Below the pieces are notes generated by a model. The model searched no databases. It was not told where the DNA came from and worked only from the letters and a program-made list of their open reading frames with translations. The position numbers and the translations under genes were made by a program. This document shows, in pieces, positions 1 to 64,000 of a stretch of DNA of 64,000 nt; position 1 is the first letter of the stretch, and each line of letters starts with the position of its first letter. The DNA comes from Phycisphaerae bacterium. Lineage in GTDB: Bacteria; Planctomycetota; Phycisphaerae; Phycisphaerales; Phycisphaeraceae. The stretch spans positions 1 through 64,000 of the forward strand of contig JAUHZU010000013.1 of NCBI GenBank assembly GCA_030425705.1, given 5' to 3'.

Positions 1-30
1 TCGTTGCAACTTCAACACTTCTAGCAAACA

Positions 31-62
31 ACCCCGAGCGACCGCAATCGGTCGCTCGGGGT
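31..62 (-). terminator. Strong hairpin, probable terminator of tRNA-Ser
   Basis: A perfect 12-bp stem (32-43 with 50-61) and a 6-base loop lie just past the 3' end of the minus-strand tRNA. Read on the minus strand the hairpin is followed by TGTTTGCTAG, a weak T-rich tail. It could equally end a plus-strand gene to the left of the window. Confidence 0.55.
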
Positions 63-95
63 CATTCGCCGGAACTTGTTGTCGTTTCCTGTAAA

Positions 96-184
<89 letters not shown>

Positions 185-339
185 GTGTGGGTGCACCGGC
201 CCGGGGGCCGACGGCGGGGGGACATGATACCAAGCGTCTCGGCCCGTGGCAGCGGCTGAGGCGTGTCTGGGGTTGCGCCGGGGCGGGGCATGCGATATCC
301 TGCCGGGCTGGAACCGCTGGCCCCCCGGAGTCTGCCGAG

Positions 340-657
340 ATGAGCGACGAGAACCCGACCCCCGGAGCGCCGCCCGCCGCGGGCGATGGCGGTGTCGACC
401 CGCAGCCGGGCCAGCGGGTGCGCGTCACGCAGCAGGTCGCGCGGGAAGGGCGGGCGCTGGTGAGCGCGGTCGAGGGCACGGTCACGCGCCGCCGGCAGGC
501 GAAGACCGGCTCGTGGTTCGCGCACGCCAAGGACGACCGGCTCTGGCTGGACCGGCTGGAGCTGCGCAAGGACGACGGCGAGCTGGTGGTCTGCAACATC
601 GACGCGTACACCCGCGTCGATCTGTTGGACCCGCCGGCCGAGGCGCCGCCCGCGTAA
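340..657 (+). CDS. Conserved hypothetical protein, 105 aa
   Basis: Unrecognised small soluble protein. The first ~25 residues are Pro/Gly/Asp-rich and probably disordered. The rest (GQRVRVTQQV onward) reads as alternating beta strands, with a central KTGSWFAHAKDD segment and an acidic/basic WLDRLEL region, consistent with a small beta-barrel. There is no signal peptide or membrane segment. The chosen ATG follows GCCGAG; no upstream start in this frame looks better. It is followed 42 bases later by a rhodanese gene on the same strand and may be co-transcribed. From memory, similar proteins occur in other planctomycetes with no assigned role. Confidence 0.7.
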   Translation: MSDENPTPGAPPAAGDGGVDPQPGQRVRVTQQVAREGRALVSAVEGTVTRRRQAKTGSWFAHAKDDRLWLDRLELRKDDGELVVCNIDAYTRVDLLDPPAEAPPA

Positions 658-699
658 ACCGATCATGTTGGAAGCTCGTATGCGCACGGAGGTGTCGGG

Positions 700-1077
700 A
701 TGTCGTTGACGCTGGATGACCAGGGCCTGCCGGCGGGCTACCCGCTGCAGCCGGCGTGGGAGCTCGCGCCGCGGGCGGTGGCGGCGCTGCTGGCGTCGGA
801 AGCACCGGTGCTGCTGCTGGACTGTCGGCTGGACCGGGAGGTCGCGGCGGCGCGGATCGACGGGGCGGTGCATATCCCGATGCAGGCGTTGGCCGACCGG
901 CTGGACGAACTGGCCGAGCACGACGAGCAGAAGGTGGTGGTGTTCTGCCACGGCGGGGTGCGGTCCATGAAGGTCACGCGGTTCCTGCGGGAGCGCGGGT
1001 TCGAGGACGCGTGGTCGATGGCGGGGGGGATCGACCTGTGGTCGCTGGCGGTGGACCCGTCGGTGCCGCGGTATTGA
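700..1077 (+). CDS. Single-domain rhodanese-like protein
   Basis: A 125-residue rhodanese domain without a targeting sequence, so cytoplasmic. The core strand ending LLLDCR, the segment GAVHIPMQAL and the active-site loop CHGGVRS (Cys83) are in the usual order. A six-residue loop starting with Cys and ending in R-S fits a sulfurtransferase or sulfur carrier. The C-terminal helix with WSMAGGIDLW is typical of GlpE/PspE-like single-domain proteins. Substrate and partner are unknown. ATG is preceded by GGAGGTGTCGGG. Confidence 0.9.
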   Translation: MSLTLDDQGLPAGYPLQPAWELAPRAVAALLASEAPVLLLDCRLDREVAAARIDGAVHIPMQALADRLDELAEHDEQKVVVFCHGGVRSMKVTRFLRERGFEDAWSMAGGIDLWSLAVDPSVPRY

Positions 1078-1132
1078 GGGGGACGTCCGCGCGGACTAGG
1101 CCTTGGCCGTGAACCCGGCTACACTGCCGTGC

Positions 1133-1633
1133 ATGTCGCAGAGCCCGGTTGATTTCGAGGTGGCCAACAAGTTCGAGCCGCCGAGCAACACGCAGTTCAA
1201 CGTGTTCCTGGACAACCGGGTGGGTCGGCTGCTGCACCTGCTGGAGGTGTTTGAGAACCAGGCGCTGACGCTGGCGGGTTTCTCGGTGCTGGAGGCAACG
1301 GGGCACGCTGTGGTGCGGGTGCTGACGTCGCGGGCGGAGCTGGCGCGTCGGCTGCTCAGCCGGTTCGACTACCCGTTCAGCGAGCAGGAGGTGTTGTGCG
1401 TCGAGCTGGACGCGGAGCACCACCTGTCGCAGGTGTTCGAGTACCTGATGGGGGCGGAGCTGAGCATCAACTACGCGTACCCGCTGCTGGTCCGCCCGCG
1501 CGACCGGGCGGTGGTGGCGGTGCACTGCGAGGACATCACGATGGCCGGGCAGATCCTCCGGCGGAAGCTGTTTACGCTGCTGGGTGAGAACGACCTGGGC
1601 GAGAACGCCAGCGGCAGCGCACCGGATGAATAG
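1133..1633 (+). CDS. Tandem ACT-domain protein
   Basis: A 166-residue protein built of two ACT-like halves. The first begins at FNVFLDNRVGRLLHLLEVFE (the D/N-R-x-G-R-L signature of ligand-binding ACT domains) and runs to about residue 80. The second covers about 80-150 and ends with the ITMAGQIL-type strand. Tandem ACT proteins usually bind amino acids and regulate enzymes or transcription; the ligand here is unknown. The ATG at 1133 is preferred to a TTG 30 bases upstream because the family consensus starts close to it. No clear partner gene is adjacent. Confidence 0.75.
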   Translation: MSQSPVDFEVANKFEPPSNTQFNVFLDNRVGRLLHLLEVFENQALTLAGFSVLEATGHAVVRVLTSRAELARRLLSRFDYPFSEQEVLCVELDAEHHLSQVFEYLMGAELSINYAYPLLVRPRDRAVVAVHCEDITMAGQILRRKLFTLLGENDLGENASGSAPDE

Positions 1634-1672
1634 GCCGCGCGCTAGGTTCTAGTCAACAGCCAGCAGTTCCAA

Positions 1673-2884
1673 CTACCGCGCCTCGCACACGTAATCGTGG
1701 CCGCCCCACTTGAAGGGGCGTTCGTTCTGCAGGTCGCTGGCGCCGCGGGTGAGCAGCCAGCCGATGATGCCGGCCCCGAGGGGGAAGAGCAGGGCGGCGA
1801 ACGCGGAGGCGCCGCTGGCGCGGTAGAACTTCGCGAGCACGAGGAACTGCAGCAGGGCGGAGAGCAGGACGAGCAGGGCCAGGACGCTGCCGAGGATCCA
1901 GCTCCCCTGCTGGTAGACGAGCGCGGCGACGATGAGGCCGGCGAACTGGGAGAAGGGCAGCGCGAAGCCGAGCGCCATGAGCCGCAGGCCGTGGACACGG
2001 AGGCGTTTGACGCGCTGGTTGGCGGCGCCGATGAAGATGCGTTTCCACCCGCCGCGGAACTCGGCGAAGGTCTCGTACATGGTGCAGCGGAAGAGCCCCG
2101 AGCCCAGCGCGATGCCGACGCGTGCGCCGGACTTGCTGACGGCGCGGGCGAGGTTGATGTCTTCCATGAACTGGTCTTTGACCGCGGCCATCCCGCCGAT
2201 CCGGTCGTAGACGGACCGCCGGAGCAGCGTGAACGCGCCCAGCGAGAACGGCCGGCTGCTGCCGTTGGGCCGGTTGACCTTGTGGGGCGGGTACATGTGC
2301 ATCATGTGCAGGGACGCGACGGGCTGGGCGATGTGCTCGAAGAGCTTTTCGCAGCGCAGGTCGGGCAGCACGCTGAGCATGTCAAAGCCCTCGCGGAGCG
2401 CGGTGCTGACGGCCCCGCGGACCATGCTCGGGTCCAACTCGGTGTCGGAGTCGGCGAACAGCAGCCAGTCGCCCTCGGCCAGCTCGGAACCGATCTGCAT
2501 GGGCAGGCACTTGCCGCGCCAGCCGTCGCGGTAGGCGTCGTTGGGCGTGACGACGACGCGGGGGTCGCCCTCGGCGTGGCGCTGGGCGATGGTCGGGCTG
2601 GCGTCCGAGCAGCGGTCCAGCGCGACGATGATCTTCAGGTCCGGGTAGTCCTGCGCACGGACCGAGGCGAGGCACGCGTCGAGCACCCGCTCCTCGTCGT
2701 GGGTCGGCAGGATGACCGAGACCTTGGGCCAGCCGCCCTCGGGGGCCGGGTGGTCGGCGGCGTCGGCGATGTGGGGCAGCTCGTTCTGCGACACCATGAC
2801 CCGCACGATCATGATCGCCCATATGACCGCGAACGCGCCCATGGCGAAGATCAAGACCCAGGCGGCGAGTTCGAGGATCAGCAT
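1673..2884 (-). CDS. Membrane-bound family 2 glycosyltransferase
   Basis: 403 residues. One N-terminal membrane helix (about 3-30) is followed by a GT-A domain starting KVSVILPTHDE, then the metal-binding D-S-D at 145-147 and a later MEDINLA motif near 240 that supplies the catalytic acidic pair. Three hydrophobic helices near the C-terminus (about 310-385) anchor it. The layout resembles the HpnB/CrtQ-like group that works on membrane lipids or hopanoids. The acceptor cannot be told from sequence. It is a single gene convergent with the ACT gene. Confidence 0.85.
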   Translation of the reverse strand: MLILELAAWVLIFAMGAFAVIWAIMIVRVMVSQNELPHIADAADHPAPEGGWPKVSVILPTHDEERVLDACLASVRAQDYPDLKIIVALDRCSDASPTIAQRHAEGDPRVVVTPNDAYRDGWRGKCLPMQIGSELAEGDWLLFADSDTELDPSMVRGAVSTALREGFDMLSVLPDLRCEKLFEHIAQPVASLHMMHMYPPHKVNRPNGSSRPFSLGAFTLLRRSVYDRIGGMAAVKDQFMEDINLARAVSKSGARVGIALGSGLFRCTMYETFAEFRGGWKRIFIGAANQRVKRLRVHGLRLMALGFALPFSQFAGLIVAALVYQQGSWILGSVLALLVLLSALLQFLVLAKFYRASGASAFAALLFPLGAGIIGWLLTRGASDLQNERPFKWGGHDYVCEAR

Positions 2885-2978
2885 GGCAGGGGGTCTGGCA
2901 TCCGGCGCAACGTTTTAGGCGTCCGTGCAGGGATAGATTAGCGGCTAATGCATCGGCCGGGGCAGCGCCCGCGCCGGG

Positions 2979-4634
<1,656 letters not shown>

Positions 4635-4762
4635 GCTGGGGGCGCAGGGTGGGGGGCTGGGGAAACCGGGGATTGTAGATGATTCACGGCCCCCGCACCG
4701 ACAAAGAGGCGTAGCCGGCCCGGCCACCGATCGGCGGCAGACCCCCCAGAGTAGACTCAGGC

Positions 4763-5092
4763 ATGGACCACCCGACGTGCGCCCAGTGCGGATACGAACT
4801 CAGCGGCCTTGCGGCGGCGGGGCGGTGCCCCGAGTGCGGCCGGGGCTACGACCTGGACACGGGTCAGGGGACGACCGCCCGCCGGCAGCCCTGGCTGGTC
4901 CGCCACATCCGGACGCTGTCGCTGCTGGGGCTGGCGATGGTAATCCTGGGCTGCTCGGGGCTCTTGTCGCTGGTCGGGCGGAACGCGGTGTCGCTGGTGC
5001 TGTGCGGGCTGTTGTTCGCGGGGGTGACGTTGGCGGCGACGCTGCTGAGCTACCTGTCAGAGAAGGAAGACCAGCGCAAGGCCGAGGGGTAG
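4763..5092 (+). CDS. Small zinc-ribbon membrane protein
   Basis: 109 residues. The N-terminus holds a rubredoxin-like zinc ribbon (CAQC at 6-9 and CPEC at 22-25). A short basic segment and two hydrophobic helices (about 52-70 and 76-95) follow, with a charged tail. Proteins with this CxxC...CxxC plus membrane-helix plan are common in planctomycetes; no function is known. It lies between gpmI and plsY, divergent from the former and convergent with the latter, so it is probably its own transcript. Confidence 0.7.
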   Translation: MDHPTCAQCGYELSGLAAAGRCPECGRGYDLDTGQGTTARRQPWLVRHIRTLSLLGLAMVILGCSGLLSLVGRNAVSLVLCGLLFAGVTLAATLLSYLSEKEDQRKAEG

Positions 5093-5100
5093 CGGCCGGC

Positions 5101-5778
5101 TCAGCCCGTGGGCTTCTTGGATTTGTCCGCCCAGGCGACCTTGGCCTCCGTGCCGTCGCGCAGGCGTGCGAGGTTGCTGCGGTGACGCACCACGACCAGC
5201 GCCGCCAGCAACGCACACACCCCGCCGTACACCGCGACCTCGCCGGGGTCGCGGCCGATCGCCAGCCCGAACGCGACCGCCAGCACCGGCATGGCTACCG
5301 CTGCGACCACGCTCGCCAGCCCGACGTACGCCGTCGCCTTGGTCACGACCAGCCAGATCACCGCGGCCGCCAACGCCGGCACGGTCAGCACCGGGTAGTA
5401 GCCCAATAGCGCGCCCAGCGAGGTCGCCACGCCCTTGCCGCCCTTGAACTTCAGCCACACCGGGAAGATGTGCCCCAGCACCGCCGCAACCCCGACCGCC
5501 AGCCACGCCAGCGCCGCCAGCCACGCCTGCCCCCCGACAAAGCCAGGCCCGGCCGCGAGCAGGTGGTACGCCAGCACCGGCCCGAGCCCCTTGCACAGGT
5601 CCAGCACGAAGCACCCGATGCCCCAGGGCTTGCCCAGCACCCGGCCGACGTTCGTCGCGCCCAGGTTCCCGCTGCCGTGGGCCCGGATATCTACCCCCCG
5701 CAGCCGGCCGATCAAGAGCCCAAACGGCACCGCCCCCAGCAGGTACGCCCCCAACAGCCATAGCAGCCAGACCATCAT
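5101..5778 (-). CDS. plsY: Acyl-phosphate:glycerol-3-phosphate acyltransferase
   Basis: Catalyses the first acylation of glycerol-3-phosphate in phospholipid synthesis, using acyl-phosphate. It is an integral membrane protein with about five hydrophobic segments. The three cytoplasmic PlsY motifs are present: GSGNLGATN (35-43), DLCKG near 59, and KFKGGKGVAT near 110. The 225 residues slightly exceed the usual ~200, mostly in a basic C-terminal tail. Its 3' end is 8 bases from the end of the convergent zinc-ribbon gene. Confidence 0.96.
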   Translation of the reverse strand: MMVWLLWLLGAYLLGAVPFGLLIGRLRGVDIRAHGSGNLGATNVGRVLGKPWGIGCFVLDLCKGLGPVLAYHLLAAGPGFVGGQAWLAALAWLAVGVAAVLGHIFPVWLKFKGGKGVATSLGALLGYYPVLTVPALAAAVIWLVVTKATAYVGLASVVAAVAMPVLAVAFGLAIGRDPGEVAVYGGVCALLAALVVVRHRSNLARLRDGTEAKVAWADKSKKPTG

Positions 5779-5870
5779 CGCGGCATGGTACCGCCGGGGC
5801 CCGGTCCGGGAGGCCCCGCGCCGCCCGGCTCACCGTTTACACAACGCCCCCGGCGGCGTATCATCAGGGC

Positions 5871-6077
5871 ATGCGAAACCGATTTGCCTCCGTAACCGCC
5901 CGGGCCGTGCTGTCGTCTTTCTTCCTGTTGTTGGCCGCCACCCCCGCGCTGGCCATCGAACGGGCTCCGAGCGCGAAGGAATCGGGCAACTGGCTCGCCA
6001 CCCTCGCGATCTTCCTGTTCATCGTCGCCGTGTGCGTCGGCTGTTTTATGAGCCCGCGGCGGACCCACCTGGACTAA
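5871..6077 (+). CDS. Small exported or membrane protein, 68 aa
   Basis: Unrecognised. A signal-peptide-like start (RNRF... then a hydrophobic stretch ending TPALAIE) is followed by a short polar linker, a second hydrophobic helix (about 43-60, containing one Cys pair region VAVCVGC) and a basic tail SPRRTHLD. This gives either two membrane passes or a cleaved signal plus one anchor. It precedes two other small exported proteins on the same strand. Confidence 0.6.
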   Translation: MRNRFASVTARAVLSSFFLLLAATPALAIERAPSAKESGNWLATLAIFLFIVAVCVGCFMSPRRTHLD

Positions 6078-6139
6078 GCCCCGGCCCCCGGCCGGCGTGA
6101 ACGACTACCCCGACTCCCCCGACCCAAGGAGGTCGCCCT

Positions 6140-6433
6140 ATGAACCAGCGTTCCCTGTCTGTCCTTGTCATCCTTAACGCCGTCCTCGTTGCGGCTATCG
6201 CGATGACCTTCGGTGCCGCCACGCCCCAGGCCCAGGCCCAGGGCATCGGCGGAGGCAGCTACCTGATGATCGCCGGCGACACCCAGCAGCGCCAGCAGCA
6301 GGCCGTCGTCTACGTCATGCAGGTCAACACCGGCCGGGTCGCCGCCTTCTTGGTCAATTCCGGTAACGGCGATGTCGACATCGTCGGTGCCCGTGAGATC
6401 GCCGCCGACATCAACGGAGACGGCGGCCGCTAA
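6140..6433 (+). CDS. Small secreted protein, paralogue of next gene
   Basis: 97 residues. Signal peptide about 1-34 (hydrophobic core then ATPQAQAQG). The mature part starts with a Gly-rich segment and a Gln-rich patch (TQQRQQQAVVYVMQVNTGRVAAF), and ends DINGDGGR. The start is set by a near-consensus AAGGAGGT seven to eight bases before ATG, one of the best ribosome sites in the window, which suggests high expression. The next gene has the same plan: signal, a beta strand pair with 'VxDSTSGK/VNTGR'-type turn, Gly/Arg end. Function unknown. Confidence 0.7.
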   Translation: MNQRSLSVLVILNAVLVAAIAMTFGAATPQAQAQGIGGGSYLMIAGDTQQRQQQAVVYVMQVNTGRVAAFLVNSGNGDVDIVGAREIAADINGDGGR

Positions 6434-6490
6434 CGCCCACGCCCCGTGCCCTTTCCGTACCTATCAAACACCCCCGCGTGGAGCCCCACG

Positions 6491-6820
6491 ATGAACCGTA
6501 TCCAGACCGCCTGCTTCTGCCTGCTCGCCTCGGCCTTCCTCCTGGCCGGTATCCTGGTCGTCCGCCTCGACAGCGTGACCCAGGCCAACACCGCCTCGGC
6601 CGACCAGGTCATCGCCCAGCCCCAGTCCTTCTCGCTCATGACCGCCCGCACCCGCGGCGCGGACGAGTCCCTGTTTGTCCTCGACTCGACTTCCGGCAAG
6701 ATGGTGATTTACCAGCCCAACGTCGGCCGGCAGCAGCTCGAAGTCGTCCGCGCGTTCGACCTGTCCGAGCTCTTCGGCGGCGGCAACAACGGCGGCGGCC
6801 GCGGCCGCGGCGGACGCTAA
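6491..6820 (+). CDS. Small secreted protein with Gly/Arg-rich tail
   Basis: 109 residues. Signal peptide about 1-36 (FCLLASAFLLAGILVV, then ASADQ). The mature domain has SLMTARTRGADESLFVLDSTSGKMVIYQ, which parallels the AGDTQQ...VVYVMQVNTGRVAAF part of the gene just upstream, so the two look like divergent tandem paralogues. The C-terminus is GGGNNGGGRGRGGR. It lies 57 bases after its neighbour, and a strong terminator follows at 6853, marking a two-gene unit. ATG 6491 is chosen over a frame extension 45 bases upstream because it begins the signal peptide. Confidence 0.7.
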   Translation: MNRIQTACFCLLASAFLLAGILVVRLDSVTQANTASADQVIAQPQSFSLMTARTRGADESLFVLDSTSGKMVIYQPNVGRQQLEVVRAFDLSELFGGGNNGGGRGRGGR

Positions 6821-6852
6821 CGCCCGACACCGCCTCCACACGCAACCCGCTT

Positions 6853-6885
6853 CGGTGGCCGGCCTACCCGCCGGCCACCGTTTTT
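6853..6885 (+). terminator. Rho-independent terminator
   Basis: A perfect 10-bp GC-rich stem (6853-6862 with 6871-6880), an 8-base loop and TTTTT follow the second small secreted-protein gene by 32 bases. Confidence 0.9.
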
Positions 6886-6954
6886 GTATAAACAGGGCTC
6901 ACTCACCCCGCTTGCAGCGCTGGCCGAACGATGCCAGCCATCAAGGACGCCCGC

Positions 6955-8136
6955 ATGATCCAGCCCCACGCCACGCCCCGCACCGACCCGACGACCCCGC
7001 CCACCGGGGCCGGCTTCCTCGACGACACCGCCATGCGACTGGGCGTCCAGGTGCTCTCGGGCACGCCCATCACCCGTGCCCAGGCCCGCGAGCTGTGCGC
7101 GCTCGAGGGGCAGGCGATCTACGACCTCATGTTCTGGGCTAACAAGATCCGCGTCGCCTTCGTCGGCCCCAACGCGAAGTTCTGCTCGATCGTGACCGGC
7201 AAGGTCGGCGGCTGCTCGGAGGACTGCTCCTACTGCTCGCAGTCCAAGCACCACGAGACCCACGTCCAGCCGACCCGCATGCGCGTCGAGGAGATGGAGC
7301 AGGCCGCCGAGGAGGCCACCGCCTACGGCGCGTCGTCGTTCGGGATCGTCAACTCCGGCCGGGGTCCGACGGACAAAGAACTGGACTGGATGGAGCCGTT
7401 CTTCCGCAAGGCCGCGGAGGGCGGGAAGATCCGCCCGTGCGCGACGCTGGGCGAGCTGACGGCCGAGCAGGCCCGGCGGCTGGCGGGCATGGGTGTCAAA
7501 CGGGTCAACCACAACCTCGAGACCAGCGAGCGGCACTTCGGCAACATCGTCTCGACCCACAGCTACCAGGACCGCGTCACCACGCTGAAGAACGCCAAGG
7601 CGGCCGGGCTCTCGGTCTGCTCCGGCGGGATCTTCGGCCTCGGCGAGGACTGGGAGGACCGGCTGGACATGGCCTTCGCGCTGCGTGAGATCGGCGCGGA
7701 CGTCGTGCCCATCAACTTCCTCAACGCGATCCAGGGCACGCCGCTGTACGGCAAACGCGAGCCCCTTGAGCCGCTGCAGGCGCTCAAGATCATCGCCGTC
7801 TACCGCTTCATCCTGCCCGACCGCGAGCTGAAGATCGCCGGCGGGCGGGAGAAGATCCTGCGCGACCTGCAGAGCTGGATGTTCTTTGCCGGCGGGTCGA
7901 GCTTCCTGATCGGCAACTACCTGACGACGTTCGGCCGGACCCCCAAGCAGGACCACCAGATGCTGGCGGACCTGGGGATGAAGATCCACCTGTTCGAGGA
8001 GCTGGAGGTCGAGGTGGACCCGAGCCCGGACGCGGCGGGCGACGCGGGCCCGGGGGCCAAGGGCGTCGGCGCGGAGGCGAACAGTCTGATGGTGCGTCAG
8101 CGCGGCAGCGTTATGGCGCTCCCGGTCGTGCAGTAG
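6955..8136 (+). CDS. bioB: Biotin synthase (radical SAM), unusual cluster ligand
   Basis: Inserts sulfur into dethiobiotin. The radical-SAM CxxxCxxC is CSEDCSYC (Cys87, 91, 94). Other BioB signatures follow: GRGPTDKEL, VNHNLETS, VCSGGIFGLGE (Cys222), NFLNAIQGTPL, KIAGGRE (Arg298) and GNYLTT. Of the four auxiliary-cluster ligands known in E. coli BioB, three have counterparts (Cys162, Cys222, Arg298). The first is Gly130 (ASSFGIVNSG, where Bacillus-type enzymes have Tyr-Cys-Ile-Val). The 393 residues exceed the usual ~320-340, with extra N- and C-terminal tails. ATG 6955 is preceded by AAGGA at 7-base spacing; an ATG at 6931 is possible. No other bio gene is nearby. Confidence 0.95.
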   Translation: MIQPHATPRTDPTTPPTGAGFLDDTAMRLGVQVLSGTPITRAQARELCALEGQAIYDLMFWANKIRVAFVGPNAKFCSIVTGKVGGCSEDCSYCSQSKHHETHVQPTRMRVEEMEQAAEEATAYGASSFGIVNSGRGPTDKELDWMEPFFRKAAEGGKIRPCATLGELTAEQARRLAGMGVKRVNHNLETSERHFGNIVSTHSYQDRVTTLKNAKAAGLSVCSGGIFGLGEDWEDRLDMAFALREIGADVVPINFLNAIQGTPLYGKREPLEPLQALKIIAVYRFILPDRELKIAGGREKILRDLQSWMFFAGGSSFLIGNYLTTFGRTPKQDHQMLADLGMKIHLFEELEVEVDPSPDAAGDAGPGAKGVGAEANSLMVRQRGSVMALPVVQ

Positions 8137-8339
8137 CCGCGTCGCGGCCGCGGGCCGGCGGCTGTTTTCGGTCTGGGTTGTACGGCTGCGCCGCGCGTGC
8201 CGTCTGTTCCTGTACGGGGAGGGCGGTTTTGGCCGATGGCCTTCACGTTCGGTGGGCTCAGGGGTATGATCCATCGGAGTCTTGACCGCTGCGGGCCGTG
8301 TTGCCCCGCGGGCTGATCCATTGCTTATCGAGGACGCGT

Positions 8340-9230
8340 GTGACTGATTCCGAACCATCCATCCGCCGGGGGCTCGCCCGGCCCCCGTACCGGCTGATCC
8401 TCATGATCGCCGTGCTGGCCGTGGCTGCGGCCGCGACCTTCTCCGCCACGGGGCAGGGCGACGGCGGTCAGCCGGCCGACAACGCGGTCGGGACGTCTTC
8501 TCAACTCCAGCCGCCTGGGGGCAACGGCGCGGGCGACGCCGGCAACGCAGGCGCCCCGGCCAACGACGGGCTCAGCGATCAGCCGCTGAACCGTATCGGC
8601 CAGCTCTTCTTCTACGCCCCGGTGATCAACGGGCTCATCCTCGGGCTGTCGGTGCTCGCGCTGATGTTTTTTGTCATGTTCATGCTGACGATCAACAACC
8701 GGGCGATGGCCCCGCCGGGCCTGGTCGACGAGGTCGTCAAGCTGGTGATCCGGGGGGACTACGAGCGGGCGGCGGACGTCTGCCGCCGCAGCCGGGGCGT
8801 GTTTGTGGCCGACATCGTGCAGCGCTGCGTCGAGAACGCGACCCAGCAGCACGCGGTCATGCTGGACATGATCGATGCCGAGGGCCGGCGGCAGGCGGAC
8901 ATCCTCTGGAACCGCGTCAGCTACCTCGCGGACATCAGCAACGTGGCCCCGATGCTCGGGCTGCTGGGCACGGTGTTGGGCATGATCGACGTGTTCGCCG
9001 AGCTGGAGATCACCAGCGGCAGCATCACCGCCCAGCTCCTCGCCGGCGGCGTGGGCAAGGCGATGGCGACGACGATGTTCGGGCTGTCGGTCGGCATCCT
9101 GTCGGTGGTGCTGTACTCGGTCGTGAAGTCGCGGGCGACGCGCTCCCTCGCCGACGCCGAGCAGGCCGTGCACATGATCGCCGACCACATCAAGCGGGAC
9201 GACACGGCCCTGCCGTCGTCGCGCTCCTAG
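8340..9230 (+). CDS. ExbB/TolQ/MotA-type proton channel subunit
   Basis: Motor subunit of an ExbBD/TolQR-type complex in the inner membrane. It has an extra N-terminal hydrophobic helix (about 18-38), a Gly/Asn/Ala-rich periplasmic linker, and then the canonical three-helix channel domain. The hallmark segments are present: NVAPMLGLLGTVLGMI in the second channel helix and KAMATTMFGLSVGI in the third, with Thr/Ser residues in the pore positions. Proposed GTG start at 8340, preceded by GAGGA. The frame is open 42 bases further up to 8298. It is first of a tight four-gene set with ExbD-like, TPR and VWA genes. Confidence 0.9.
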   Translation: MTDSEPSIRRGLARPPYRLILMIAVLAVAAAATFSATGQGDGGQPADNAVGTSSQLQPPGGNGAGDAGNAGAPANDGLSDQPLNRIGQLFFYAPVINGLILGLSVLALMFFVMFMLTINNRAMAPPGLVDEVVKLVIRGDYERAADVCRRSRGVFVADIVQRCVENATQQHAVMLDMIDAEGRRQADILWNRVSYLADISNVAPMLGLLGTVLGMIDVFAELEITSGSITAQLLAGGVGKAMATTMFGLSVGILSVVLYSVVKSRATRSLADAEQAVHMIADHIKRDDTALPSSRS

Positions 9231-9248
9231 GATCTCCCGGAGAACGAC

Positions 9249-9665
9249 GTGGGCTTTGCAGCCGAATCCCGAGAACGCGCACGGCCGGTCCTGCCCCTGG
9301 CGGGGCTGATCGACGTGCTGTTCCTGCTGCTGATCTTCGTGATGTCGACCTACTCGATCCGCGAGCAGGAGCTGGAGATCGACGTCGGGCTCCCCGCCGC
9401 GGAGACCGGCGAGGCGGGGACCGCCGACGCGCTGAAGGTCGTCATCAGCTTCGACCAGGACGGCCGACTGTTCCTGGGCGACCGGTCCGTCGCGATGGAA
9501 GACCTGCGCGGTGAGCTGGAGGAGCTGGCGAGCTTCGCCCCCGACCAGCCGGTCATCGTGCGCGGCGACGCGCGGGCGCAGTACGGCGTGCTGCTGGAGA
9601 TCATGGACCAGGCCAAGCTCGCCGGGCTCAATGACGTGAAGCTGGCGGTCGTCCGGGAGGAATAA
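9249..9665 (+). CDS. ExbD/TolR-family protein
   Basis: 138 residues: a short cytoplasmic start, one membrane helix with the essential acid (PLAGLIDVLFLLLIF, Asp22, matching the ExbD/TolR proton-path Asp), and a periplasmic ExbD-type domain (RLFLGDRSV..., VIVRGDARAQYGVLLEIMDQAKLAG...). It pairs with the channel gene 18 bases upstream. GTG start, with GGAGAACGAC just before it. The next gene begins 2 bases after its stop, implying translational coupling. Confidence 0.93.
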   Translation: MGFAAESRERARPVLPLAGLIDVLFLLLIFVMSTYSIREQELEIDVGLPAAETGEAGTADALKVVISFDQDGRLFLGDRSVAMEDLRGELEELASFAPDQPVIVRGDARAQYGVLLEIMDQAKLAGLNDVKLAVVREE

Positions 9666-9667
9666 GT

Positions 9668-9702
9668 ATGCCCGATGCCCGATGTTCGATGATCGATGTC
9701 CG
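9668..9702 (+). repeat. Five tandem 7-base ATGnnCG units over a start codon
   Basis: Five head-to-tail heptamers (ATGCCCG, ATGCCCG, ATGTTCG, ATGATCG, ATGTCCG) begin exactly at the first ATG of the TPR gene. Because 7 is not a multiple of 3, successive ATGs fall in different frames. The first and fourth (9668, 9689) are in frame with the TPR protein. Confidence 0.85.
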
Positions 9703-12199
9703 GAAGATCGCGCGGTGGCTGCTGGTGCTGGCCGTCGCGATGACGGCGTCGCATATCGCGCACCGGCCGTTCTCGACGGCGTGGGCGCAGTCGGACGCCG
9801 AGCACCAGCAGTTCCTGTTTGCGTACAAGCTGCTGCAGCGGGGCGACCTGGCGGAAGCGGCGGCCGAGTTTGACGAGTACCTGGGCGCGTTCCCGCGTGG
9901 GGAGAAGCTGGGCGATGCGCAGTACTACCGGGCGCTCTTGCACCGCAAGGACGGCAGCAACGAGCGGGCGGCGGCGATGCTCGACGGCGCCGCCGAGCCG
10001 ACGCTCGTGCCCGGCTACGCGGTGGACCTGCTGCGCGGCCAGGTGCTCAGCGACCTGGACCGCTACGACGAGGCGCTGGTCGCGCTCGAGCGGATCGAGA
10101 CCGACGCGCTCGAGCCGCGGGTCGCGGTATCGGCGTACTACCTGCGCGGGTTGGCTTACCGCGGGGCGGACAACCTCGAGGCCGCGGCCGCCGCGCTGGC
10201 CGACGCCGCGGCGCTGGACACGCCCATGCGGGCGCGGGCGCTGCTGGACCTCGCGAAGGTGCAGGCGCTGATGGACGCGCCCGGCGAGGCGCTCACCACG
10301 CTGGACCGCTGCCTGGCTGTCGCCGACGCAGGCACCGCCCCCGAGGCCGCGCGCTTCGCCGGGGACCTCGCGTACAACCAGCCGGATTACGCCCGTGCGG
10401 TCGGGTACTACGGCACGGTCGTCGCGCGCTACCAGAGCTCCAACCACTTCGCGCCGTCGGTCACGGGCATGCTCTGGGCCCAGTTCGGCCAGGCGAAGTA
10501 CGACGAGCTGCTCACCACCTTCGAGCGCTTCCGCGAGGCGCTGCCCGTGCAGGACCGGATGGCGGCGTGGTACCTGGCGGGCTCGGCGGAGCAGGAGCTG
10601 GGGAACCACGAGCGCGCGGTCGCGCTCTTTACGCCGGTGTCGCGGGGCGACGGGTCCGTGCCGCTGCAGGAGAAGATCCTCTACAAACTCGCGGTGAGCC
10701 AGTACCACCTGGGCGAGCACGAGACGATGGCGCAGTCGATCTCGGCGCTGGGGCGGTACTTCCCGCAGTCGCCGCTGAAGGTGGACCTCGCGTTCCTGCA
10801 GGCGACGGCCGACGCCGAACGCGGTCAGGTGCAGCGGGGGGCGTCCCGCCTCAGCGCGTTCGTCGACGAAGGCCCCGGCACGCCGTACTACGCCCAGGCC
10901 CTGCTCCGCCGGGCGCACCTCTACGAGACCCACGGCCAGGCGGGCGCGGCGGCGCGCGACTACCGCGCCTACCTCGCGACGATCGAGGGCCACGACGCGA
11001 CGTCGATCCAGGCCGTCTTCCGCCTGATCGAGTTGAACACCGCGTTGGCCGAGCACGACGAAGCGAAGCAGCTGGCCGAGCAGGTGCTGTCGATCCGCGA
11101 GGCCGCGTTGCGGACCGCCGAGGTCGAGCAGGAGGCGCTGTACCGGTTGGCGGTCGCGGAGCGCTACCTGGGCCACCTCGATGCGGCGCTGGAGGCGCAC
11201 GACCGCCTGGCGGACCGGCACCCGCTGAATCCGTACCGGGCCGAGTCGTCCCTGGAGCGCGGGCTGATCCGCATGAACCTGGGCGACGCGGACCGCGGGG
11301 TGCCGATGCTGCTGGAGGCGGCGGGGTCCGAGTCGCTGCCGCTGCCCTCGCGGATCGAGGCGCTGCGCATCGCGGCGCAGCACTACGAAGACCGGGGCGA
11401 CAGCGACCTCGCGCTGATGCTGCGGCAGCAGATCCAGGAGGCGGCGGGCGTGGACGGGCTGTCAGACGGCGAGCGGTACTGGCTGGCGCAGACCGCGATG
11501 GAGGCGGGCGACGCCGAGGCGGCGCTGGGCTACCTCGACGGGCTGGAGGACGGGCGGGTCGGCGAGGATGCGGCGCTGCTGCGCGGGGTCGCGCTGCGGA
11601 CGGTGGGGGACCTGGACGCGTCGGCGCAGACCCTCGAAGAGCTCCGCGCGGTGAGCGAGCGGCTGACGCTCGACGCCTGGCTCGAGCTGGCGCGGACGCT
11701 TCGGGCACGCGGCGACGCGGCGGGCCGGCAGCAGGCCCTCGCCGAGCTGGCCGGGCTCATGAACACCGAACGCAGCCAGCGCATCGCGGCGCAGGCGCTC
11801 TATGAGTCCGGCGGCATCCGGCAGGAGCTCGCGGCGACCCAGCGCCAGCGCGGCGACCGGGACGCAGAACGCGAGCAACTCGCCGAGGCCCGCCGGGTCC
11901 TGAAGATGGTCGTGCTGCTGCACGCGGACCGCGCGGGCGACGACCTTGCCCAGCGGTCGTACCTCGAGCTGGTCGCGGTGGCCGACGCGATGGACGACCC
12001 CGAGCAGTCGGCCGGCCTGCTGAGCGAGTTGATCGACCGCTACCCGGAGACCGCCTTCGCCAAGTACGCCCGGGCCGAGCTGGCCGCCCGTACGGGCGAG
12101 ACCCCGCGTGCCGCGACGCTGCTGCGTGAGGTAATCGAGGAAACCGAAAATCAAGCCCTGCGCGAACGCGCCGAGGCCCTGCTGCGTCAGATCCGTTAG
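9668..12199 (+). CDS. Large secreted tetratricopeptide-repeat protein
   Basis: 843 residues. An N-terminal signal or anchor (WLLVLAVAMTASHIAHRPFSTAWAQ, cleavage likely after AWAQ near residue 40) puts the rest in the periplasm. The remainder is helical TPR-like repeats throughout, for example QFLFAYKLLQRGDLAEAAAEF, ...YYRALLHR..., AVALFTP..., ALYRLAVAERYLGHLDAALEAH, ending ALRERAEALLRQIR. No catalytic motif is seen. Position between the ExbBD-like motor genes and the TonB-like VWA gene (10 bases downstream) suggests a scaffold for that complex, possibly like the TPR partners in Tol-Pal or gliding machines; this is inference. The alternative in-frame start is 9689. Confidence 0.85.
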   Translation: MPDARCSMIDVRKIARWLLVLAVAMTASHIAHRPFSTAWAQSDAEHQQFLFAYKLLQRGDLAEAAAEFDEYLGAFPRGEKLGDAQYYRALLHRKDGSNERAAAMLDGAAEPTLVPGYAVDLLRGQVLSDLDRYDEALVALERIETDALEPRVAVSAYYLRGLAYRGADNLEAAAAALADAAALDTPMRARALLDLAKVQALMDAPGEALTTLDRCLAVADAGTAPEAARFAGDLAYNQPDYARAVGYYGTVVARYQSSNHFAPSVTGMLWAQFGQAKYDELLTTFERFREALPVQDRMAAWYLAGSAEQELGNHERAVALFTPVSRGDGSVPLQEKILYKLAVSQYHLGEHETMAQSISALGRYFPQSPLKVDLAFLQATADAERGQVQRGASRLSAFVDEGPGTPYYAQALLRRAHLYETHGQAGAAARDYRAYLATIEGHDATSIQAVFRLIELNTALAEHDEAKQLAEQVLSIREAALRTAEVEQEALYRLAVAERYLGHLDAALEAHDRLADRHPLNPYRAESSLERGLIRMNLGDADRGVPMLLEAAGSESLPLPSRIEALRIAAQHYEDRGDSDLALMLRQQIQEAAGVDGLSDGERYWLAQTAMEAGDAEAALGYLDGLEDGRVGEDAALLRGVALRTVGDLDASAQTLEELRAVSERLTLDAWLELARTLRARGDAAGRQQALAELAGLMNTERSQRIAAQALYESGGIRQELAATQRQRGDRDAEREQLAEARRVLKMVVLLHADRAGDDLAQRSYLELVAVADAMDDPEQSAGLLSELIDRYPETAFAKYARAELAARTGETPRAATLLREVIEETENQALRERAEALLRQIR

Positions 12200-12209
12200 G
12201 CCCCAGACC

Positions 12210-13961
12210 ATGCCCACCAAGAAGCCCGACCATTACGAACCCAGCAAGCTGGTGACCGCGCCGGGGCGTGTCCTCACCGCGGGGCTGGCGCTGAGCGTGG
12301 TGCTGCACGCGGGCGTCGGGGCGTGGGCGTGGGACAAGGCGCTGACCGACCGGGTCGCGTTCGACGAGCCGCAGGAGCCGGCCCGGATCAAGCGGGCGAC
12401 GCAGGACTACCTGGGCGTGTCGCTGACCGAGCAGGGCTTCGACGAGCCGATCGCCGGGCCGACCGCGCAGGAGATGAGCCAGATGCTGCTGGACGCGCCC
12501 CCGCCGGCGCTGGGCGGCGACCCGCTGGAGCTGGAACTCGAGTTGCGACCCGTCGAGGAGACGTTCGAGGGCATGTCCGGCGGGCTGGAGATCGATCTGC
12601 CGGCGTTCGAGTTGGACGGGGACGTGCTCTCGTCGCTAGAGAACCGCCCGGACGAGTTGGACTACAACCAGGGCGACCTGCCGGGCGACGGCGGCGGCAG
12701 TGGGCGGTCCGGCAGGGGCACGGGCAGCGCCGGGCTCGCGGGAGACGCGCTGGGCAACGCGGGCAGCGCGCCGCGCCGCACGGGGGGCGGCTCGTTGGTG
12801 GAACGGCCCGCGTTGGACGGCCCAAGCGGCGGGCCCGAGCCGATGGCCGACACCCAGCCCGGGCTCGAGGCGCTGCCGATCGACTTTGTCGACCTCGCAC
12901 TCAGCGACACGACCGAGATCGTGGTCCCCGAGAACCTGGACAACGACTTCGCCTACCGCGTCACAACGTACACACCTACCGACCGCCGCGGCCGGGCTAT
13001 CGAGGACGGCTACTTCCGCGTGGACATCACCGCCCAGCGCTCGCTGCGCAAGCTCGCGACGAGCCCCAAGGACGTGATCTTCATCATCGACACGTCCTCC
13101 AGCGTCCCGGCCGACTGGGTCGCGGAGGTGACACGCGGCGTGCGCGAGTCGCTGGTCACGCTTAACGAGGGCGACCGGTTCAACATCGTGCTGTTTAACG
13201 ACCGGGTCAGCCTGCTGTCCGAGGACGGCGTTTTGGACGCGACGCCCGAGCACTTCGCGATGGCACGCACGTTCCTGGCCGAGGCCGAGTCGGTCGGCTA
13301 CACCGACGTGAACGCCGCGATGCGCCAGCTCCTGGTCCGCGATGTTGACCCGAACCGGGTGTACGACCTGGTGCTCATCTCCGACGGCCAGTCGACCCGC
13401 GGCGTCACCAGCACCCGCGACCTGATCAACCTCATCACCCGCGACAACGACATGGTCGCGAGCATCTACTGCGTCGGCGTCGCGCCGCAGCAGAACCGCG
13501 AGCTGCTCAACTTCCTGGCGTACCGCAACCGCGGCTTCTCCGTCTACGCCGACCGCAGGGAAGACGCCGCCCGCGTCGTTGGCGACCTGATGAGCCGGCT
13601 GCGCTACCCGATCATCCAGAACGTTACCCTCGACGTCGCCGGGCTGGACGGCAACACGGTCTACCCCATCGACCTGCCCAACATCCACCAGGGCGAGACG
13701 TTCAGCGTCTACGGCCGGTTCGCCGACGCCGACGAGTTCACCATGCAGATCACCGGCAACAGCGGCGGCCGGGGCGTGTCGTTCACCTTCACCCGCGACC
13801 TGGACCTCGCGCCCGTCGGCGACGACGCCATCGCGACCCGCTGGGCGTTCTGGAAGCTGCACGCGCTGTACAGCCGCATCATCCAGGAGGGCGAGCAGCC
13901 CGCGCTCCTCGACGAGGTCCAGCGCCTGCGCGAACGTTACGGCCTGCGCACGCTCTACTAG
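12210..13961 (+). CDS. TonB-like anchor fused to a von Willebrand A domain
   Basis: 583 residues. A short basic cytoplasmic start is followed by one membrane helix with LSVVLHAGVGAWAW: Ser29 and His33 match the S-x3-H signature by which TonB/TolA engage ExbB/TolQ. Residues ~45-250 are an acidic, Gly/Pro-rich periplasmic region with no clear fold. Residues ~255-460 are an inter-alpha-trypsin/VWA module with a complete MIDAS: DTSSS (Asp294, Ser296, Ser298), Thr in GYTDVNAAM, and ISDGQS. A beta-rich C-terminal part (~465-560) and a helix follow. It is last in the ExbB-ExbD-TPR cluster. The likely role is a force-transducing envelope protein with a metal-dependent binding head; the ligand is unknown. 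Confidence 0.85.
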   Translation: MPTKKPDHYEPSKLVTAPGRVLTAGLALSVVLHAGVGAWAWDKALTDRVAFDEPQEPARIKRATQDYLGVSLTEQGFDEPIAGPTAQEMSQMLLDAPPPALGGDPLELELELRPVEETFEGMSGGLEIDLPAFELDGDVLSSLENRPDELDYNQGDLPGDGGGSGRSGRGTGSAGLAGDALGNAGSAPRRTGGGSLVERPALDGPSGGPEPMADTQPGLEALPIDFVDLALSDTTEIVVPENLDNDFAYRVTTYTPTDRRGRAIEDGYFRVDITAQRSLRKLATSPKDVIFIIDTSSSVPADWVAEVTRGVRESLVTLNEGDRFNIVLFNDRVSLLSEDGVLDATPEHFAMARTFLAEAESVGYTDVNAAMRQLLVRDVDPNRVYDLVLISDGQSTRGVTSTRDLINLITRDNDMVASIYCVGVAPQQNRELLNFLAYRNRGFSVYADRREDAARVVGDLMSRLRYPIIQNVTLDVAGLDGNTVYPIDLPNIHQGETFSVYGRFADADEFTMQITGNSGGRGVSFTFTRDLDLAPVGDDAIATRWAFWKLHALYSRIIQEGEQPALLDEVQRLRERYGLRTLY

Positions 13962-14135
13962 GCGGTCTCAGCCTCAGTTTCATCTCGCTTAGCACGACCC
14001 TTGTGCCTCTTATGCGAGTCATGGCAGAAGCCCAGCACTCGACGACCAGGTGGCCCGGGAACCCCGCGCCGGTTGATGCGTCTATCGCTGGAGCCGACCG
14101 TCCACGAATACACAGCCCCGATCTGGAGCGATACG

Positions 14136-15425
14136 ATGCCCACCCACGACGCCTTGTTCACCACCGCCGTCCTCGCCGGAGCCCTGATGGTGTCCCCCGC
14201 AGACACCGCCCGCGCCGAGGCCGCGCCGCCGCCCGACGACTGGGGCACACAGGTGGTCGCGGAAGGAAGCAACGGCCTGGCCGTGAACGTCTACCGCGAA
14301 CTGGCCGGGCAGGCGGCGGGTGGCAACGTCTTCTTCTCGCCGCTGAGCATCTCCGCGGCGTTGTCGCTGACCTACGAGGGCGCGGTAGGCGACACGATGC
14401 TCGAGTTCGAGCACGTCTTGGGCATCCCCTCGGACACGCTGGGCGACTGGGGCCGGCCGCAGTACCACCAGGCTATGTCCCAAGTGCTGGGCCTGCTCAA
14501 CGGCGCGGACAAGCCCTACGAACTGTCCGTCGCCAACGCGTTGTACGGCGAGCAGACGATGCCCTTCAACCCGCGCTTCGTCGCGGAGCTGAGTGAGCAC
14601 TACGACGCGGGGCTCGAGCTGGTGGACTTCAAGGGCCGGCCCGACGCGCAGCGCGAGCGCATCAACCACTGGGTCGCCGATTGCACGCACGACCGCATCC
14701 AGGACCTGATGCCTGAAGGGTCGGTCGACCCGCTGACCCGCCTGGTGCTGGTCAACGCGCTGTACTTCAAGGCCCGGTGGGCCAACACGTTCTCCGAACG
14801 CGCGACACAGGACGCCGCGTTCTACCTGCTGCCCGACGAGGCGGGGCCGGCCGAGCCGAGCGTGCAGGTGCCGCTGATGCGCCACCACGAGGAGCGTTTC
14901 GCCTACGGCGACTTCGACGGCTACGACGCGCTGGAGCTGCGCTACCAGGGACGGGACCTGTCGATGGTCGTGCTGCTCCCGGACACCCGCGATGGCTTGG
15001 CGGCGCTCGAGGCACAGTTGTCCCACGAGTTGATCGCGCAGACCCTCGAAGGCATGTCGGTGCAGACGGCCAATGTCTGGCTGCCCAAGTGGGAGATGAC
15101 GCTGGACTACGACCTCATCCCCGTGCTGCAGGCGCTGGGGATGGAGTGGGCGTTCGATGCCGAACGTGCCGACTTCCGCGGCATCTGCGACTCGGCGGAG
15201 GGCGAGGAGCTCTACATCACCGGCGTGTTCCACAAGGCCTTCATCGCGGTCGATGAAGTGGGCACCGAGGCCGCCGCGGCCACCGCGGTCGCGGTCGGCG
15301 CGCTTTCTGCGGCACCGCCCCGCGAGGTCGTCGACTTCCGCGCCGACCACCCGTTTGTCTACTTCATCCGCGACAACCGCTCGGGCGTGATCCTGTTCAT
15401 GGGCCGGGTCACCGACCCGTCGTAG
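14136..15425 (+). CDS. Secreted serpin, probable protease inhibitor
   Basis: 429 residues. A signal peptide (about 1-27, ending ADTARAEA) precedes a full serpin fold: NVFFSPLSISAALSLTYEGA, LVLVNALYFKARWANTF, and near the C-terminus FHKAFIAVDEVGTEAAAAT plus ADHPFVYFIRDNRSGVILFMGRV. The hinge GTEAAAAT (from Gly376 = P15) has small residues throughout, as in inhibitory serpins. Counting from it places P1-P1' at Leu390-Ser391, as in alpha-1-antichymotrypsin, predicting inhibition of chymotrypsin- or elastase-like enzymes. ATG 14136 follows GGAG and starts the signal peptide. It is a single gene; the target is unknown. Confidence 0.94.
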   Translation: MPTHDALFTTAVLAGALMVSPADTARAEAAPPPDDWGTQVVAEGSNGLAVNVYRELAGQAAGGNVFFSPLSISAALSLTYEGAVGDTMLEFEHVLGIPSDTLGDWGRPQYHQAMSQVLGLLNGADKPYELSVANALYGEQTMPFNPRFVAELSEHYDAGLELVDFKGRPDAQRERINHWVADCTHDRIQDLMPEGSVDPLTRLVLVNALYFKARWANTFSERATQDAAFYLLPDEAGPAEPSVQVPLMRHHEERFAYGDFDGYDALELRYQGRDLSMVVLLPDTRDGLAALEAQLSHELIAQTLEGMSVQTANVWLPKWEMTLDYDLIPVLQALGMEWAFDAERADFRGICDSAEGEELYITGVFHKAFIAVDEVGTEAAAATAVAVGALSAAPPREVVDFRADHPFVYFIRDNRSGVILFMGRVTDPS

Positions 15426-15498
15426 GCACCGGCCGCGGCCCCGGCTTGTGCGATGCTTCCGGCGCGGCGATTATGGTGGGCCCGCCGAGGAGCCCGCC

Positions 15499-17199
15499 AT
15501 GAAGATGCTTTGCCGCCTGATGGCCGTTGTGTTTCTTTTGCCCGCCACGCTGCCGTGCGTTGCGCAGGACGACGCGCCGCCGCTTAACATCGTCTGGCTC
15601 GTCGTCGAAGACATGAGCCCCTGGCTGCCGTGCTACGGCGACGACACCGTGCCCACGCCCAACCTCGACCGGCTTGCCGCCGAGGGCGTGCGCTACACCA
15701 ACGCCTTCGCCACATCGCCCGTCTGTGCCCCGGCCCGCTCGTCCATCATCACGAGCATGTTCGCGACCCGCATCGGCTCGATGCAGATGCGCAACAACAG
15801 CCCCAGCCCCGCTGCGCTCCAGGCCGACCCCGACGCCTACAAAGACATCCCCGGCTACGAGGCCGTGCCCCCCGCGTTTGTCCGCTGCTTCCCCGAGCAC
15901 CTCCGCGCGGCCGGGTACTACTGCACCAACAACAGCAAGCAGGACTACCAGTTCCGCTGTCCGGTCGGCGTGTGGGACGCGTCCAGCGGCCAGGCGCACT
16001 GGCGCGACCGCGGGGAGGGGCAGCCGTTCTTCGCCGTCTTCAACCACGGCGGTACGCACGAGAGCAAGGCCTTCCCCAACGCGCGCCGCCGGCCCGAGGT
16101 AGTCGCGACCGAGGATGTGCCGATCCCGCCGTTCTACCCCGACACGCCCGCGGTCCGCGACGCGCTCGCCCGCACCTACAACAACATCGCCGCGATGGAT
16201 GTGTGGGTCGGCCAACGCCTGCAGGAGCTTGAAGACGCCGGGCTGCTGGACACGACGATCGTCATGTTCTACTCCGACCACGGCGTCGGGCTGCCGCGCG
16301 GGAAACGCTCGTGCTACGACACCGGCACACGCGTGCCGCTGATCGTGCGCTACCCCGACGGGCAGGACGCCGGGACGACCGACGACACCGTGGTGAGTTT
16401 CGTGGACTTCGGGCCGACCGTGCTGTCCCTCGCGGGCATCGAGCCGGACGACCGCCTGGACGGCACGCCGTTCCTCGGTGACTTCGCCTACGAGCGTGGC
16501 GACGACCGCGCCGGCCACGCCTTCAGCCACGCCGACCGGTTCGACGCGGTCTACGACCGGGTCCGCAGCGTGAGCGACGGCCGATACCGCTACGTTCGCA
16601 ACTACATCACCGACCAGCCGTACCTCATCGCCAACGCCTACCGCGAGCGGATCCCGATGACGGCCGACCTCTACGCCTTGCGAGAGCCCGGCGCGCAGAC
16701 GACGCCCGAGCAGTGGCAGATGGCGGCGACCCTGCGGCCCGAAGAAGAGTTTTACGACACCCTGCAGGACCCCTGGGAGGTGCGCAACCTGATCGACGAC
16801 CCGGCGCATGCCGAGCGCATCACCGCACTGCGCGCGACGCTCGACACGTGGATCGAGGACACCGGTGACCTCGGCTTTGTCTTGCCCGAGACGGTGCTGG
16901 TCCGCGAGCACCTCTGGCCCCCCGACGGGGAGCAGCCGACCACCGCCCGGCCGGAGGTGGACTACGAGATCCTCCGCCAGGGGCCGAGCGGCATGTTCTA
17001 CCGCTTCACGATCACCTGCTCCACCGAAGGCGCGTCGATCGCGTACCGGCTGGGCACGAGCCGACGCGAGATGGGCCCGTGGCAGGTCTACAGCGGCGGC
17101 CCGGTCTCGACGCCGGCGAACATGCGCTTCCTCGAGGTCAACGCCCACCGCATCGGCTACAAGCCCAGCGAGCACGGCACGCTGCTGGGGGGTGAGTAG
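15499..17199 (+). CDS. Secreted arylsulfatase-family hydrolase
   Basis: 566 residues with a signal peptide (to about VAQ23). The formylglycine site is CAPAR (Cys76-Arg80) inside SPVCAPARSSIITS; metal-binding Asp39 lies in VEDMS, and the second metal pair in FYSDHGVGLPRGK. This fits type I sulfatases of planctomycetes that attack sulfated polysaccharides. The C-terminal ~80 residues form an extra beta domain (GMFYRFTITCSTEGASIAYRLG). A formylglycine-generating enzyme or anaerobic maturase must be elsewhere. GAGGAG precedes ATG 15499. It ends one base before dtd. The substrate is unknown. Confidence 0.93.
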   Translation: MKMLCRLMAVVFLLPATLPCVAQDDAPPLNIVWLVVEDMSPWLPCYGDDTVPTPNLDRLAAEGVRYTNAFATSPVCAPARSSIITSMFATRIGSMQMRNNSPSPAALQADPDAYKDIPGYEAVPPAFVRCFPEHLRAAGYYCTNNSKQDYQFRCPVGVWDASSGQAHWRDRGEGQPFFAVFNHGGTHESKAFPNARRRPEVVATEDVPIPPFYPDTPAVRDALARTYNNIAAMDVWVGQRLQELEDAGLLDTTIVMFYSDHGVGLPRGKRSCYDTGTRVPLIVRYPDGQDAGTTDDTVVSFVDFGPTVLSLAGIEPDDRLDGTPFLGDFAYERGDDRAGHAFSHADRFDAVYDRVRSVSDGRYRYVRNYITDQPYLIANAYRERIPMTADLYALREPGAQTTPEQWQMAATLRPEEEFYDTLQDPWEVRNLIDDPAHAERITALRATLDTWIEDTGDLGFVLPETVLVREHLWPPDGEQPTTARPEVDYEILRQGPSGMFYRFTITCSTEGASIAYRLGTSRREMGPWQVYSGGPVSTPANMRFLEVNAHRIGYKPSEHGTLLGGE

Positions 17200-17200
17200 C

Positions 17201-17647
17201 GTGCGCGTGCTGCTGCAACGCGTGTCACAGGCGTCGGTCGTCGTCGAAAGCCAGACTGTCGGCGAGATCGGGCGCGGCTACCTGCTGCTGGTCGGGATCG
17301 GCAAGCACGATTCGGCGGAGCTGGCCGAACGCCTGGCAAAGAAAGTCGTGAACCTCCGGCTGTTCCCCAACGAAGAAGGCAAGTTCGACCGTTCGCTGCT
17401 GGACATCGCCGGCGACGCGTTGGTGGTGTCACAGTTCACGCTCTACGGCAACGCGAAGAAGGGCAACCGCCCGAGCTTCGTTGAGGCCGCGCCGCCGGAG
17501 GTAGCGTCGCCGCTGTGTGACCACTTCGCGCAAGCCCTGCGCGATCAGCGCGTCTTGCGCGTCGAGACGGGGCGGTTTGGCGCACACATGGACGTGACCC
17601 TCTGCAACGACGGCCCGGTGACGCTGTGGCTGGATAGCGATGCGTAA
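17201..17647 (+). CDS. dtd: D-aminoacyl-tRNA deacylase
   Basis: Hydrolyses D-amino acids from mischarged tRNA. It is a 148-residue single-domain DTD. Signatures are MRVLLQRVSQASV at the start, the catalytic-pocket motif SQFTLYG, NRPSF, and the cross-subunit NDGPVT near the C-terminus, with GRFGAHMDV before it. GTG start one base after the sulfatase stop, with GGGGGGTGAG immediately upstream, so it is probably translated from the same message. Confidence 0.97.
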   Translation: MRVLLQRVSQASVVVESQTVGEIGRGYLLLVGIGKHDSAELAERLAKKVVNLRLFPNEEGKFDRSLLDIAGDALVVSQFTLYGNAKKGNRPSFVEAAPPEVASPLCDHFAQALRDQRVLRVETGRFGAHMDVTLCNDGPVTLWLDSDA

Positions 17648-17702
17648 GGTGCTTGGGCGGTGGTGTGTGTCGCGCGTCCGTGAGCGCAGCCCACCGCGTC
17701 CC

Positions 17703-19079
17703 CTAATCCAGGCCGTGGAACCAGCGGGACCAGCGCGGCTTCGGCGGGAGTTGGAGGATCCGGCCGTGGAACGACACGGGGATGGCGACCGCCTGCCCGG
17801 TGATCTCGCTGCGCATGACCGGGCCGAAGTATCGGGAGTCGGCCGAGTTATTGCGGTTGTCGCCGATCATGTAGTACGCGTCATCGCCGAGCGTGACCGG
17901 CCCGAAGGACGAGGTCATGAGCCGACGGAGCAGGCCCAGGCGCTCGTAGAGCCGCGCGGCGTCGGGGCCGAGGTTGGTTGGCCCGGCGTCGGTGAGCGTT
18001 GCCATCGTCAGCTCAGCGCTGGCGGTTTCGCCGTCGATTTCCCAGCCACCGCCGCTCACGCCGACGGTATGCCCGTTGCCAAGCGCGACAGCCGGCTGCC
18101 CGTGGTGTGGGGCGAGGTAGGCCTCGGCGAAGGTGTGATAGCTCACCTCGCGGTCGTCGACATACGGCACGCCCGCGCGGATCGCCAAACGCAGCACAGG
18201 GGGCTCGCCGATCTGCGCGAGTGCGGCCTCGACGGGGATCTGCTGGCCGCCGTTGGCGCGGACGCGCCCGCCCTCGGCCGAGAACTCTCTTCCGTCTGCA
18301 AAGCGGTAGCACGCCCAGTCGTCGATCCAGTTCTCGGGGATGTGCTGGATCGTTCGCGTCTCGCCCAGCAGCGTCTCCTCGAAGCGTTCGGTGATGCGTT
18401 GGGTGCGGTTGCCGCGCGCGTCGAAGACATCGGTGAGCGGTTGCGGGCTGGGGGTGGTATCCACATAGGTCGCGGAGGTGGGCGTGCCGTCTTTGGGGGT
18501 GAGGGTCATGACCCCGCCGCGGAGTTCGATCGTGTCGCCGGGCTGCGCGACGATGCGTTTGACCATGCGGACGCCGGTGACCGGGTTCCAGAAGGTGACG
18601 ATGTCGCCGCGGACGGGCGTGCCCCATTGCCAGCTCGGGAGCCCGTCGAGCGGGTTGTTCCACTGCAGCGGGGTGAAGGGCACGCCGATCTTCGGCCCCG
18701 ACAGCGGGACCTGCAGCGCGTAGGCCATCTTGTTGACGAGGATGCGGTCGCCGGTGAGGACGGTGGGCTCCATCGAGCCCGAGGGCACGTCGTTCCAGTC
18801 GATGATGGTGGACCGGAGCAGGGCGACGACGATGAAGACCGTGCCGATCGGCTTGATCCAGCCGTGCCAGAGCTTGCCGCCAAAGGTGGTGGGCTCAGGC
18901 TTACCTTTCTTGTTTTTCTTCTTTGCCGACCCCGCATCGGTCGCGGGCTCCGCCGCGGTCGGCTCGGCCTCGGGGGCAGTCTTTGGCTTGTCACCGACGA
19001 CCGCGGCGATCAGCTCGTCGGCCCGGTCCGTGTCCTGCTCGGGCTCGCGCGGGGTCGGCACGTCGTTCGCATCGGTCAT
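17703..19079 (-). CDS. lepB: Signal peptidase I with large insertion
   Basis: Cleaves signal peptides at the outer face of the membrane. A ~65-residue charged cytoplasmic start (Lys/Glu-rich) leads into one membrane helix (about 76-95). Box B is PSGSMEP with nucleophile Ser102; the general base is Lys174 in MVKRIVAQPGD; box E is MIGDNRNNSADSRYFG (406-417). The spacing from Lys to GDN is about 230 residues, far more than in E. coli or Bacillus enzymes, so a ~150-residue extra domain sits in the periplasmic part. It lies downstream of an anchored protein, ftsY and nusB on the same strand. ATG 19079 is taken because the frame above it is unlike any Lep. Confidence 0.95.
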   Translation of the reverse strand: MTDANDVPTPREPEQDTDRADELIAAVVGDKPKTAPEAEPTAAEPATDAGSAKKKNKKGKPEPTTFGGKLWHGWIKPIGTVFIVVALLRSTIIDWNDVPSGSMEPTVLTGDRILVNKMAYALQVPLSGPKIGVPFTPLQWNNPLDGLPSWQWGTPVRGDIVTFWNPVTGVRMVKRIVAQPGDTIELRGGVMTLTPKDGTPTSATYVDTTPSPQPLTDVFDARGNRTQRITERFEETLLGETRTIQHIPENWIDDWACYRFADGREFSAEGGRVRANGGQQIPVEAALAQIGEPPVLRLAIRAGVPYVDDREVSYHTFAEAYLAPHHGQPAVALGNGHTVGVSGGGWEIDGETASAELTMATLTDAGPTNLGPDAARLYERLGLLRRLMTSSFGPVTLGDDAYYMIGDNRNNSADSRYFGPVMRSEITGQAVAIPVSFHGRILQLPPKPRWSRWFHGLD

Positions 19080-19107
19080 CGGGCGGGGCTCACAAAGCGG
19101 CGGCGGG

Positions 19108-19797
19108 CTACGGCGAGCCCGGCGGGGCGGGCTCCGTCTCAGGGGATTGTATCGGCTGGTCTGTCGCCCCTGTTTCCCCCTCGGCTGCCGGCACCTCGCG
19201 GAATAGGTCCGGACGCGGCACCAGCACCACACCCCCGCCCTCTGATCCGCCGGAGGCCTCTGCCTCCAGGTGCAGCCCCGTCACAGTCTGCTCGGCGAAG
19301 GGTCCGTCGAGGAGCACGAGCTCCGCGATGTATGGCGTCTGCCGGTTGTGCGCGTCGTGGATCAGCCGGCTGAACCGTATGCGCGTGCCGGCCTCGACGA
19401 TGCCCAGGATGTCGGGGTACCGGCCCGGGTCGTTCTTCGCGTCCGCGAGGAGGGGGACCAGCCGGCGGTTGAGCGTGTCGCGCGGCAGGCCGTCGCGGTC
19501 GGGGAACAGCACCACCGCCCGCGTCGGGTCGGCGTGGGTCGTGACGCCTAGCAGCAGGTCCTGCTCCAGCACATACACCCGGCCGGGCTCGAAGCGGTGC
19601 GTGACATCCGCCGTCGTCGCGTCCTGCACCGTCGTGCCCAGCTGCACATCAAGCGCCGAGATCAGCCCCCAGCCCAGCAGCACCGCGACCAGCAGGAACA
19701 CCAGCACGCCAAGCACCGGCCCGCCGAGCATGTCGCGCGAGGGCCCGCGGCGGGCCGTCGGTTTGCCGGGGGTGTCGGGTGTGTGGGGGTCGGTCAT
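19108..19797 (-). CDS. Single-pass membrane protein of unknown function
   Basis: 229 residues: a polar start with many Pro/Thr, one membrane helix (about 29-48, GVLVFLLVAVLLGWGLISAL), then an extracytoplasmic domain of about 150 residues with alternating strands (VYVLEQDLLLGVTTHADPTRAVVLFPDRDGLP is split by short loops) and a Pro/Gly/Glu-rich tail. No Cys and no recognisable catalytic motif. It lies between ftsY (upstream) and lepB (28 bases downstream) on the same strand, which hints at a link with secretion, though this is only context. Confidence 0.65.
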   Translation of the reverse strand: MTDPHTPDTPGKPTARRGPSRDMLGGPVLGVLVFLLVAVLLGWGLISALDVQLGTTVQDATTADVTHRFEPGRVYVLEQDLLLGVTTHADPTRAVVLFPDRDGLPRDTLNRRLVPLLADAKNDPGRYPDILGIVEAGTRIRFSRLIHDAHNRQTPYIAELVLLDGPFAEQTVTGLHLEAEASGGSEGGGVVLVPRPDLFREVPAAEGETGATDQPIQSPETEPAPPGSP

Positions 19798-19834
19798 CGG
19801 TGAAAGACTCGTCCGGGTCGAAGGCGCTTAGCCA

Positions 19835-20764
19835 TCACGCTTCGAACATGGCTTCGACGAAGCGGCCGGGCTCGAAGGGCTCGACATCGTCGGGGGTTTC
19901 GCCGACGCCGATGAACTTGACCGGGAGGTTGAGCAGCTCGCGGATGGCGATGACGATGCCGCCGCGGGCGCTGCCGTCGAGCTTGCTGAGGAAGATGCCG
20001 GTGACGTCGGTGGACTGCGCGAACTCGCGCGCCTGGTTCACGCCGTTCTGCCCGGTCGTCGCGTCGATGACCAGGAGCACTTCGTGCGGCGCGTCGGGGA
20101 GCTGCTTCTGCACGACCCGGCGGATCTTGGCCAGCTGGTCCATCAGGTGCGACTGCGTGTGCAGCCGGCCTGCGGTGTCGAGGATCAGGATGTCTACCTT
20201 GCGGGCGATCGCCGCCTGCGTCGCGTCGAACGCCACCGCCGCGGGGTCGCCGCCTTGCTGGCCCTTCACCACCTCCACGCCCAGCCGGCCCGACCAGACC
20301 TCGAGCTGCTCCACCGCCGCGGCACGGAACGTGTCGCACGCACCCAGCAGGACGCTCTTGCCCTCGTCACGAAGGGACTTGCAGATCTTCGCGATCGACG
20401 TCGTCTTGCCCGCGCCGTTGATGCCGCACACGAGGATCACCGTCGGCCCGCTGCCCGGCTCGGCCATGCGCAGCGAGCGATCCTCGGCCGGGAAGTACGC
20501 CGCGAGCTGCTCCTTGAGCATCTCCAGCGCCTGGTCGCCGTTGTCGATCTCCCCGCGCTCCCAGCCGGCCTCGATGTCTTTGCGCAGCTCGATGGCGGTT
20601 TTGATGCCGATATCCGCCTGGATCATCGCTTTCTCGAGGTCGCGCAGCAGCTGCTTACTCAGCGGCTTGCCCGAGAGGATGGTGGTGATGGCCACGCCCG
20701 TGCCCTCGCGGGTCTTGCGGAGGCCGGAGACGAGCTTGCCGACGGTGGAGCGGAATAGTCCCAT
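19835..20764 (-). CDS. ftsY: Signal recognition particle receptor
   Basis: GTPase receptor that docks SRP-ribosome complexes at the membrane. 309 residues: an N domain (1-~100) and G domain with P-loop GINGAGKTT (113-122), GACDTFRAAAVEQL, DTAGRLHTQSHLM, TKLD-equivalent SKLDGSARGG, and C-terminal GVGETPDDVEPFEPGRFVEAMF. The acidic A domain of the E. coli protein is missing, as in many bacteria. It is downstream of nusB on the minus strand. Confidence 0.97.
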   Translation of the reverse strand: MGLFRSTVGKLVSGLRKTREGTGVAITTILSGKPLSKQLLRDLEKAMIQADIGIKTAIELRKDIEAGWERGEIDNGDQALEMLKEQLAAYFPAEDRSLRMAEPGSGPTVILVCGINGAGKTTSIAKICKSLRDEGKSVLLGACDTFRAAAVEQLEVWSGRLGVEVVKGQQGGDPAAVAFDATQAAIARKVDILILDTAGRLHTQSHLMDQLAKIRRVVQKQLPDAPHEVLLVIDATTGQNGVNQAREFAQSTDVTGIFLSKLDGSARGGIVIAIRELLNLPVKFIGVGETPDDVEPFEPGRFVEAMFEA

Positions 20765-20841
20765 GGGAAAAGCAGGGGCGAGGAGCGAGGATCGTGGAAT
20801 GTAGTCAGCGGTACGTGGCGGGGGGCGTCGCGGCGTCAGGA

Positions 20842-21330
20842 TTACCCGCCGATGGCGTCGTCCAGCCAGGCGTCAGCGCTCGGTTTGGCCGGGGGGGCGG
20901 GCATCGGCTCGGGGGTCTGGCCGGCGTGTTGCCTGGCGATTTTGTCGAGGACGCCGTTGATGAAGGCGGGGGACTGCTCGGCGGCGAACTGCTTGGCGAG
21001 CTCGACGGCCTCGTTGATCGCGACGCCGACGGGGCTACGGCCAGTCGCGATCTCGAAGTACGCCAAGCGCAGGATCGCGCGGTCGACCGGCGGCTGGCGG
21101 TGGGTCGGCCAGTCGGGGGCGAGGGTGGCGACGGCTCGGTCGGCGGCGTCGCGCGTCCCCCAGGCCTGGAGCCCAAGCCCGGCGGCTTCGAGGCGCGTTG
21201 GGGCGTCGTCGTGCTCGTCGTCGAGGTGCTCGGCGAGGGTGTCGGGGGTGGGGGGGTTCTCGGTGCCACGCAGGTCCAACTGGTAGAGGACCTGCATGGC
21301 GAGCCGGCGGATGTCGCGTCGCTTGGGCAT
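20842..21330 (-). CDS. nusB: Transcription antitermination factor NusB
   Basis: All-helical RNA-binding protein of the ribosomal antitermination complex. The start [17 protein letters not shown] is the family's hallmark; later motifs are [24 protein letters not shown] and [11 protein letters not shown]. The 162 residues carry a ~20-residue Pro-rich tail. ATG 21330 is chosen because it begins the conserved part, seven codons inside the longer open frame. It probably leads a unit with ftsY, the anchored protein and lepB. Confidence 0.95.
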
Positions 21331-21448
21331 CGCGGTAGTGTAGCGGGCCAAGCGTGGGGCAGGGCCGGCGCTGCTTCTACAGGGCCAAAAGACAAGGTGA
21401 CACGCCGCCGGGGAGTCGAGGAACCGGGGCGTGCCACCCGGTCAAGAC

Positions 21449-21476
21449 AGACGCCCGGCGGTGAGGCCGGGCGTCT
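21449..21476 (-). terminator. Probable terminator after PEP-CTERM-like gene
   Basis: A perfect 11-bp stem (21449-21459 with 21466-21476) with a 6-base loop lies 28 bases past the stop of the minus-strand gene at 21504. The following T tract is weak (TCTTG). Confidence 0.6.
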
Positions 21477-21503
21477 GCGGGGTAGCCGGGGTTGCGTGTT
21501 GGA

Positions 21504-22169
21504 TCAGGCGTTGCGTCGGCGGCGACGGACGCCCAGCCCGCCGAGTAGCGCGAGCCCGAGGCCGGCCGCGCCGGGGGTCGGGACGGCGGTGCCGCAGCAG
21601 TTGTCGGCGTTGATCGTGGCCTTGGACTTCCAGCTGTTGATCTTGTTGAAGGAAGTCGTGTAGGTCGAGCCGTTCTCGAAGGTGACGGTGAAGCCGACGT
21701 CCCGGCTGCCCACGTCGCCGCCATCGTTGTCGCCCAGGCTGTCGGTGTCGGCACCGAAGCGGATGCTGTCGCCCACGCCGAAGGAGCCGGCGGCGAAGCT
21801 GATGGTCAGCGTCGAGGTGTCGCCGGAGTCCGGGGTGAAGGTGACGTCGGAGCTGCTGATGCCGTTCAGCGAGCCGATGACCGGGCCGTACGAGTTGCTG
21901 CCGGACAGGTCGAAGTAGGCGTTGGCGTCGGAGCCGGCCTGCAGATCGATGGTGACGGACTGGATAAACCCGGTGTCGCAGCCGCTGAGGAAGCTGATGC
22001 CCCAGAAGTCGTCATCGCAGTAGCTGTCCGAGCCGTGGGCGTCGGCGACGATGTAGCACCCGTCGGTCGGAGGGCACGGGGGCGGGGGGTAGTTCCAGGT
22101 GGCGTGCGATTGACCGGCCGCAAGAACGGCGGCGGCGGCGGCGCCCATCAGGGTGAATCGTGCGTTCAT
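21504..22169 (-). CDS. Secreted protein with PEP-CTERM-like sorting tail (PTPG type)
   Basis: 221 residues. Signal peptide about 1-23 (AAAAAVLAAGQSHA). The mature part is Asp/Gly/Ser-rich and beta-rich with several Cys (PPCPPTDGC, YCDDDFW, SGCDTG, NCCGT), suggesting disulfides. The tail VPTPGAAGLGLALLGGLG plus RRRRR fits PEP-CTERM/MYXO-CTERM-like sorting signals: a small motif, a membrane helix and a basic end, with PTPG in place of PEP. Such tails are processed by exosortase-type enzymes; none is encoded here. GGGAGAGAAG precedes ATG 22169. It is probably an extracellular matrix or surface protein. Confidence 0.75.
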   Translation of the reverse strand: MNARFTLMGAAAAAVLAAGQSHATWNYPPPPCPPTDGCYIVADAHGSDSYCDDDFWGISFLSGCDTGFIQSVTIDLQAGSDANAYFDLSGSNSYGPVIGSLNGISSSDVTFTPDSGDTSTLTISFAAGSFGVGDSIRFGADTDSLGDNDGGDVGSRDVGFTVTFENGSTYTTSFNKINSWKSKATINADNCCGTAVPTPGAAGLGLALLGGLGVRRRRRNA

Positions 22170-22448
22170 CTCTTCTCTCCCAAGTCGAGTGATCGATAAC
22201 AGAACAAAACAATGTGCGGACCGGAACAGCCCGAACCCGCGGATAAACCAGTTGTGAGGAATCAGAAACACGGCGGAGATGCTTGCCGGTCTGGCCCCGC
22301 CCACTGACCTTAAGGTACCACGTTCCATGGACCAGGCGCGGACAACCCTCAATCACCTAAGCGAATTGCAGACTGGCGAACGGTTGTAACGATCAGGAAG
22401 AACGGACAAGGCAGACAAGCTGGGCGGCTTATTGAAAACGGGTAACGC

Positions 22449-22919
22449 TCAACGCTGATCCAGGGCCTGCATCAGGTTCGCCATCTCCGCCGCGGCCAGC
22501 ATCGCGGACCGGCCCTGGTTGCCGAGCTTCGCACCGGCGCGGTGGATCGCCTGCTCCAGGTTGTCGCAGGTCAACACGCCGAAGATGCACGGCACGCCGG
22601 TCTGCACATTGACGTCCTTCACCCCTTTGGCTGTCTGCTCGACCACCGCGTCGTAGTGCTTGGTCTCGCCGCGGATCACGCAGCCCAGGCAGACCACCGC
22701 GGCGAAGTCGCCCGACTCGGCGAGCTTTTTGGCGGTCACCGGCAGCTCGAACGAGCCGGGGACGTGGCAGACGGTGAGGTGGTCGTCGTCGCCGCCGAGC
22801 ATCCGCCACGTATCGCGGGCGGCGGCGAGCATCTGGCCGACGATGAACTCGTTGAACCGCCCGCAGACGATCGCGATCCGGTGGTCGCCGGGCGTCAGCT
22901 TGGCTAGGACCTCTTGCAT
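22449..22919 (-). CDS. ribH: 6,7-dimethyl-8-ribityllumazine synthase
   Basis: Penultimate step of riboflavin synthesis. 156 residues with all signatures: RFNEFIVGQML, VPGSFELP, GCVIRGETKHYD with catalytic His88, and FGVLTCDN. ATG 22919 is preferred to a GTG two codons upstream. No FMN-riboswitch-like leader was seen upstream, and no other rib gene is in the window. Confidence 0.97.
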   Translation of the reverse strand: MQEVLAKLTPGDHRIAIVCGRFNEFIVGQMLAAARDTWRMLGGDDDHLTVCHVPGSFELPVTAKKLAESGDFAAVVCLGCVIRGETKHYDAVVEQTAKGVKDVNVQTGVPCIFGVLTCDNLEQAIHRAGAKLGNQGRSAMLAAAEMANLMQALDQR

Positions 22920-23123
22920 GAGCACAAAACAGGGTTGGGGGGCAGGGCGCGAGGGGTACGGCCCGGCAGTGTAGCAGCCGGCCGGCCGGAACCCGATCCG
23001 ATTTCACCGTTAAACTGTAAGACCATGGGCGAACCAGGGTGTCTATGGGGGGACGTCGTTCCCGATAGGTGCCGAGTGAATCCAGCACCGCCCCACAGGC
23101 GAAACACGCATCAAGGAAGCCGC

Positions 23124-25970
23124 ATGCCGAAGCCCCGACAGACCCTTGCCTTCGCCATGATGATCGCCCTCGGCTGGCTGGTCGCCCCGCTCGCCGCGCA
23201 GCAGGGCGACCGCGAAGGGCACGTCATGGACGACCCGCCGGCAGACCTGGAGATCCCCCCGGCCCCGGTCGTGCCGCCCGACGAGGCGCTGGCGACCTTC
23301 GAGGTCGTCGAGGGCTTCGAGCTACAGCTCGTCGCGGCCGAGCCCCTGGTCCACGACCCGGTGTGCATGGCCTGGGACGAGGACGGCCGGCTCTGGGTCT
23401 GCGAGATGCGCGGCTACATGCTCGACGCCGACGGCAGCAACGAGAACGACCCCAGCGGCTACATCGTCATCCTCGACGACACCGACGGCGACGGTGTCAT
23501 GGACACGCGCACCGAGTTCCTCGACGGCATCGTCCTGCCCCGCGCGATCGGATTCGCCAAGGACGGCATGCTCTACGCCGACCAGAACCAGCTCTACTTC
23601 GTCCGCATCAACCCCGACGGCACGGCCGGGGCGCGGCGGGTCATCGACCGCAACTACGCCGGAGGCGGTAACGTCGAGCACCGCGCCAACGGCCTGCTGT
23701 ACGGTCTCGACAACTGGTACTACAACGCCAAGAGCTCTTCCCGATACCAGTTCCGCTCCGGGCGCTGGCTGGAGAGCCCCACCGAAGGCCGCGGGCAGTG
23801 GGGCATTACCCAGGACGACCAGGGCCGGCTGCTGGCCAACGACAACTCCAACTTCATCCACGGCGAGCTGCTCCCCCCCGGCGCGACGATCCGCAACCCC
23901 AACTTCTCCTTCGGCAACCGGCCGTTCTACCGCACGGCCCGCGCGACCCACCCCGTCCGCGTCACGCCTGGTGCGAACCGCGGTTACCAGGAGTCCACCG
24001 TCAGTCACGAGACCTGGAAGCTCGTTAACGTCACCGGCGCCAGCGGGCCGGTCATCTACCGCGGCGACCAGTTCCCCGACGAGTTTTACGGCAATGTCTT
24101 CATCCCCGAGCCCGTCGGCAACCTGCTCAAGCGCGTGGTCCTGACCGAGGACGATGGCCGGATCACCGCGACTCACGCCTACCCCGACCGCGAGTTCGTC
24201 GCGTCGCACGACGAACGCAGCCGGTTCGTCAACACCAACAACGCGCCCGACGGCACGCTGTATGTCGTGGATATGTACCGCGGGATCATCCAGCACAAGG
24301 AGTACGTTACGTCGTTCCTCCGCCGGCAGATCGAGGCCCGCGGCCTCGCCGCGCCTGTCGGGCTCGGCCGGATCTACCGCGTGGTTTACACGGGCAACCC
24401 GGTTTCCGATGAGCGGCCGCGCATGTCCGGGCAGGACAGCACGGAACTGGTCGGCTACCTCACCCGTAAAAACGCCTGGTGGCGGCACACGGCCCAGCGC
24501 GTCCTCGTGCAGCGGCGCGACCCCGCGTCCGTCCCAGCGCTGAAGGCACTGGCGGCCGACCACAGCAGCCCGTTTGGGCAAACCCACGCGTTGTGGACGC
24601 TGCAAGGCATCGGCGAGCTGGACATCGCCACCCTCGAGGCCGCCGCGGGCAGCACCAACCCGGGTGTCCGCGCCCAGGTGATCCGCCTCGCCGAGCTCTT
24701 CGCGGAGATCGAGGACGGGGTCTATGCCGGCCGGGCGTTGGCGATCCTGTCGTTTTACAACACACAGCCGAGCTTCAACACCGACCTGCATTTAGCGCTC
24801 TCGGCCGGTGTTCTCGCGGGGATCGATACGCCCGAGGGTTACGACCTGCTGTTGTCGGTCCTGGATCGCCGGGGCGACGTGCCGATCTTCCGTCAGGCGG
24901 TGGTCAGCGGGCTGCGCGGCAAGGAGGCGGTGATGCTCGCCCGGGTGACCGAGCACGGGGGCGGTCCGATCGTCGCCGAGCTTTCTGCCGCGCTGGTCAA
25001 GGCCGTGGAGCGTGGCGACCTGTCGATCGGGTCGCTGGTGGAGCTGATCGATTCGGACATGTTCGATGACAAGCCCGAGCAGCGGCTGGACCTGCTGGGT
25101 ACGCTCGGCCAGAAGATGGTCGAGCTGCGTCACGAGGATGTAGCGCTATTGCTGATCGACCGCATGAGCGCGCCCGACGCGCCCGAGGCCGAGGCCGCCG
25201 CCATTCTGGCGGGCATGCAGCGGGGGATGACGGCCCGGCACAACCCGATCCAGATCGATGGCGAGCCGGAGGTTTTTCAGCGCTGGCGTGCCCAGCCGCC
25301 CGCGGCACTGGCCGAGTTCATGCCGCTGCTGGAGGAGGGGCAGGTCTTCCGCTTCGAGAAGGTGCTGATCTCCGACGAACTCGCGGCGGTGATCGAGCAC
25401 GGCCGGTTGCGGTTTGAGTCGTTCTGCTCCGAGTGCCACGGCTCGGACGGCGCGGGCAAGTTCAGCCAGGGCCCGCCGCTGGTCGGGTCCGAATGGGTGC
25501 ACGGCAACTCGCGGATGCTTGGTGCGCTGGTGCTGCATGGTGTGGGGGGGCCGATCGAGGTCGCGGGCACGGTCTACCGCGCCCAGGCCGGGCCCGGCGA
25601 GGTCGAGGTCCAACCCGAGATGGTCGGCTTCGTGAACAACGAGCACGTCAACGACTACGACCTCGCCGCGATCCTGACCTACATCCGCAACGCCTGGGGC
25701 AACAGCGCCCCCCAGATCACCGAAGACGTGATTGTCCGCATGCGTGAAGAGACCGCCGGCCGAGACGGCTCCTACACCCCCGCGGAGCTCAAGCGGTTCA
25801 CACCGTTTGAGGACGAGGTCCTGGCCGAGGCACCCGATGTCCCCAAGCGCTCCGTGGCCTCGCCGGGCTGGCTCAACCACCGGCCGGCGGGCATGGCGGT
25901 CATGCTGCTGGGTGTGCTGCTCCCGCTGATCGGCTTCGCGGGGCTGACCTATTTCGTCAACCGCGCATGA
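23124..25970 (+). CDS. PVC-type membrane-bound dehydrogenase/haem protein
   Basis: 948 residues. A signal peptide (1-~22) is followed by a beta-propeller 'membrane-bound dehydrogenase' domain (~50-450: VCMAWDEDGRLWVCEMRGY, NAPDGTLYVVDMYRGIIQHKEY), a helical HEAT-like region (~460-740) and a cytochrome c domain with a haem site CSECH (Cys768, Cys771, His772). A C-terminal membrane helix follows (~925-945). These very large proteins are typical of planctomycetes and Verrucomicrobia and probably oxidise sugars or carbohydrate derivatives in the periplasm; the substrate is unknown. AAGGAAG precedes ATG 23124. Confidence 0.93.
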   Translation: MPKPRQTLAFAMMIALGWLVAPLAAQQGDREGHVMDDPPADLEIPPAPVVPPDEALATFEVVEGFELQLVAAEPLVHDPVCMAWDEDGRLWVCEMRGYMLDADGSNENDPSGYIVILDDTDGDGVMDTRTEFLDGIVLPRAIGFAKDGMLYADQNQLYFVRINPDGTAGARRVIDRNYAGGGNVEHRANGLLYGLDNWYYNAKSSSRYQFRSGRWLESPTEGRGQWGITQDDQGRLLANDNSNFIHGELLPPGATIRNPNFSFGNRPFYRTARATHPVRVTPGANRGYQESTVSHETWKLVNVTGASGPVIYRGDQFPDEFYGNVFIPEPVGNLLKRVVLTEDDGRITATHAYPDREFVASHDERSRFVNTNNAPDGTLYVVDMYRGIIQHKEYVTSFLRRQIEARGLAAPVGLGRIYRVVYTGNPVSDERPRMSGQDSTELVGYLTRKNAWWRHTAQRVLVQRRDPASVPALKALAADHSSPFGQTHALWTLQGIGELDIATLEAAAGSTNPGVRAQVIRLAELFAEIEDGVYAGRALAILSFYNTQPSFNTDLHLALSAGVLAGIDTPEGYDLLLSVLDRRGDVPIFRQAVVSGLRGKEAVMLARVTEHGGGPIVAELSAALVKAVERGDLSIGSLVELIDSDMFDDKPEQRLDLLGTLGQKMVELRHEDVALLLIDRMSAPDAPEAEAAAILAGMQRGMTARHNPIQIDGEPEVFQRWRAQPPAALAEFMPLLEEGQVFRFEKVLISDELAAVIEHGRLRFESFCSECHGSDGAGKFSQGPPLVGSEWVHGNSRMLGALVLHGVGGPIEVAGTVYRAQAGPGEVEVQPEMVGFVNNEHVNDYDLAAILTYIRNAWGNSAPQITEDVIVRMREETAGRDGSYTPAELKRFTPFEDEVLAEAPDVPKRSVASPGWLNHRPAGMAVMLLGVLLPLIGFAGLTYFVNRA

Positions 25971-25972
25971 CA

Positions 25973-26002
25973 ACGCCGGGCGTCTCGGCGCACACCCGGC
26001 GT
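25973..26002. terminator. Hairpin between convergent genes
   Basis: An 8-bp stem (25973-25980 with 25995-26002) and 14-base loop fill the 33-base gap between two convergent genes. No T tract; could serve both strands. Confidence 0.4.
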
Positions 26003-26003
26003 G

Positions 26004-26432
26004 TCAGCCGTTGTCCTGTCCGCCGTCCTTGCCTTTGCGCTTGCGTTTCTTCCGCTTGGCACAGGATGAGCAGGCAGGCGTGTTATCTTTCCGCTTCTTC
26101 GGGTCCAGCGCGGCGAAGGCAGCCTTGCCGAACCGCTTGTCGAGGCGGCGCAGCGTGACTTGGCGGACGTCCAGCGTCGGGTGCCCGCCCACGGCCGAGC
26201 GGGTCAGGATGAACGGCAGGCACACGGCGGCGACGCGGTAGCAGAGCCCCGATTCGTCCGGGATCATGCGGATCGTCTGTGGCCGCAGCACATCGCCCGG
26301 CGTGAAGGTGTCCAGGGGGACGAGCTGGTAGGTCCGGTGGGCCACGGTGACGTAGTCGCCGACGCGCAGGTCGTCGGGGGCGACGGCCTGGCTGGTGGTG
26401 GGGACGGTGGTCGGGGTCTTGGTGGTGCTCAT
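26004..26432 (-). CDS. Conserved hypothetical protein with Lys/Arg-rich CxxC tail
   Basis: 142 residues. A Thr/Pro-rich start is followed by DLRVGDYVTVAHRTYQLVPLD, a small beta-barrel-like segment, then PFILTRSAVGGHPTLDVRQVTLRRLDKRF. The C-terminal ~30 residues are strongly basic and hold a single CxxC (CSSC followed by AKRKKRKRKGK), possibly a nucleic-acid-binding tail or half a metal site. No signal peptide. Function not recognised. It ends 33 bases from the convergent haem-protein gene. Confidence 0.65.
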   Translation of the reverse strand: MSTTKTPTTVPTTSQAVAPDDLRVGDYVTVAHRTYQLVPLDTFTPGDVLRPQTIRMIPDESGLCYRVAAVCLPFILTRSAVGGHPTLDVRQVTLRRLDKRFGKAAFAALDPKKRKDNTPACSSCAKRKKRKRKGKDGGQDNG

Positions 26433-26884
26433 GGCGTATCGCCTCGGCGGCCGCGGTGGGGCGGCGGCGCGTTCAAGGGACCGCGCCCAGCGGCGCAGGC
26501 CGGTGGACGGCGCAGTGGGTCCGCGGGGTCGGGAATGGGTTGGCCCAGGGCCGGCGGCGAGCGCGGGGTCGCCGGCCGGTGGCGAACGAGGCGCGCGGGA
26601 TCAGCCCGTGGCGGGGCGGCGTCGGAGATCGGTGGTGGATGCACGCATGGCGGTGTCCTTCTCGGCCCAGCAGGCCGGGCGAGTGAGCATAACCGCACCC
26701 GGTGCCGCGCCAACCCCCGGCCCGGTACGGGGCCGAGGGTTTGGAGATTCCGCGCCAGACGTGGCCGCGCCCTACGCCCCGCCCCCGTGATTGCGGGCTC
26801 ACCCCGCGTGGCTATCATGGCCGACCCGGCACCCCGCGTGCCCGAGACCCGCACCCCACCCCGCAAACCACCAAGGACCCCACC
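26433..26884. other. 452-base intergenic stretch with one possible mini-ORF
   Basis: This divergent region between the basic-tail protein and mdh is very GC-rich and holds no convincing gene. On the minus strand, 26601-26648 encodes a 15-residue reading frame (MRASTTDLRRRPATG) with AGAAGGA seven bases before its ATG. It might be a leader peptide, but there is no other support. An AAGGA ribosome site for mdh lies at about 26873. Confidence 0.3.
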
Positions 26885-27859
26885 ATGCCCAAGCGCGCAA
26901 AGATCTCCGTCATCGGGGCCGGCGGCAACGTCGGCGCCTCCGTCGCCCTCTGGTCGGCGATCAAGGAACTGGGCGACATTGTCGCGATCGACCTCAAACG
27001 CACCCTCGACGACGGCACCGAGATGCTGCCCGTCAACGGCCGGATGCTCGACCTCGCCCAGAGCGGCCCGATGGAGCTGTTTGACAGCAACATCACCGCT
27101 ACCGACGACTACAGCGCGATCGCCGGCAGCGACGTGGTCGTCGTCACGGCCGGCATCCCCCGCAAGCCCGGCATGTCGCGCGACGACCTTATCGGCACGA
27201 ATGTAAAGATCGTCAAGTCGGTCTCGGAGAACATCAAGCAGCACGCCCCCGACGCGATCGTCATCCTCGTCAGCAACCCGCTCGACGCGATGGTCTATAC
27301 CGCCTGGAAGGCGACCGGGTTCCCCACCCACCGCATCATCGGCCAGGCCGGCTGCCTGGACGTCGCCCGCTTCAAGACCTTTATCGCCATGGAGACCGGC
27401 TACAGCGTCGAAGACATCAATGCGCTGCTGCTCGGCGGGCACGGCGACGACATGGTCCCGCTGCCGCGCTACACCAACATCGCCGGCATCCCCGTGACGC
27501 AGTTCATCTCCGAACAGCGGCTCAACGAGCTGGTCGAACGCGCCAAGAAGGGCGGCGGCGAGATCGTCAAGAAGATGGGTACCTCCGGCTACCTCGCCCC
27601 CGCGTCCGGCACCGTGCAGATGGTCGAGGCCATCCTCAAGGACAAGAAACGCATCCTCCCCTGCGCCAGCTACTGCCAGGGCGAGTTCGGCATCAACGGC
27701 CTGTTCGTCGGCGTCCCGACGGTGCTTGGCGCGAACGGTGTCGAGAAGATCGTCGAGGTCGATCTGAACGAGGCCGAGCAGAAGCTCATGGACGAGAGCG
27801 CCGCCCACGTGCAGGAACTGGTCGACGTCGTGAAGAACCTGGACCCGTCGCTGGGCTAA
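26885..27859 (+). CDS. mdh: Malate dehydrogenase (LDH-like type)
   Basis: Oxidises malate to oxaloacetate with NAD in the citric acid cycle. 324 residues. Rossmann start KISVIGAGGNVGA; Asp after the second strand (IVAIDLKR) favours NAD. Substrate loop IPRKPGMSRDDL supplies arginines, VSNPLDAM the NAD-site Asn, and GGHGDDMVP the catalytic His186. Arg in the loop position (PRKPGMSR) rather than Gln supports malate over lactate. AAGGA precedes ATG at 8 bases. A canonical terminator follows. Confidence 0.95.
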   Translation: MPKRAKISVIGAGGNVGASVALWSAIKELGDIVAIDLKRTLDDGTEMLPVNGRMLDLAQSGPMELFDSNITATDDYSAIAGSDVVVVTAGIPRKPGMSRDDLIGTNVKIVKSVSENIKQHAPDAIVILVSNPLDAMVYTAWKATGFPTHRIIGQAGCLDVARFKTFIAMETGYSVEDINALLLGGHGDDMVPLPRYTNIAGIPVTQFISEQRLNELVERAKKGGGEIVKKMGTSGYLAPASGTVQMVEAILKDKKRILPCASYCQGEFGINGLFVGVPTVLGANGVEKIVEVDLNEAEQKLMDESAAHVQELVDVVKNLDPSLG

Positions 27860-27890
27860 CGCACGCCGCGGTCAGCTAAGACAACTGCTC

Positions 27891-27923
27891 AGGCCGAGGG
27901 ACCAGCGTCCCTCGGCCTTTTTT
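27891..27923 (+). terminator. Rho-independent terminator of mdh
   Basis: A perfect 11-bp stem (27891-27901 with 27908-27918), a 6-base loop and a run of six T end the mdh transcript 32 bases after its stop. It stops just short of the convergent lipoprotein gene. Confidence 0.95.
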
Positions 27924-27937
27924 ACCGGTGTTCGGCA

Positions 27938-28945
27938 CTAGTCGGAGGACGACCCGCCCCCCAGCGGCAGGGGCGAGAGGTGATTGACCGCGGCCTGCAA
28001 CGCTTTGTCGGTGATCAGCATGATGTTCTGTGCCAGCTGCGTCCCGTCGACATCGACGGTAAAGACACGCATCTGCGTCGGCGATTCCTGCACGAACATG
28101 ATGGTCGAGTCGCCCCAGGCGGTACTGGAGACCAGCGAGATCGGCCTGCGGTAGGGGTCCGCGTTGAGGACGATGTCGTAGGCCGGGTCGCCCGGCGAGA
28201 TGGTGTGGACCGATTCCGAGGCGTACCCGCCGAACCTGGGCCGGGTGGCTGCCGCGATCTCCTGGGCCTGGCGGAGGGTATCGGAGGCGCGGGGGACCTC
28301 GTCGAGGATCTCCCGGAGCTGCCGCAATGCCTGGAACTGGGCGCGTGTCTGCGCGTCCGCGTTCAGGCCCGCCCGGGCATCGCGGATCCCCCGGTCCAGG
28401 GCCTCCATGTTCCGCGTGTTGACCCGCTTGACGGTGGCGAGCGCCTGGTCCACATCGCTCAGGAACATCCGCGCCTGCGCAATCGTCGCGGTCAGCATCG
28501 AAAGCACAGCCGCCTGTCGCTGGGCGCTGACGAACTGGAACTCGGCGCTGCCCGCCGCCGCCTGTTCGACAAGCGTTGTGATCTCGGCCTGCCGCTCGAT
28601 CAGCCCGTCGAGGTTGGGGTAGGCCATCGCGGGCTCGCGGATGTTTTCCAGCAACGGGTCGGTGAGGTTCAGCCGTTCGAACGAACTCCTGCCATTCTCG
28701 GCCTGGTACCGTTTGATCCGCTCCTGTGTTTTCTGGAGGGCGACCCCCGAGAGGGCGACCTGGTGCCCGATCGTGCCGGTCAGGTAGATGCCCAGTTGGT
28801 TGACCTCGTGCTCCGGCGTCACCGCGTGGGCGGGCACCTTGAGCCGCTCCACCGAGATCTTCATGGACTGGTTGCAGCCCGTGGAGCCGGCGACGATGGC
28901 CAGGGCGGCCAGCCCAACGACGATGGTTCGGATGTGTGTCTTCAT
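27938..28945 (-). CDS. Helical lipoprotein, second of a pair
   Basis: 335 residues. Lipoprotein signal with lipobox AGSTGC (Cys near 24). The mature chain is mostly helical, with long amphipathic stretches (RQAEITTLVEQAAAGSAEF, QALRQLREILDEVPRASDTL) and a more beta-rich C-terminal third (SPTQMRVFTVDVDGTQLAQN) ending GGGSSSD. No Cys beyond the lipobox and no catalytic motif. It lies 50 bases downstream of another helical lipoprotein on the same strand; the two probably form one envelope complex. The family is not recognised. Confidence 0.75.
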   Translation of the reverse strand: MKTHIRTIVVGLAALAIVAGSTGCNQSMKISVERLKVPAHAVTPEHEVNQLGIYLTGTIGHQVALSGVALQKTQERIKRYQAENGRSSFERLNLTDPLLENIREPAMAYPNLDGLIERQAEITTLVEQAAAGSAEFQFVSAQRQAAVLSMLTATIAQARMFLSDVDQALATVKRVNTRNMEALDRGIRDARAGLNADAQTRAQFQALRQLREILDEVPRASDTLRQAQEIAAATRPRFGGYASESVHTISPGDPAYDIVLNADPYRRPISLVSSTAWGDSTIMFVQESPTQMRVFTVDVDGTQLAQNIMLITDKALQAAVNHLSPLPLGGGSSSD

Positions 28946-28995
28946 CGGTGCCTTTCGCTTGGCTTCTGTGGCAGGTGGTGTTCGGTCGCTCCGAT

Positions 28996-30225
28996 TCAGT
29001 TGGGGTCCTGCGGGGGGTCCGCGTTGCCGGGGTCGGGGCCCTCGGCGGTGTCATCGGTTTCGTCCGACGACTCCTCGGAGGCCTGCGCGACCTGATTCAG
29101 TTCATCGATGGCCTGGCCCAAACTGTCGGTCAGCGCCTGTAGGTCGGTCTGGAGCTGCTTGATGTCGGAATCATGCCGATCGATCTCGTCCTGCAGCGTC
29201 TTGATCCGACCGGTCAGGTACTCGGCCCTGGTGTTGAGTGAGTTGATCGTGGTCTCGTAGGTCGCCAGCCGGAGGTTGGCCCCGTCGAGCTGTCGCTGCA
29301 GCCGGGCTTTCTCGTCGTCGTCCAAGGCGGCGCCGAGCTCGGCCTGCAGGCCGGCGATCACGTCGGTCAGGGCGTCTTTCTCGCTCGCCTGCGCCGCCTG
29401 CTCGGCCTGCACGGACAGCAGGTCTTCCTTGTAGGGCGTCTGCTGCAGGGCGATCGCACCGCGGTCGTTTTCGAGCTGTGCCTTGCGGTCTTCCAGCGCC
29501 TGGATCTGTTCGCCCAACTGGTGGACCGCGCGTGCCTTCTCGAGCAGGGCCTCGTTGGCGGTCGTCTCCCGCTGGACACGCGAGCGGTCGAAAAGGTTCG
29601 CCAGCGCGTTGGTTTTCTGGATGGCCGAGTCGACCTGCGCGTTGTAGCGGTCCAGCGCGACCGCCCGGGCGGACGCGTAGAACACGAGCTTGCGGAACTC
29701 GAAGGGGTCGACCGAACGTACCTGCCCCAGCGAGGCGAGGTCGCTGTCGCTGAGGGTGACCGCCCAGACCGCGCGGGAGATCTCGGTCATCACCTGGTCG
29801 AACTGCTGCGGGTCCATCGCGCCGTCGGCGTATCGGCTCGCGAGCTCTTCGGCCCGGGCCTGGGCGGTCCGGAGGTACGCGGCGCGGATCGCTTTGAAGT
29901 ACGTCCGGCGGTTCTCATCCATGTCGGCCGCGGGGATCGTCGGGATCTTGCCGTCGAGGGTGTCCAGGGCGGAGCTGCTCAGGTAGGCCGCCCGCATCTT
30001 GTATTCCTCGACGCCTCGGCCGTTCCCGGTCACGGTCATGCGGTAGTAGCTGCGCGTCGTCAGCCCGGTGATCGGGTCGGGCGGGCCCACGACCTCGAAG
30101 TACTGCACCTGCTCGAACTCGCTGCAGCCGGCCAGGAACACCCCGCAGCCGGCCAGCGCCAGGGCCGCGCACCGGAACGCTCGGCCTATCGAAAACTTGA
30201 ACAGTTGCTTTTGTGCCCTCGGCAT
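28996..30225 (-). CDS. Coiled-coil lipoprotein, first of a pair
   Basis: 409 residues. Lipobox FLAGC (Cys near 34). A globular part (~40-190) is followed by an unbroken coiled coil from ~200 to ~390 (EKARAVHQLGEQIQALEDRK, RLQRQLDGANLRLATYETTI, IKTLQDEIDRHDSDIKQLQT) and an acidic Pro/Asp/Asn tail. Such a long rod on a lipid anchor could span much of the periplasm. AAAGGAG precedes ATG 30225, an excellent ribosome site. It leads the two-lipoprotein unit that ends facing the mdh terminator. Function unknown. Confidence 0.75.
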   Translation of the reverse strand: MPRAQKQLFKFSIGRAFRCAALALAGCGVFLAGCSEFEQVQYFEVVGPPDPITGLTTRSYYRMTVTGNGRGVEEYKMRAAYLSSSALDTLDGKIPTIPAADMDENRRTYFKAIRAAYLRTAQARAEELASRYADGAMDPQQFDQVMTEISRAVWAVTLSDSDLASLGQVRSVDPFEFRKLVFYASARAVALDRYNAQVDSAIQKTNALANLFDRSRVQRETTANEALLEKARAVHQLGEQIQALEDRKAQLENDRGAIALQQTPYKEDLLSVQAEQAAQASEKDALTDVIAGLQAELGAALDDDEKARLQRQLDGANLRLATYETTINSLNTRAEYLTGRIKTLQDEIDRHDSDIKQLQTDLQALTDSLGQAIDELNQVAQASEESSDETDDTAEGPDPGNADPPQDPN

Positions 30226-30396
30226 GTCGGCTCCTTTGGCAGAGAAGTGGAGTGTCACTGAGCCGAGCACAAACCTACCGCGGAGGGGTGACAGGTCCTG
30301 TCACTGGTGGATCACGAAACCGGTAAAACCTGCCGACCGTCCGGGACGGCGGTGCATCAGGCGGCGGCCCCGCCCCGTCCCCGTATGATGCCCCCC

Positions 30397-31857
30397 ATGA
30401 AAGCGAGGCAACTGGAGAAACTCGGGATCCCGGCCGCGCTGGCCAAGCCCGCGAAGTGGGCGGCGTCGGCGGCGCGGCAGGACGGGCAGTCGCTCGACGA
30501 GGTCAAGGGCAAGCTCAAGCAGCTTGTCGACGACCCCGACGCGTTGCTCGACGACCTGTACTTCCGCGGGCTGGCTGCGGAGATGAGCAAGTACCAGCGG
30601 ATCGAGGCGGCGCGCAGACAGTTCGCCGACCAGCCGCCGCGTGCCGAGCCCGCGCCTTACCGGCAGTGGGGCGCGGACCTCGACGACAACGCCGTCAAGC
30701 AGATGGACAACGCCTGCCGGCTGCCGGTCGCCGCGCAGGCGGCGCTGATGCCCGACGCCCATCTGGGCTACGGCCTGCCGATCGGCGGGGTGCTGGCGAC
30801 TCGCAACGCGGTGATTCCGTACGCGGTCGGTGTCGATATCGCCTGCCGGGTCAAGCTCAGCGTGTTCGACCTGCCCCCGGAGCGGCTGGACAGCCACCGC
30901 GACCAGTTGATCCACGCGCTCGAGCACGAGACCCGCTTCGGCATGGGCGCGAGCTTTGTCGACCGTGGCGGGCACGGCACGCCGCGCGAGCACGCGGTGA
31001 TGGACGCCGACTGGTCCGTCTCGCCGGTGACACAACGTTTCAGGGACAAGGCCTACGCGCAGTTGGGCACGTCCGGCTCGGGCAACCACTTCGTTGAGTT
31101 CGGCACGCTGACCGTCGACGACGAGCAGGCCAGGACGATGGGGCTGGAGCAGGGCGGCGTGTACCTCGCGCTGCTGTCTCACTCGGGCAGCCGGGGCACC
31201 GGCGCGTCCGTCTGCGAGCACTACTCGCGGATGGCGATGCTCATGCACCCTGAGCTGGACAAACAGATGCAGCACCTGGCCTGGTTGGAGATGGACAGCC
31301 ACGAGGGCCAGGAGTACTGGGCGGCGATGAACCTGATGGGGGAGTACGCGAGCGCGAACCACGCGTGCATCCACGACGCGATCGCGCGGTCGCTGGGCGC
31401 GGAGGTCCTGGCCGGCGTCGAGAACCACCACAACTTCGCTTGGAAGGAGATGCACATCGACCCGGACTCGGGCGAGGAGGCCGAGCTGATCGTGCACCGC
31501 AAGGGCGCGACGCCGGCGGGGGCGGGCGTGCTGGGCATCATCCCGGGGTCGATGGCGACGCCGGGCTACGTGGTCGTGGGCAAGGGCGGCGCGGGCTCGC
31601 TGGACTCGGCGGCGCACGGCGCGGGCCGGGTGATGTCGCGGAAGAAGGCGAAGCAGTCGTTCCGCTGGAACCATGTGAAGCCGGTGCTCGAAAAGGCGGG
31701 GGTGACGCTGCTGAGTGCAGGCCTGGACGAGGTGCCGGGCGTGTACAAGGACATCGAGCAGGTGATAGGCGACCAGTCGGACCTGGTGGATAGGGTCGCG
31801 CGGTTCGACCCGAAGCTAGTCAAGATGGCCCCGCCCGGCGAGCGGGCCGAGGATTGA
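30397..31857 (+). CDS. rtcB: RNA-splicing ligase RtcB
   Basis: Joins RNA 2',3'-cyclic phosphate or 3'-phosphate ends to 5'-OH ends using GTP and Mn. 486 residues. The metal/GMP motifs are all present: GVDIACRV, GTSGSGNHFVEFG, SHSGSRG, ENHHNFAW, HRKGATPA, IIPGSMATPGYVV, and SAAHGAGRVMSR, whose His407 is the guanylated nucleophile. ATG 30397 is taken by comparison with the family; two ATGs lie up to 12 bases upstream. No archease gene is adjacent, so it may work alone like E. coli RtcB. Confidence 0.95.
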   Translation: MKARQLEKLGIPAALAKPAKWAASAARQDGQSLDEVKGKLKQLVDDPDALLDDLYFRGLAAEMSKYQRIEAARRQFADQPPRAEPAPYRQWGADLDDNAVKQMDNACRLPVAAQAALMPDAHLGYGLPIGGVLATRNAVIPYAVGVDIACRVKLSVFDLPPERLDSHRDQLIHALEHETRFGMGASFVDRGGHGTPREHAVMDADWSVSPVTQRFRDKAYAQLGTSGSGNHFVEFGTLTVDDEQARTMGLEQGGVYLALLSHSGSRGTGASVCEHYSRMAMLMHPELDKQMQHLAWLEMDSHEGQEYWAAMNLMGEYASANHACIHDAIARSLGAEVLAGVENHHNFAWKEMHIDPDSGEEAELIVHRKGATPAGAGVLGIIPGSMATPGYVVVGKGGAGSLDSAAHGAGRVMSRKKAKQSFRWNHVKPVLEKAGVTLLSAGLDEVPGVYKDIEQVIGDQSDLVDRVARFDPKLVKMAPPGERAED

Positions 31858-31931
31858 CCGGCGATTGGCTAGCGGACTTTCTCAGCGTCGGCGGGGTCGT
31901 CGAGCAAGCGATTGCCGTTTCTGAAACAACA

Positions 31932-31953
31932 AGCCCCAGCGGCGGCCGGGGCT
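31932..31953 (-). terminator. Terminator on minus strand
   Basis: Stem AGCCCC (31932-31937) pairs with GGGGCT (31948-31953). Read on the minus strand it is followed by TGTTGTTT. It lies 32 bases beyond the stop of a 30-residue minus-strand reading frame. Confidence 0.6.
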
Positions 31954-31984
31954 CGGGGTGGGCGTGGGATCGGGTATGCTGGGC

Positions 31985-32077
31985 CTAGCAGAGTGCGGCG
32001 AAGGTCAGCAGCGTCAGGATGATGATCTTCTTCCGACGGAGGGCCTGGTCGCCGCTAAGATTGAAGAATCGGAACAT
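31985..32077 (-). CDS. Putative 30-residue membrane mini-protein
   Basis: A complete short frame, ATG to TAG. It begins MFRFFNLSGDQALRRKK and continues as one hydrophobic helix (IIILTLLTFAAL) ending in Cys. The positive charges before the helix suggest an inner-membrane protein with its N-terminus inside. No clear Shine-Dalgarno sequence precedes it. A T-tailed hairpin follows on the same strand, and the upstream flank (32130-32190) is AT-rich for this genome, as expected for a promoter. It is too short for homology to be judged by eye, so this remains a candidate. Confidence 0.45.
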   Translation of the reverse strand: MFRFFNLSGDQALRRKKIIILTLLTFAALC

Positions 32078-32161
32078 GGTTCGCTCGCTGGGTGAGCCCC
32101 TCATCTGTAGGATACCCGACAGACGGGGAAAGCCAAACGGGATTCACATGTTCGCTGTAAA

Positions 32162-34198
32162 ATGAGCATATACATGTATTTACGACACTTGTTTTCTGAG
32201 GGTAGCGGGTGCGGTTCCTGTCGGATGTGGCGTGGAGACCACACTGCCCGCCGTACGGCCCGCTGGACCGGGCTTGTGGTCTGGGCGGTGCTGCTGTGCC
32301 TGTCATGGCCGGCCGCGGGGCAGGGGGTGGACAGCGCCCCGCCGGTCGCGCCCGAGGACGGCGAGGTCGCGTACTACCTGGTCGACGGCTGGGTCCGCGC
32401 GGGCGAGGTGCCCGAAGACGCGTCGCTGCCGCGTGCCCCGCTGACCGGCGTGTTCGGCGTGTACGTCACCCTGCGCGACGACGGCCAGTTGGTCGGCTCG
32501 GGCAGCGCGCTGCGGGACGACCTGACCGACGCGATCGATACGCCCGGGCCGCCGGTGGATATGGCGGTGCTGCTCGCGGGGGCGACGCGCGCGGCGTTGC
32601 GCGACCTGGAGCAGACCCAGCGCCGCCGCGCGATCGAGCTGGGCATCAGCGACCCGGACCTGCTGGCCCAGCGGGTCCGCGACGTGCGCGCCCGGCTACA
32701 GATCGATGTGCAGATTGGGCACACCCTCGAGTCGGTCGTCCTCCCCGCCGACGGGACCGACGACGCGGTCTACGCGCAGTTCGTGCCCGGCTACCACGGC
32801 CTGCGATTGACCGGCCCGCTCATGCCCGACGGCGACCTGGTCTGGCCTGCCAACGCGCTCGCACGCAACTCCTCACCCCGCAGCCAGCTCGTCCAGCTCC
32901 TGGACCGCCAGGGCTTTGAGGAGGAAGACCTCGCCGTCGTTGCCCGCCCGTCGGGCCCGCAGCTCGAGCGTTTCGAGGTGATCCACTTTGTCCAGGCCAA
33001 CCCTTCGATGCCGCCTCGCCAGCTCATCCGGGGCAACGTGCCGACGCCGCGCCGCGCGCTGGACACCGCCGCGCTCCACGGCATCACCGAACGCATCGCG
33101 CGCCACCTCGACGGCAAGCTCGAGGTGCTCAACGACGGCACGCGCGTGATGCGCGGGCCCTACCTGCCTTCGCCCGACCGGGTCAGCCCCGACCTCGCGA
33201 GCCCGCGGCAGGCGTCGCTGGCCTGCTTCGCCATGATGGTGCAGAGCCGCAGCGCGCAGGAGCGCATGCCCGGCGACCGCATCAGCCGGGTACGCGCCGA
33301 GCGGGCCCTCTCGCTGGTCGAGACCCTGGCCGAGGTCGTGAACCCCGCCAACGGTGAGCCGCGGGCGATCAGCGTCGCGCTGCTGCTGCTGGCGATGACC
33401 GAGTCGCCCGTGCCGGTGGATGCCGACCTGCGCGACGCCCTGGCGGAGGTGTTGCTCGGGCTCCGGCTGGAGGACGGCGGGTACTGCGTCGTCTCGGGGG
33501 ACGAGCGGCGTGTCGGCCGAGCGATCGAGGCGGTGATGACCGCGGCGCTCGCGTCCTGGTGTGTCGCGGCCCAGCCGGACGACCCGGCGGTCGCCGAGTG
33601 GGTGTGGGACGCGATGAACCAGCTCGCCGAGGCCAACGCGGCCGACCCGAGTGGGGCCCGGCTGGCGGACCTGACCTGGCTGAGCGTCGCTTACAGCCGG
33701 GCCGGCACGCAGCTCGCCGGCCAGTCCAGCGACCCGATCGCGCTCGACCGGCTCGAGCGGATGCAGGCCTTCCTCGCCGACCAGCTCCAGCTCCTCTCGG
33801 ACCAGCAGGTCCGCGGGGTCCCGCTCATCGGCCCGGCCGACGTCGCCGGCGGGTACGTCACCCGCACCGGCCCGGCGGGCGCGGCACCCGACCCGAGCTG
33901 GGAGTCTTCGATGCCGCTGGCCATCGTGGCCGTGACCGTCCGCGACGACGCGATCGTCGCCCCCGACGCGATCTTCGGCCCACTCTTGTCGGCCCAGCTC
34001 GGCGCGGGCTTTGTTTCCAAGCTCCTGCTCGTCGAGCAGAACGGCTACTACGTCCGCGACCGCAACGCCATCGGCGGGGTCCGACGGTCGCTCTGGGACA
34101 ACACCCTCGACCTGGACTGCTCGTCCATGGCCCTCATCGCGCTCAGCGAGATGCAGACCACCCTCCACCGCCTCGACCAGCGCGACGCGCCGGAATAG
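32162..34198 (+). CDS. Secreted protein with probable AMMECR1-like domain
   Basis: Up to 678 residues. A hydrophobic segment (TGLVVWAVLLCLSWPAAGQG) acts as signal peptide. ATG 32225 would place it at the usual distance, while ATG 32162 gives a longer, odd start. Residues ~85-290 resemble an AMMECR1 fold: GVFGVYVTLRDDGQLVGSG, LQIDVQIGHTLESV, FVPGYHGLRLTG, LLDRQGFEEEDL. The usual RGCIG motif is degenerate (LVGSGSAL). The C-terminal ~350 residues are helical with paired repeats and may form an alpha/alpha toroid. No catalytic residues are evident. The assignment is inference; AMMECR1 proteins are normally cytoplasmic. Confidence 0.7.
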   Translation: MSIYMYLRHLFSEGSGCGSCRMWRGDHTARRTARWTGLVVWAVLLCLSWPAAGQGVDSAPPVAPEDGEVAYYLVDGWVRAGEVPEDASLPRAPLTGVFGVYVTLRDDGQLVGSGSALRDDLTDAIDTPGPPVDMAVLLAGATRAALRDLEQTQRRRAIELGISDPDLLAQRVRDVRARLQIDVQIGHTLESVVLPADGTDDAVYAQFVPGYHGLRLTGPLMPDGDLVWPANALARNSSPRSQLVQLLDRQGFEEEDLAVVARPSGPQLERFEVIHFVQANPSMPPRQLIRGNVPTPRRALDTAALHGITERIARHLDGKLEVLNDGTRVMRGPYLPSPDRVSPDLASPRQASLACFAMMVQSRSAQERMPGDRISRVRAERALSLVETLAEVVNPANGEPRAISVALLLLAMTESPVPVDADLRDALAEVLLGLRLEDGGYCVVSGDERRVGRAIEAVMTAALASWCVAAQPDDPAVAEWVWDAMNQLAEANAADPSGARLADLTWLSVAYSRAGTQLAGQSSDPIALDRLERMQAFLADQLQLLSDQQVRGVPLIGPADVAGGYVTRTGPAGAAPDPSWESSMPLAIVAVTVRDDAIVAPDAIFGPLLSAQLGAGFVSKLLLVEQNGYYVRDRNAIGGVRRSLWDNTLDLDCSSMALIALSEMQTTLHRLDQRDAPE

Positions 34199-34212
34199 CG
34201 CAATCGGCGTCT

Positions 34213-34662
34213 TTATCCCGCCTTCTCGATCGCCAGGACCTTGTCCAGGCGGCGCTGGTGCCGCGCCTCGCCCGAGAAGCCCGCGCCCAGGAACGCCTTA
34301 ACCAGTTGCTCGGCCTGTGTCGGGCCGATGATCCGGCCGCCCAGGCACAGCACGTTCATGTCATCGTGTTCCACGCCCTGCGCCGCCGAGTACGTGTCGT
34401 GGCACACCGCCGCGCGGACACCGGCCATCTTGTTCGCCGCCACCGACGCCCCGACGCCCGACCCGCACACCAGCACGCCTCGCTCCGCCTGGCCGTGCTG
34501 GATCGCCTGGCCCACGTAGCGCGCGAAGTCCGGGTAGTCGTCGTCCTTGTCGTAGTCGTGCGCCCCCAGGTCCGCGACCTCGTGGCCCAGCGAGCGGATC
34601 AGCTCGGCCAGGGGGGCTTTGAGCGGCAGCCCGGCGTGGTCGGCGGCGATAGCGATCTTCAT
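34213..34662 (-). CDS. rpiB: Ribose-5-phosphate isomerase B
   Basis: Interconverts ribose-5-phosphate and ribulose-5-phosphate in the pentose phosphate pathway. 149 residues of the RpiB/LacAB family: start [14 protein letters not shown], catalytic Cys66 in [23 protein letters not shown], and [13 protein letters not shown]. Cys in the active site rather than Thr fits RpiB. It is convergent with the AMMECR1-like gene and lies 63 bases from the next minus-strand oxidoreductase. Confidence 0.96.
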
Positions 34663-34725
34663 GGCGGGCTCCTACGGGGCGGGCGTCGCATTATGACCGC
34701 GCGGGACACGAACGCAACACGGCCG

Positions 34726-35799
34726 CTAGTCCCAGCGGACACCCACCTGCCGACGCAGCTCATCCATGACCCGCATCCGGGCCAGCGTTTCATCTTCGGT
34801 CACGAACGGTCGGTCACCGTCCAGCACCGCGCGGGCGAACGCGTCCGCCTCCAGCGCATAGAGCGGCCGACCCGCGTCGGCCGTGTGCGTGTGCTCGAAC
34901 GGGGCCACGGCCAGCCCGGCCCCGGCCTTCGACGCGTCCTGCTTCAGCCCGGTCATCCCCCGGTGGTGCCAGACCGCGCCCGACACCGCGGGCTTCCAGG
35001 GCACCGGGATGTCGAGGTACCCCTCCTCCCCGCAGACCTGCGCGAGGTTGCTCGCCTGCAGGTCCATCCCGCAATCGAACGACGCCCGCACGCCGTTGGC
35101 GAACGCCAGCGTCCCCGACGCCGCCACATCGACCCCGCCCTCGGTGAGCCGGCCGGTCGCGTGCGCGGCCGTGACCGCGCTGCCCGCGTCGTCCCCGCCG
35201 GCCCGGGATGACTCGGCCTGCGCGACGAGCATCGCCAGGTCGATGCAGTAGCAGCCGATATCCATCAGCGACCCGCCGCCGAGCGCGCGGTCGAAGCGCG
35301 TGTTGCCCGTTCGCTCGCGGACGTTGAAGCAGAAGCTGGTGCGCACGAGCCGTACCCGCCCGATCGCGCCGGCGCGGATCGCGTCCAGCACCGCGGCCGT
35401 CTGCGGGTGCGTGCGGTACATGAACGCCTCGACGAGCAGCCGGCCGTTCGCCCGCGCCGCGTCGAACATCGCCGCCGCCTCGCCTGTGTCCATCGCCATC
35501 GGCTTCTCGCACAGCACGTGCTTGCCTGCCTCGAGCGCGTTGATCGTCCATACCGCGTGCAGGTTGTTGGGCAGCGCGTTGTAGACCGCGTCCACGCCCG
35601 GGTGCTCAATGAGCGCCGGGTAGCTGTCCAGCGCGTGCGGGATGCCCAACGGCTCGCAGAACGCCCGGGCCTTGTCCGCCGACCGCGACGCCCCGGCCGC
35701 GACCACCGCACGCTCAGCGCCGGGCGCGCCGCCCACACCCGCCGCGAACTGCCGGGCGATGTTGCCCAGCCCGAGGATGCCGAACCGCAGCTTGCTCAT
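34726..35799 (-). CDS. Gfo/Idh/MocA-family oxidoreductase, cytoplasmic
   Basis: 357 residues. NAD(P) Rossmann start RFGILGLGNIARQ, then NALPNNLHAVW and the family's EKP motif in VLCEKPMAMD, where Lys is catalytic. The C-terminal half has GGGSLMDIGCYCIDLA, with conserved Asp and a Cys where many members have His. No signal peptide, unlike the Tat-exported paralogue at 46.7 kb. It probably acts on a sugar or cyclitol; the substrate is unknown. Located upstream of rpiB on the same strand, so possibly co-transcribed. Confidence 0.9.
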   Translation of the reverse strand: MSKLRFGILGLGNIARQFAAGVGGAPGAERAVVAAGASRSADKARAFCEPLGIPHALDSYPALIEHPGVDAVYNALPNNLHAVWTINALEAGKHVLCEKPMAMDTGEAAAMFDAARANGRLLVEAFMYRTHPQTAAVLDAIRAGAIGRVRLVRTSFCFNVRERTGNTRFDRALGGGSLMDIGCYCIDLAMLVAQAESSRAGGDDAGSAVTAAHATGRLTEGGVDVAASGTLAFANGVRASFDCGMDLQASNLAQVCGEEGYLDIPVPWKPAVSGAVWHHRGMTGLKQDASKAGAGLAVAPFEHTHTADAGRPLYALEADAFARAVLDGDRPFVTEDETLARMRVMDELRRQVGVRWD

Positions 35800-35850
35800 G
35801 CAGGCACTTTATCACGGAGCCCGTGCGTGAGACCGGTCCCGCGCCGCCGA

Positions 35851-35927
35851 CCGCCGCGTGTGACGCGGCGGCTATTGCGATCGCTTGTATTGACGTCAGC
35901 CACCAGCCGCCGCGTCACACGCGGCGG
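35851..35927. repeat. Nested palindromic repeat (23-bp arms)
   Basis: Arms 35851-35873 and 35905-35927 are perfect reverse complements, 23 bases each. Each arm is itself nearly palindromic (CCGCCGCGT-gtg-ACGCGGCGG). The spacer is 31 bases. It lies between divergent genes, so it is not an ordinary terminator. It looks REP/MITE-like. Confidence 0.8.
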
Positions 35928-36012
35928 GTCCCCCGCAAGACCGTGATCTCATAACCCTGTGCCTCCGCGGCCGCGATGATTATGATGGGGCGTCCCCTCA
36001 AGGAGCCTCGCC

Positions 36013-37056
36013 ATGCGTCACCTCGCCGCCTGCCTCGTCCTCGCGTGCATCGCCGGCCCCGCCGCCGCGCAGCTCATCCCCGCCGACACCGCCCCCGAGA
36101 AGGTCGCCGACGGCTACCGCTTCACCGAGGGCCCCGCCGCCGGGCCGGATGGCTGCATCTACTTCACCGATATCCCCGCCGAGTTGATCCTCAGGTACGA
36201 CCCGGAGACGGGGGAGACGGAGACGTTTCGAGACAACACCGGACAGGCAAACGGGTTGATGTGGTTTGATGATGATCTTTACTCATGCTGTCACAAAGTG
36301 AGGGCCATTCACCTTTATCCAATCAATCCACAGCATCAACGCGATGAAGAGCCAGATTTTCTTGGTAACGCCCCTGTCCAGCTTGATCCCGAAGAACCCG
36401 TCGTGTTAGTTGATCGTTTACCGACTGATGAGACCAGAGGTGGAAGCGACGGAAGGCATCAGTGGGAGCAAATCATAACCGTTGCTTTTAATAGCCCGAA
36501 TGACTTGGCGATTGACGAAACCGGCAACATCTACTTCACTGATCCGCGTTACGGGAATCGAGATAACATGGAAACAGAGATTGAGGGTGTCTATTACTCT
36601 GGGTATGTTGATATCGATGATCCGCTGTTTAGTCGCTCCATCGAAGTCTTACGCCTTGACGACGACCTCACCCGCCCCAACGGGATCGTCCTCTCCCCCG
36701 ACGAGTTCATCCTCTACGTCGCCGACAACGGCACGAACGAGATCTTCGCCTACGACATCGAAGAACCCGGGGTCATCGACAACAAACGCCTGTTCGCCCG
36801 GCTCAACGACGGCGAGGGCGGCGGGCCCGACGGGATGTGTGTGGATAGCCAGGGCCGGCTCTATGCGGCCGGGCAGGGCAGGGTCTGGGTCTACAACCCC
36901 GATGGTTCCAGTGCCGGTGTCATCACCGTCGGCCCGCAGTGCACCAACTGCACCTTCGCCAACGACGGGCAGACCCTCTACATCACCGCCAACCACGGGC
37001 TGTACCGCATCGAGCTGAACACGGACGCGCCGCTGCCGGGTGAAGGCGACGAGTAG
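36013..37056 (+). CDS. Secreted SMP-30/gluconolactonase-type beta-propeller
   Basis: 347 residues. Signal peptide 1-19 (LAACLVLACIAGPAAAQ). Propeller motifs of SMP-30/lactonase enzymes are present: RFTEGPAAGPDGCIYFTDIP, FNSPNDLAIDETGNIYFTDP, RPNGIVLSPDE, ILYVADNGTNEI and GGPDGMCVDSQGRLYAAG. The metal-binding Glu, Asn and Asp positions (EGP, PND, PDGM) are kept, so a lactone hydrolase role is plausible. Bases ~36241-36660 (residues ~77-216) are about 48% GC by hand count while both ends are 60-78%. The frame is intact across both junctions. AAGGAG precedes the ATG. Confidence 0.9.
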   Translation: MRHLAACLVLACIAGPAAAQLIPADTAPEKVADGYRFTEGPAAGPDGCIYFTDIPAELILRYDPETGETETFRDNTGQANGLMWFDDDLYSCCHKVRAIHLYPINPQHQRDEEPDFLGNAPVQLDPEEPVVLVDRLPTDETRGGSDGRHQWEQIITVAFNSPNDLAIDETGNIYFTDPRYGNRDNMETEIEGVYYSGYVDIDDPLFSRSIEVLRLDDDLTRPNGIVLSPDEFILYVADNGTNEIFAYDIEEPGVIDNKRLFARLNDGEGGGPDGMCVDSQGRLYAAGQGRVWVYNPDGSSAGVITVGPQCTNCTFANDGQTLYITANHGLYRIELNTDAPLPGEGDE

Positions 37057-37061
37057 CGCGG

Positions 37062-37090
37062 GAAGCCCACACCGTTACGGCGTGGGCTTC
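37062..37090. terminator. Bidirectional hairpin between convergent genes
   Basis: GAAGCCCAC (37062-37070) pairs with GTGGGCTTC (37082-37090), and CCG/CGG extend the stem inside. The minus-strand gene's stop codon (37075-37077) sits in the loop, so the hairpin overlaps the last codons of that gene. Confidence 0.65.
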
Positions 37091-37812
37091 GGGGCGTGTT
37101 CTTTGCGCTTGTACCAGTACCCGCAGAACCGCCGCCAGCGCACGGCGAAGGGGAACACGACGAACAGCAGCATCATCCCCGCGACGCGGAAGGTCTGGTC
37201 GGTCTTGCGGGCCGAGGTCTTGACCGTCGGGTCGCGGAGGATGGTCATCGGCGTGCCGCGTTGTCGGCCGAGCTTCCGCAGGCGTCGGCCCAGCCAGATC
37301 TCTTCGCTGGCGTAGACCGACTCGGGGAATCCGCCCGCCTCCTCGAACGCGTCACGCAGGCAGAAAAAGAAGCACCCGGCCGGGAGCTTGAACACCCGCG
37401 AGACGGTGTTCCAGAACCCCAGCACCAGACGCACGGTCCACGGCACGTCCGTGTCCATCTCGACAACCCCGCCCCCGCCGACCGCCTTGTCTTCCAGCAT
37501 GAGCGTGACGGCCTCCTGCAAGAGTTCGCCGGCGGGTGTGGTGTCGGCGTCGACGAAGATGAGCGCGTCGGCCTGGGCGGCGCGGGCCCCGGCGTTGCGG
37601 GCCTTGGCGATCTGGTTGACCGGCTCGAAGACGACCGCCGCGCCGTGTCGCCGCGCGACCTCGGCCGTGGCGTCCGTCGAGTTGTTGTCCACAACGATGA
37701 GCTCGCCGGCGTACCCGGATTCCGCCATCGCCCGCACGGTCATCGGCAGGGTCCGCGCAAGCTGGTCCTGCTCGTTGTACGCGGGGATGATGAGGGCGTA
37801 GTGCGGCGGCAT
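37075..37812 (-). CDS. Family 2 glycosyltransferase
   Basis: 245 residues. GT-A fold: start YALIIPAYNEQDQLARTLP, VVDNNSTDATAEV, NAGARAAQADALIFVDADT with the D-A-D metal site, and a later SEEIWLGRRL acidic motif. One hydrophobic stretch near the C-terminus (VAGMMLLFVVFPFAVRW) is probably membrane-associated. This resembles the small transferases that act on lipid-linked sugars; acceptor unknown. A palindromic repeat lies in its upstream region. Confidence 0.88.
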   Translation of the reverse strand: MPPHYALIIPAYNEQDQLARTLPMTVRAMAESGYAGELIVVDNNSTDATAEVARRHGAAVVFEPVNQIAKARNAGARAAQADALIFVDADTTPAGELLQEAVTLMLEDKAVGGGGVVEMDTDVPWTVRLVLGFWNTVSRVFKLPAGCFFFCLRDAFEEAGGFPESVYASEEIWLGRRLRKLGRQRGTPMTILRDPTVKTSARKTDQTFRVAGMMLLFVVFPFAVRWRRFCGYWYKRKEHAPKPTP

Positions 37813-37836
37813 ACGGAGATTGTATGCGGGTGGATC

Positions 37837-37910
37837 GCGCCGGACGCTGCGCGTCGCGCGCTAAACAAGCGGATTCCTGCTTTGAGCGCGCGACGTGCAG
37901 CGTCCGGCGC
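37837..37910. repeat. Long inverted repeat (26-bp arms, one mismatch)
   Basis: Arm 37837-37862 is the reverse complement of 37885-37910 except one base; the spacer is 22 bases and contains a short AAGC/GCTT pairing. It lies between two minus-strand genes. Its shape matches the repeat at 35851 though the sequence differs. Confidence 0.8.
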
Positions 37911-37925
37911 AACCCGGCAAGCACA

Positions 37926-38957
37926 TCACACCTGCCCGACGAGGCGGTAGCGTTTGCCGAGGTTGAGGATTCGGGTGAGCAGGGCGTCGTAGTCGAGGCC
38001 GGCGTGGTGGGCGGACTCGGCGAAGTCCTCGCCGTAGGCGAGCTGGGGGTTGGGGTTGGCTTCGAGGAGGTAGGCCTTGCCATCCGGCGCGAGGCGGAAG
38101 TCCATGCGGGCGTAGCCGGAGAGCTGCAGCGCGCGGTAGGCGCGCTTGGCGAGCTTGGGGAGCTGGTCGGCGACGCCGGCGGGCAGGCCCTTGGCGGGCC
38201 CGGTGCCGAGCTTGATCTTCTTTTGGTAGTCGGCGTCCCACTTGACCTTGGTGGTGGCGATGCGGGGCGCGCCGTCGCGCAGGCCGGTGAAGTCCATCTC
38301 CCAGACCGGCAGGGTGTCCAGCCGCTGGTTGCCGAGGACGCCGATGTAGAGCTCCCGACCGTCGATGTAGCGTTCGGCGATGGCGTCGGTGCCGACGGTG
38401 CGGTGGATGTAGCGGACGCGTTCGGCGAGCTGTTCGTCGTTGTTGACGACCGAGGCCTCGCTGATGCCGACGCTGCCCTCTTCGGTGAGGGACTTGACGA
38501 ACAGCGGGTAGGGCAGGTGCTTGGGCCGCTGGACCTTCCGCGGGCCGAGGGGGTAGACGTGGAACCGCGGGACGGGGATGCGGTGGTACCGGCAGATCAT
38601 CTTGGACACGGCCTTGTTGTGGGCCAGCATCAGCCCGCGCGGGTTGCAGCCGGTGTAGGGCTGGCGGATCGCCTCGAGGTACGCGGCGACGTGGGCGTCG
38701 TAGACCCCGACGCCGGCGAACTCTTCGAGCAGGTTAAAGACGACGTGCGGGCGTTGGTCGTCGATGGCGTCGCGGATGCGTGAGAAGTCGCCGGACACGC
38801 CGAGGACCCGGGCGTCGTGGCCGAGGTTCCGGAGCGTGGCGGTGACATCGAACTCGGTCTTGAATGGCTCCATCTGCGCGTCGGTGAGCCCGTCGATCGT
38901 GTCCGGCGGGACACAGTCGGGGTGGACCAGGACCAGGATGCGCTGCTTGGCGGGCAT
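37926..38957 (-). CDS. ATP-grasp ligase related to D-Ala-D-Ala ligase
   Basis: 343 residues. ATP-grasp features are in Ddl order: FNLLEEFAGVGVYDAHVAAY, YTGCNPRGLMLAHNKAVSK, PLFVKSLTEEGSVGIS (ATP-binding Lys and Gly-rich loop), DAIAERYIDGRELYIGVLG, and the metal-binding LLEANPNPQL. The N-terminal domain is less like true Ddl, and the Ddl substrate loop is not obvious, so it may join other amino or carboxyl substrates. ATG 38957 begins the conserved start ILVLVHPD. No mur gene is nearby. Confidence 0.85.
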   Translation of the reverse strand: MPAKQRILVLVHPDCVPPDTIDGLTDAQMEPFKTEFDVTATLRNLGHDARVLGVSGDFSRIRDAIDDQRPHVVFNLLEEFAGVGVYDAHVAAYLEAIRQPYTGCNPRGLMLAHNKAVSKMICRYHRIPVPRFHVYPLGPRKVQRPKHLPYPLFVKSLTEEGSVGISEASVVNNDEQLAERVRYIHRTVGTDAIAERYIDGRELYIGVLGNQRLDTLPVWEMDFTGLRDGAPRIATTKVKWDADYQKKIKLGTGPAKGLPAGVADQLPKLAKRAYRALQLSGYARMDFRLAPDGKAYLLEANPNPQLAYGEDFAESAHHAGLDYDALLTRILNLGKRYRLVGQV

Positions 38958-38968
38958 GGGTATTAGCG

Positions 38969-39000
38969 AAACCACCGATTCACACAGATACACACAGATT
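38969..39000. repeat. Left copy of 32-base inverted repeat
   Basis: The reverse complement of 39384-39415 matches this arm at 27 of 32 bases. It begins AAACCACCGAT and continues with CACAC/GAT steps at 10-base spacing. The two copies frame the small gene 39078-39386. Confidence 0.8.
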
Positions 39001-39077
39001 ATGATCGGGGATTCCCAATCTCTGCTTCTGCGTGAGATGAAACCGATAACAACGGCCGGCATTCTCGGATAACAACC

Positions 39078-39386
39078 TCAGGACTCGCGGGTTGCGTCTG
39101 TATGGCGTGGGTTGTAGCTCTCGATCACCTCTACGAGCGTATCCAGGTCGTGAAACACCTTGGGGGTGACGGCACTTTCTTGTGTCAAAGAAAGGCCGCG
39201 CAGGATGTACTGCCCGCGCTCCCGTGTGATTTCCCAGCCGATTGTGTCGCTTGAGAGCATTGCGATGTAGTTTCCGAAACACGCGGCATCGTACGGCCCC
39301 GCGAGAGGGGTAAGGCCCAGGCGTTTGAGCCTATCCAACACGGGCGCCAGGTCTTCAAGGATTTTGCAGGGGAGTTGGTCTGTCAT
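39078..39386 (-). CDS. Small cytoplasmic protein of unknown function
   Basis: 102 residues, alpha/beta by pattern: KILEDLAPVLDRLKRLGLTP, FGNYIAMLSSDTIGWEITRE, GQYILRGLSL, VFHDLDTLVEVIESY. Size, acidity and layout recall small immunity or accessory proteins, but there is no real family match. GC is about 55% by hand count, well below neighbours. The start codon lies inside the right-hand inverted repeat and has no Shine-Dalgarno sequence. It looks like an acquired gene. Confidence 0.6.
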   Translation of the reverse strand: MTDQLPCKILEDLAPVLDRLKRLGLTPLAGPYDAACFGNYIAMLSSDTIGWEITRERGQYILRGLSLTQESAVTPKVFHDLDTLVEVIESYNPRHTDATRES

Positions 39387-39415
39387 CGGTGTGAATCGGT
39401 GTGCATCGGTGGTTT
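39384..39415. repeat. Right copy of 32-base inverted repeat
   Basis: ATCGGTGTG/ATCGGTG units at 10-base steps, ending CGGTGGTTT; the partner is at 38969-39000 in reverse orientation. It includes the ATG of the minus-strand small gene. Confidence 0.8.
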
Positions 39416-39424
39416 CAACATGAT

Positions 39425-40486
39425 TTACAGCGCCAGCGGGTGGTGGCCGGTGTGCAGGTAGGTCATGGTCTGGACGGTGAGCATCATGCGTGCGTCGGCC
39501 ATGGCTTGGGCCTCGGGGACGGCGAGGCGGAGCTTCAGCTCCTTGCAGCGATCGATCATGTCGCGGAGTACCTGGTCGATGGTGTAGGTGTGCGCGCCGG
39601 TCCAGCTCGCGACGTCCTCACGCAGGCGGGGCCGGGACTTGCGCAGGAAGGCGGCGGCGGTGGGACGGAGCGCGTAGGCCGGGTCGCTGCTGAACAGCCG
39701 GCGGAGGTCGCGGTCATAGAAGTCGGGGAACGTGTCGCCGTAGAGCCATCGCTTCTGCTGGTAGTGCTCGTGCAGCGTGGTGGTGAGCTGGTGCAGCGGC
39801 TCGACAACGCGTCGGGTGCGCACCGGCGGGGCGGCGGGGCCGACCTCGGCCATGACGCGGTCCACGAACTCGAGCTTGCGCAGCGCGGGCCAACCGTGGT
39901 AGGTCTTCCGCCAGCGCGGCTTGCTGCCGGTGGACGGCGCGAGCCAGACGGCGAAGGTCTCGGCGAAGTCCTCGGCCGGGTGGGCCTGGGCGTACCACGC
40001 GTCGAGGTGGGTGACGAAGTGGCGTGAGCCGGGGTCGGGCTTGTAGGTGTCGGGGTAGGGCGCGGTGACGCTGCCGAACAGCTCGCGGAAGGCCTTGCGG
40101 CGGTGCAGGCGGTAGGCGTTGCAGATGGCGTGGCCGGCCTCGTGTCGGAGGATGCGCATGCGCTCGCGGGGCGGGCCGCCCTCGACCTCGAGCATCTGCG
40201 TCTGTTCGAGCTTCATCAGCCGGGGGTGCGCGAGGTAGAACGGCAGCGCGATGCCGGGCACGCCGTCGGGGCTGAACCACTCCGACGAGAGCCAGCCGTG
40301 CGGGCGGAAGCGCGTGATGCCCCGGCGGTCCAGCTCATCATTGAGCCTGCCCATGTCCGCGAGCAGGCCCGGGCAGTCGGCGAGGCGGACCCCCAGGTCT
40401 TTGAACCGCAGGGCGAGCAGGCGGTCGTCGGGCCAGTCGGCCCAACGCGGTCGGCGCGCGGTGCTCGGGGGGGTGCGGCGGGGCAC
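39425..40486 (-). CDS. Putative zinc metallopeptidase (HEAGH)
   Basis: 353 residues, no signal peptide. ILRHEAGHAI (115-119) supplies two zinc His and the catalytic Glu; HPAEDFAETFAVWL (~169-179) probably supplies the third ligand, as in gluzincin-like putative zinc peptidases. A basic Arg/Pro start and long helical C-terminal part follow. Substrate unknown. Proposed GTG at 40486, because the frame upstream to 40936 lies antisense to the SirB1-type gene's strand partner and reads as low-complexity Pro/Arg/Ala; a start a few codons inside is also possible. Confidence 0.8.
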   Translation of the reverse strand: MPRRTPPSTARRPRWADWPDDRLLALRFKDLGVRLADCPGLLADMGRLNDELDRRGITRFRPHGWLSSEWFSPDGVPGIALPFYLAHPRLMKLEQTQMLEVEGGPPRERMRILRHEAGHAICNAYRLHRRKAFRELFGSVTAPYPDTYKPDPGSRHFVTHLDAWYAQAHPAEDFAETFAVWLAPSTGSKPRWRKTYHGWPALRKLEFVDRVMAEVGPAAPPVRTRRVVEPLHQLTTTLHEHYQQKRWLYGDTFPDFYDRDLRRLFSSDPAYALRPTAAAFLRKSRPRLREDVASWTGAHTYTIDQVLRDMIDRCKELKLRLAVPEAQAMADARMMLTVQTMTYLHTGHHPLAL

Positions 40487-40524
40487 GCCCCCGATTCTAT
40501 CGCGCTCGGCTAGTGGGATGACAC

Positions 40525-40544
40525 GTCGTGCGCAAGCGCACGAC
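40525..40544. repeat. Short REP-like palindrome
   Basis: GTCGTGCGC (40525-40533) and GCGCACGAC (40536-40544) are perfect complements around AA. Single copy in this window; it lies upstream of the metallopeptidase start. Confidence 0.5.
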
Positions 40545-40631
40545 ACACCGCGGGTCCAGAAAAAGGCGGCCGTGGAATAGCCGGCGGGTCGGCGGGGTTT
40601 GACCCATGCACACGCGAGCGTCCACCCCTCA

Positions 40632-40664
40632 GGCCCGCGGGATTTTACCCCAGTCCCGCGGGCC
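40632..40664 (-). terminator. Probable terminator after SirB1-type gene
   Basis: An 11-bp perfect stem (40632-40642 with 40654-40664) with an 11-base loop lies 36 bases past the minus-strand stop. No T tract. Confidence 0.45.
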
Positions 40665-40700
40665 GCTTGCGGCGCGTTTGGGAGCGGTGGCGCAGGCGGT

Positions 40701-41414
40701 TCAGCCGTGCTCTTCGACGAGCCGAGCCATCTCGAGCATGGCGGCGAGGTCCTCGGGCCGGTCGCGGCGTTCGAAGCCGGCCATGAGGTTGCGCAGCAGC
40801 CGGAGCAGCCACTGTTTGTGGCTGGCGGGTCGGAGGGGGTCTTCCTCCTCGTCGAAAGCGTGCGGCGCGGTCTGGTGGATGCGGGCGAGCGCCTCGTGCC
40901 GGGCCAGAAGCCGGCCGCCCGCGAACGGGTCGACAAAGCACACCCGCTCGTCGCCGGTGTACCCGGTAGCCTCGGCGGGGAGCCCCGCGAGGAAGTGCCC
41001 GGGCGCGTTGATCCCCTCGACTCGTACGCCCACGCGGTCGAGCACGGCCTTGTAGACCAGCACCAGCGTGATGGGCAGCCCCAGCCGGGTCCGCAGGACG
41101 CTGGAGAGGTAGCTGTTGCGTGGGTCGTCGTAGTCGCCGAGGTTGCCGCGGAAGCGTGCCTCCTCGAAGAGCAGCAGGTGCGTGTGGGCGACGAGCGCCC
41201 GCGGGTCGCTGGGGTTGTTTACCCGGTCCAGCACCTGCTGGCCGTAGTCGTCCAGCTCCGACTCGATGAGGATGATGTCGGCGTGGTCCAGCTCGTGCAT
41301 CGACACGGCGACGGCCGCGCGGACCAGCCCGCTGGTCGTTCCCAGCTCGGGGAGCTGGTCACGCAGCGCGGTGAAGGCATCGAGCCGGCAGTGGATGGGT
41401 TCGTGGATCGGCAC
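40701..41414 (-). CDS. SirB1/transglutaminase-like protein
   Basis: 237 residues of the SirB1 N-terminal family: MHELDHADIILIESELDDYGQQVLDRV, NPSDP..., then DPRNSYLSSVLRTRLGLPI, VGVRVEGINAPGHFLAG and FVDPFAGGRLL. His in PGHFLAG is conserved. The Cys of papain-like transglutaminases is replaced by a Ser (NSYL), as in most of this family, so a non-catalytic or altered role is likely. A helical tail follows. It is 15 bases downstream of a small membrane-protein gene on the same strand. Confidence 0.85.
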   Translation of the reverse strand: MPIHEPIHCRLDAFTALRDQLPELGTTSGLVRAAVAVSMHELDHADIILIESELDDYGQQVLDRVNNPSDPRALVAHTHLLLFEEARFRGNLGDYDDPRNSYLSSVLRTRLGLPITLVLVYKAVLDRVGVRVEGINAPGHFLAGLPAEATGYTGDERVCFVDPFAGGRLLARHEALARIHQTAPHAFDEEEDPLRPASHKQWLLRLLRNLMAGFERRDRPEDLAAMLEMARLVEEHG

Positions 41415-41429
41415 AGCAGTGGGGCGAGG

Positions 41430-41828
41430 TCAGGCGGGGTCGGGGTCGCCCCCGGCCTTGGCGATTTTACGCTTTCGACGCGCGGCGACAAACGACTGCA
41501 CCGCGGCATAGATGTACAGGCCCGAGACGATCGTGGTGACGAAGATGCGGATGATCTTCAGACCCTCATCGCCCTGGAGCTCGACGGCCAGGAAGCGGAA
41601 CAGCAGCCACAGCGGCACAACCACGCCGACCAGCGCGAGCAGCACCGCCGCGTGCATCAGGTGCATCCGCAGTTCCTTCTTGATCACCGAGGCGACCCCG
41701 CACGCCAGCGCCAGCAGCCCCAGGAACGCCGGCAGCAGCGCGATGAACTCCGGGTCGTCCGCCGCGGCGTAGGTGCCCAGCGAGGCAACCAGCAGGATCA
41801 GTCCAAACGCGATCGTGGCGAGGGGCAT
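41430..41828 (-). CDS. Small multi-pass membrane protein
   Basis: 132 residues with four hydrophobic helices (about 4-22, 28-48, 57-80, 92-113) and a basic tail (RRKRKIAKAGG). No Cys pair or motif. Unrecognised. It lies 15 bases upstream of the SirB1-type gene and is probably co-transcribed with it. Confidence 0.7.
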   Translation of the reverse strand: MPLATIAFGLILLVASLGTYAAADDPEFIALLPAFLGLLALACGVASVIKKELRMHLMHAAVLLALVGVVVPLWLLFRFLAVELQGDEGLKIIRIFVTTIVSGLYIYAAVQSFVAARRKRKIAKAGGDPDPA

Positions 41829-41975
41829 GGCCGACTCCGGTCAGGAAAGCCGTATTGTAGACCATCGGCTCATCGCCTGATGCCCGCGTATAATGCCGCG
41901 TCCGGCCGGCCCCACGGGGTCGGCGGGCCTTGACACACCTCGTGAACCCGACCCCAACCCCCCGGAGTTTTTCTG

Positions 41976-43052
41976 ATGCATCGCAAGACCCTCAGCGGCG
42001 TGGTCGCCGCCGCCGGCCTGCTGGTCGCCGGCACCTGGGCCACCCTCCATGCCCAGGACGAACACGACCACGAGCACACCCCGACCTCCGTCCACAGCGC
42101 CGACGGCACGCACTTCCAGCTCGACGACGCCGCCGCCTACCCCGACCCCGACGGCTTCGCCTCGATGGACGGCCGGGTCAGCTACGCCATCGGCCGGCTC
42201 GACGGCGGGCAGCTCCCGCAGAACCTCGGCGATGTCGATACCGACGCCTACGCCGAAGGCATCCGCACCGGCGTCAACGAGACCAGCGAAGACCGAGCCG
42301 CGGGCTACGAACTGGGACGCAACATCCTCAACGCCCAGCCCGAGACCAACGTCGACGAGCTGATCGAGGGCATCCGCCTGGCGATGCAGGAAGAAAACGA
42401 GAGCCGCGCGATGGGAACGCTCATCGGCAACGGCTACCGCAACCGTGACGTCACCATCGAGCCGAACAGCTACATGGCCGGCATCAGGGAAGCGCTCGCC
42501 CTGCTCGACGCCGAGGAGGCCGAGGCCGAGGTGCCCGCCACGACCCTCACCGAAGAACAGATCAGCGAGACCGTCAGCGCGTTCAGCCACATCATGCAGC
42601 AGCGCCAGCTCCAGAACCAGATCGACGAGGGGCTCGCCTACTGCGAAGAGGTCGCCGAGAACGAAGAGGGCTGGGTCAAAACCGACACCGGCCTGTACTA
42701 CCGCGTGGTCGAGGAGGGCGAGGGTGCCAGCCCCGACGCGAACGACATCGTGACCTGCCACTACGAGGGCCAGCTCATCGACGGCACGGTCTTCGATAGC
42801 TCCTTCCAGCGCGGCCAGCCCGCCGAGTTCCCGCTCGACGGCGTCATCGCCGGCTGGACCCAGGGCGTCCAGCTCATGAAGGTCGGCGCGACCTACGAGT
42901 TCCTCATCCCGCCGGACCTGGCCTACGGCGAACGCGGCTACCCCGACCCCCGCGGCGGCGGCATCCCCCCCAACGCCACCCTCCGCTTTAAGGTCTCGCT
43001 GCTCGGCGTCGTCGTAACCCCCAACGACGACCGCGAACCGCTCGGCGACTAA
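41976..43052 (+). CDS. Exported FKBP-type peptidyl-prolyl isomerase
   Basis: 358 residues. Signal peptide 1-~26, then a His/Asp/Glu-rich segment. A helical FKBP_N-like dimerisation region (~65-230: SYAIGRLDGGQLPQNLGDVDT, YAEGIRTGVNE, IREALALLDAEEAEAEVPA) precedes the FKBP domain (~255-350: VTCHYEGQLIDGTVFDSSFQ, GVIAGWTQGVQLMKVG, IPPDLAYGERG, IPPNATLRFKVSLL). Active-site Tyr, Phe, Asp and Trp are kept. Periplasmic folding catalyst and chaperone, as FkpA/Mip. A terminator follows 28 bases on. Confidence 0.94.
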   Translation: MHRKTLSGVVAAAGLLVAGTWATLHAQDEHDHEHTPTSVHSADGTHFQLDDAAAYPDPDGFASMDGRVSYAIGRLDGGQLPQNLGDVDTDAYAEGIRTGVNETSEDRAAGYELGRNILNAQPETNVDELIEGIRLAMQEENESRAMGTLIGNGYRNRDVTIEPNSYMAGIREALALLDAEEAEAEVPATTLTEEQISETVSAFSHIMQQRQLQNQIDEGLAYCEEVAENEEGWVKTDTGLYYRVVEEGEGASPDANDIVTCHYEGQLIDGTVFDSSFQRGQPAEFPLDGVIAGWTQGVQLMKVGATYEFLIPPDLAYGERGYPDPRGGGIPPNATLRFKVSLLGVVVTPNDDREPLGD

Positions 43053-43079
43053 GCAAGCATCTCAACCCAACCCCAACAG

Positions 43080-43103
43080 CCCCCGCCGCGAGGCGGGGGT
43101 TTA
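43080..43103 (+). terminator. Terminator of FKBP gene
   Basis: An 8-bp GC stem (43080-43087 with 43092-43099), GCGA loop and TTT tail directly after the isomerase gene. Confidence 0.8.
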
Positions 43104-43177
43104 TCGTGCGCCGCGCACCGCCCGGCTAACGCGCGTTTCTCTTTCCCCTCTGCACCGTCACACGATAAACTGCCCGC

Positions 43178-43978
43178 ATGCGCGAACTCACCCTCCCCGG
43201 TCGGATGGTCCTGATCCCCGGCTACGCCTGCGACGGCCGGGTCTTCGGCCCGCAGCGCCGGGCGTTCGGCGACCGGCTCGAGACCCCCGACTGGATCGCG
43301 CCCAAGCCCAACGAGTCCATCCGCCATTACGCCCAACGCTGGGCCGAAACACTCTGCCGGCCCGGCGACGACCGGCCGATGGTGCTCGGCGGGTTGTCCT
43401 TCGGCGGGCTGGTCGCGCAGGAGCTCGCCGCCTGCATCGAGCCCGCTCCGCGGTGTGTCCTGCTCATCGCCAGCACCCGTATCCCCGAGCGGTGGACCCT
43501 GCCGGTGCAGATGGCCCAGCTCCTGGGCCGGCTCGTGCCGGGGGCGTCGGTGAACAAAGCGGCGTCGCTGCTGTCGCTGCCCTTTGCGCTGCGCGACGGC
43601 GTGGACGACGCGGGCAAGAAGCTGCTGCGCGCGATGGCCCGGGACGCCGACCCGGCGATGCTCAAGTGGGCCGCCGCCGCCGCGATCGACTGGCCCGGTG
43701 CCGAGCCGGCGGGCCCCGACGCGCCGCCGGTCTACAGCATCCACGGCCGGGACGACTGGGTCATCCCCGACGACGGCAGCGCCGACACCACCCTCGACCT
43801 GGGCCGACACCTCATCAACCTCTCGCACGCCGAGTCGGTCAACCGCTTCCTCTTCGACCACATGCTCCAGCACGTGCCCGAGGCGCAGCAGGTCTTCCCG
43901 GCGATCGAGAACCCCCGGCTGACCGCGCAGCGCCGCCTGTTGCTAGAGGGCGCCCCGGCGGGCACGCCGCTGGTGTAA
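43178..43978 (+). CDS. Alpha/beta hydrolase
   Basis: 266 residues, cytoplasmic. Start MVLIPGYACDGRVFGPQ; nucleophile elbow GGLSFGG (Ser74); acid Asp in YSIHGRDDWVIP; base His in LINLSHAESVNRFLF. The triad is complete. A cap-like helical insert covers ~110-180. Closest in style to esterase or BioH-like hydrolases; a role in biotin synthesis is not implied, as bioB is 35 kb away. It is convergent with the hspQ-like gene. Confidence 0.87.
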   Translation: MRELTLPGRMVLIPGYACDGRVFGPQRRAFGDRLETPDWIAPKPNESIRHYAQRWAETLCRPGDDRPMVLGGLSFGGLVAQELAACIEPAPRCVLLIASTRIPERWTLPVQMAQLLGRLVPGASVNKAASLLSLPFALRDGVDDAGKKLLRAMARDADPAMLKWAAAAAIDWPGAEPAGPDAPPVYSIHGRDDWVIPDDGSADTTLDLGRHLINLSHAESVNRFLFDHMLQHVPEAQQVFPAIENPRLTAQRRLLLEGAPAGTPLV

Positions 43979-43982
43979 GAAA

Positions 43983-44005
43983 AGCCCCCGGGGTGGTCGG
44001 GGGCT
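43983..44005 (-). terminator. Terminator of hspQ-like gene
   Basis: AGCCCCCG (43983-43990) pairs with CGGGGGCT (43998-44005). Read on the minus strand it is followed by TTTTCTT, so it mainly serves the minus-strand gene ending at 44036. It lies just past the hydrolase stop. Confidence 0.75.
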
Positions 44006-44035
44006 CGCGGGGGTCTCAGTCACTTCGGTAGCGGC

Positions 44036-44401
44036 TTACCCGTTCCATCCGGGCCAGGCCTCGTCGTTGCGCTGGTACGTGCCGTGGTCGACGAGCTCGA
44101 AAAACACGCTCATGAGCGGGTGGTTGATGGGCTCGTCGAGCGCGTCGGGTTCGAGGTTTTCCTGCGCCGCGTAGGTGTTGCCGTTGGACCCGTGGACGAG
44201 CACGTGGTACCAGGGCTGGTCACGTTGCGGCTGGGTCTGGTTCTTCTCGTACCAGGCGGCGTCGGCCTGGCAGGCCATGTCGAAATCCACAACCACGCCA
44301 CGGTAGCCGTACCGCTTGTGCCGGACCACCTGGCCGACTCGGTACGCCGGCAGCTCGCCGGGGAAGTAGTCGGGGACGCTGATGGGTTGGTGCTGGCTCA
44401 T
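44036..44401 (-). CDS. hspQ: HspQ/YccV-like hemimethylated-DNA-binding domain protein
   Basis: 121 residues. The core YRVGQVVRHKRYGYRGVVVDFD, WYEKNQTQPQRDQPWYHVLVHG, and TYAAQENLEP match HspQ/YccV closely. In enterobacteria this protein is a small heat-shock factor that affects Lon specificity and was first seen to bind hemimethylated oriC. A role in proteolysis is the safer guess. The symbol is by similarity only. GGGAGCCGCC precedes the ATG. Confidence 0.88.
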   Translation of the reverse strand: MSQHQPISVPDYFPGELPAYRVGQVVRHKRYGYRGVVVDFDMACQADAAWYEKNQTQPQRDQPWYHVLVHGSNGNTYAAQENLEPDALDEPINHPLMSVFFELVDHGTYQRNDEAWPGWNG

Positions 44402-44605
44402 GGCGGCTCCCTTCGGTTCGGGTTTCCGATCCAGGCGATCTCAAGATCGTATGCCTGCTCATCGGTTAAGACGCGCGACGCAGCACGTTTGTTTCCGAAA
44501 TCCCACGGAGTGTGTAGGTTCTCGGCGGTGCGTGCACATCCTGCACCTTAGGTATTCGTCCAGGAGGGTCCATCGGATGCATCGCTTCCCGGTATCGAGA
44601 AAAAC

Positions 44606-44625
44606 ACCCCGGCGATTGCCGGGGT
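44606..44625 (-). terminator. Terminator of WG-repeat gene
   Basis: ACCCCGGC (44606-44613), loop GATT, GCCGGGGT (44618-44625). Read on the minus strand it is followed by GTTTTTCTC. It lies 35 bases past the stop of the gene at 44660. The same 8-bp stem recurs at 57125-57132/57139-57146. Confidence 0.85.
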
Positions 44626-44659
44626 GGGGAGATAGTCAGTATGGGTGGGTCGGTTGCGA

Positions 44660-46015
44660 TCAACCGCCGGGGCGAGGCAGCACTTCTTCATACATGTATT
44701 CGGGGTCGTAGGGGACCTCGGCCTGGGCGCGCGGCGGCGGCGGCTCTTCCCGCCCGTTCGCTCGCGGCGCGGTCTCACGATGCCGGTCCTGTCGGGCGCG
44801 GTCCTGGCCGGTGCGGTTGATGATGCCCAGTTCCATGCCGCGCGGGTCGAAGATGACCCCGCCGGTCTCGGTGATGTAGGCAAAGCTGTCGCCGCGTTGC
44901 ACCCGGGCGAGGCCGAGGTAAAACGGCTCGGCGTCTTCGAACTGCGGGACGATCCCGCCGTTCGCGGCGATATTCACATAGCCCCAGTGCCCGTCGATCT
45001 TCACCGGGGCGTAGAGCCCGGTGGTACGCAGCTCCCGGCCCGGCCGGCGGTCGCGTCCGCCCGGGCGGGCCTCCTCACGCTCGTGCCCCGAGGGGTCCTC
45101 GAAATCGTTGGACGCGACCGCGTCGTCGAAGTCGTCGACGGCCTCGAACTGCGGCTCGATCGCCCACCGGCCGTTGGGGTAGACAAACCCCCAGACGCCG
45201 TCCACACGCACCGCGGCGACTCCGTTGTGGAAGTCGCGCGCATCCTCGTACATGGGCTCAATCCGCCAGCGGTAGGCGCGCGTGATGAAGCCCCAGGCCT
45301 GCCGCTCGTTGTCCATGCGGACGCGGACCCGGGCGTACTGCTCATGGAAGTCGCCCAGCAGCGTGACCCGCCCGGTCTCGTCGAACCAGACGACCTCGCC
45401 ACGCTTATCGATATAGCCCCAGCGGTCGTCGGAGAACTGCACGGCGGCGAATCCGTTGTGGAACGAACGGACCGTTTTGAACCGCAACGGCACGACCTCC
45501 CGCCCGCGCCGATCCACAAAGCCGCACAGCCCCTCGCGTTCCACCGCCGCGTAGCCCTCCTGGAAACGCAGTGCGCCGTCGTACCGCAGCGGCACCACCG
45601 GCTCGTTCCGCCGGTCGATCACACCCCAGCGCCCCTCGATCGCGACGACCGCGAGCCCGTCGACAAACCGGTCGGCGTAGTCGTACTGCGCCTCGATGAT
45701 GACGCTGCCGTTGCCGGAGATGAACCCGGTCTTCCCGCCGCGCATGAACCGCGCGAGGCCGTCGTAGCCGTAGTCGGTCCAGTCGTACACCGGGAAGGCG
45801 ATGATGAAGCCCTCTTCGTTCATCAGGCCCCAACTGTTGTTGAGGTTGATGGGGAACAGGGCGTCGTCGAACGCGGGGTCGACATAGTCCAGCGGGCCGT
45901 ACACCCGGCCAGGGGGGAAGGTCCAGTCGGGCCCGGGCGAGGACTCGCGGCGCTGCGCGGTCGCGGGCAGGGCGGTGAGCAGCATGAGCAGGACGACGGC
46001 GGGTGTCTTAGACAT
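44660..46015 (-). CDS. Secreted WG-repeat protein
   Basis: 451 residues. Signal peptide 1-~21. About nine WG-type repeats, each around 45-60 residues with a core like GRWGVIDRRN, GLCGFVDRRG, DRWGYIDKRG, GVWGFVYPNG, GHWGYVNIAA, and the matching RFxxGLAxV segments; the last is degenerate (DSFAYITETG). A charged linker (REEARPGGRDRRPGR) splits the eighth and a Pro/Arg-rich tail follows. These repeats form beta-rich binding surfaces of unknown ligand. AAAGG precedes ATG 46015. Confidence 0.88.
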   Translation of the reverse strand: MSKTPAVVLLMLLTALPATAQRRESSPGPDWTFPPGRVYGPLDYVDPAFDDALFPINLNNSWGLMNEEGFIIAFPVYDWTDYGYDGLARFMRGGKTGFISGNGSVIIEAQYDYADRFVDGLAVVAIEGRWGVIDRRNEPVVPLRYDGALRFQEGYAAVEREGLCGFVDRRGREVVPLRFKTVRSFHNGFAAVQFSDDRWGYIDKRGEVVWFDETGRVTLLGDFHEQYARVRVRMDNERQAWGFITRAYRWRIEPMYEDARDFHNGVAAVRVDGVWGFVYPNGRWAIEPQFEAVDDFDDAVASNDFEDPSGHEREEARPGGRDRRPGRELRTTGLYAPVKIDGHWGYVNIAANGGIVPQFEDAEPFYLGLARVQRGDSFAYITETGGVIFDPRGMELGIINRTGQDRARQDRHRETAPRANGREEPPPPRAQAEVPYDPEYMYEEVLPRPGG

Positions 46016-46145
46016 CGGGGCCTTTCGTATCACAGACCGGGCCGGTAGATGATTCTAGGTCGGCGGCGCGTCGAACCGAAGGGGAATCTCCAGCATTAGG
46101 GAATCTGCGTATTCGGTGGTCGACCGAGGTGATACAGTGACGGCG

Positions 46146-46592
46146 ATGGAGCCGGATGAGCACAACCTGGTCCAGCTAGCGCCGGGCGTCGCGCTGCCGG
46201 GGTCGGCGCTGCGGTTCACGTTCGCGCGGTCCGGCGGGCCGGGCGGGCAGAACGTCAACAAGGTCAACACCAAGGCGACGCTGTCGATCGCGCTGGCGGA
46301 CCTCGACGCGGTGCTGCCCGCGCACGCGTCGGCACGGTTGCGGGAGGTCGCGGCGCGGATGCTCACGGACGACGCCATCCAGGTCTCCGACGGGTCCAGC
46401 CGGAGCCAGTTGAGCAACCGGCGGGCCTGCCTGGACAAGCTGCGCGGGGTGCTTTTGGAGGCGATGCACCGGCCGCGGGTCCGTCGGAAGACCCGGCCGT
46501 CGGCGCGGGCCCGGCAGCGGCGGCTGGACAACAAAAAACGCCGGGGCATGCTCAAGAAAGACCGCAGACCGCCTACGGGGGGGCAGCCGTAG
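46146..46592 (+). CDS. arfB: Ribosome rescue factor ArfB-like (GGQ) protein
   Basis: Releases stalled peptides from ribosomes. 148 residues: a release-factor-like domain with SGGPGGQNVNKVNTKATL (GGQ at 33-35) and a strongly basic tail (RVRRKTRPSARARQRRLDNKK) that in ArfB enters the empty mRNA channel. There is no codon-recognition domain. ATG 46146 is used; GTG 46116 is also in frame. The symbol is by family. Confidence 0.92.
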   Translation: MEPDEHNLVQLAPGVALPGSALRFTFARSGGPGGQNVNKVNTKATLSIALADLDAVLPAHASARLREVAARMLTDDAIQVSDGSSRSQLSNRRACLDKLRGVLLEAMHRPRVRRKTRPSARARQRRLDNKKRRGMLKKDRRPPTGGQP

Positions 46593-46667
46593 CCGCCTTT
46601 TCATGCCGGCCTGTAACGATCGGCGTGCCGGTGTATCCTCTTAGCGGGTGGTTCCTGCAACCTCTTG

Positions 46668-46684
46668 TTCCAAGACGCTTGGAA
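46668..46684. promoter_or_regulatory. Perfect 7-bp inverted repeat just before ribosome site
   Basis: TTCCAAG-acg-CTTGGAA directly abuts AAAAGGAAA, the ribosome site of the next gene (ATG 46696). It could be an operator or an RNA hairpin that touches the Shine-Dalgarno region. No regulator is implied. Confidence 0.4.
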
Positions 46685-46695
46685 AAGGAAACACG

Positions 46696-47988
46696 ATGTC
46701 CCATCCCCACGACCTGACGCGTCGGCGCTTTGTCGCCGGCAGCGCGGCCGCCGTCGCTGCGCCCATGATGCTCACCGGCAAGCCCTGGGCCTACGCCCAG
46801 ACCGGCAAGACCGCGGTGAACGAGAAGATCCGCATCGGCGTGATCGGCACGGGCATCCGCGGGCGGAACATGCTCCGGGGTTACTTCCTCCGCAACGAAC
46901 GGTTCCACGTCGGAGCGATCTGCGAGGTCGATACGACCCGCCGGGAACACTACCAGCAGTTCATCAACGAGCACTACGGCAGCACGGACTGCGCCGCGTA
47001 TGTCGACTTCCACGACCTGCTCGGCAGGGACGACCTGGACGCGGTCGTGATCGCGACGCCCGACCACTGGCACGCGAACATGATCATCCACGCCTGCAAC
47101 GCCGGCAAAGACATCTACTGCGAGAAGCCGCTGACCCTGACGCTGCATGAAGGTAAGCAGGTCATCGCCGCGGTCCGCAAGCACAACATCGTGTTCCAGA
47201 CCGGCAGCCAGCAGCGCACAGAGTTTGGTCACAACTTCGTGCGTGCCTGCGAGGTCGTGCGCAGCGGGAAGCTGGGGCGGGTGGTGAGTGTCAACGTCGG
47301 TGTACGCGAAGCGCCGGTCTGGTGCGAGCTGCCCGGGGAGGACATGGAGCCGGGCCTGGACTGGGACCGCTGGCAGGGTCCGGTCGCGGCACGGGCGTAC
47401 CACAGCGACCTGTCGCCGCGCGGCGTGCACAACCACTACCCGACCTGGCGGGCGTACCGCGACTACTGCGGCGGCTACCTGGCGGACATGGGGGCGCACC
47501 ACTTCGACATCGCGCAGTGGGGCCTGGGCAAGGACGGCACGGGGCCGGTCCGCATCATCCCCCCCCGCGACGCCGGCGCGAAGTACGGGGCGGAGCTGGT
47601 GTACGAGGACGGCGTCCGCCTGATCCACGGCGGGCCCAGCGGCACGACGTTTACCGGCGACCGCGGCCTGCTCGCGGTCGACCGGGGCCGGATCAACAGC
47701 GTGCCCGAGGACATCCTCAACCAGCCGCTGGGCGAGGGGGATGTTACGCTGCCGCGCCACGCGGGCCACGCCGACAACTGGGCCGACTGCATCCTCTCGC
47801 GTGGGAAGCCGGTCTGCGATGTCGAGGTCGGGGCCGGCAGCGCGGCGATCTGCCAGCTCATGAACATCGCGTACTGGGTCGGCAAGGAGGTCGGCTGGGA
47901 CCCCGAAAACTGGCGTTTCGATGACGACGACGCCAACCAACTGCTGGACTACGAACGCCGGGAGGGCTACGAGCTGCCCGCGTTCTGA
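46696..47988 (+). CDS. Tat-exported Gfo/Idh/MocA oxidoreductase
   Basis: 430 residues. Twin-arginine signal LTRRRFVAGSAAAVAAPMML. Rossmann start IRIGVIGTGIRGRNML, then IATPDHWHANMIIHA and the EKP motif YCEKPLTLT. Typical of the many exported planctomycete members, with GYLADMGAHHFDIAQWGLG in place of the substrate His motif. Probably oxidises a sugar derivative in the periplasm with tightly bound NAD(P). It is followed by a CpeT-like lipoprotein and a DUF1080 protein. Confidence 0.92.
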   Translation: MSHPHDLTRRRFVAGSAAAVAAPMMLTGKPWAYAQTGKTAVNEKIRIGVIGTGIRGRNMLRGYFLRNERFHVGAICEVDTTRREHYQQFINEHYGSTDCAAYVDFHDLLGRDDLDAVVIATPDHWHANMIIHACNAGKDIYCEKPLTLTLHEGKQVIAAVRKHNIVFQTGSQQRTEFGHNFVRACEVVRSGKLGRVVSVNVGVREAPVWCELPGEDMEPGLDWDRWQGPVAARAYHSDLSPRGVHNHYPTWRAYRDYCGGYLADMGAHHFDIAQWGLGKDGTGPVRIIPPRDAGAKYGAELVYEDGVRLIHGGPSGTTFTGDRGLLAVDRGRINSVPEDILNQPLGEGDVTLPRHAGHADNWADCILSRGKPVCDVEVGAGSAAICQLMNIAYWVGKEVGWDPENWRFDDDDANQLLDYERREGYELPAF

Positions 47989-48050
47989 GGCGGGTGCCGC
48001 GACGGCTCAGCCGGCTCACGTGTGTGTATCGCAATGAAGGAAACCACAGC

Positions 48051-48734
48051 ATGATTTTGCGGTTTACTCCGTTCGCGTCCTTGTGTCTGATAGCGGCTGT
48101 TTTGTTCGCGGCCGGGTGCCAGAGCGCACCGGACCGGACGGCCGATCACCAGGCGGACCTGGAGGCGCTCTACCCGATGATGCTGGGGACCTTCAGCAGC
48201 GCGGAGCAGGCCCGCCTCGACCCGGACAACTTCTTCAACATCCGCCTGGTGATGGTGCCGATCTGGACCGAGCGGGGTGACGGCTACTGGTTGTACGTCG
48301 AGCAAGCCGCGGCCGGAGCGCTGGATCGGCCGTACCGCCAGCGGGTGTACCACCTGTCGGTGCAGGACGACGCGGACGCTCCGCTGCGCAGCGAGGTCTA
48401 CACCCTGCCCGGTGACCCGCTGGCATTTGCAGGGGCGTGGGCACGGCCCGATGTGTTTGAAGCGATCGGCCCCGGGGACCTGGAACTGCGGGAGGGGTGC
48501 GCGATCCATCTTTCGCGTCAGCCCGACGGCACGTTTGTCGGCGCGACGCGCGGGACCGGGTGCGCCAGCACCCTGGGCGACGCGGCCTACGCCACCAGCG
48601 AGGTCGTGATCCGCCGGGGCCTGCTGTCGAGCTGGGACCGCGGGTACACCGCGTCGGGCGAGCAGGCGTGGGGTGCCGAGGTGGGCCCGTACCTGTTCCG
48701 CCTGGAATCGGCGGACCCACCCGAAGCGCCCTGA
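48051..48734 (+). CDS. CpeT/CpcT-like lipoprotein
   Basis: 227 residues. Lipobox FAAGC (Cys near 22). Body matches the CpeT/CpcT family: LYPMMLGTFSSAEQARLDPDNF, IWTERGDGYWLYVEQA, DRPYRQRVYHLS, and CASTLGDAAYATSEVVI. In cyanobacteria these attach bilins to phycobiliproteins, but no such system is expected here. The fold is a calycin barrel, so another small ligand is likely. AAGGAAA precedes ATG 48051. Confidence 0.85.
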   Translation: MILRFTPFASLCLIAAVLFAAGCQSAPDRTADHQADLEALYPMMLGTFSSAEQARLDPDNFFNIRLVMVPIWTERGDGYWLYVEQAAAGALDRPYRQRVYHLSVQDDADAPLRSEVYTLPGDPLAFAGAWARPDVFEAIGPGDLELREGCAIHLSRQPDGTFVGATRGTGCASTLGDAAYATSEVVIRRGLLSSWDRGYTASGEQAWGAEVGPYLFRLESADPPEAP

Positions 48735-48824
48735 CTGGTTCTATTCCCATGGCCTGCCGCGGCCGCGTAACATAGCTCGGGCCCAGCCGTCACAACAGTA
48801 CCTTTCATTCACGAGGAGCGCTCC

Positions 48825-49616
48825 ATGTTCAAGCGATGGTCGATAGCCGTGGTCCCTGTGGTCGTGCTGGTGGTCGCCGCGGCGGTCTGGGCCGACGCGC
48901 GCGAGCGCTACATGCAGTGGGACGTGCACGACCCGGACCGGCCCAAGCCCGTGGTCGTGGTGCCCGGCACCGCGTCGACCCAGGACCAGGTCGGCACCGC
49001 GCCCTCGGACGCGGTCGTCATCTTCGACGGCACGAGCACCGATGCGCTGCGGCATGCCGACGGCAGCGACTGCCAGTGGAAGATCCTCGAGGACGGCACG
49101 CTCGAAGTCACCCCGGGGCAGGGCGGGGACGTCTTCACCCGGCAGGGGTTCGGCGATATCCAGCTCCACCTGGAGTGGATGGTGTCCGAAGAGATGCCCG
49201 ACCGTGAGGGTCAGGCCCGCGGCAACTCCGGCGTGTTCCTCATGAACCGCTACGAGGTGCAGATCCTCGACGTCTACGAGAACGAGTCGTATGCCGACGG
49301 CATGGCCGGGGCGGTCTACGGCCAGACGCCGGCCCTCGCCAACGCCTGCCGGCCGCGCGGGCAGTGGCAGGTCTACGACATCGTCTTCCGCCGGCCGCAC
49401 TTCGACGACGCCGGCAACTGCGTCAAGCCCGCGACCGTGACCGTGTTCCACAACGGCGTGCTGCTTCAGGACCACACCGAGATCCTCGGCCCGACGCGCC
49501 ACCGCGCCCGGACGGCCTACGAGCAGCACGGCGACGCCGAGCCGTTCCGGCTGCAGGACCACGGCGACAAGATGCGGTTCCGCAACATCTGGGTCCGCGA
49601 GCTGGCCCCGCTTTAG
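48825..49616 (+). CDS. Secreted DUF1080 protein
   Basis: 263 residues. Signal peptide 1-~24. A ~40-residue polar linker leads to the DUF1080 (3-keto-disaccharide hydrolase) domain: VIFDGTSTDALRHADGS, GFGDIQLHLEWMV, RGNSGVFLMNRYEVQILDVYEN, QWQVYDIVFRRPHFD, and RNIWVREL. The concanavalin-like fold suggests glycan binding or hydrolysis. GGAGCGC precedes the ATG. It is part of a + strand run of exported proteins. Confidence 0.92.
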   Translation: MFKRWSIAVVPVVVLVVAAAVWADARERYMQWDVHDPDRPKPVVVVPGTASTQDQVGTAPSDAVVIFDGTSTDALRHADGSDCQWKILEDGTLEVTPGQGGDVFTRQGFGDIQLHLEWMVSEEMPDREGQARGNSGVFLMNRYEVQILDVYENESYADGMAGAVYGQTPALANACRPRGQWQVYDIVFRRPHFDDAGNCVKPATVTVFHNGVLLQDHTEILGPTRHRARTAYEQHGDAEPFRLQDHGDKMRFRNIWVRELAPL

Positions 49617-49642
49617 GATTAATCCTGAGCAAACGTAACGGG

Positions 49643-49662
49643 CAGGATCAGGGGGTATCCTG
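49643..49662 (+). promoter_or_regulatory. Hairpin immediately before the phosphatase start
   Basis: CAGGAT (49643-49648) pairs with ATCCTG (49657-49662) around an 8-base loop CAGGGGGT. TTTGTT and ATG 49669 follow. It may be a weak terminator of the DUF1080 gene, or may hold the only G-rich ribosome-site candidate in its loop. A 12-bp palindrome AGGATTAATCCT overlaps the previous stop at 49615-49626. Confidence 0.4.
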
Positions 49663-49668
49663 TTTGTT

Positions 49669-51534
49669 ATGAATGTGAATCTGCTTGCTTGTGTCTCCCG
49701 GGGCCGCCCGCGCGGTGTGTCCGTACTGGCCGGCCTCCTGGTGCTGCTCACGCTGGCGACGCCGGCGTTCGCGACGTCTGCGCGGTACCGGCTGTCCTGG
49801 CGCGACGACCCGGCCACGACCGTCGTCATCGGCTGGGACCAGGTGGACGGCACGGACCCGGCCGTGTGCTGGGGGCCGCTGGACAACGGGCCCGACCCCG
49901 ACGCCTACCCCAACACCGCCACGCCCGACACCATCCAGCACTACCGCGGGATGAACAACCACTTCGTCCGCCTCTCGGGGCTCCGGCCGGACACGGCGTA
50001 CTACTTCGTCATCCGCGACAGCAACTCGAACAGCCGGCGGTTCTGGTTCCGCACCGCGCCGGACCGGCCCCAGCCGTTCGCGTTCATCGCCGGCGGCGAC
50101 AGCCGCAGCAACGGCGACCCCCGCCGCGAGGGCAACCGCCTGGTCGCCAAGCTCCGCCCGCTGTTCGTGTGCCACGGCGGGGACTACATGGGCGTGGGCT
50201 CGGCCGAGGAGTGGGTCCAGTGGTTCGACGACTGGCAGCTCACCATCTCCGAGGACGGGCGGATCTACCCGATCGTCCCGGCGCACGGCAACCACGAGAA
50301 CGCCGACATGGAGATGGTCTACCGCCTGTTCGACATGCGTCGGCCGGAGATGTACCACGCGTTGAGCGTCGGCGGCTCGATGATGCGGCTTTACACCCTG
50401 AACACCGAGATCGCCAACGACCGCACGGCGTGGGCGGCGCAGCGTGCCTGGCTGGAGCAGGACCTGGCGCTGCACCGCGACAGCACCTGGAAGTTTGTCC
50501 AACACCACCGCCCGATGCGTCCGCACACCTCCGCCAAGGCGGAAGGGCTCGCGCAGATCGCCGCGTGGGCACAGCTCCTCTACGACGAGGGCGTCGATGT
50601 CGTGATCGAGTGCGACACACACATGGTCAAGCGGACCTACCCGCTGCGCCCCAGCGAAGAGGCGGGCAGCTACGAGAGCTTCATACGCGACGACGCCCGC
50701 GGCATCGTCTTCATCGGCGAGGGCTCGTGGGGGGCACCGATCCGCCCGGCCGACGACGACAAGCCGTGGACGATGGCCAGCGACTCGTTCTACCAGTTCA
50801 AGTGGGTGCAGGTCTCGCCAGAGCACATCGATATCCGCTCGGTGCGGTTCGTTAACGCCGCGGAGGTCGCCTCGGTGCGGGACGACGACCCCTTCGCCGT
50901 GCCCGACGGGCTGGTGCTCTGGGAACCGCCGACGGGCACGGTGCTCCGCCTGCCCTTCAGCGTGGATGACGAGACCTACACCGATGGCGGGCACTGGTCG
51001 GAGGTACTCAGTCCGCGCTCGACGTGGAGCTACCTGGACCAGCGCGGAGCGCCGGCGGCGGGCTGGTACGACGCCGGCTTCGACGACACCGGCTGGAAGA
51101 CCGGCCCGGCCCGGCTGGGGTACGGCGGCGACGGCGAGACCACCACGCTGTCCTTCGGCGACAACCCCGACGACAAGCACCCCGCCGCGTACTTCCGCAC
51201 GACGTTCACGGCTGAGGATCTGGATTCGATCCAGCGCGTCATCGTCGGCGTGCTCGCGGACGACGGGTTTGTGGCCTACCTCAACGGCCGGGAGATCGGC
51301 CGGCGGCGCATGGCCGAGGGCGACCTGACCGAGGAGCCCTACGCGACCGCGGTGGTCGGCAACCAGGAATCCTACGACGCGCTGGACATCGACCTGTCGC
51401 TGCTGATCGAAGGCGAGAACACCCTGGCCGTCGAGGTCCACCAGGCGAACGCCCGCAGCAGCGACCTCGCGCTGGACGCGCGGGTCCGCGTCCTGCGTCA
51501 GCCCGGAAGTGACGACGCGGCCGAGTCCGAATAG
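49669..51534 (+). CDS. Purple-acid-phosphatase-like protein with altered metal motif
   Basis: 621 residues. Signal peptide 1-~35. A fibronectin-III-like domain (~38-128: YRLSWRDDPATTVVIGWDQ, HFVRLSGLRPDTAYYFVIRD) precedes a metallophosphatase domain (~135-345: AGGDSRSNGDP, HGGDYMG, PAHGNHE, VQHHRP). The last metal motif, usually GHxHxYER, reads CDTHMVKR: first His replaced by Asp. A galactose-binding-like domain (~435-600) ends it. Probably an extracellular phosphatase or phosphodiesterase; the metal site change leaves activity uncertain. Confidence 0.87.
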   Translation: MNVNLLACVSRGRPRGVSVLAGLLVLLTLATPAFATSARYRLSWRDDPATTVVIGWDQVDGTDPAVCWGPLDNGPDPDAYPNTATPDTIQHYRGMNNHFVRLSGLRPDTAYYFVIRDSNSNSRRFWFRTAPDRPQPFAFIAGGDSRSNGDPRREGNRLVAKLRPLFVCHGGDYMGVGSAEEWVQWFDDWQLTISEDGRIYPIVPAHGNHENADMEMVYRLFDMRRPEMYHALSVGGSMMRLYTLNTEIANDRTAWAAQRAWLEQDLALHRDSTWKFVQHHRPMRPHTSAKAEGLAQIAAWAQLLYDEGVDVVIECDTHMVKRTYPLRPSEEAGSYESFIRDDARGIVFIGEGSWGAPIRPADDDKPWTMASDSFYQFKWVQVSPEHIDIRSVRFVNAAEVASVRDDDPFAVPDGLVLWEPPTGTVLRLPFSVDDETYTDGGHWSEVLSPRSTWSYLDQRGAPAAGWYDAGFDDTGWKTGPARLGYGGDGETTTLSFGDNPDDKHPAAYFRTTFTAEDLDSIQRVIVGVLADDGFVAYLNGREIGRRRMAEGDLTEEPYATAVVGNQESYDALDIDLSLLIEGENTLAVEVHQANARSSDLALDARVRVLRQPGSDDAAESE

Positions 51535-51601
51535 AAAGCCGCACAAGCCCGCGTCGCGGCACGGCCACAACCCGACCCGAAGAATAGATCGCGGCGGAGC
51601 A

Positions 51602-52888
51602 CTAGATCCCAAAGAAGAGCATCTGCATGATGCCGCCGCCCGCGTTGGGCAGGGTCATCGTGCCCGTGGCCTCGGTGCCCTCGACGTTCAGCTCGATGCT
51701 CTGCAGCATCTCGACGATCGGCCCGAACACCTCGGCCATCGCCGGGTCGTACTCCATCTCTTCGCCCAGCTCCTCGATGCCTTCGTTGATGTAGCCGCGG
51801 ATCACGTCCACGGTCTGCGCGACGGCCCCGGCGTTGCTCCCCCGCGCCGCGGCGTCGACGACCAGCCCGCCTTCGGCGTTGCGGTGGCCGACCATACGCA
51901 CCGCGTCGAACGCGCCCAGGACCTCCGCCGCCTCGCCCTGCTTGAAGCCGGGGGGCACCTCCATCGCCATCCAGATCGGCGTGTTGACCCGGTCGATCTG
52001 CTCCAGCTCGTCCAGCAGCACGCCGCCCAGCGCGGGGGCGGTCTCGCCGTCCTGGATCAGCATCGACGTCTCGTCGATCGGCATCTGCATACCCTCGCGC
52101 TCGGAGAACATGAAGACCATCCGCTCATCGCTGGGCATCATGAACACGAACTGCTCGCCCCATTCCTCCTGGGCGGAGGCGACCTCGATGTCGTCGATCG
52201 AGAAGAAGGTCATGCCGCTCTCTTCCTCCTCGAACATCTGGAGCAGCCGCGAGCGGTCGTATTGTCCGCGGGCGACCAGCATGACGATGCCCGGCCCGTT
52301 GCCGTCGTCACGGACACTCATCCCGAAGGTCAGCGTATCCAGCCGGATGTTGCCCAGGACCTCGACCAGTTCGAGCACCTGGTAGGCGATCTCGTTGACC
52401 ATGTCGTCGACCGATTCGCCGCTCGCGGCAGCGAGGTTGCCGAAGACCGCCTTCAGGTCGACCGGGTCGGGGCCGAGGGTGAGCCCGCGGGACTGGCCGA
52501 TGACGTGGCACTCGGAGGGGAGCAGCGCGAGGTCGGCGTCGAGTAACTCGGAATCAATAGGTGTGATCGGCCCGGCGTCTTCGCCCCGGATCCAACGGAT
52601 CGAGCGGCGCGCGTATCGGCCGACGAACGGCTCGTTGGAGTCGGTCAGCGGCTCAAGCACCTCCAGCGACGCCTCGTCGCCGAGTTCGCCCAGCGCGCGG
52701 ATCGCCATCAGACGGTCGGTCGGCTTGGCGTCCTCGTTCTGCGCGATGCGTGTCATCGCCTCTGCCGTCACCGCCAGCACGCTGTTCTGCTGGAAGTACG
52801 TGTCGGTCGGGACGTAGTCGAGCAGGTCGGTCCCGCCTCCGCCGTTCATGACGATCAGCAGGAGGATCTCGATAAAGCCCATGCCCAT
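51602..52888 (-). CDS. Hypothetical protein with N-terminal HEAT-like segment
   Basis: 428 residues. The first hydrophobic stretch (MGMGFIEILLLIVMNG) may be a weak signal anchor. Residues ~30-110 are helical and HEAT-like (DRLMAIRALGELGDEASLEV, NEPFVGRYARRSIRWIRG). The rest is alpha/beta with acidic clusters (FEEEESGMTFFSIDD). It ends FFGI with no anchor. No motif recognised. It may share a transcript with the YqeY gene 28 bases upstream. Confidence 0.65.
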   Translation of the reverse strand: MGMGFIEILLLIVMNGGGGTDLLDYVPTDTYFQQNSVLAVTAEAMTRIAQNEDAKPTDRLMAIRALGELGDEASLEVLEPLTDSNEPFVGRYARRSIRWIRGEDAGPITPIDSELLDADLALLPSECHVIGQSRGLTLGPDPVDLKAVFGNLAAASGESVDDMVNEIAYQVLELVEVLGNIRLDTLTFGMSVRDDGNGPGIVMLVARGQYDRSRLLQMFEEEESGMTFFSIDDIEVASAQEEWGEQFVFMMPSDERMVFMFSEREGMQMPIDETSMLIQDGETAPALGGVLLDELEQIDRVNTPIWMAMEVPPGFKQGEAAEVLGAFDAVRMVGHRNAEGGLVVDAAARGSNAGAVAQTVDVIRGYINEGIEELGEEMEYDPAMAEVFGPIVEMLQSIELNVEGTEATGTMTLPNAGGGIMQMLFFGI

Positions 52889-52915
52889 GGTGGTTCTCCC
52901 GGGGGTGGTGTCGGT

Positions 52916-53353
52916 TTACGAGCGGATCTGTTTCACCGCGGCGGCGACGTCCTTGCCGTCGACCTGGAGCCCTTGCGGCTTGAGGTGTTTCATGGCGAGC
53001 CCGGTGGCCTGGCCGTCGTTGCCCGCGGCGCGGAGGTCGTCGGCGACGGGTTCGAGCGCGGCGATGGTCTCCGCGACGCTCAGGGTTTTGGGCAGCAGCC
53101 CCTCGAGGATCGCCAGCTCCTGCTTGAGCTTCTCGACATCCGCGGGGTCCCGGGTCAGCGCGGCGGTCTCCTGGTTGGACTTGACCATCCGGCGGACGAT
53201 CTGCTGCTCCTCGTTGTCGCTGAGGGCCGAGCCGTTGCGGGTCTCCGCCAACTCGATATCGCCCAGCAGCACGCGCAGCAGGTTCTTTTCCAGCTCGTTC
53301 TTGTCCTTCATCGCCTGCAGGACACGCTTTTTCAGTTTATCTTTCAGGGGCAT
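52916..53353 (-). CDS. GatB/YqeY-domain protein
   Basis: 145 residues of the YqeY family: start LKDKLKKRVLQAMKDKNELEKNLLRVLLGDIE, YKKxxxQRxE-like KSNQETAALTRD, LAILEGLLPKTLS, and NDGQATGLAMKHL. The family resembles the tRNA-binding tail of GatB and is thought to act in tRNA-dependent amidation or translation; the exact role is unknown. ATG is preceded by AGCCCGCG. Confidence 0.9.
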   Translation of the reverse strand: MPLKDKLKKRVLQAMKDKNELEKNLLRVLLGDIELAETRNGSALSDNEEQQIVRRMVKSNQETAALTRDPADVEKLKQELAILEGLLPKTLSVAETIAALEPVADDLRAAGNDGQATGLAMKHLKPQGLQVDGKDVAAAVKQIRS

Positions 53354-53499
53354 CGCGGGCTCCGGGGTGGCGTTCCATCATACGCGGCGGCTGCGGGCGT
53401 TGCGCCCAGGGGGTATCATGGCCCATCCGCCGCCCGGCGGACCCGTACACGCGGGCCCCTTATTTGATCCTTGCCACCCACCGACCCCGGAGGCGAGCC

Positions 53500-53742
53500 A
53501 TGCAGCTCCAGGAAGCCGTCCAGATCATTCAGAAGAAGTTCATCGCCGAAACCCAGGACAAGACCGAGGGCCCGGAACTCGACGCGTACCAGGACGCGTT
53601 CGAGAAGTTCCCGGTGCTGATGGAGGTCGCGACCTATGCCTGGGCAGACCAGATCGTGCAGCAGAACTACGAGGCCCGCAAGCAGCAGGCGATGCAGGCC
53701 GCCCAGCAGCAGGCCGGCGGGTCGCCGCAAGGTACCGCCTGA
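53500..53742 (+). CDS. Small cytoplasmic protein, 80 aa
   Basis: Helical throughout: LQEAVQIIQKKFIAETQDK, LDAYQDAFEKFPVLMEVATY, QIVQQNYEARKQQAMQAAQQ, ending Gly/Ser/Pro. No motif. CGGAGGCGAGCC precedes ATG 53500, a strong ribosome site, and a good hairpin follows, so this is likely a real stand-alone gene. Confidence 0.7.
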   Translation: MQLQEAVQIIQKKFIAETQDKTEGPELDAYQDAFEKFPVLMEVATYAWADQIVQQNYEARKQQAMQAAQQQAGGSPQGTA

Positions 53743-53769
53743 TTGCAGACACACCGATGCGAACCACCC

Positions 53770-53799
53770 AAGCCACCCCGCAGACCCGCGGGGTGGCTT
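53770..53799 (+). terminator. Terminator after small helical gene
   Basis: A perfect 12-bp stem (53770-53781 with 53788-53799), a 6-base loop, then GTCGTTTC. Confidence 0.75.
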
Positions 53800-53851
53800 G
53801 TCGTTTCACCGGGACCCCCGTGTATCATTGCGGCCCCCGCAGGAGACGTGT

Positions 53852-55552
53852 ATGCCCTGTTTCGCCCGCTGGTTTTGGTTGGCCCTGTTGCTCTGTGCCG
53901 CGCTGCCCGGCCGATCGCAGCCGTGGACCGACGATGCCCACCACCTCACGATGACGCCGCCCGCGCAGTGGATGGAGATGCCCGGCGTCGTGCTGGACGA
54001 GGCCCGGCGGTCGGTCCGACACGTCACCGGCGGGGGCTACCGCGGCGGCTACCAGTTCAACGACGCCCAAGTGCTGCTGTTCCCCTACGTCCTCCTGCAG
54101 TACACCCCCTACAGCACGCTGCCCGACGCGCACCGCCCGACCCATCAGCTCGACGAGGCCGGGGCCCTGCAGCTCATCGCCCGGCTGGTCCCGGCGCTGC
54201 GTGCGCCCGATCCGTTGCCGCTGGGTATGAGCGCCGCCGCCTTCGCCGAGCAGACCCGAAGCGAGACGCTGTCGCTCGCGCGGTTCGAGGCCGACGGCCG
54301 GTTCGAGCTGACCGGTCGGATCCCGTTTGCGGATGGCGACGGCGCGATCGCCTACCACACGGTCGGCCGACTGGGTCGGGACGGTGTGGCCTTCGCGACT
54401 GTGTTTACCGACGCAGACATCGCGACGCTGATGCCGGTCGTCGAGCAATCGCTCCGGACACTGGCTTTTACGGACGGCTACGGCTACGCCGGCCTGCCGG
54501 AGGATGACCCCGGTGTGGCGGGCTTCCTGCCGCCGGTCGCCGAGCCGCTGCCAGCGGATGCGCTACGGATGGGTGATGGGGTCTTCGGGCTGGTGCCGGC
54601 CGACGATTTCGTGCCGCTGTCTGTGGGTGCCTTCCGGCGTGACGACCCGCTGCTGCTCGCGGCGGTGCCGCAGTTACTGCGTGATGGCCTGGTCTTGGAG
54701 ACGGTCCTGACGCGCACGCCGAGCAGCACCCGGATCACAACGCCTTGGGCCGCGGCGGCGTTTGTCCCCTGGGAGCGGTGGGGGCTGGAGGCGGCACCGG
54801 ATCGTCGGCCGGGGCTTGTTGCGTGGGCGGAAATCGTCGCACAGGCCTTGAGGCGCGAGCCCGGCGAGGTGCGTGCTCACCTGGAGCGTTACGTCTCAGC
54901 CGATTCGGAGTTTGTTCCGATGCTCGGGCCCGAGGGTGCAGACAACCCGGAGGGCTGGCGCCTCGAAGCCGCCGACGTCGCACGCGGCCGGTTCGTGTTG
55001 ATGCAGCGTCTGCCCGACCCGGTGGATCCTCAGTTCACGCTCCGCCGGGTGCTCACGCTGCAGGGCGGGGCGTCGGGTGTTGCGCTTTTCGTCACGCAGG
55101 GCTACGACGACGCAGAATGGTCGGCGCAGGCCGCGATAGCGGAGTCGATCCGGTTCATCGGCGGCGAACGCCTGGTGGATCTGCCGCCGGCAGAAAGCAC
55201 CGGCGGCCTTGGCCCACAAAGTCCGCCACAAGCGGGGCCCGGCGATGAACGGCCGGTTACGCCGGAGCCTGCGGCCGGTGCGCCGGGTTCTGCCGGCGGT
55301 TCGGCCGCCGACCCACCGGCAGAGTCAACCGAAGACCCGGGCGGATCGCTCGCGTTGCCGCTGGTGATCGGCGGGCTGCTGCTGGTGTTTGTGGTGATCG
55401 CGGTCTTGGTGGTCATCTCGTCGCACCGCCAGGCGACGCGCCGCCGGGAAAAGGCGCGGGCCCGTCGGGAGCGGCTGGCTGAGCGCGAGACACCGCCGGC
55501 CCGCGCATCGCGCCCGGAGCACCCGGCCGAGCCGCGCAAGCGCGGCCGGTGA
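53852..55552 (+). CDS. Exported protein with C-terminal membrane anchor
   Basis: 566 residues. Signal peptide 1-~21 (FWLALLLCAALPGRSQ). Two similar alpha/beta halves, each starting with a PP/G-x-W-like strand (TPPAQWMEMPG; TPWAAAAFVPWERWG) and ending with a strand-helix (VVEQSLRTLAFTDGYG; QAAIAESIRFIGGERL), suggest an internal duplication. A Pro/Gly/Ala-rich linker (~465-515), one membrane helix (~518-540) and a very basic tail (RRREKARARRERLAER) follow. Unrecognised. AGGAG precedes ATG 53852. Confidence 0.72.
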   Translation: MPCFARWFWLALLLCAALPGRSQPWTDDAHHLTMTPPAQWMEMPGVVLDEARRSVRHVTGGGYRGGYQFNDAQVLLFPYVLLQYTPYSTLPDAHRPTHQLDEAGALQLIARLVPALRAPDPLPLGMSAAAFAEQTRSETLSLARFEADGRFELTGRIPFADGDGAIAYHTVGRLGRDGVAFATVFTDADIATLMPVVEQSLRTLAFTDGYGYAGLPEDDPGVAGFLPPVAEPLPADALRMGDGVFGLVPADDFVPLSVGAFRRDDPLLLAAVPQLLRDGLVLETVLTRTPSSTRITTPWAAAAFVPWERWGLEAAPDRRPGLVAWAEIVAQALRREPGEVRAHLERYVSADSEFVPMLGPEGADNPEGWRLEAADVARGRFVLMQRLPDPVDPQFTLRRVLTLQGGASGVALFVTQGYDDAEWSAQAAIAESIRFIGGERLVDLPPAESTGGLGPQSPPQAGPGDERPVTPEPAAGAPGSAGGSAADPPAESTEDPGGSLALPLVIGGLLLVFVVIAVLVVISSHRQATRRREKARARRERLAERETPPARASRPEHPAEPRKRGR

Positions 55553-55582
55553 TCGCGTTGCGCAGCATGCGATCGGGCGACA

Positions 55583-56053
55583 CTATTTGCTGAGCAGGGC
55601 GAGGCGTTTTTCTGCCTCGCGCTTGCCGATGCCGCGGACATTGGCGAGGGCCTCGCGTTGGGCGGCGCGAGGGGTGGACTCGCCTTTCTCCCACTTGTAG
55701 ATGCTCAGGGGCGAGCAGCCGACCAGTGTTGCGTAGTCCGCCGCGGAGAAGCCGAGCTTCTCGCGGTGCGAGCTGAGCCACTTGGGCGAGAAGCGGGGAG
55801 CGCTTTCTTCCTCCCGCGCCTGACCGGTAGTGGTTTTCGTGGCCCGCGCAGCCGGGGGCTGTTCGAGCCGCTTCTTCTCGCGGTTTTCGAGGAAATCGAT
55901 CCGCCGCTTCTGGGACGCGACCTGCCGCTTGAGCTCCGCGAGTTCTTTGCGCTGGCCGGCCACCTGCTTCATGGTTTTACCGACCTGCTCGCGGATCTCT
56001 TTCCGCGCCAGCCGGCGGATTTCTTCGTTCAGGGCAGCGACGAGTTTTGCCAT
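55583..56053 (-). CDS. Coiled-coil protein with HTH (XRE-like) domain
   Basis: 156 residues. The first ~65 are a charged coiled coil (EEIRRLARKEIREQVGKTMK, QVAGQRKELAELKRQVASQK). A Thr/Arg/Glu linker precedes a helix-turn-helix of the Cro/C1 type (PKWLSSHREKLGFSAADYAT, GCSPLSIYKWEKGESTPR) and a basic end. It is probably a DNA-binding regulator whose coil mediates oligomerisation. It is divergent from the K+ channel gene, so local regulation is possible but unproven. Confidence 0.8.
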   Translation of the reverse strand: MAKLVAALNEEIRRLARKEIREQVGKTMKQVAGQRKELAELKRQVASQKRRIDFLENREKKRLEQPPAARATKTTTGQAREEESAPRFSPKWLSSHREKLGFSAADYATLVGCSPLSIYKWEKGESTPRAAQREALANVRGIGKREAEKRLALLSK

Positions 56054-56239
56054 GGTTGGGCCTTTCCATATGATTTTGATGGATCGTTTGCCCCCCGGCT
56101 TGAGGACACAATAGCATGAAATGGTGTGTTTTGTAGGCAGGCCGGTGCTGCCCGGGCGTTCGATAAGCTGCAGAAGCCGATAAAAGAAAGCGGGCGGTCG
56201 CCCGCGACCGATGGAGACCCGGGAGGTAGGTTTCTATAG

Positions 56240-57094
56240 ATGGCCAGACGCAAGCACCCACATTACGACCCCTCGCCGGACGCCGCGAACTGGCGACGCC
56301 GGACGCACGAGATCATCTTCGAGGCCGACACCCCCGCGGGGAAGGCCTTCGATATCGTGCTGATCGTAGCCATCCTGTTGAGCGTGCTGGTCATCATGCT
56401 CGACACTGTGGGCCGGTTCCACGAGCGGTTCGGGCTGGGCTTCTACATCCTGGAATGGTTCTTCACCGTGCTGTTTACGGTGGAGTACGTGCTACGGCTG
56501 ATGAGCGTGCGTCGGCCGCTGCGCTACGCGTTCAGCTTCTTCGGGCTGGTGGACCTGCTCTCGATCCTGCCGACCTACATCGGGCTGTTTATCCCCGGGG
56601 CGCACGAGCTGATGGTGATCCGGATGCTCCGGCTGCTGCGCATCTTCCGGGTCTTCAAGCTGGTGCGTTTCCTCGGTGAGGCGGACGCGCTCAAAGAGGC
56701 GATTGTCTCGGCCCGGCACAAGATCGCGGTCTTCCTCACGACGGTCCTGATCATCGTCACGATCATGGGCGCGCTGATGCACGTCGTCGAGAGCCAGTAC
56801 GGCAACGACCAGTTCTCTTCGCTGCCCGAGTCGATGTACTGGGCCATCGTCACCATGACGACCGTGGGCTACGGCGACATCACCCCCGACACCGCGGTCG
56901 GCAAGTTCCTCTCCGCGACGATGATGATCATCGGCTACAGCCTGATCATCATCCCGACCGGCATCATCTCCGCGGAGATGGCGGCGAGTCACAAGCGCCG
57001 CAGCGAGATCAGCACCCAGCACTGCCCGCACTGCTCGCGCGACGGACACGACCGCGACGCACGCTTCTGCAAGTACTGCGGCGGCGGACTCTGA
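56240..57094 (+). CDS. Voltage-gated-type potassium channel with C-terminal zinc ribbon
   Basis: 284 residues, six membrane helices. S4 has regularly spaced Arg/Lys (RMLRLLRIFRVFKLVRFLGE). The pore has the selectivity filter TTVGYGD (207-213). The C-terminus lacks an RCK domain and ends in a compact zinc ribbon (CPHC ... FCKYC, about 256-280), a cytoplasmic sensing or assembly module. Single subunits would form tetramers. GGGAGG lies ~17 bases before ATG. Confidence 0.93.
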   Translation: MARRKHPHYDPSPDAANWRRRTHEIIFEADTPAGKAFDIVLIVAILLSVLVIMLDTVGRFHERFGLGFYILEWFFTVLFTVEYVLRLMSVRRPLRYAFSFFGLVDLLSILPTYIGLFIPGAHELMVIRMLRLLRIFRVFKLVRFLGEADALKEAIVSARHKIAVFLTTVLIIVTIMGALMHVVESQYGNDQFSSLPESMYWAIVTMTTVGYGDITPDTAVGKFLSATMMIIGYSLIIIPTGIISAEMAASHKRRSEISTQHCPHCSRDGHDRDARFCKYCGGGL

Positions 57095-57117
57095 GCCATC
57101 CACCCCCGTGACGCCAC

Positions 57118-57148
57118 AAAAAATCACCCCGGCCGTTGCCGGGGTGAT
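57118..57148 (-). terminator. Terminator of DinB-like gene
   Basis: ATCACCCCGGC (57123-57133), loop CGTT, GCCGGGGTGAT (57138-57148). Read on the minus strand it is followed by six T. It lies 31 bases past the stop at 57180. Confidence 0.9.
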
Positions 57149-57179
57149 GATGGGTGTTTGTTGGTATGGGCACGCCGGC

Positions 57180-57701
57180 CTACATCGCCGAGCCCAGGCC
57201 CTCGGCCCGCCGCCAGGTGCTCATCTGGCCGAGGTGGAACATCACGTGGTCGTTGAGCAGGAAGTTCGCGATGTCGCCGACGGTGGGGAACATCGCGCGG
57301 AAGTTGTCGTCTGGCGTCTCCGCGTCGAGCTGCTCGTCGCTGCAGGCCTTGACCACGGCGAAGGCCGCTTCGCTGCCGCGCTTCACGTAGCCGGCGAGTT
57401 CTTCGAGCGGCGGGTACACCGAGCCGTCCGCGTCGTCGACACACTCGGCCCCGTGCTTGAAGAGGTCCTGGTAGTGCTCGGGGACCGCGACGGCCGAGGC
57501 GTCCTGCCCGAGCATGGCGATGAGGCGGGCGTAGTAGAGCGACAGGTGGCCGTAGACAAACGAGGCGTGGTTGGCGTGGATCGGGCCGTTGGCGCCGTGG
57601 GCGAACCGCGCGGCGCGGGCGGGATCGACACCATCGAGCAGCGCCTCGGCGAGGCCGTGGGCGCGGGTGGCGGAGTTGAGGACGAGTGCGGCTTTGCTCA
57701 T
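57180..57701 (-). CDS. DinB-superfamily protein
   Basis: 173 residues, four-helix-bundle pattern. The metal-binding His are in ANHASFVYGHLSLYY (near 45-55) and in the late helix NDHVMFHLGQMSTWRRAEGLG (near 150-155), typical of DinB/YfiT-like proteins. Members include thiol transferases (bacillithiol or mycothiol) and unknown proteins, so no substrate is assigned. It lies 16 bases downstream of the thioesterase gene. Confidence 0.85.
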   Translation of the reverse strand: MSKAALVLNSATRAHGLAEALLDGVDPARAARFAHGANGPIHANHASFVYGHLSLYYARLIAMLGQDASAVAVPEHYQDLFKHGAECVDDADGSVYPPLEELAGYVKRGSEAAFAVVKACSDEQLDAETPDDNFRAMFPTVGDIANFLLNDHVMFHLGQMSTWRRAEGLGSAM

Positions 57702-57717
57702 GGGTTGGGTTCCTGGG

Positions 57718-58164
57718 TTAGCGTTTGTCGAGGGTCATGGTGGTGGCTTGGGCGATGCCGATGAGCTTGCCCGTGCCGTGCGGGTCGTAGGCGTGGACCT
57801 CGCAGCGGAGCGCGGTGAGGTTGCGGCCGGGGCGGATGACCGTGGCGCGGGCTTCGTAGCGTTGGCCGACGCCCGGCCGGAGGAAGGAGACGGACAGGTC
57901 GGAGGTAACGACGCTGTTGTTGGGCCCGACCAGGGAGAGGGCGGAGAGGCCGCAGGCCTCGTCGGCGAGCATCGCGGTGACCCCGCCGTGCAGGTAGCCG
58001 TGGTGCTGCCGGAGCCGGTCGTGGTGGTCGACCCGGATGGTGACGTCGCCGGGCTCGGCGTGATGGATCGCGACGCCGAGCATCTGCATCATGGGCTGCC
58101 CGGCCACGGTCTGCTGCAGCCGGTCGAGCCAGTGGGGGTCGGCGGGGGTGAAGGGCGTCGTCAT
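57718..58164 (-). CDS. Hotdog-fold thioesterase (PaaI-like)
   Basis: 148 residues. HHGYLHGGVTAMLADEACG is the hotdog helix with the PaaI-type H-G-G motif and catalytic acid Asp; SVSFLRPGVGQRYEARATV and AQATTMTL follow. Probably hydrolyses aryl- or acyl-CoA thioesters. ATG 58164 begins the conserved part; the long frame upstream is rejected. It is upstream of the DinB gene. Confidence 0.88.
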   Translation of the reverse strand: MTTPFTPADPHWLDRLQQTVAGQPMMQMLGVAIHHAEPGDVTIRVDHHDRLRQHHGYLHGGVTAMLADEACGLSALSLVGPNNSVVTSDLSVSFLRPGVGQRYEARATVIRPGRNLTALRCEVHAYDPHGTGKLIGIAQATTMTLDKR

Positions 58165-58377
58165 CGCCACGGATTGTAAGCCGGGGTTTCCGCGCCGGCG
58201 CAGGCGGTAACGGTTTTCTGTCTTGACACACCCCAAGGCCCCGACCGCTACATCCGGTACCGGAAGCGGTGCGGATGGGCTTCTCCGTGGTGGCCGGCTG
58301 GCCGATGCGGCGGGGCGGTGCACACTCTCCCCAGGCCGGCTTCTCCCGGCCACGCCTCACGCGAACAGGAGCGCACC

Positions 58378-58614
58378 ATGGTCCTCAATCAGAAGTTCAA
58401 GCACGGCCTGGCCCACTGCCCCACCTGCGCCACCGCGCTGGTTGCGCCCTTCGGAGCGGCGGGGAAACCGGCCCGGTGCAAGTCCTGCCAGTCACGCTTC
58501 CAGATCCCTTCAAGCGAGGAGCTGTTCGAGGAGGCGGTGGCGTACCTGATCGAACGCGAGTCGGACGGCCGGGTGTACGACCCGTTCGACGTGGAGTTCG
58601 ACCACGCCTCGTGA
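58378..58614 (+). CDS. Small zinc-ribbon protein
   Basis: 78 residues. CPTC (14-17) and CKSC (35-38) form a zinc ribbon; an acidic helical end (EELFEEAVAYLIERESDGRVYDPFDVEFDH) follows. Unrecognised. AGGAGCGCACC precedes ATG 58378. A bidirectional terminator follows. Confidence 0.75.
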   Translation: MVLNQKFKHGLAHCPTCATALVAPFGAAGKPARCKSCQSRFQIPSSEELFEEAVAYLIERESDGRVYDPFDVEFDHAS

Positions 58615-58649
58615 TTCGCCCTCAATCGATGAGCTGGCTCAGCAACGCA

Positions 58650-58677
58650 AAACAGCCGCGCAATCGCGCGGCTGTTT
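58650..58677. terminator. Bidirectional terminator
   Basis: AAACAGCCGCGC (58650-58661), loop AATC, GCGCGGCTGTTT (58666-58677). T and A runs flank the GC core, so it works for the + strand zinc-ribbon gene and the - strand PEP-CTERM gene. Confidence 0.88.
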
Positions 58678-58698
58678 CTCTACAGATGGTTCGGTGGG

Positions 58699-59562
58699 CT
58701 AGGCGCGCCGACGCCGGTGCCACAGCGCGAGGGCACCCAGCGTGACGAGAGCGATCGAGCCCGGCTCGGGGACGGAGTTGCCGCCCGCCAGCGAGCTGAT
58801 GCCGTTGGTCTCCAGCAGGTTGAACGTGCGGAGCTGCACGCCGTCGCGCGAGTAGACGTGGATGTCCTCGACACCGTCGAAGTCGTGGCCCTCCTGGTCG
58901 GAACCGAGGTACATCTCGTTGTCGATGATGGCGATGCCCAGCACGCCGTACTGGTTGTGGTGGAACGTATCGACGATGACCCCGGTGATCGGGTCGACGA
59001 AGTAGAGTTCCTGGGTCAGCGCGGTGTTGAAGACGAGCAGGTCCGGGTCGGTGAGCGCGGCGAGCCCGGTGTTGAAGAACCGCCGGGAGCCGGGGTTGGC
59101 GCCATCGATATCCAGGACGCGGACGACCTCACCGAGGACGGGGTCGAAGACCTCGATGTCCTGGACCTGCAGGTCGCTGTTGGTGATATAGAGCTCGCCG
59201 TTGAGGTAGGCCAGCCCGCTACGGATGCCGCTGTCGATGCTGTCCGGGTCATCCAGGACGGGGGGGAGCTCGAATGTTTTGACGATCTCGCCGTTGTCGG
59301 GGTTGATCTGGTAGAGGGTGTTGGGGGTGGCCCCGATAAACCAGAGCGACGTGCCGTCAAACGCCAGGCCGTCCAGGGAGTGCTGTGCGGGGCTGGCGAT
59401 CGTGTTGAGGATGTCGCCGGTGATCGGGTCGAGCTCGAGGATCAGGTTGTCCGGCCCGGGGGTCGTCGCGAACAGCCGCCCGGCCGACGCGGGCAGCGTG
59501 ACGAGAACCACCGCTAGGACGGCCAAAACACAAGCCGATCGCAGGTTCCAACGGGCTGTCAT
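58699..59562 (-). CDS. Secreted PEP-CTERM protein, beta-propeller-like
   Basis: 287 residues. Signal peptide 1-~27. Body of repeated strands (LILELDPITGDILNTI, SLDGLAFDGTSLWFIG, TLYQINPDNGEIVKTF, GVLGIAIIDNEMYLG) like a propeller. Tail SVPEPGSIALVTLGALALW plus RRRR is a classic PEP-CTERM signal: PEP, membrane helix, basic end. GGAGG precedes ATG. Cell-surface or matrix protein processed by an exosortase encoded elsewhere. Confidence 0.9.
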   Translation of the reverse strand: MTARWNLRSACVLAVLAVVLVTLPASAGRLFATTPGPDNLILELDPITGDILNTIASPAQHSLDGLAFDGTSLWFIGATPNTLYQINPDNGEIVKTFELPPVLDDPDSIDSGIRSGLAYLNGELYITNSDLQVQDIEVFDPVLGEVVRVLDIDGANPGSRRFFNTGLAALTDPDLLVFNTALTQELYFVDPITGVIVDTFHHNQYGVLGIAIIDNEMYLGSDQEGHDFDGVEDIHVYSRDGVQLRTFNLLETNGISSLAGGNSVPEPGSIALVTLGALALWHRRRRA

Positions 59563-59752
59563 CCAACGCCTCCAAAATCCGAACGCCCAGACAGATAAGG
59601 GCTACCCCTTAGTATACCCCGCCGGATCGTGGGGTGAAACGGGAAATCGGGGAATCTTGCGGTGTCCTGCCGCGGTAGGGCATATGCCGGTCGGCGGGCG
59701 GGGCGGCCGCGGCTTCGCGGTATGATGGCTGAGCTGAATCTGGAGACCTGTC

Positions 59753-61438
59753 TTGCCGATCGTTTCCCCCTCCTCTGCATCTCCGACCGTCGGCTCGCTG
59801 CTGGTGACGGACCCGACCGGCGCGATGCGTCGGGTCGACCTGTCCGCCGACGCGCCGATGGTGATCGGCCGGGGGGCGGGCTGCACGGTCCTGTTCGAGC
59901 ACGAGCAGGTGTCGCGTCGGCATGCGGAGATCACCCGGTCGGAGACCGGGGCCTGGGTGATCCGCGATCTGGGCAGCCGCAACGGCGTGTTGTGCAACGG
60001 CCAACCGCTGGCAGGGCCGACGCCGATGTTGCCCGGGGTGGCCTTTACGCTTGGGCCGTACACCGTCGCGCTGGAGGGCCGGCCTTCATCGGCCGTAGCC
60101 CCCGCCCCCGCCGCGCCGGAGCCGGAGTACCACACGATCGCCGCGGTCGACGACCGCAAGACCTCGACGATCCAGCCGATCACCCACGCGCCGCGGCACT
60201 TCGACCCGGCGATCCTCACGAAGCTGCACCAGCTCGACCAGTGGCTGATGGACCTGCCCGACGCCGCCCAGCGATTCCGTCGGCTGTGCGAGTTTGTGAT
60301 CCACGCAAACCCGGGCGCGCAGTACTGCGCCGTGATCCTCGCCGATGCGCCGGACGGACAGTCGGGGCAGGTGCGGGTGCTGCAGTCGATCGCGCGTGAC
60401 GCGATGGTCTCGCCCTACGTCTCGCGCACGCTGCTGGACCAGGTGCTGTCCACCGGCGAGCCGACGCTGCTGTCCAACACGCCCGAGCGGGACGACGGGC
60501 TGATGCTGTCGATCGCGCCGGACCAAGTGCTGCTCTCCGCGATCGCGTGCCCGCTGGACGAGACCGGCGGGGGGCCGGTCTTCTACGCCACCTTCCACAC
60601 GCGCGAGGTGGACCCGAGCTGGCTGGACCTGATGGTCCTCATCGCCGACCAGTACCGCCACGCCGAGGCGATGCTCCGCGTGATCGAGAACGCCAACGAG
60701 CGCGCCGCGCTGGACCGCGACCTCGCGCGGGCCCGGGAGATCCAGAACGGGCTGTTGCCTAAGCCGTGGTCCGGCGCGGGGCTGGATATCGCTTACGGCT
60801 TTAGGCCGTGCCTCACGGTCGGCGGCGACTACCTCGATGTCGTGCCCATGCCCGACGGCCGGGTCCTCCTCGCTATCGCGGACGTCACCGGCAAGGGGCT
60901 GCAGGCCGCGCTGATCGCTTCGAGCATCCACACCATGGTCCACGCCGTCGTGCAGACCGGCGGGGGGCTGCCCGCGATCCTCCGCCAGCTCAACCAGTAC
61001 CTGATCCACTACGCGCCCGCCGGATCGTTCGCGACGATGATCCTGGTCGCCGTCGACCCCGCCGACGGCCGGGCCGAGGTGCTCAACGGCGGCCACCCGC
61101 CCATCGTCTGTGTCGATCCCGCCGGGTCGGCCACGACCCTCGAGCACGCGACGGGCTTCCTGCCGCTGGGCATCGATGAACAGGACTACGAGAGCTCGTT
61201 CGCCCAGGTTTCGCCGGGCCATTCCTGGTTTTTCTACACCGACGGGCTCAGCGAGTTGCCCCTGCCCGGCGGGGAAGGGATGCTCGGGATCGAGGGGGTG
61301 ACGCGCGTCACCGGCGAGCTCTCGCAGGCCGACGCGCAGGGCACGATCGACGCGTGGATGGCGCACCTCGCTGCCGAGAACGAGGGCCAGGGCCAGGCCG
61401 ACGACCAGACCCTGATCTGCCTGCGCCGCCCAGCGTAA
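59753..61438 (+). CDS. FHA-GAF-PP2C (RsbU/SpoIIE-type) phosphatase
   Basis: 561 residues. FHA domain (~15-110: MVIGRGAGCTVLFEHEQVSRRHAEI, RNGVLCNGQ) binds phosphothreonine. A GAF-like domain (~160-310) senses a ligand. A linker coiled coil (ENANERAALDRDLARAREIQNGLLPKP) leads to the PP2C-SpoIIE domain (~335-560: GGDYLDVVPMPDGRVLLAIADVTGKG, NGGHPPIV, YTDGLSE) with metal Asp/Gly motifs intact. Probably a partner-switching phosphatase. TTG start, with CTGGAG nine bases upstream. No anti-sigma or anti-anti-sigma gene adjoins. Confidence 0.93.
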   Translation: MPIVSPSSASPTVGSLLVTDPTGAMRRVDLSADAPMVIGRGAGCTVLFEHEQVSRRHAEITRSETGAWVIRDLGSRNGVLCNGQPLAGPTPMLPGVAFTLGPYTVALEGRPSSAVAPAPAAPEPEYHTIAAVDDRKTSTIQPITHAPRHFDPAILTKLHQLDQWLMDLPDAAQRFRRLCEFVIHANPGAQYCAVILADAPDGQSGQVRVLQSIARDAMVSPYVSRTLLDQVLSTGEPTLLSNTPERDDGLMLSIAPDQVLLSAIACPLDETGGGPVFYATFHTREVDPSWLDLMVLIADQYRHAEAMLRVIENANERAALDRDLARAREIQNGLLPKPWSGAGLDIAYGFRPCLTVGGDYLDVVPMPDGRVLLAIADVTGKGLQAALIASSIHTMVHAVVQTGGGLPAILRQLNQYLIHYAPAGSFATMILVAVDPADGRAEVLNGGHPPIVCVDPAGSATTLEHATGFLPLGIDEQDYESSFAQVSPGHSWFFYTDGLSELPLPGGEGMLGIEGVTRVTGELSQADAQGTIDAWMAHLAAENEGQGQADDQTLICLRRPA

Positions 61439-61496
61439 GCGCGCGGGCGGATACGTTTGTTCCCTGCTTGATTCAACCCCACATGAAGGAGCCACC

Positions 61497-61700
61497 ATGT
61501 CTGTTGCAAAAGTTACCGAGATCATCGCGTCGTCGGATAAGAGCTTTGAGGACGCGGTCAAGAAGGGCGTGAAGCGGGCGAACAAGACGCTGACCGGCGT
61601 GCGCAGCGCGTGGGTCCAGGACCAACAGGTCAAGGTCGACGATGGCAAGATCGTCGAGTACCGGGTCACGATGAAGGTGACCTTCGTGCTCAAGGACTGA
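61497..61700 (+). CDS. Dodecin (flavin storage)
   Basis: 67 residues, the usual dodecin size. VAKVTEIIASSDKSFEDAVK, RANKTLTGVRSAWV (flavin-sandwiching Trp) and VEYRVTMKVTFVL match the family. Assembles as a hollow 12-mer that binds flavins. AAGGAG precedes ATG at 7 bases. A terminator-like hairpin lies 31 bases after the stop. Confidence 0.95.
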   Translation: MSVAKVTEIIASSDKSFEDAVKKGVKRANKTLTGVRSAWVQDQQVKVDDGKIVEYRVTMKVTFVLKD

Positions 61701-61731
61701 GCCGGGCCGGGTGCTTGCGGGTGGAAAGAAT

Positions 61732-61759
61732 AACCGGCGGCCTGATGGGGCCGCCGGTT
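61732..61759. terminator. Terminator between dodecin and PEP-CTERM gene
   Basis: AACCGGCGGCC (61732-61742), a 6-base loop, GGCCGCCGGTT (61749-61759). Perfect 11-bp stem between convergent genes. Confidence 0.8.
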
Positions 61760-61795
61760 GGTATGGTCGTCTAAGTTTGCGAGAGGCGATACCGT

Positions 61796-62383
61796 TCAGC
61801 GACGCCGACGCCGTAGCAGCCCACCGGCACCGATCATCAGGAGCGCCGCGGAGCCGGGCTCGGGGACGATGGTTGCCGTGAAGGTGTAGGTGGTCGGTCC
61901 CCCGGTGTCCTGCCACCAGATCGTGTACTCGCCCTCACCCAGCGGGGCGGTGAAGCCCTGCCCACCGTAGATCGGGGTCTGGAGCAGCACCAGCACATCC
62001 GAGCCGATATCGACCGTGCCGATCAGCGACGCGGCGAGCATTGTGCTCACATCGGTGTTGCTCTCGAACGCGCCGCCGTCGTCGAGTGCGATGAAGGCCT
62101 TGTTGTCCGGCGGGTCGTCGGTCATCGCCGTCAACACCAGCGAGTTCAGCGTCTCGCCGGGCCCGACGCTGATCGTGAAGTAATCCGGGTCGAGCGGGTC
62201 GGAGACGGTCGAGCCGCTGATCGTATGCACACCGACGCCGAGGTCGATGACGGTCGGTGCCGAGCCATCGTTGGAGAAGTCGCCTTCGACCGCTTCGTCA
62301 AAGGCCGCGGCGCTGGCACCGCCCGAGATCATGAGCCCGAGGGCCCCGCACAACAACACACCTGCAGGGGTTCTTTTTTCCAT
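61796..62383 (-). CDS. Secreted PEP-CTERM protein
   Basis: 195 residues. Signal peptide 1-~25 (GVLLCGALGLMISGGASAAA). Acidic beta-rich body (FTISVGPGETLNSLVLTAM, GEGEYTIWWQDTGGPTTYT) like a bacterial pre-peptidase-type sandwich. Tail VPEPGSAALLMIGAGGLL plus RRRRR. It is the third such protein in the window. The flank upstream (62384-62450) is AT-rich for this genome and probably carries its promoter. Confidence 0.88.
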   Translation of the reverse strand: MEKRTPAGVLLCGALGLMISGGASAAAFDEAVEGDFSNDGSAPTVIDLGVGVHTISGSTVSDPLDPDYFTISVGPGETLNSLVLTAMTDDPPDNKAFIALDDGGAFESNTDVSTMLAASLIGTVDIGSDVLVLLQTPIYGGQGFTAPLGEGEYTIWWQDTGGPTTYTFTATIVPEPGSAALLMIGAGGLLRRRRR

Positions 62384-62508
62384 GCAGGAAGGGTATACCC
62401 GTAATCGTTTTTGTCAACGAAAACGCGGGCGATTTGGAAGAAAAAACGCAACGAGAGCCACGGCCTAACGCACTAGAGTTAGATGTGATGCTGGGCAAGA
62501 TAGCCGGG

Positions 62509-63411
62509 TCAGGATGGACGGGATGCTGCTGCGCGTTCCGCGTCGAGTTGTTGTTGCCGCATCCGGAATCGGGCCTTCTGCTCGTCGGTGAGCCGGTCGA
62601 CACACGCCGGGCAGCTCACGCCACGCTCGTAGCCCGGCTGCCGAGCGTCCTTGGCCGAGACCGGCAGCCCGCAGCCGTAGCACAGGCCGTAGCCGCCGGG
62701 CCGCAGCCCGTGGCCGACCGACACGCGCTCGTCGAAGACGTAGCACTCGCCGTCCCACCGCGACTGCTCGGGCGAGACTTCTTCCAGGTACTTGAGGATG
62801 CCCCCGCGCAGGTGGAACACATCCTTAAACCCCCGCTGCTTCAGGTACGCGGTCGCCTTCTCGCAGCGGATCCCGCCGGTGCAGAACATTGCGACCTTCG
62901 GGTGCTTCTCCGGGTCCAGGTGCTCGTCGACGAAACGTGGGAACGCGCTGAACGAGTCGGTCTCCGGGTCGGCCGCGCCGCGGAACGTGCCCAGCGCGAC
63001 CTCGTACCCGTTGCGCGTATCGATCAGCGTGACCCCGGGGTCGTCCACCAACGCGTTCCAGTCCTGCGGGTCGACATACGTCCCGACGCTCTGCCGAGGG
63101 TCGATGCCCGGCACGCCCATCGTCACGATCTCCCGCTTCAGCCGCACCTTCGCCCGCTTGAACGGCATCGCCTCCGCGAACGACTCCTTGTGCGTCAGCC
63201 CGGGGAACCGCGCGTCCTCCCGCAGCCAGGCGAGCAACGCGTCGATGCCCGCACGCTCCCCCGCGACCGTGCCGTTGATCCCCTCGTCGGCCAGCAGCAG
63301 CGTGCCCCGGATGCCGTGCCGGCCCATATGCTCCCGCAGCGGCGCACACAACGCTCCCGGCGAATCGACCGGCGTGAACTGATACATCGCGGCAACAACA
63401 AACCGTGGCAT
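62509..63411 (-). CDS. trhO: tRNA uridine(34) hydroxylase, rhodanese family
   Basis: 300 residues, UPF0176/TrhO. An N-terminal ferredoxin-like domain ([31 protein letters not shown]) is followed by a rhodanese domain with [15 protein letters not shown] and active-site CTGGIRCEK (Cys177, Cys183). The C-terminus has a Cys-rich zinc-like part ([12 protein letters not shown]). Makes 5-hydroxyuridine at tRNA wobble position with O2. ATG 63411 begins the conserved start. Confidence 0.93.
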
Positions 63412-63513
63412 CCGCACAGTGTAACCCGCACGCGCCGCCGCCTTCGTCCGCCGCCGTGCCACACGCGGCTAAACTACCCGTGACCGATCCATCCCCCAGC
63501 CCCCGCACCCGCC

Positions 63514-63831
63514 ATGCCCGCCACACCCATCGCCCGCCTCCGGCTCCTGGGCCTCATCGAGGGCACCTCCACCCTGGTCCTCTTCTGCATCGCCATGCCC
63601 ATCAAGTACGTTGAGGCGCTGGGCAACCACGAAGAGCCCGTCCGCATCGTCGGGTCCATCCACGGCGGGCTGTTCCTGCTCTACGTCGCCGCCGCGCTGT
63701 ACTGCACCCTCCGCCACGCGCTGCCCGTGAAGCTCCTGCTGCTCACCGTCGCCGCGGCCGTCGTCCCACTCGGCCCGTTCGTCATTGACCACAAGCTCAA
63801 GCGCCACGAGCAGCAGGCCGCGCAGGGCTGA
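63514..63831 (+). CDS. DUF3817 membrane protein
   Basis: 105 residues with three hydrophobic helices. Signatures EGTSTLVLFCIAMPIKY and GSIHGGLFLLYVAAAL match DUF3817/YdzA-like proteins of unknown function. Basic end (HKLKRHEQQ). Confidence 0.88.
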   Translation: MPATPIARLRLLGLIEGTSTLVLFCIAMPIKYVEALGNHEEPVRIVGSIHGGLFLLYVAAALYCTLRHALPVKLLLLTVAAAVVPLGPFVIDHKLKRHEQQAAQG

Positions 63832-63844
63832 ACGGCCGCGCCGC

Positions 63845-64000
63845 TCAGTTTGCTGTCTCGGCGATGATGATCATCACGATCACACCGATGCCGATGAGCG
63901 TGCCCAGCACCCCGGTGACGATGCCGATCCACGCGCGGATCGTGCTCGTCGTCTTGCCGTAGGCCGACTCCTGCACGTTCCACTTCTTCAGCCCCAGCAC
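63845..64000 (-). CDS. C-terminal end of a membrane protein (cut by window edge)
   Basis: The last 51 codons of a minus-strand gene that runs off the right edge. The end is WNVQESAYGKTTSTIRAWIG then a hydrophobic helix (IVTGVLGTLIGIGVIVMIII) and a short polar tail with stop TGA at 63845-63847. Layout resembles the last helix of small multi-pass proteins; family not decidable. Confidence 0.65.
   Translation of the reverse strand: MLGLKKWNVQESAYGKTTSTIRAWIGIVTGVLGTLIGIGVIVMIIIAETAN

Follow-up and report, generated by a model that had tools for sequence, protein, structure and literature searches.

A four-gene ExbB–ExbD–TPR–VWA cluster of Phycisphaerae as a probable proton-driven envelope machine

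Layout of the cluster and its motor genes

The window (the whole stretch of DNA analyzed, 64,000 nucleotides) contains a cluster of four genes encoding, in order, ExbB-like, ExbD-like, TPR and VWA proteins. The genes are separated by 18, 2 and 10 bases; ORF calls and Pfam searches agree on this arrangement, as it had been described in an earlier sequence-only reading of the same DNA. The features discussed below are as follows.

8340–9230, + strand: ExbB/TolQ-like proton channel, 296 residues (Pfam MotA_ExbB, 81 bits, E 8e-23)
9249–9665, + strand: ExbD/TolR-like protein, 138 residues, with membrane Asp22 at 9312–9314 (Pfam ExbD, 85.6 bits, E 3.8e-24)
9668–12199, + strand: secreted TPR solenoid, 843 residues (Pfam TPR_16, E 8e-17)
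12210–13961, + strand: very probable TonB-like vWA force transducer, 583 residues (Pfam VWA_3 and VWA, E 3.3e-8 and 5.6e-8; alignment; model m6a6faaf6d881)
12294–12308, + strand: Ser29-x3-His33 in the membrane helix, the motor-binding half of the SHLS motif (family alignment)
12333–12929, + strand: linker, residues 42–240, mostly of low confidence (low pLDDT)
12930–13958, + strand: predicted ITIH-like head comprising VWA domain, beta-sandwich and C-terminal helices (predicted fold and profile)
13089–13103, + strand: MIDAS DxSxS, residues D294, S296 and S298 (alignment)
13302–13304 and 13383–13385, + strand: T365 and D392, which complete the MIDAS (alignment)

Both motor proteins match their family profiles above the cut-offs, and the membrane Asp that the sequence-only reading had singled out, Asp22 of ExbD, is unchanged in 30/30 aligned sequences, an alignment from which second ExbD copies scoring below 100 bits were omitted. 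ExbB residues T211, T245, P204 and S104 are likewise unchanged in 30/30 sequences, with residue numbers counted from the GTG at 8340 (the GTG at 8298 is an alternative start). We take the helix threonines T211 and T245 to be the pore pair, a correspondence that follows our own reading of the E. coli motor residue roles given in PMC12905483. The extra N-terminal helix and linker previously noted in ExbB are present, but by eye this segment looks like a Sec signal peptide and linker preceding the first true membrane helix. An identity as the Zorya defence proteins ZorA and ZorB was rejected: ZorA matches were weak (best E 1.3e-4) and confined to the MotA/ExbB core, and the ExbD, TPR and VWA proteins gave no Zorya match at E 0.01.

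The TPR protein passes the NCBIfam model TIGR02795 (YbgF/CpoB) with 100.2 bits against a cut-off of 90.1, and its AlphaFold2 model is all-helical with a mean pLDDT of 91.2. Its N-terminus appears signal-peptide-like by eye.

Conservation and distribution of the gene set

The case for a functional unit had been made to hinge on co-occurrence of the four genes in related genomes, and they do co-occur: of 22 loci from relatives, 20 have the complete order ExbB–ExbD–TPR–VWA, and contig ends cut the remaining two. The same order is found in 21 of 25 named planctomycetotal loci, many of which come from the same genomes as the relatives' loci, with the other four again cut by contig ends. Among further planctomycetotal loci with a VWA frame of 587–645 residues and sufficient flank, four of five have it; L182 and L183, short contigs with only a VWA frame cut by the contig end, were left uncounted. 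Beyond Planctomycetota, the order recurs in one locus of Omnitrophota (L088) and two of Auribacterota (L094 and L095). This synteny across genera and phyla rules out a chance neighbourhood of four genes.

Variants of the arrangement were also observed. About 1.4 kb separates the TPR and VWA genes in L046, a second ExbD copy occurs in 2/35 complete sets (the window has one ExbD), and in L181 we found ExbD, TPR and VWA genes and no ExbB gene, with a VWA helix that has no His. Of 16 loci read in a phylum sample around Kiritimatiellota B12222, a single one (L216) has the four-gene set, and the other 15 have no motor or TPR gene next to the VWA gene. Ser-x3-His is nonetheless kept in 14 of these 15 VWA genes, which indicates that the operon is not required for the helix motif.

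Within a set of 61 genomes, the cluster is present in 24. A first single-sequence scan of genome contigs had returned no match. Two broader sets of matches, one at 22–30% identity and consisting mostly of longer VWA proteins, the other covering 158/294 genomes at E 1e-30 with four candidates scored per genome, were not used as family counts because longer VWA proteins contribute many of the matches. The genome also carries a second vWA-transducer system, whose vWA protein is matched in 61/61 genomes. TolB_N (PF04052) was found in 0/61 genomes, including the window's own, with positive results for the E. coli, Caulobacter and Bacteroides controls.

The VWA protein and its published class

In the textbook view, TonB and TolA deliver the proton energy of the inner membrane to the outer one. 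The cluster resembles the TonB–ExbBD and TolA–TolQR systems in combining an ExbB/ExbD motor with a side-binding Ser-x3-His helix, a linker and a C-terminal head, and differs from them in having an ITIH-like MIDAS VWA head in place of TonB_C, a co-encoded TPR protein, and a helix motif that lacks the Leu and the last Ser of SHLS. The single N-terminal membrane helix that had been read from the sequence is predicted at residues 18–41 (model m6a6faaf6d881) and retains the Ser and His of the motif only, with Ala at positions 40 and 44. Across the family alignment, His33 is present in 23/23 sequences and position 29 is Ser in 19/23, Thr in 2/23 and another residue in 2/23, both of the latter from the window's genus; the helix His is also present in 25 of 27 further sequences. 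The helix has no Asp. The pattern [ST]xxxH is uncommon: when 162 proteins that begin with a hydrophobic segment were compared, 24 had it there, and 20 of these 24 are vWA transducers; this control omitted L036 and L051, whose VWA proteins do bear the motif. The Ser29–His33 pair had been overlooked in the sequence-only reading.

The Ser-x3-His motif of the side-binding TonB and TolA helices is taken from PMC12905483. Because the helix keeps this motor-binding pair and the four genes co-occur, the VWA protein, previously put forward as a candidate transducer, is very probably the transducer of the ExbB/ExbD motor. Its linker contains a conserved RVxRAxxD box near residues 60–66 (D66 in 23/23 sequences and R62 in 21/23) in which no strand is predicted, and which we regard from its sequence as a candidate motor-box.

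The MIDAS of the VWA domain is complete, as had been claimed: D294, S296, S298, T365 and D392 are each present in 23/23 sequences of the family alignment, and the MIDAS is present in 27/27 further sequences. The head matches the ITIH4 profile with an E of 5.2e-33, and its model superposes on ITIH1 (6fpy) with a Z of 25.1 and an rmsd of 4.8 over 322 residues. Like the inter-alpha-trypsin-inhibitor heavy chains (6fpy, 9c4f), it is predicted to combine a VWA domain, a beta-sandwich and C-terminal helices; unlike them, it is membrane-anchored and motor-linked, and its VWA domain is preceded by a helix and linker. The domain preceding the VWA domain in the heavy chains is VIT. Pfam searches of the VWA protein at E 0.01 returned VWA models only, with no TonB_C or TolA C-terminal domain. 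The marine sortase-target VWA family (TIGR03788) was rejected as an identity: the match has an E of 2.3e-31, but its score of 108.9 bits is below the cut-off, 551.65.

The four-gene cluster is a member of the class of vWA force transducers that Williams-Jones et al. defined by in silico work in 2025 (PMC12204202) and for which those authors report no phenotype. The sequence-only reading, which knew of no described function for the gene set, still holds for function, but the set had been described as a class. In that paper, the side-binding members of the class, including those of Planctomycetes, have a Ser-His helix, a disordered linker with a predicted motor box and a vWA head, and their genes adjoin tolQ-like, tolR-like and TPR genes. 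The paper's Tichowtungia family may correspond to this system or to the second one of the genome. The cluster shares the membrane helix with its His, the head and these neighbours, has a linker modelled mostly with low confidence, and departs from the description in having one ExbD rather than the usual pair and in the reduction of SHLS to Ser and His; the paper ascribes SHLS to ‘many’ members and a tolR-like pair ‘often’ to the PVC group, neither being defining. The second class set out there comprises trans-pore vWA proteins with an Asp in the helix, no Ser-His and no tolR gene. A helix with Ser-His and without Asp fits the side-binding rather than the trans-pore class.

A model for cluster function and its alternatives

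We propose, with a probability of roughly 0.72, that the four gene products work together as a single proton-driven machine of the envelope in which the VWA transducer grips a partner, most likely the TPR protein. A probable ExbB pentamer and a probable ExbD dimer would form the motor, and the VWA protein would dock at its side through the Ser-x3-His helix, like TonB and TolA. The linker of about 200 residues would cross the periplasm, the ITIH-like head would hold its partner through a MIDAS metal ion, and proton flow would pull on that partner. The co-encoded periplasmic TPR solenoid is the most likely partner or adaptor and may work in the direction of the outer membrane, in a role similar to that of CpoB and TolB in the Tol-Pal system.

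An outer-membrane stabilizer of the Tol-Pal type, in which the head draws a partner bound to the outer membrane or to peptidoglycan towards the site of division, would agree with the YbgF/CpoB match of the TPR protein and with the lack of TolB_N matches across the 61 genomes. We consider it unlikely, as a presence in 24 of those genomes is patchy for an essential stabilizer and the second vWA protein, matched in all 61, is the better candidate. Energization of TonB-dependent receptors in place of TonB is very improbable: a TonB-like helix and a motor are present, but the VWA protein has no TonB_C domain by Pfam, TonB_C and Plug are both absent in 8 of the 24 cluster-bearing genomes, and their presence is not associated with the cluster (Fisher p 0.20 and 0.44).

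In the Myxococcus gliding machine, a TolQR-type motor works with the VWA protein CglB, a separate outer-membrane surface adhesin; in our cluster, the VWA head is instead part of the transducer. A linker predicted to be mostly disordered tethers the head to the helix in the inner membrane, and the head should therefore act in the periplasm and not as a surface adhesin. Surface attachment, one of the roles first suggested for the cluster, is weakened by this expected location, although the MIDAS on which the suggestion drew is intact. A motor-driven attachment or gliding machine, which PMC12204202 proposes by analogy with a Myxococcus VWA protein, appears quite improbable despite the ExbBD-like motor, and no adhesin or motility gene was recognized by eye among the families recurring beside the cluster in at least four loci. 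The motor-linked trans-pore vWA class proposed in that paper offers a further alternative, with the VWA protein as a dimeric, ExbD-like subunit. We regard this as almost certainly wrong here, given the Ser-His helix without Asp and the ExbD with Asp22 encoded next door.

The proposed machine also permits a broader and more tentative suggestion, to which we give low odds: in a bacterial order that yields no TolB_N match, vWA transducers may have assumed the task of transmitting force through the periplasm, with a core system matched in 61/61 genomes and this accessory one in 24/61. The invariant MIDAS of the accessory system would make its grip metal-dependent, so that it would work as a proton-driven, integrin-like clutch inside the envelope with the TPR solenoid as its handle. 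A further conserved design, with a head that is metal-dependent and integrin-like, in bacteria that lack a TolB match would mean that this part of envelope mechanics can be solved in more than one way. What the locus contributes to the published class is a compact set of four genes, invariant residues (His33 and the MIDAS) and a genome with two vWA systems.

The flanking genes were read as neighbours. BioB upstream and a serpin downstream adjoin the cluster in only part of the loci and were rejected as members. Two small secreted proteins encoded upstream (6140–6433 and 6491–6820) recur beside 12 clusters and were likewise not counted as members; the first is matched in 50/61 genomes, comprising all 24 that bear the cluster and 26 that are cluster-free, and its association with the cluster gives a Fisher p of 0.002 across all 61 genomes and 0.18 within the window's own family.

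The four-gene set and its distribution

The four ORFs lie where the sequence-only reading placed them, on one strand and separated by gaps of 18, 2 and 10 bases:

8340-9230 (+), ExbB (alternative starts, 8340 or 8298)
9249-9665 (+), ExbD
9668-12199 (+), TPR protein
12210-13961 (+), VWA protein

Their products match Pfam MotA_ExbB, ExbD, TPR and VWA, respectively; the TPR protein also passes the NCBIfam YbgF/CpoB model (100.2 bits versus a cut-off of 90.1), and the VWA protein bears a distant resemblance to the NCBIfam marine sortase-target family, with a score far under that family's cut-off. The window lies on contig C5 of a 4.1-Mb genome that holds five MotA_ExbB loci and four ExbD loci in total.

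With a threshold of ≥40% identity across ≥355 of its 583 residues, the VWA protein has a clear orthologue in 24 of the 61 genomes searched; this count takes in the window's own genome and, by exception, G004, which was admitted on a 117-residue fragment at 62% identity. These include 21 of 37 genomes in the window's family and 3 of 24 in other families of the order. Another 20 genomes gave VWA matches at just 22–30% identity, mostly to longer proteins, which we set aside from the count. We examined the flanks in 22 of the 23 other orthologue-bearing genomes, leaving out G004, and the order ExbB-ExbD-TPR-VWA recurs in 20 of these 22 loci, confirming that the genes proposed to form one cluster co-occur in related genomes. 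At the remaining two (L042 and L046), the contig breaks off within the TPR gene or immediately before it; in L046, ~1.4 kb separates TPR from VWA.

Named genome records yielded 47 loci with a VWA match. All four genes are present in 21 of the 25 planctomycetotal loci with strong matches, which overlap with the genomes of the 61-genome search, and contig ends cut the other four. The full set also occurs in L088 (Omnitrophota) and in L094 and L095 (Auribacterota). L089 is truncated, and in the 18 loci left only VWA is matched at E 1e-4. Other planctomycetotal lineages contribute complete sets in L177-L180, a locus in which ExbB was not found beside the other three genes (L181), and two short contigs carrying only the VWA frame (L182 and L183). 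A sample of the phylum around Kiritimatiellota B12222 gave a VWA match at E 1e-30 in 26 of its 96 genomes. One of 16 loci fetched there (L216) contains all four genes, and in the other 15 no motor or TPR gene was recognised beside VWA at E 0.01; these vWA genes may share a motor encoded elsewhere. The loci concerned are L214-L229; in L091 and L092, the VWA gene follows, by our reading, coaE- and rho-like ORFs.

In total, 35 sets are complete, and no two of them are near-identical (the window, the 20 relatives, L067, L071, L075, L077, L085, L086, L088, L094, L095, L177-L180 and L216). A second ExbD lies between ExbD and TPR in two of them (L049 and L071).

Directly downstream of the window's cluster is a serpin gene (14130-15425; Pfam E 1.1e-108), found beside the cluster only in same-genus L036 among the 22 relatives' loci searched. 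Upstream lie genes for two small proteins that are secreted or have a single helix (6140-6433 and 6491-6820); the pair recurs upstream of 12 clusters and has no Pfam match above cut-off. The first of the pair is matched in 50 of 61 genomes and therefore represents an order-wide family of its own.

Head, membrane helix and motor residues

In the AlphaFold2 model of the VWA protein (overall mean pLDDT of 70.0), the helix at residues 18–41 and the head are confident, and the linker between them, to ~240, is mostly of low confidence. The head resembles inter-alpha-inhibitor heavy chains, aligning structurally with heavy chain 1 (322 residues, Z 25.1, rmsd 4.8); a sequence-profile comparison matches it to heavy chain H4 (E 5.2e-33). 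The MIDAS is complete, as the sequence-only reading held: D294, S296, S298, T365 and D392 are each present in 23 of 23 aligned VWA sequences, and the MIDAS residues also occur in 27 of 27 further ones.

The protein's only membrane helix is VLTAGLALSVVLHAGVGAWAW. Motor binding by the TonB and TolA helix is described as following Ser-x3-His-x6-Leu-x3-Ser (PMC12905483); the VWA protein has Ser29 and His33, whereas the other two motif positions are Ala. His33 is kept throughout the 23-member alignment, with Ser (19), Thr (2) or another residue (2) at position 29. The motif His is found in 25 of the 27 further sequences. The two that lack it are those of L181, a locus in which ExbB was not found, and L220, whose VWA gene has no motor gene next to it. 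L181 (6685-11239) has ExbD, TPR and a VWA gene, and the helix of its VWA protein no longer has the Ser-His pair, which may have been lost together with ExbB. As a control, we took the gene products of 28 stretches and inspected the 162 that have a hydrophobic segment at the N-terminus. The pattern [ST]xxxH falls within the segment in 24: 19 VWA proteins of the window's family, the second vWA protein of the window's genome and four others, two of which are TPR proteins of the window's type of cluster. After the helix comes a conserved RVxRAxxD box, whose Asp (D66) is present in 23 of 23 sequences and which could correspond to the motor box that has been reported in TonB and TolA (PMC12204202); the AlphaFold2 model has no strand at this box.

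ExbB T211 and T245, like ExbD D22, do not vary across the 30 sequences aligned. We take them to be the counterparts, matched by reading rather than by alignment with E. coli, of Thr148, Thr181 and Asp25, which are called essential in the E. coli ExbBD (PMC12905483).

Published class and proposed mechanism

vWA force transducers have been described in silico by Williams-Jones et al. 2025 (PMC12204202), whose AF3 models put the transducer helix on the motor via a conserved His, and we therefore assign the window's system to that kind. The same source gives their function as unknown and suggests gliding. The earlier view that the gene set had no described function thus stands as regards function, but the class itself was already published. 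No further paper describing the gene set was recognised among CC-licensed PMC papers. To the published description, our analysis adds how widely the four-gene version occurs, its single-ExbD layout, a head of ITIH type, the conservation of His together with MIDAS, the presence of two systems in one genome, and transducer genes without an adjoining motor in the B12222 phylum sample.

Most likely, proton flow through ExbB-ExbD would pull the VWA head, which would grip a partner in the periplasm through a metal bridge. As a member of the conserved set, the TPR protein is the best candidate for this role. It is modeled as an all-helical solenoid (mean pLDDT of 91.2), and by eye its N-terminus and most of the relatives' N-termini inspected resemble Sec signal peptides and not lipoprotein signals; a loose lipobox pattern flagged 2 of 22 TPR sequences, one a truncated protein and the other with the pattern ahead of the hydrophobic core. 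Surface adhesion, one of the roles that the sequence-only reading had suggested, appears less likely because the head would hang on an inner-membrane helix.

Other envelope systems and a second vWA system

TolB_N was found in none of the 61 genomes of the order sample. TonB_C and Plug each occur in 29 of 61, with no association with the window's cluster across these genomes; 8 of the 24 cluster-bearing genomes have neither, one of which (G004) is only 70% complete. In genome G000, a Plug-domain receptor and a TonB_C protein are encoded side by side (C9:47168-50224). Contig C9 has no MotA_ExbB match, and TonB there may therefore borrow a motor.

The window's genome also encodes a second set:

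L056:2878-11613, contig C12: second vWA system, with two adjacent vWA genes, a 386-aa protein, ExbB, two ExbD and a 1050-aa protein

Both vWA products carry Ser-x3-His helices; TPR matches are weak in the 386-aa protein and also occur in the 1050-aa protein. Every one of the 61 genomes in the order sample has a match to the first vWA protein at E 1e-5; the weaker of these matches, down to 2.5e-10, may represent different VWA proteins. Of four loci checked for neighbours, three have motor genes (L184, L185 and L187) and L186 ends too early. In the loci read, the helix retains His in 12 of 12 and Ser in 11, with Ala in L170. In the single-contig genome G034 (L187:1-13858), both vWA-transducer systems lie ~3.4 kb apart on opposite strands.
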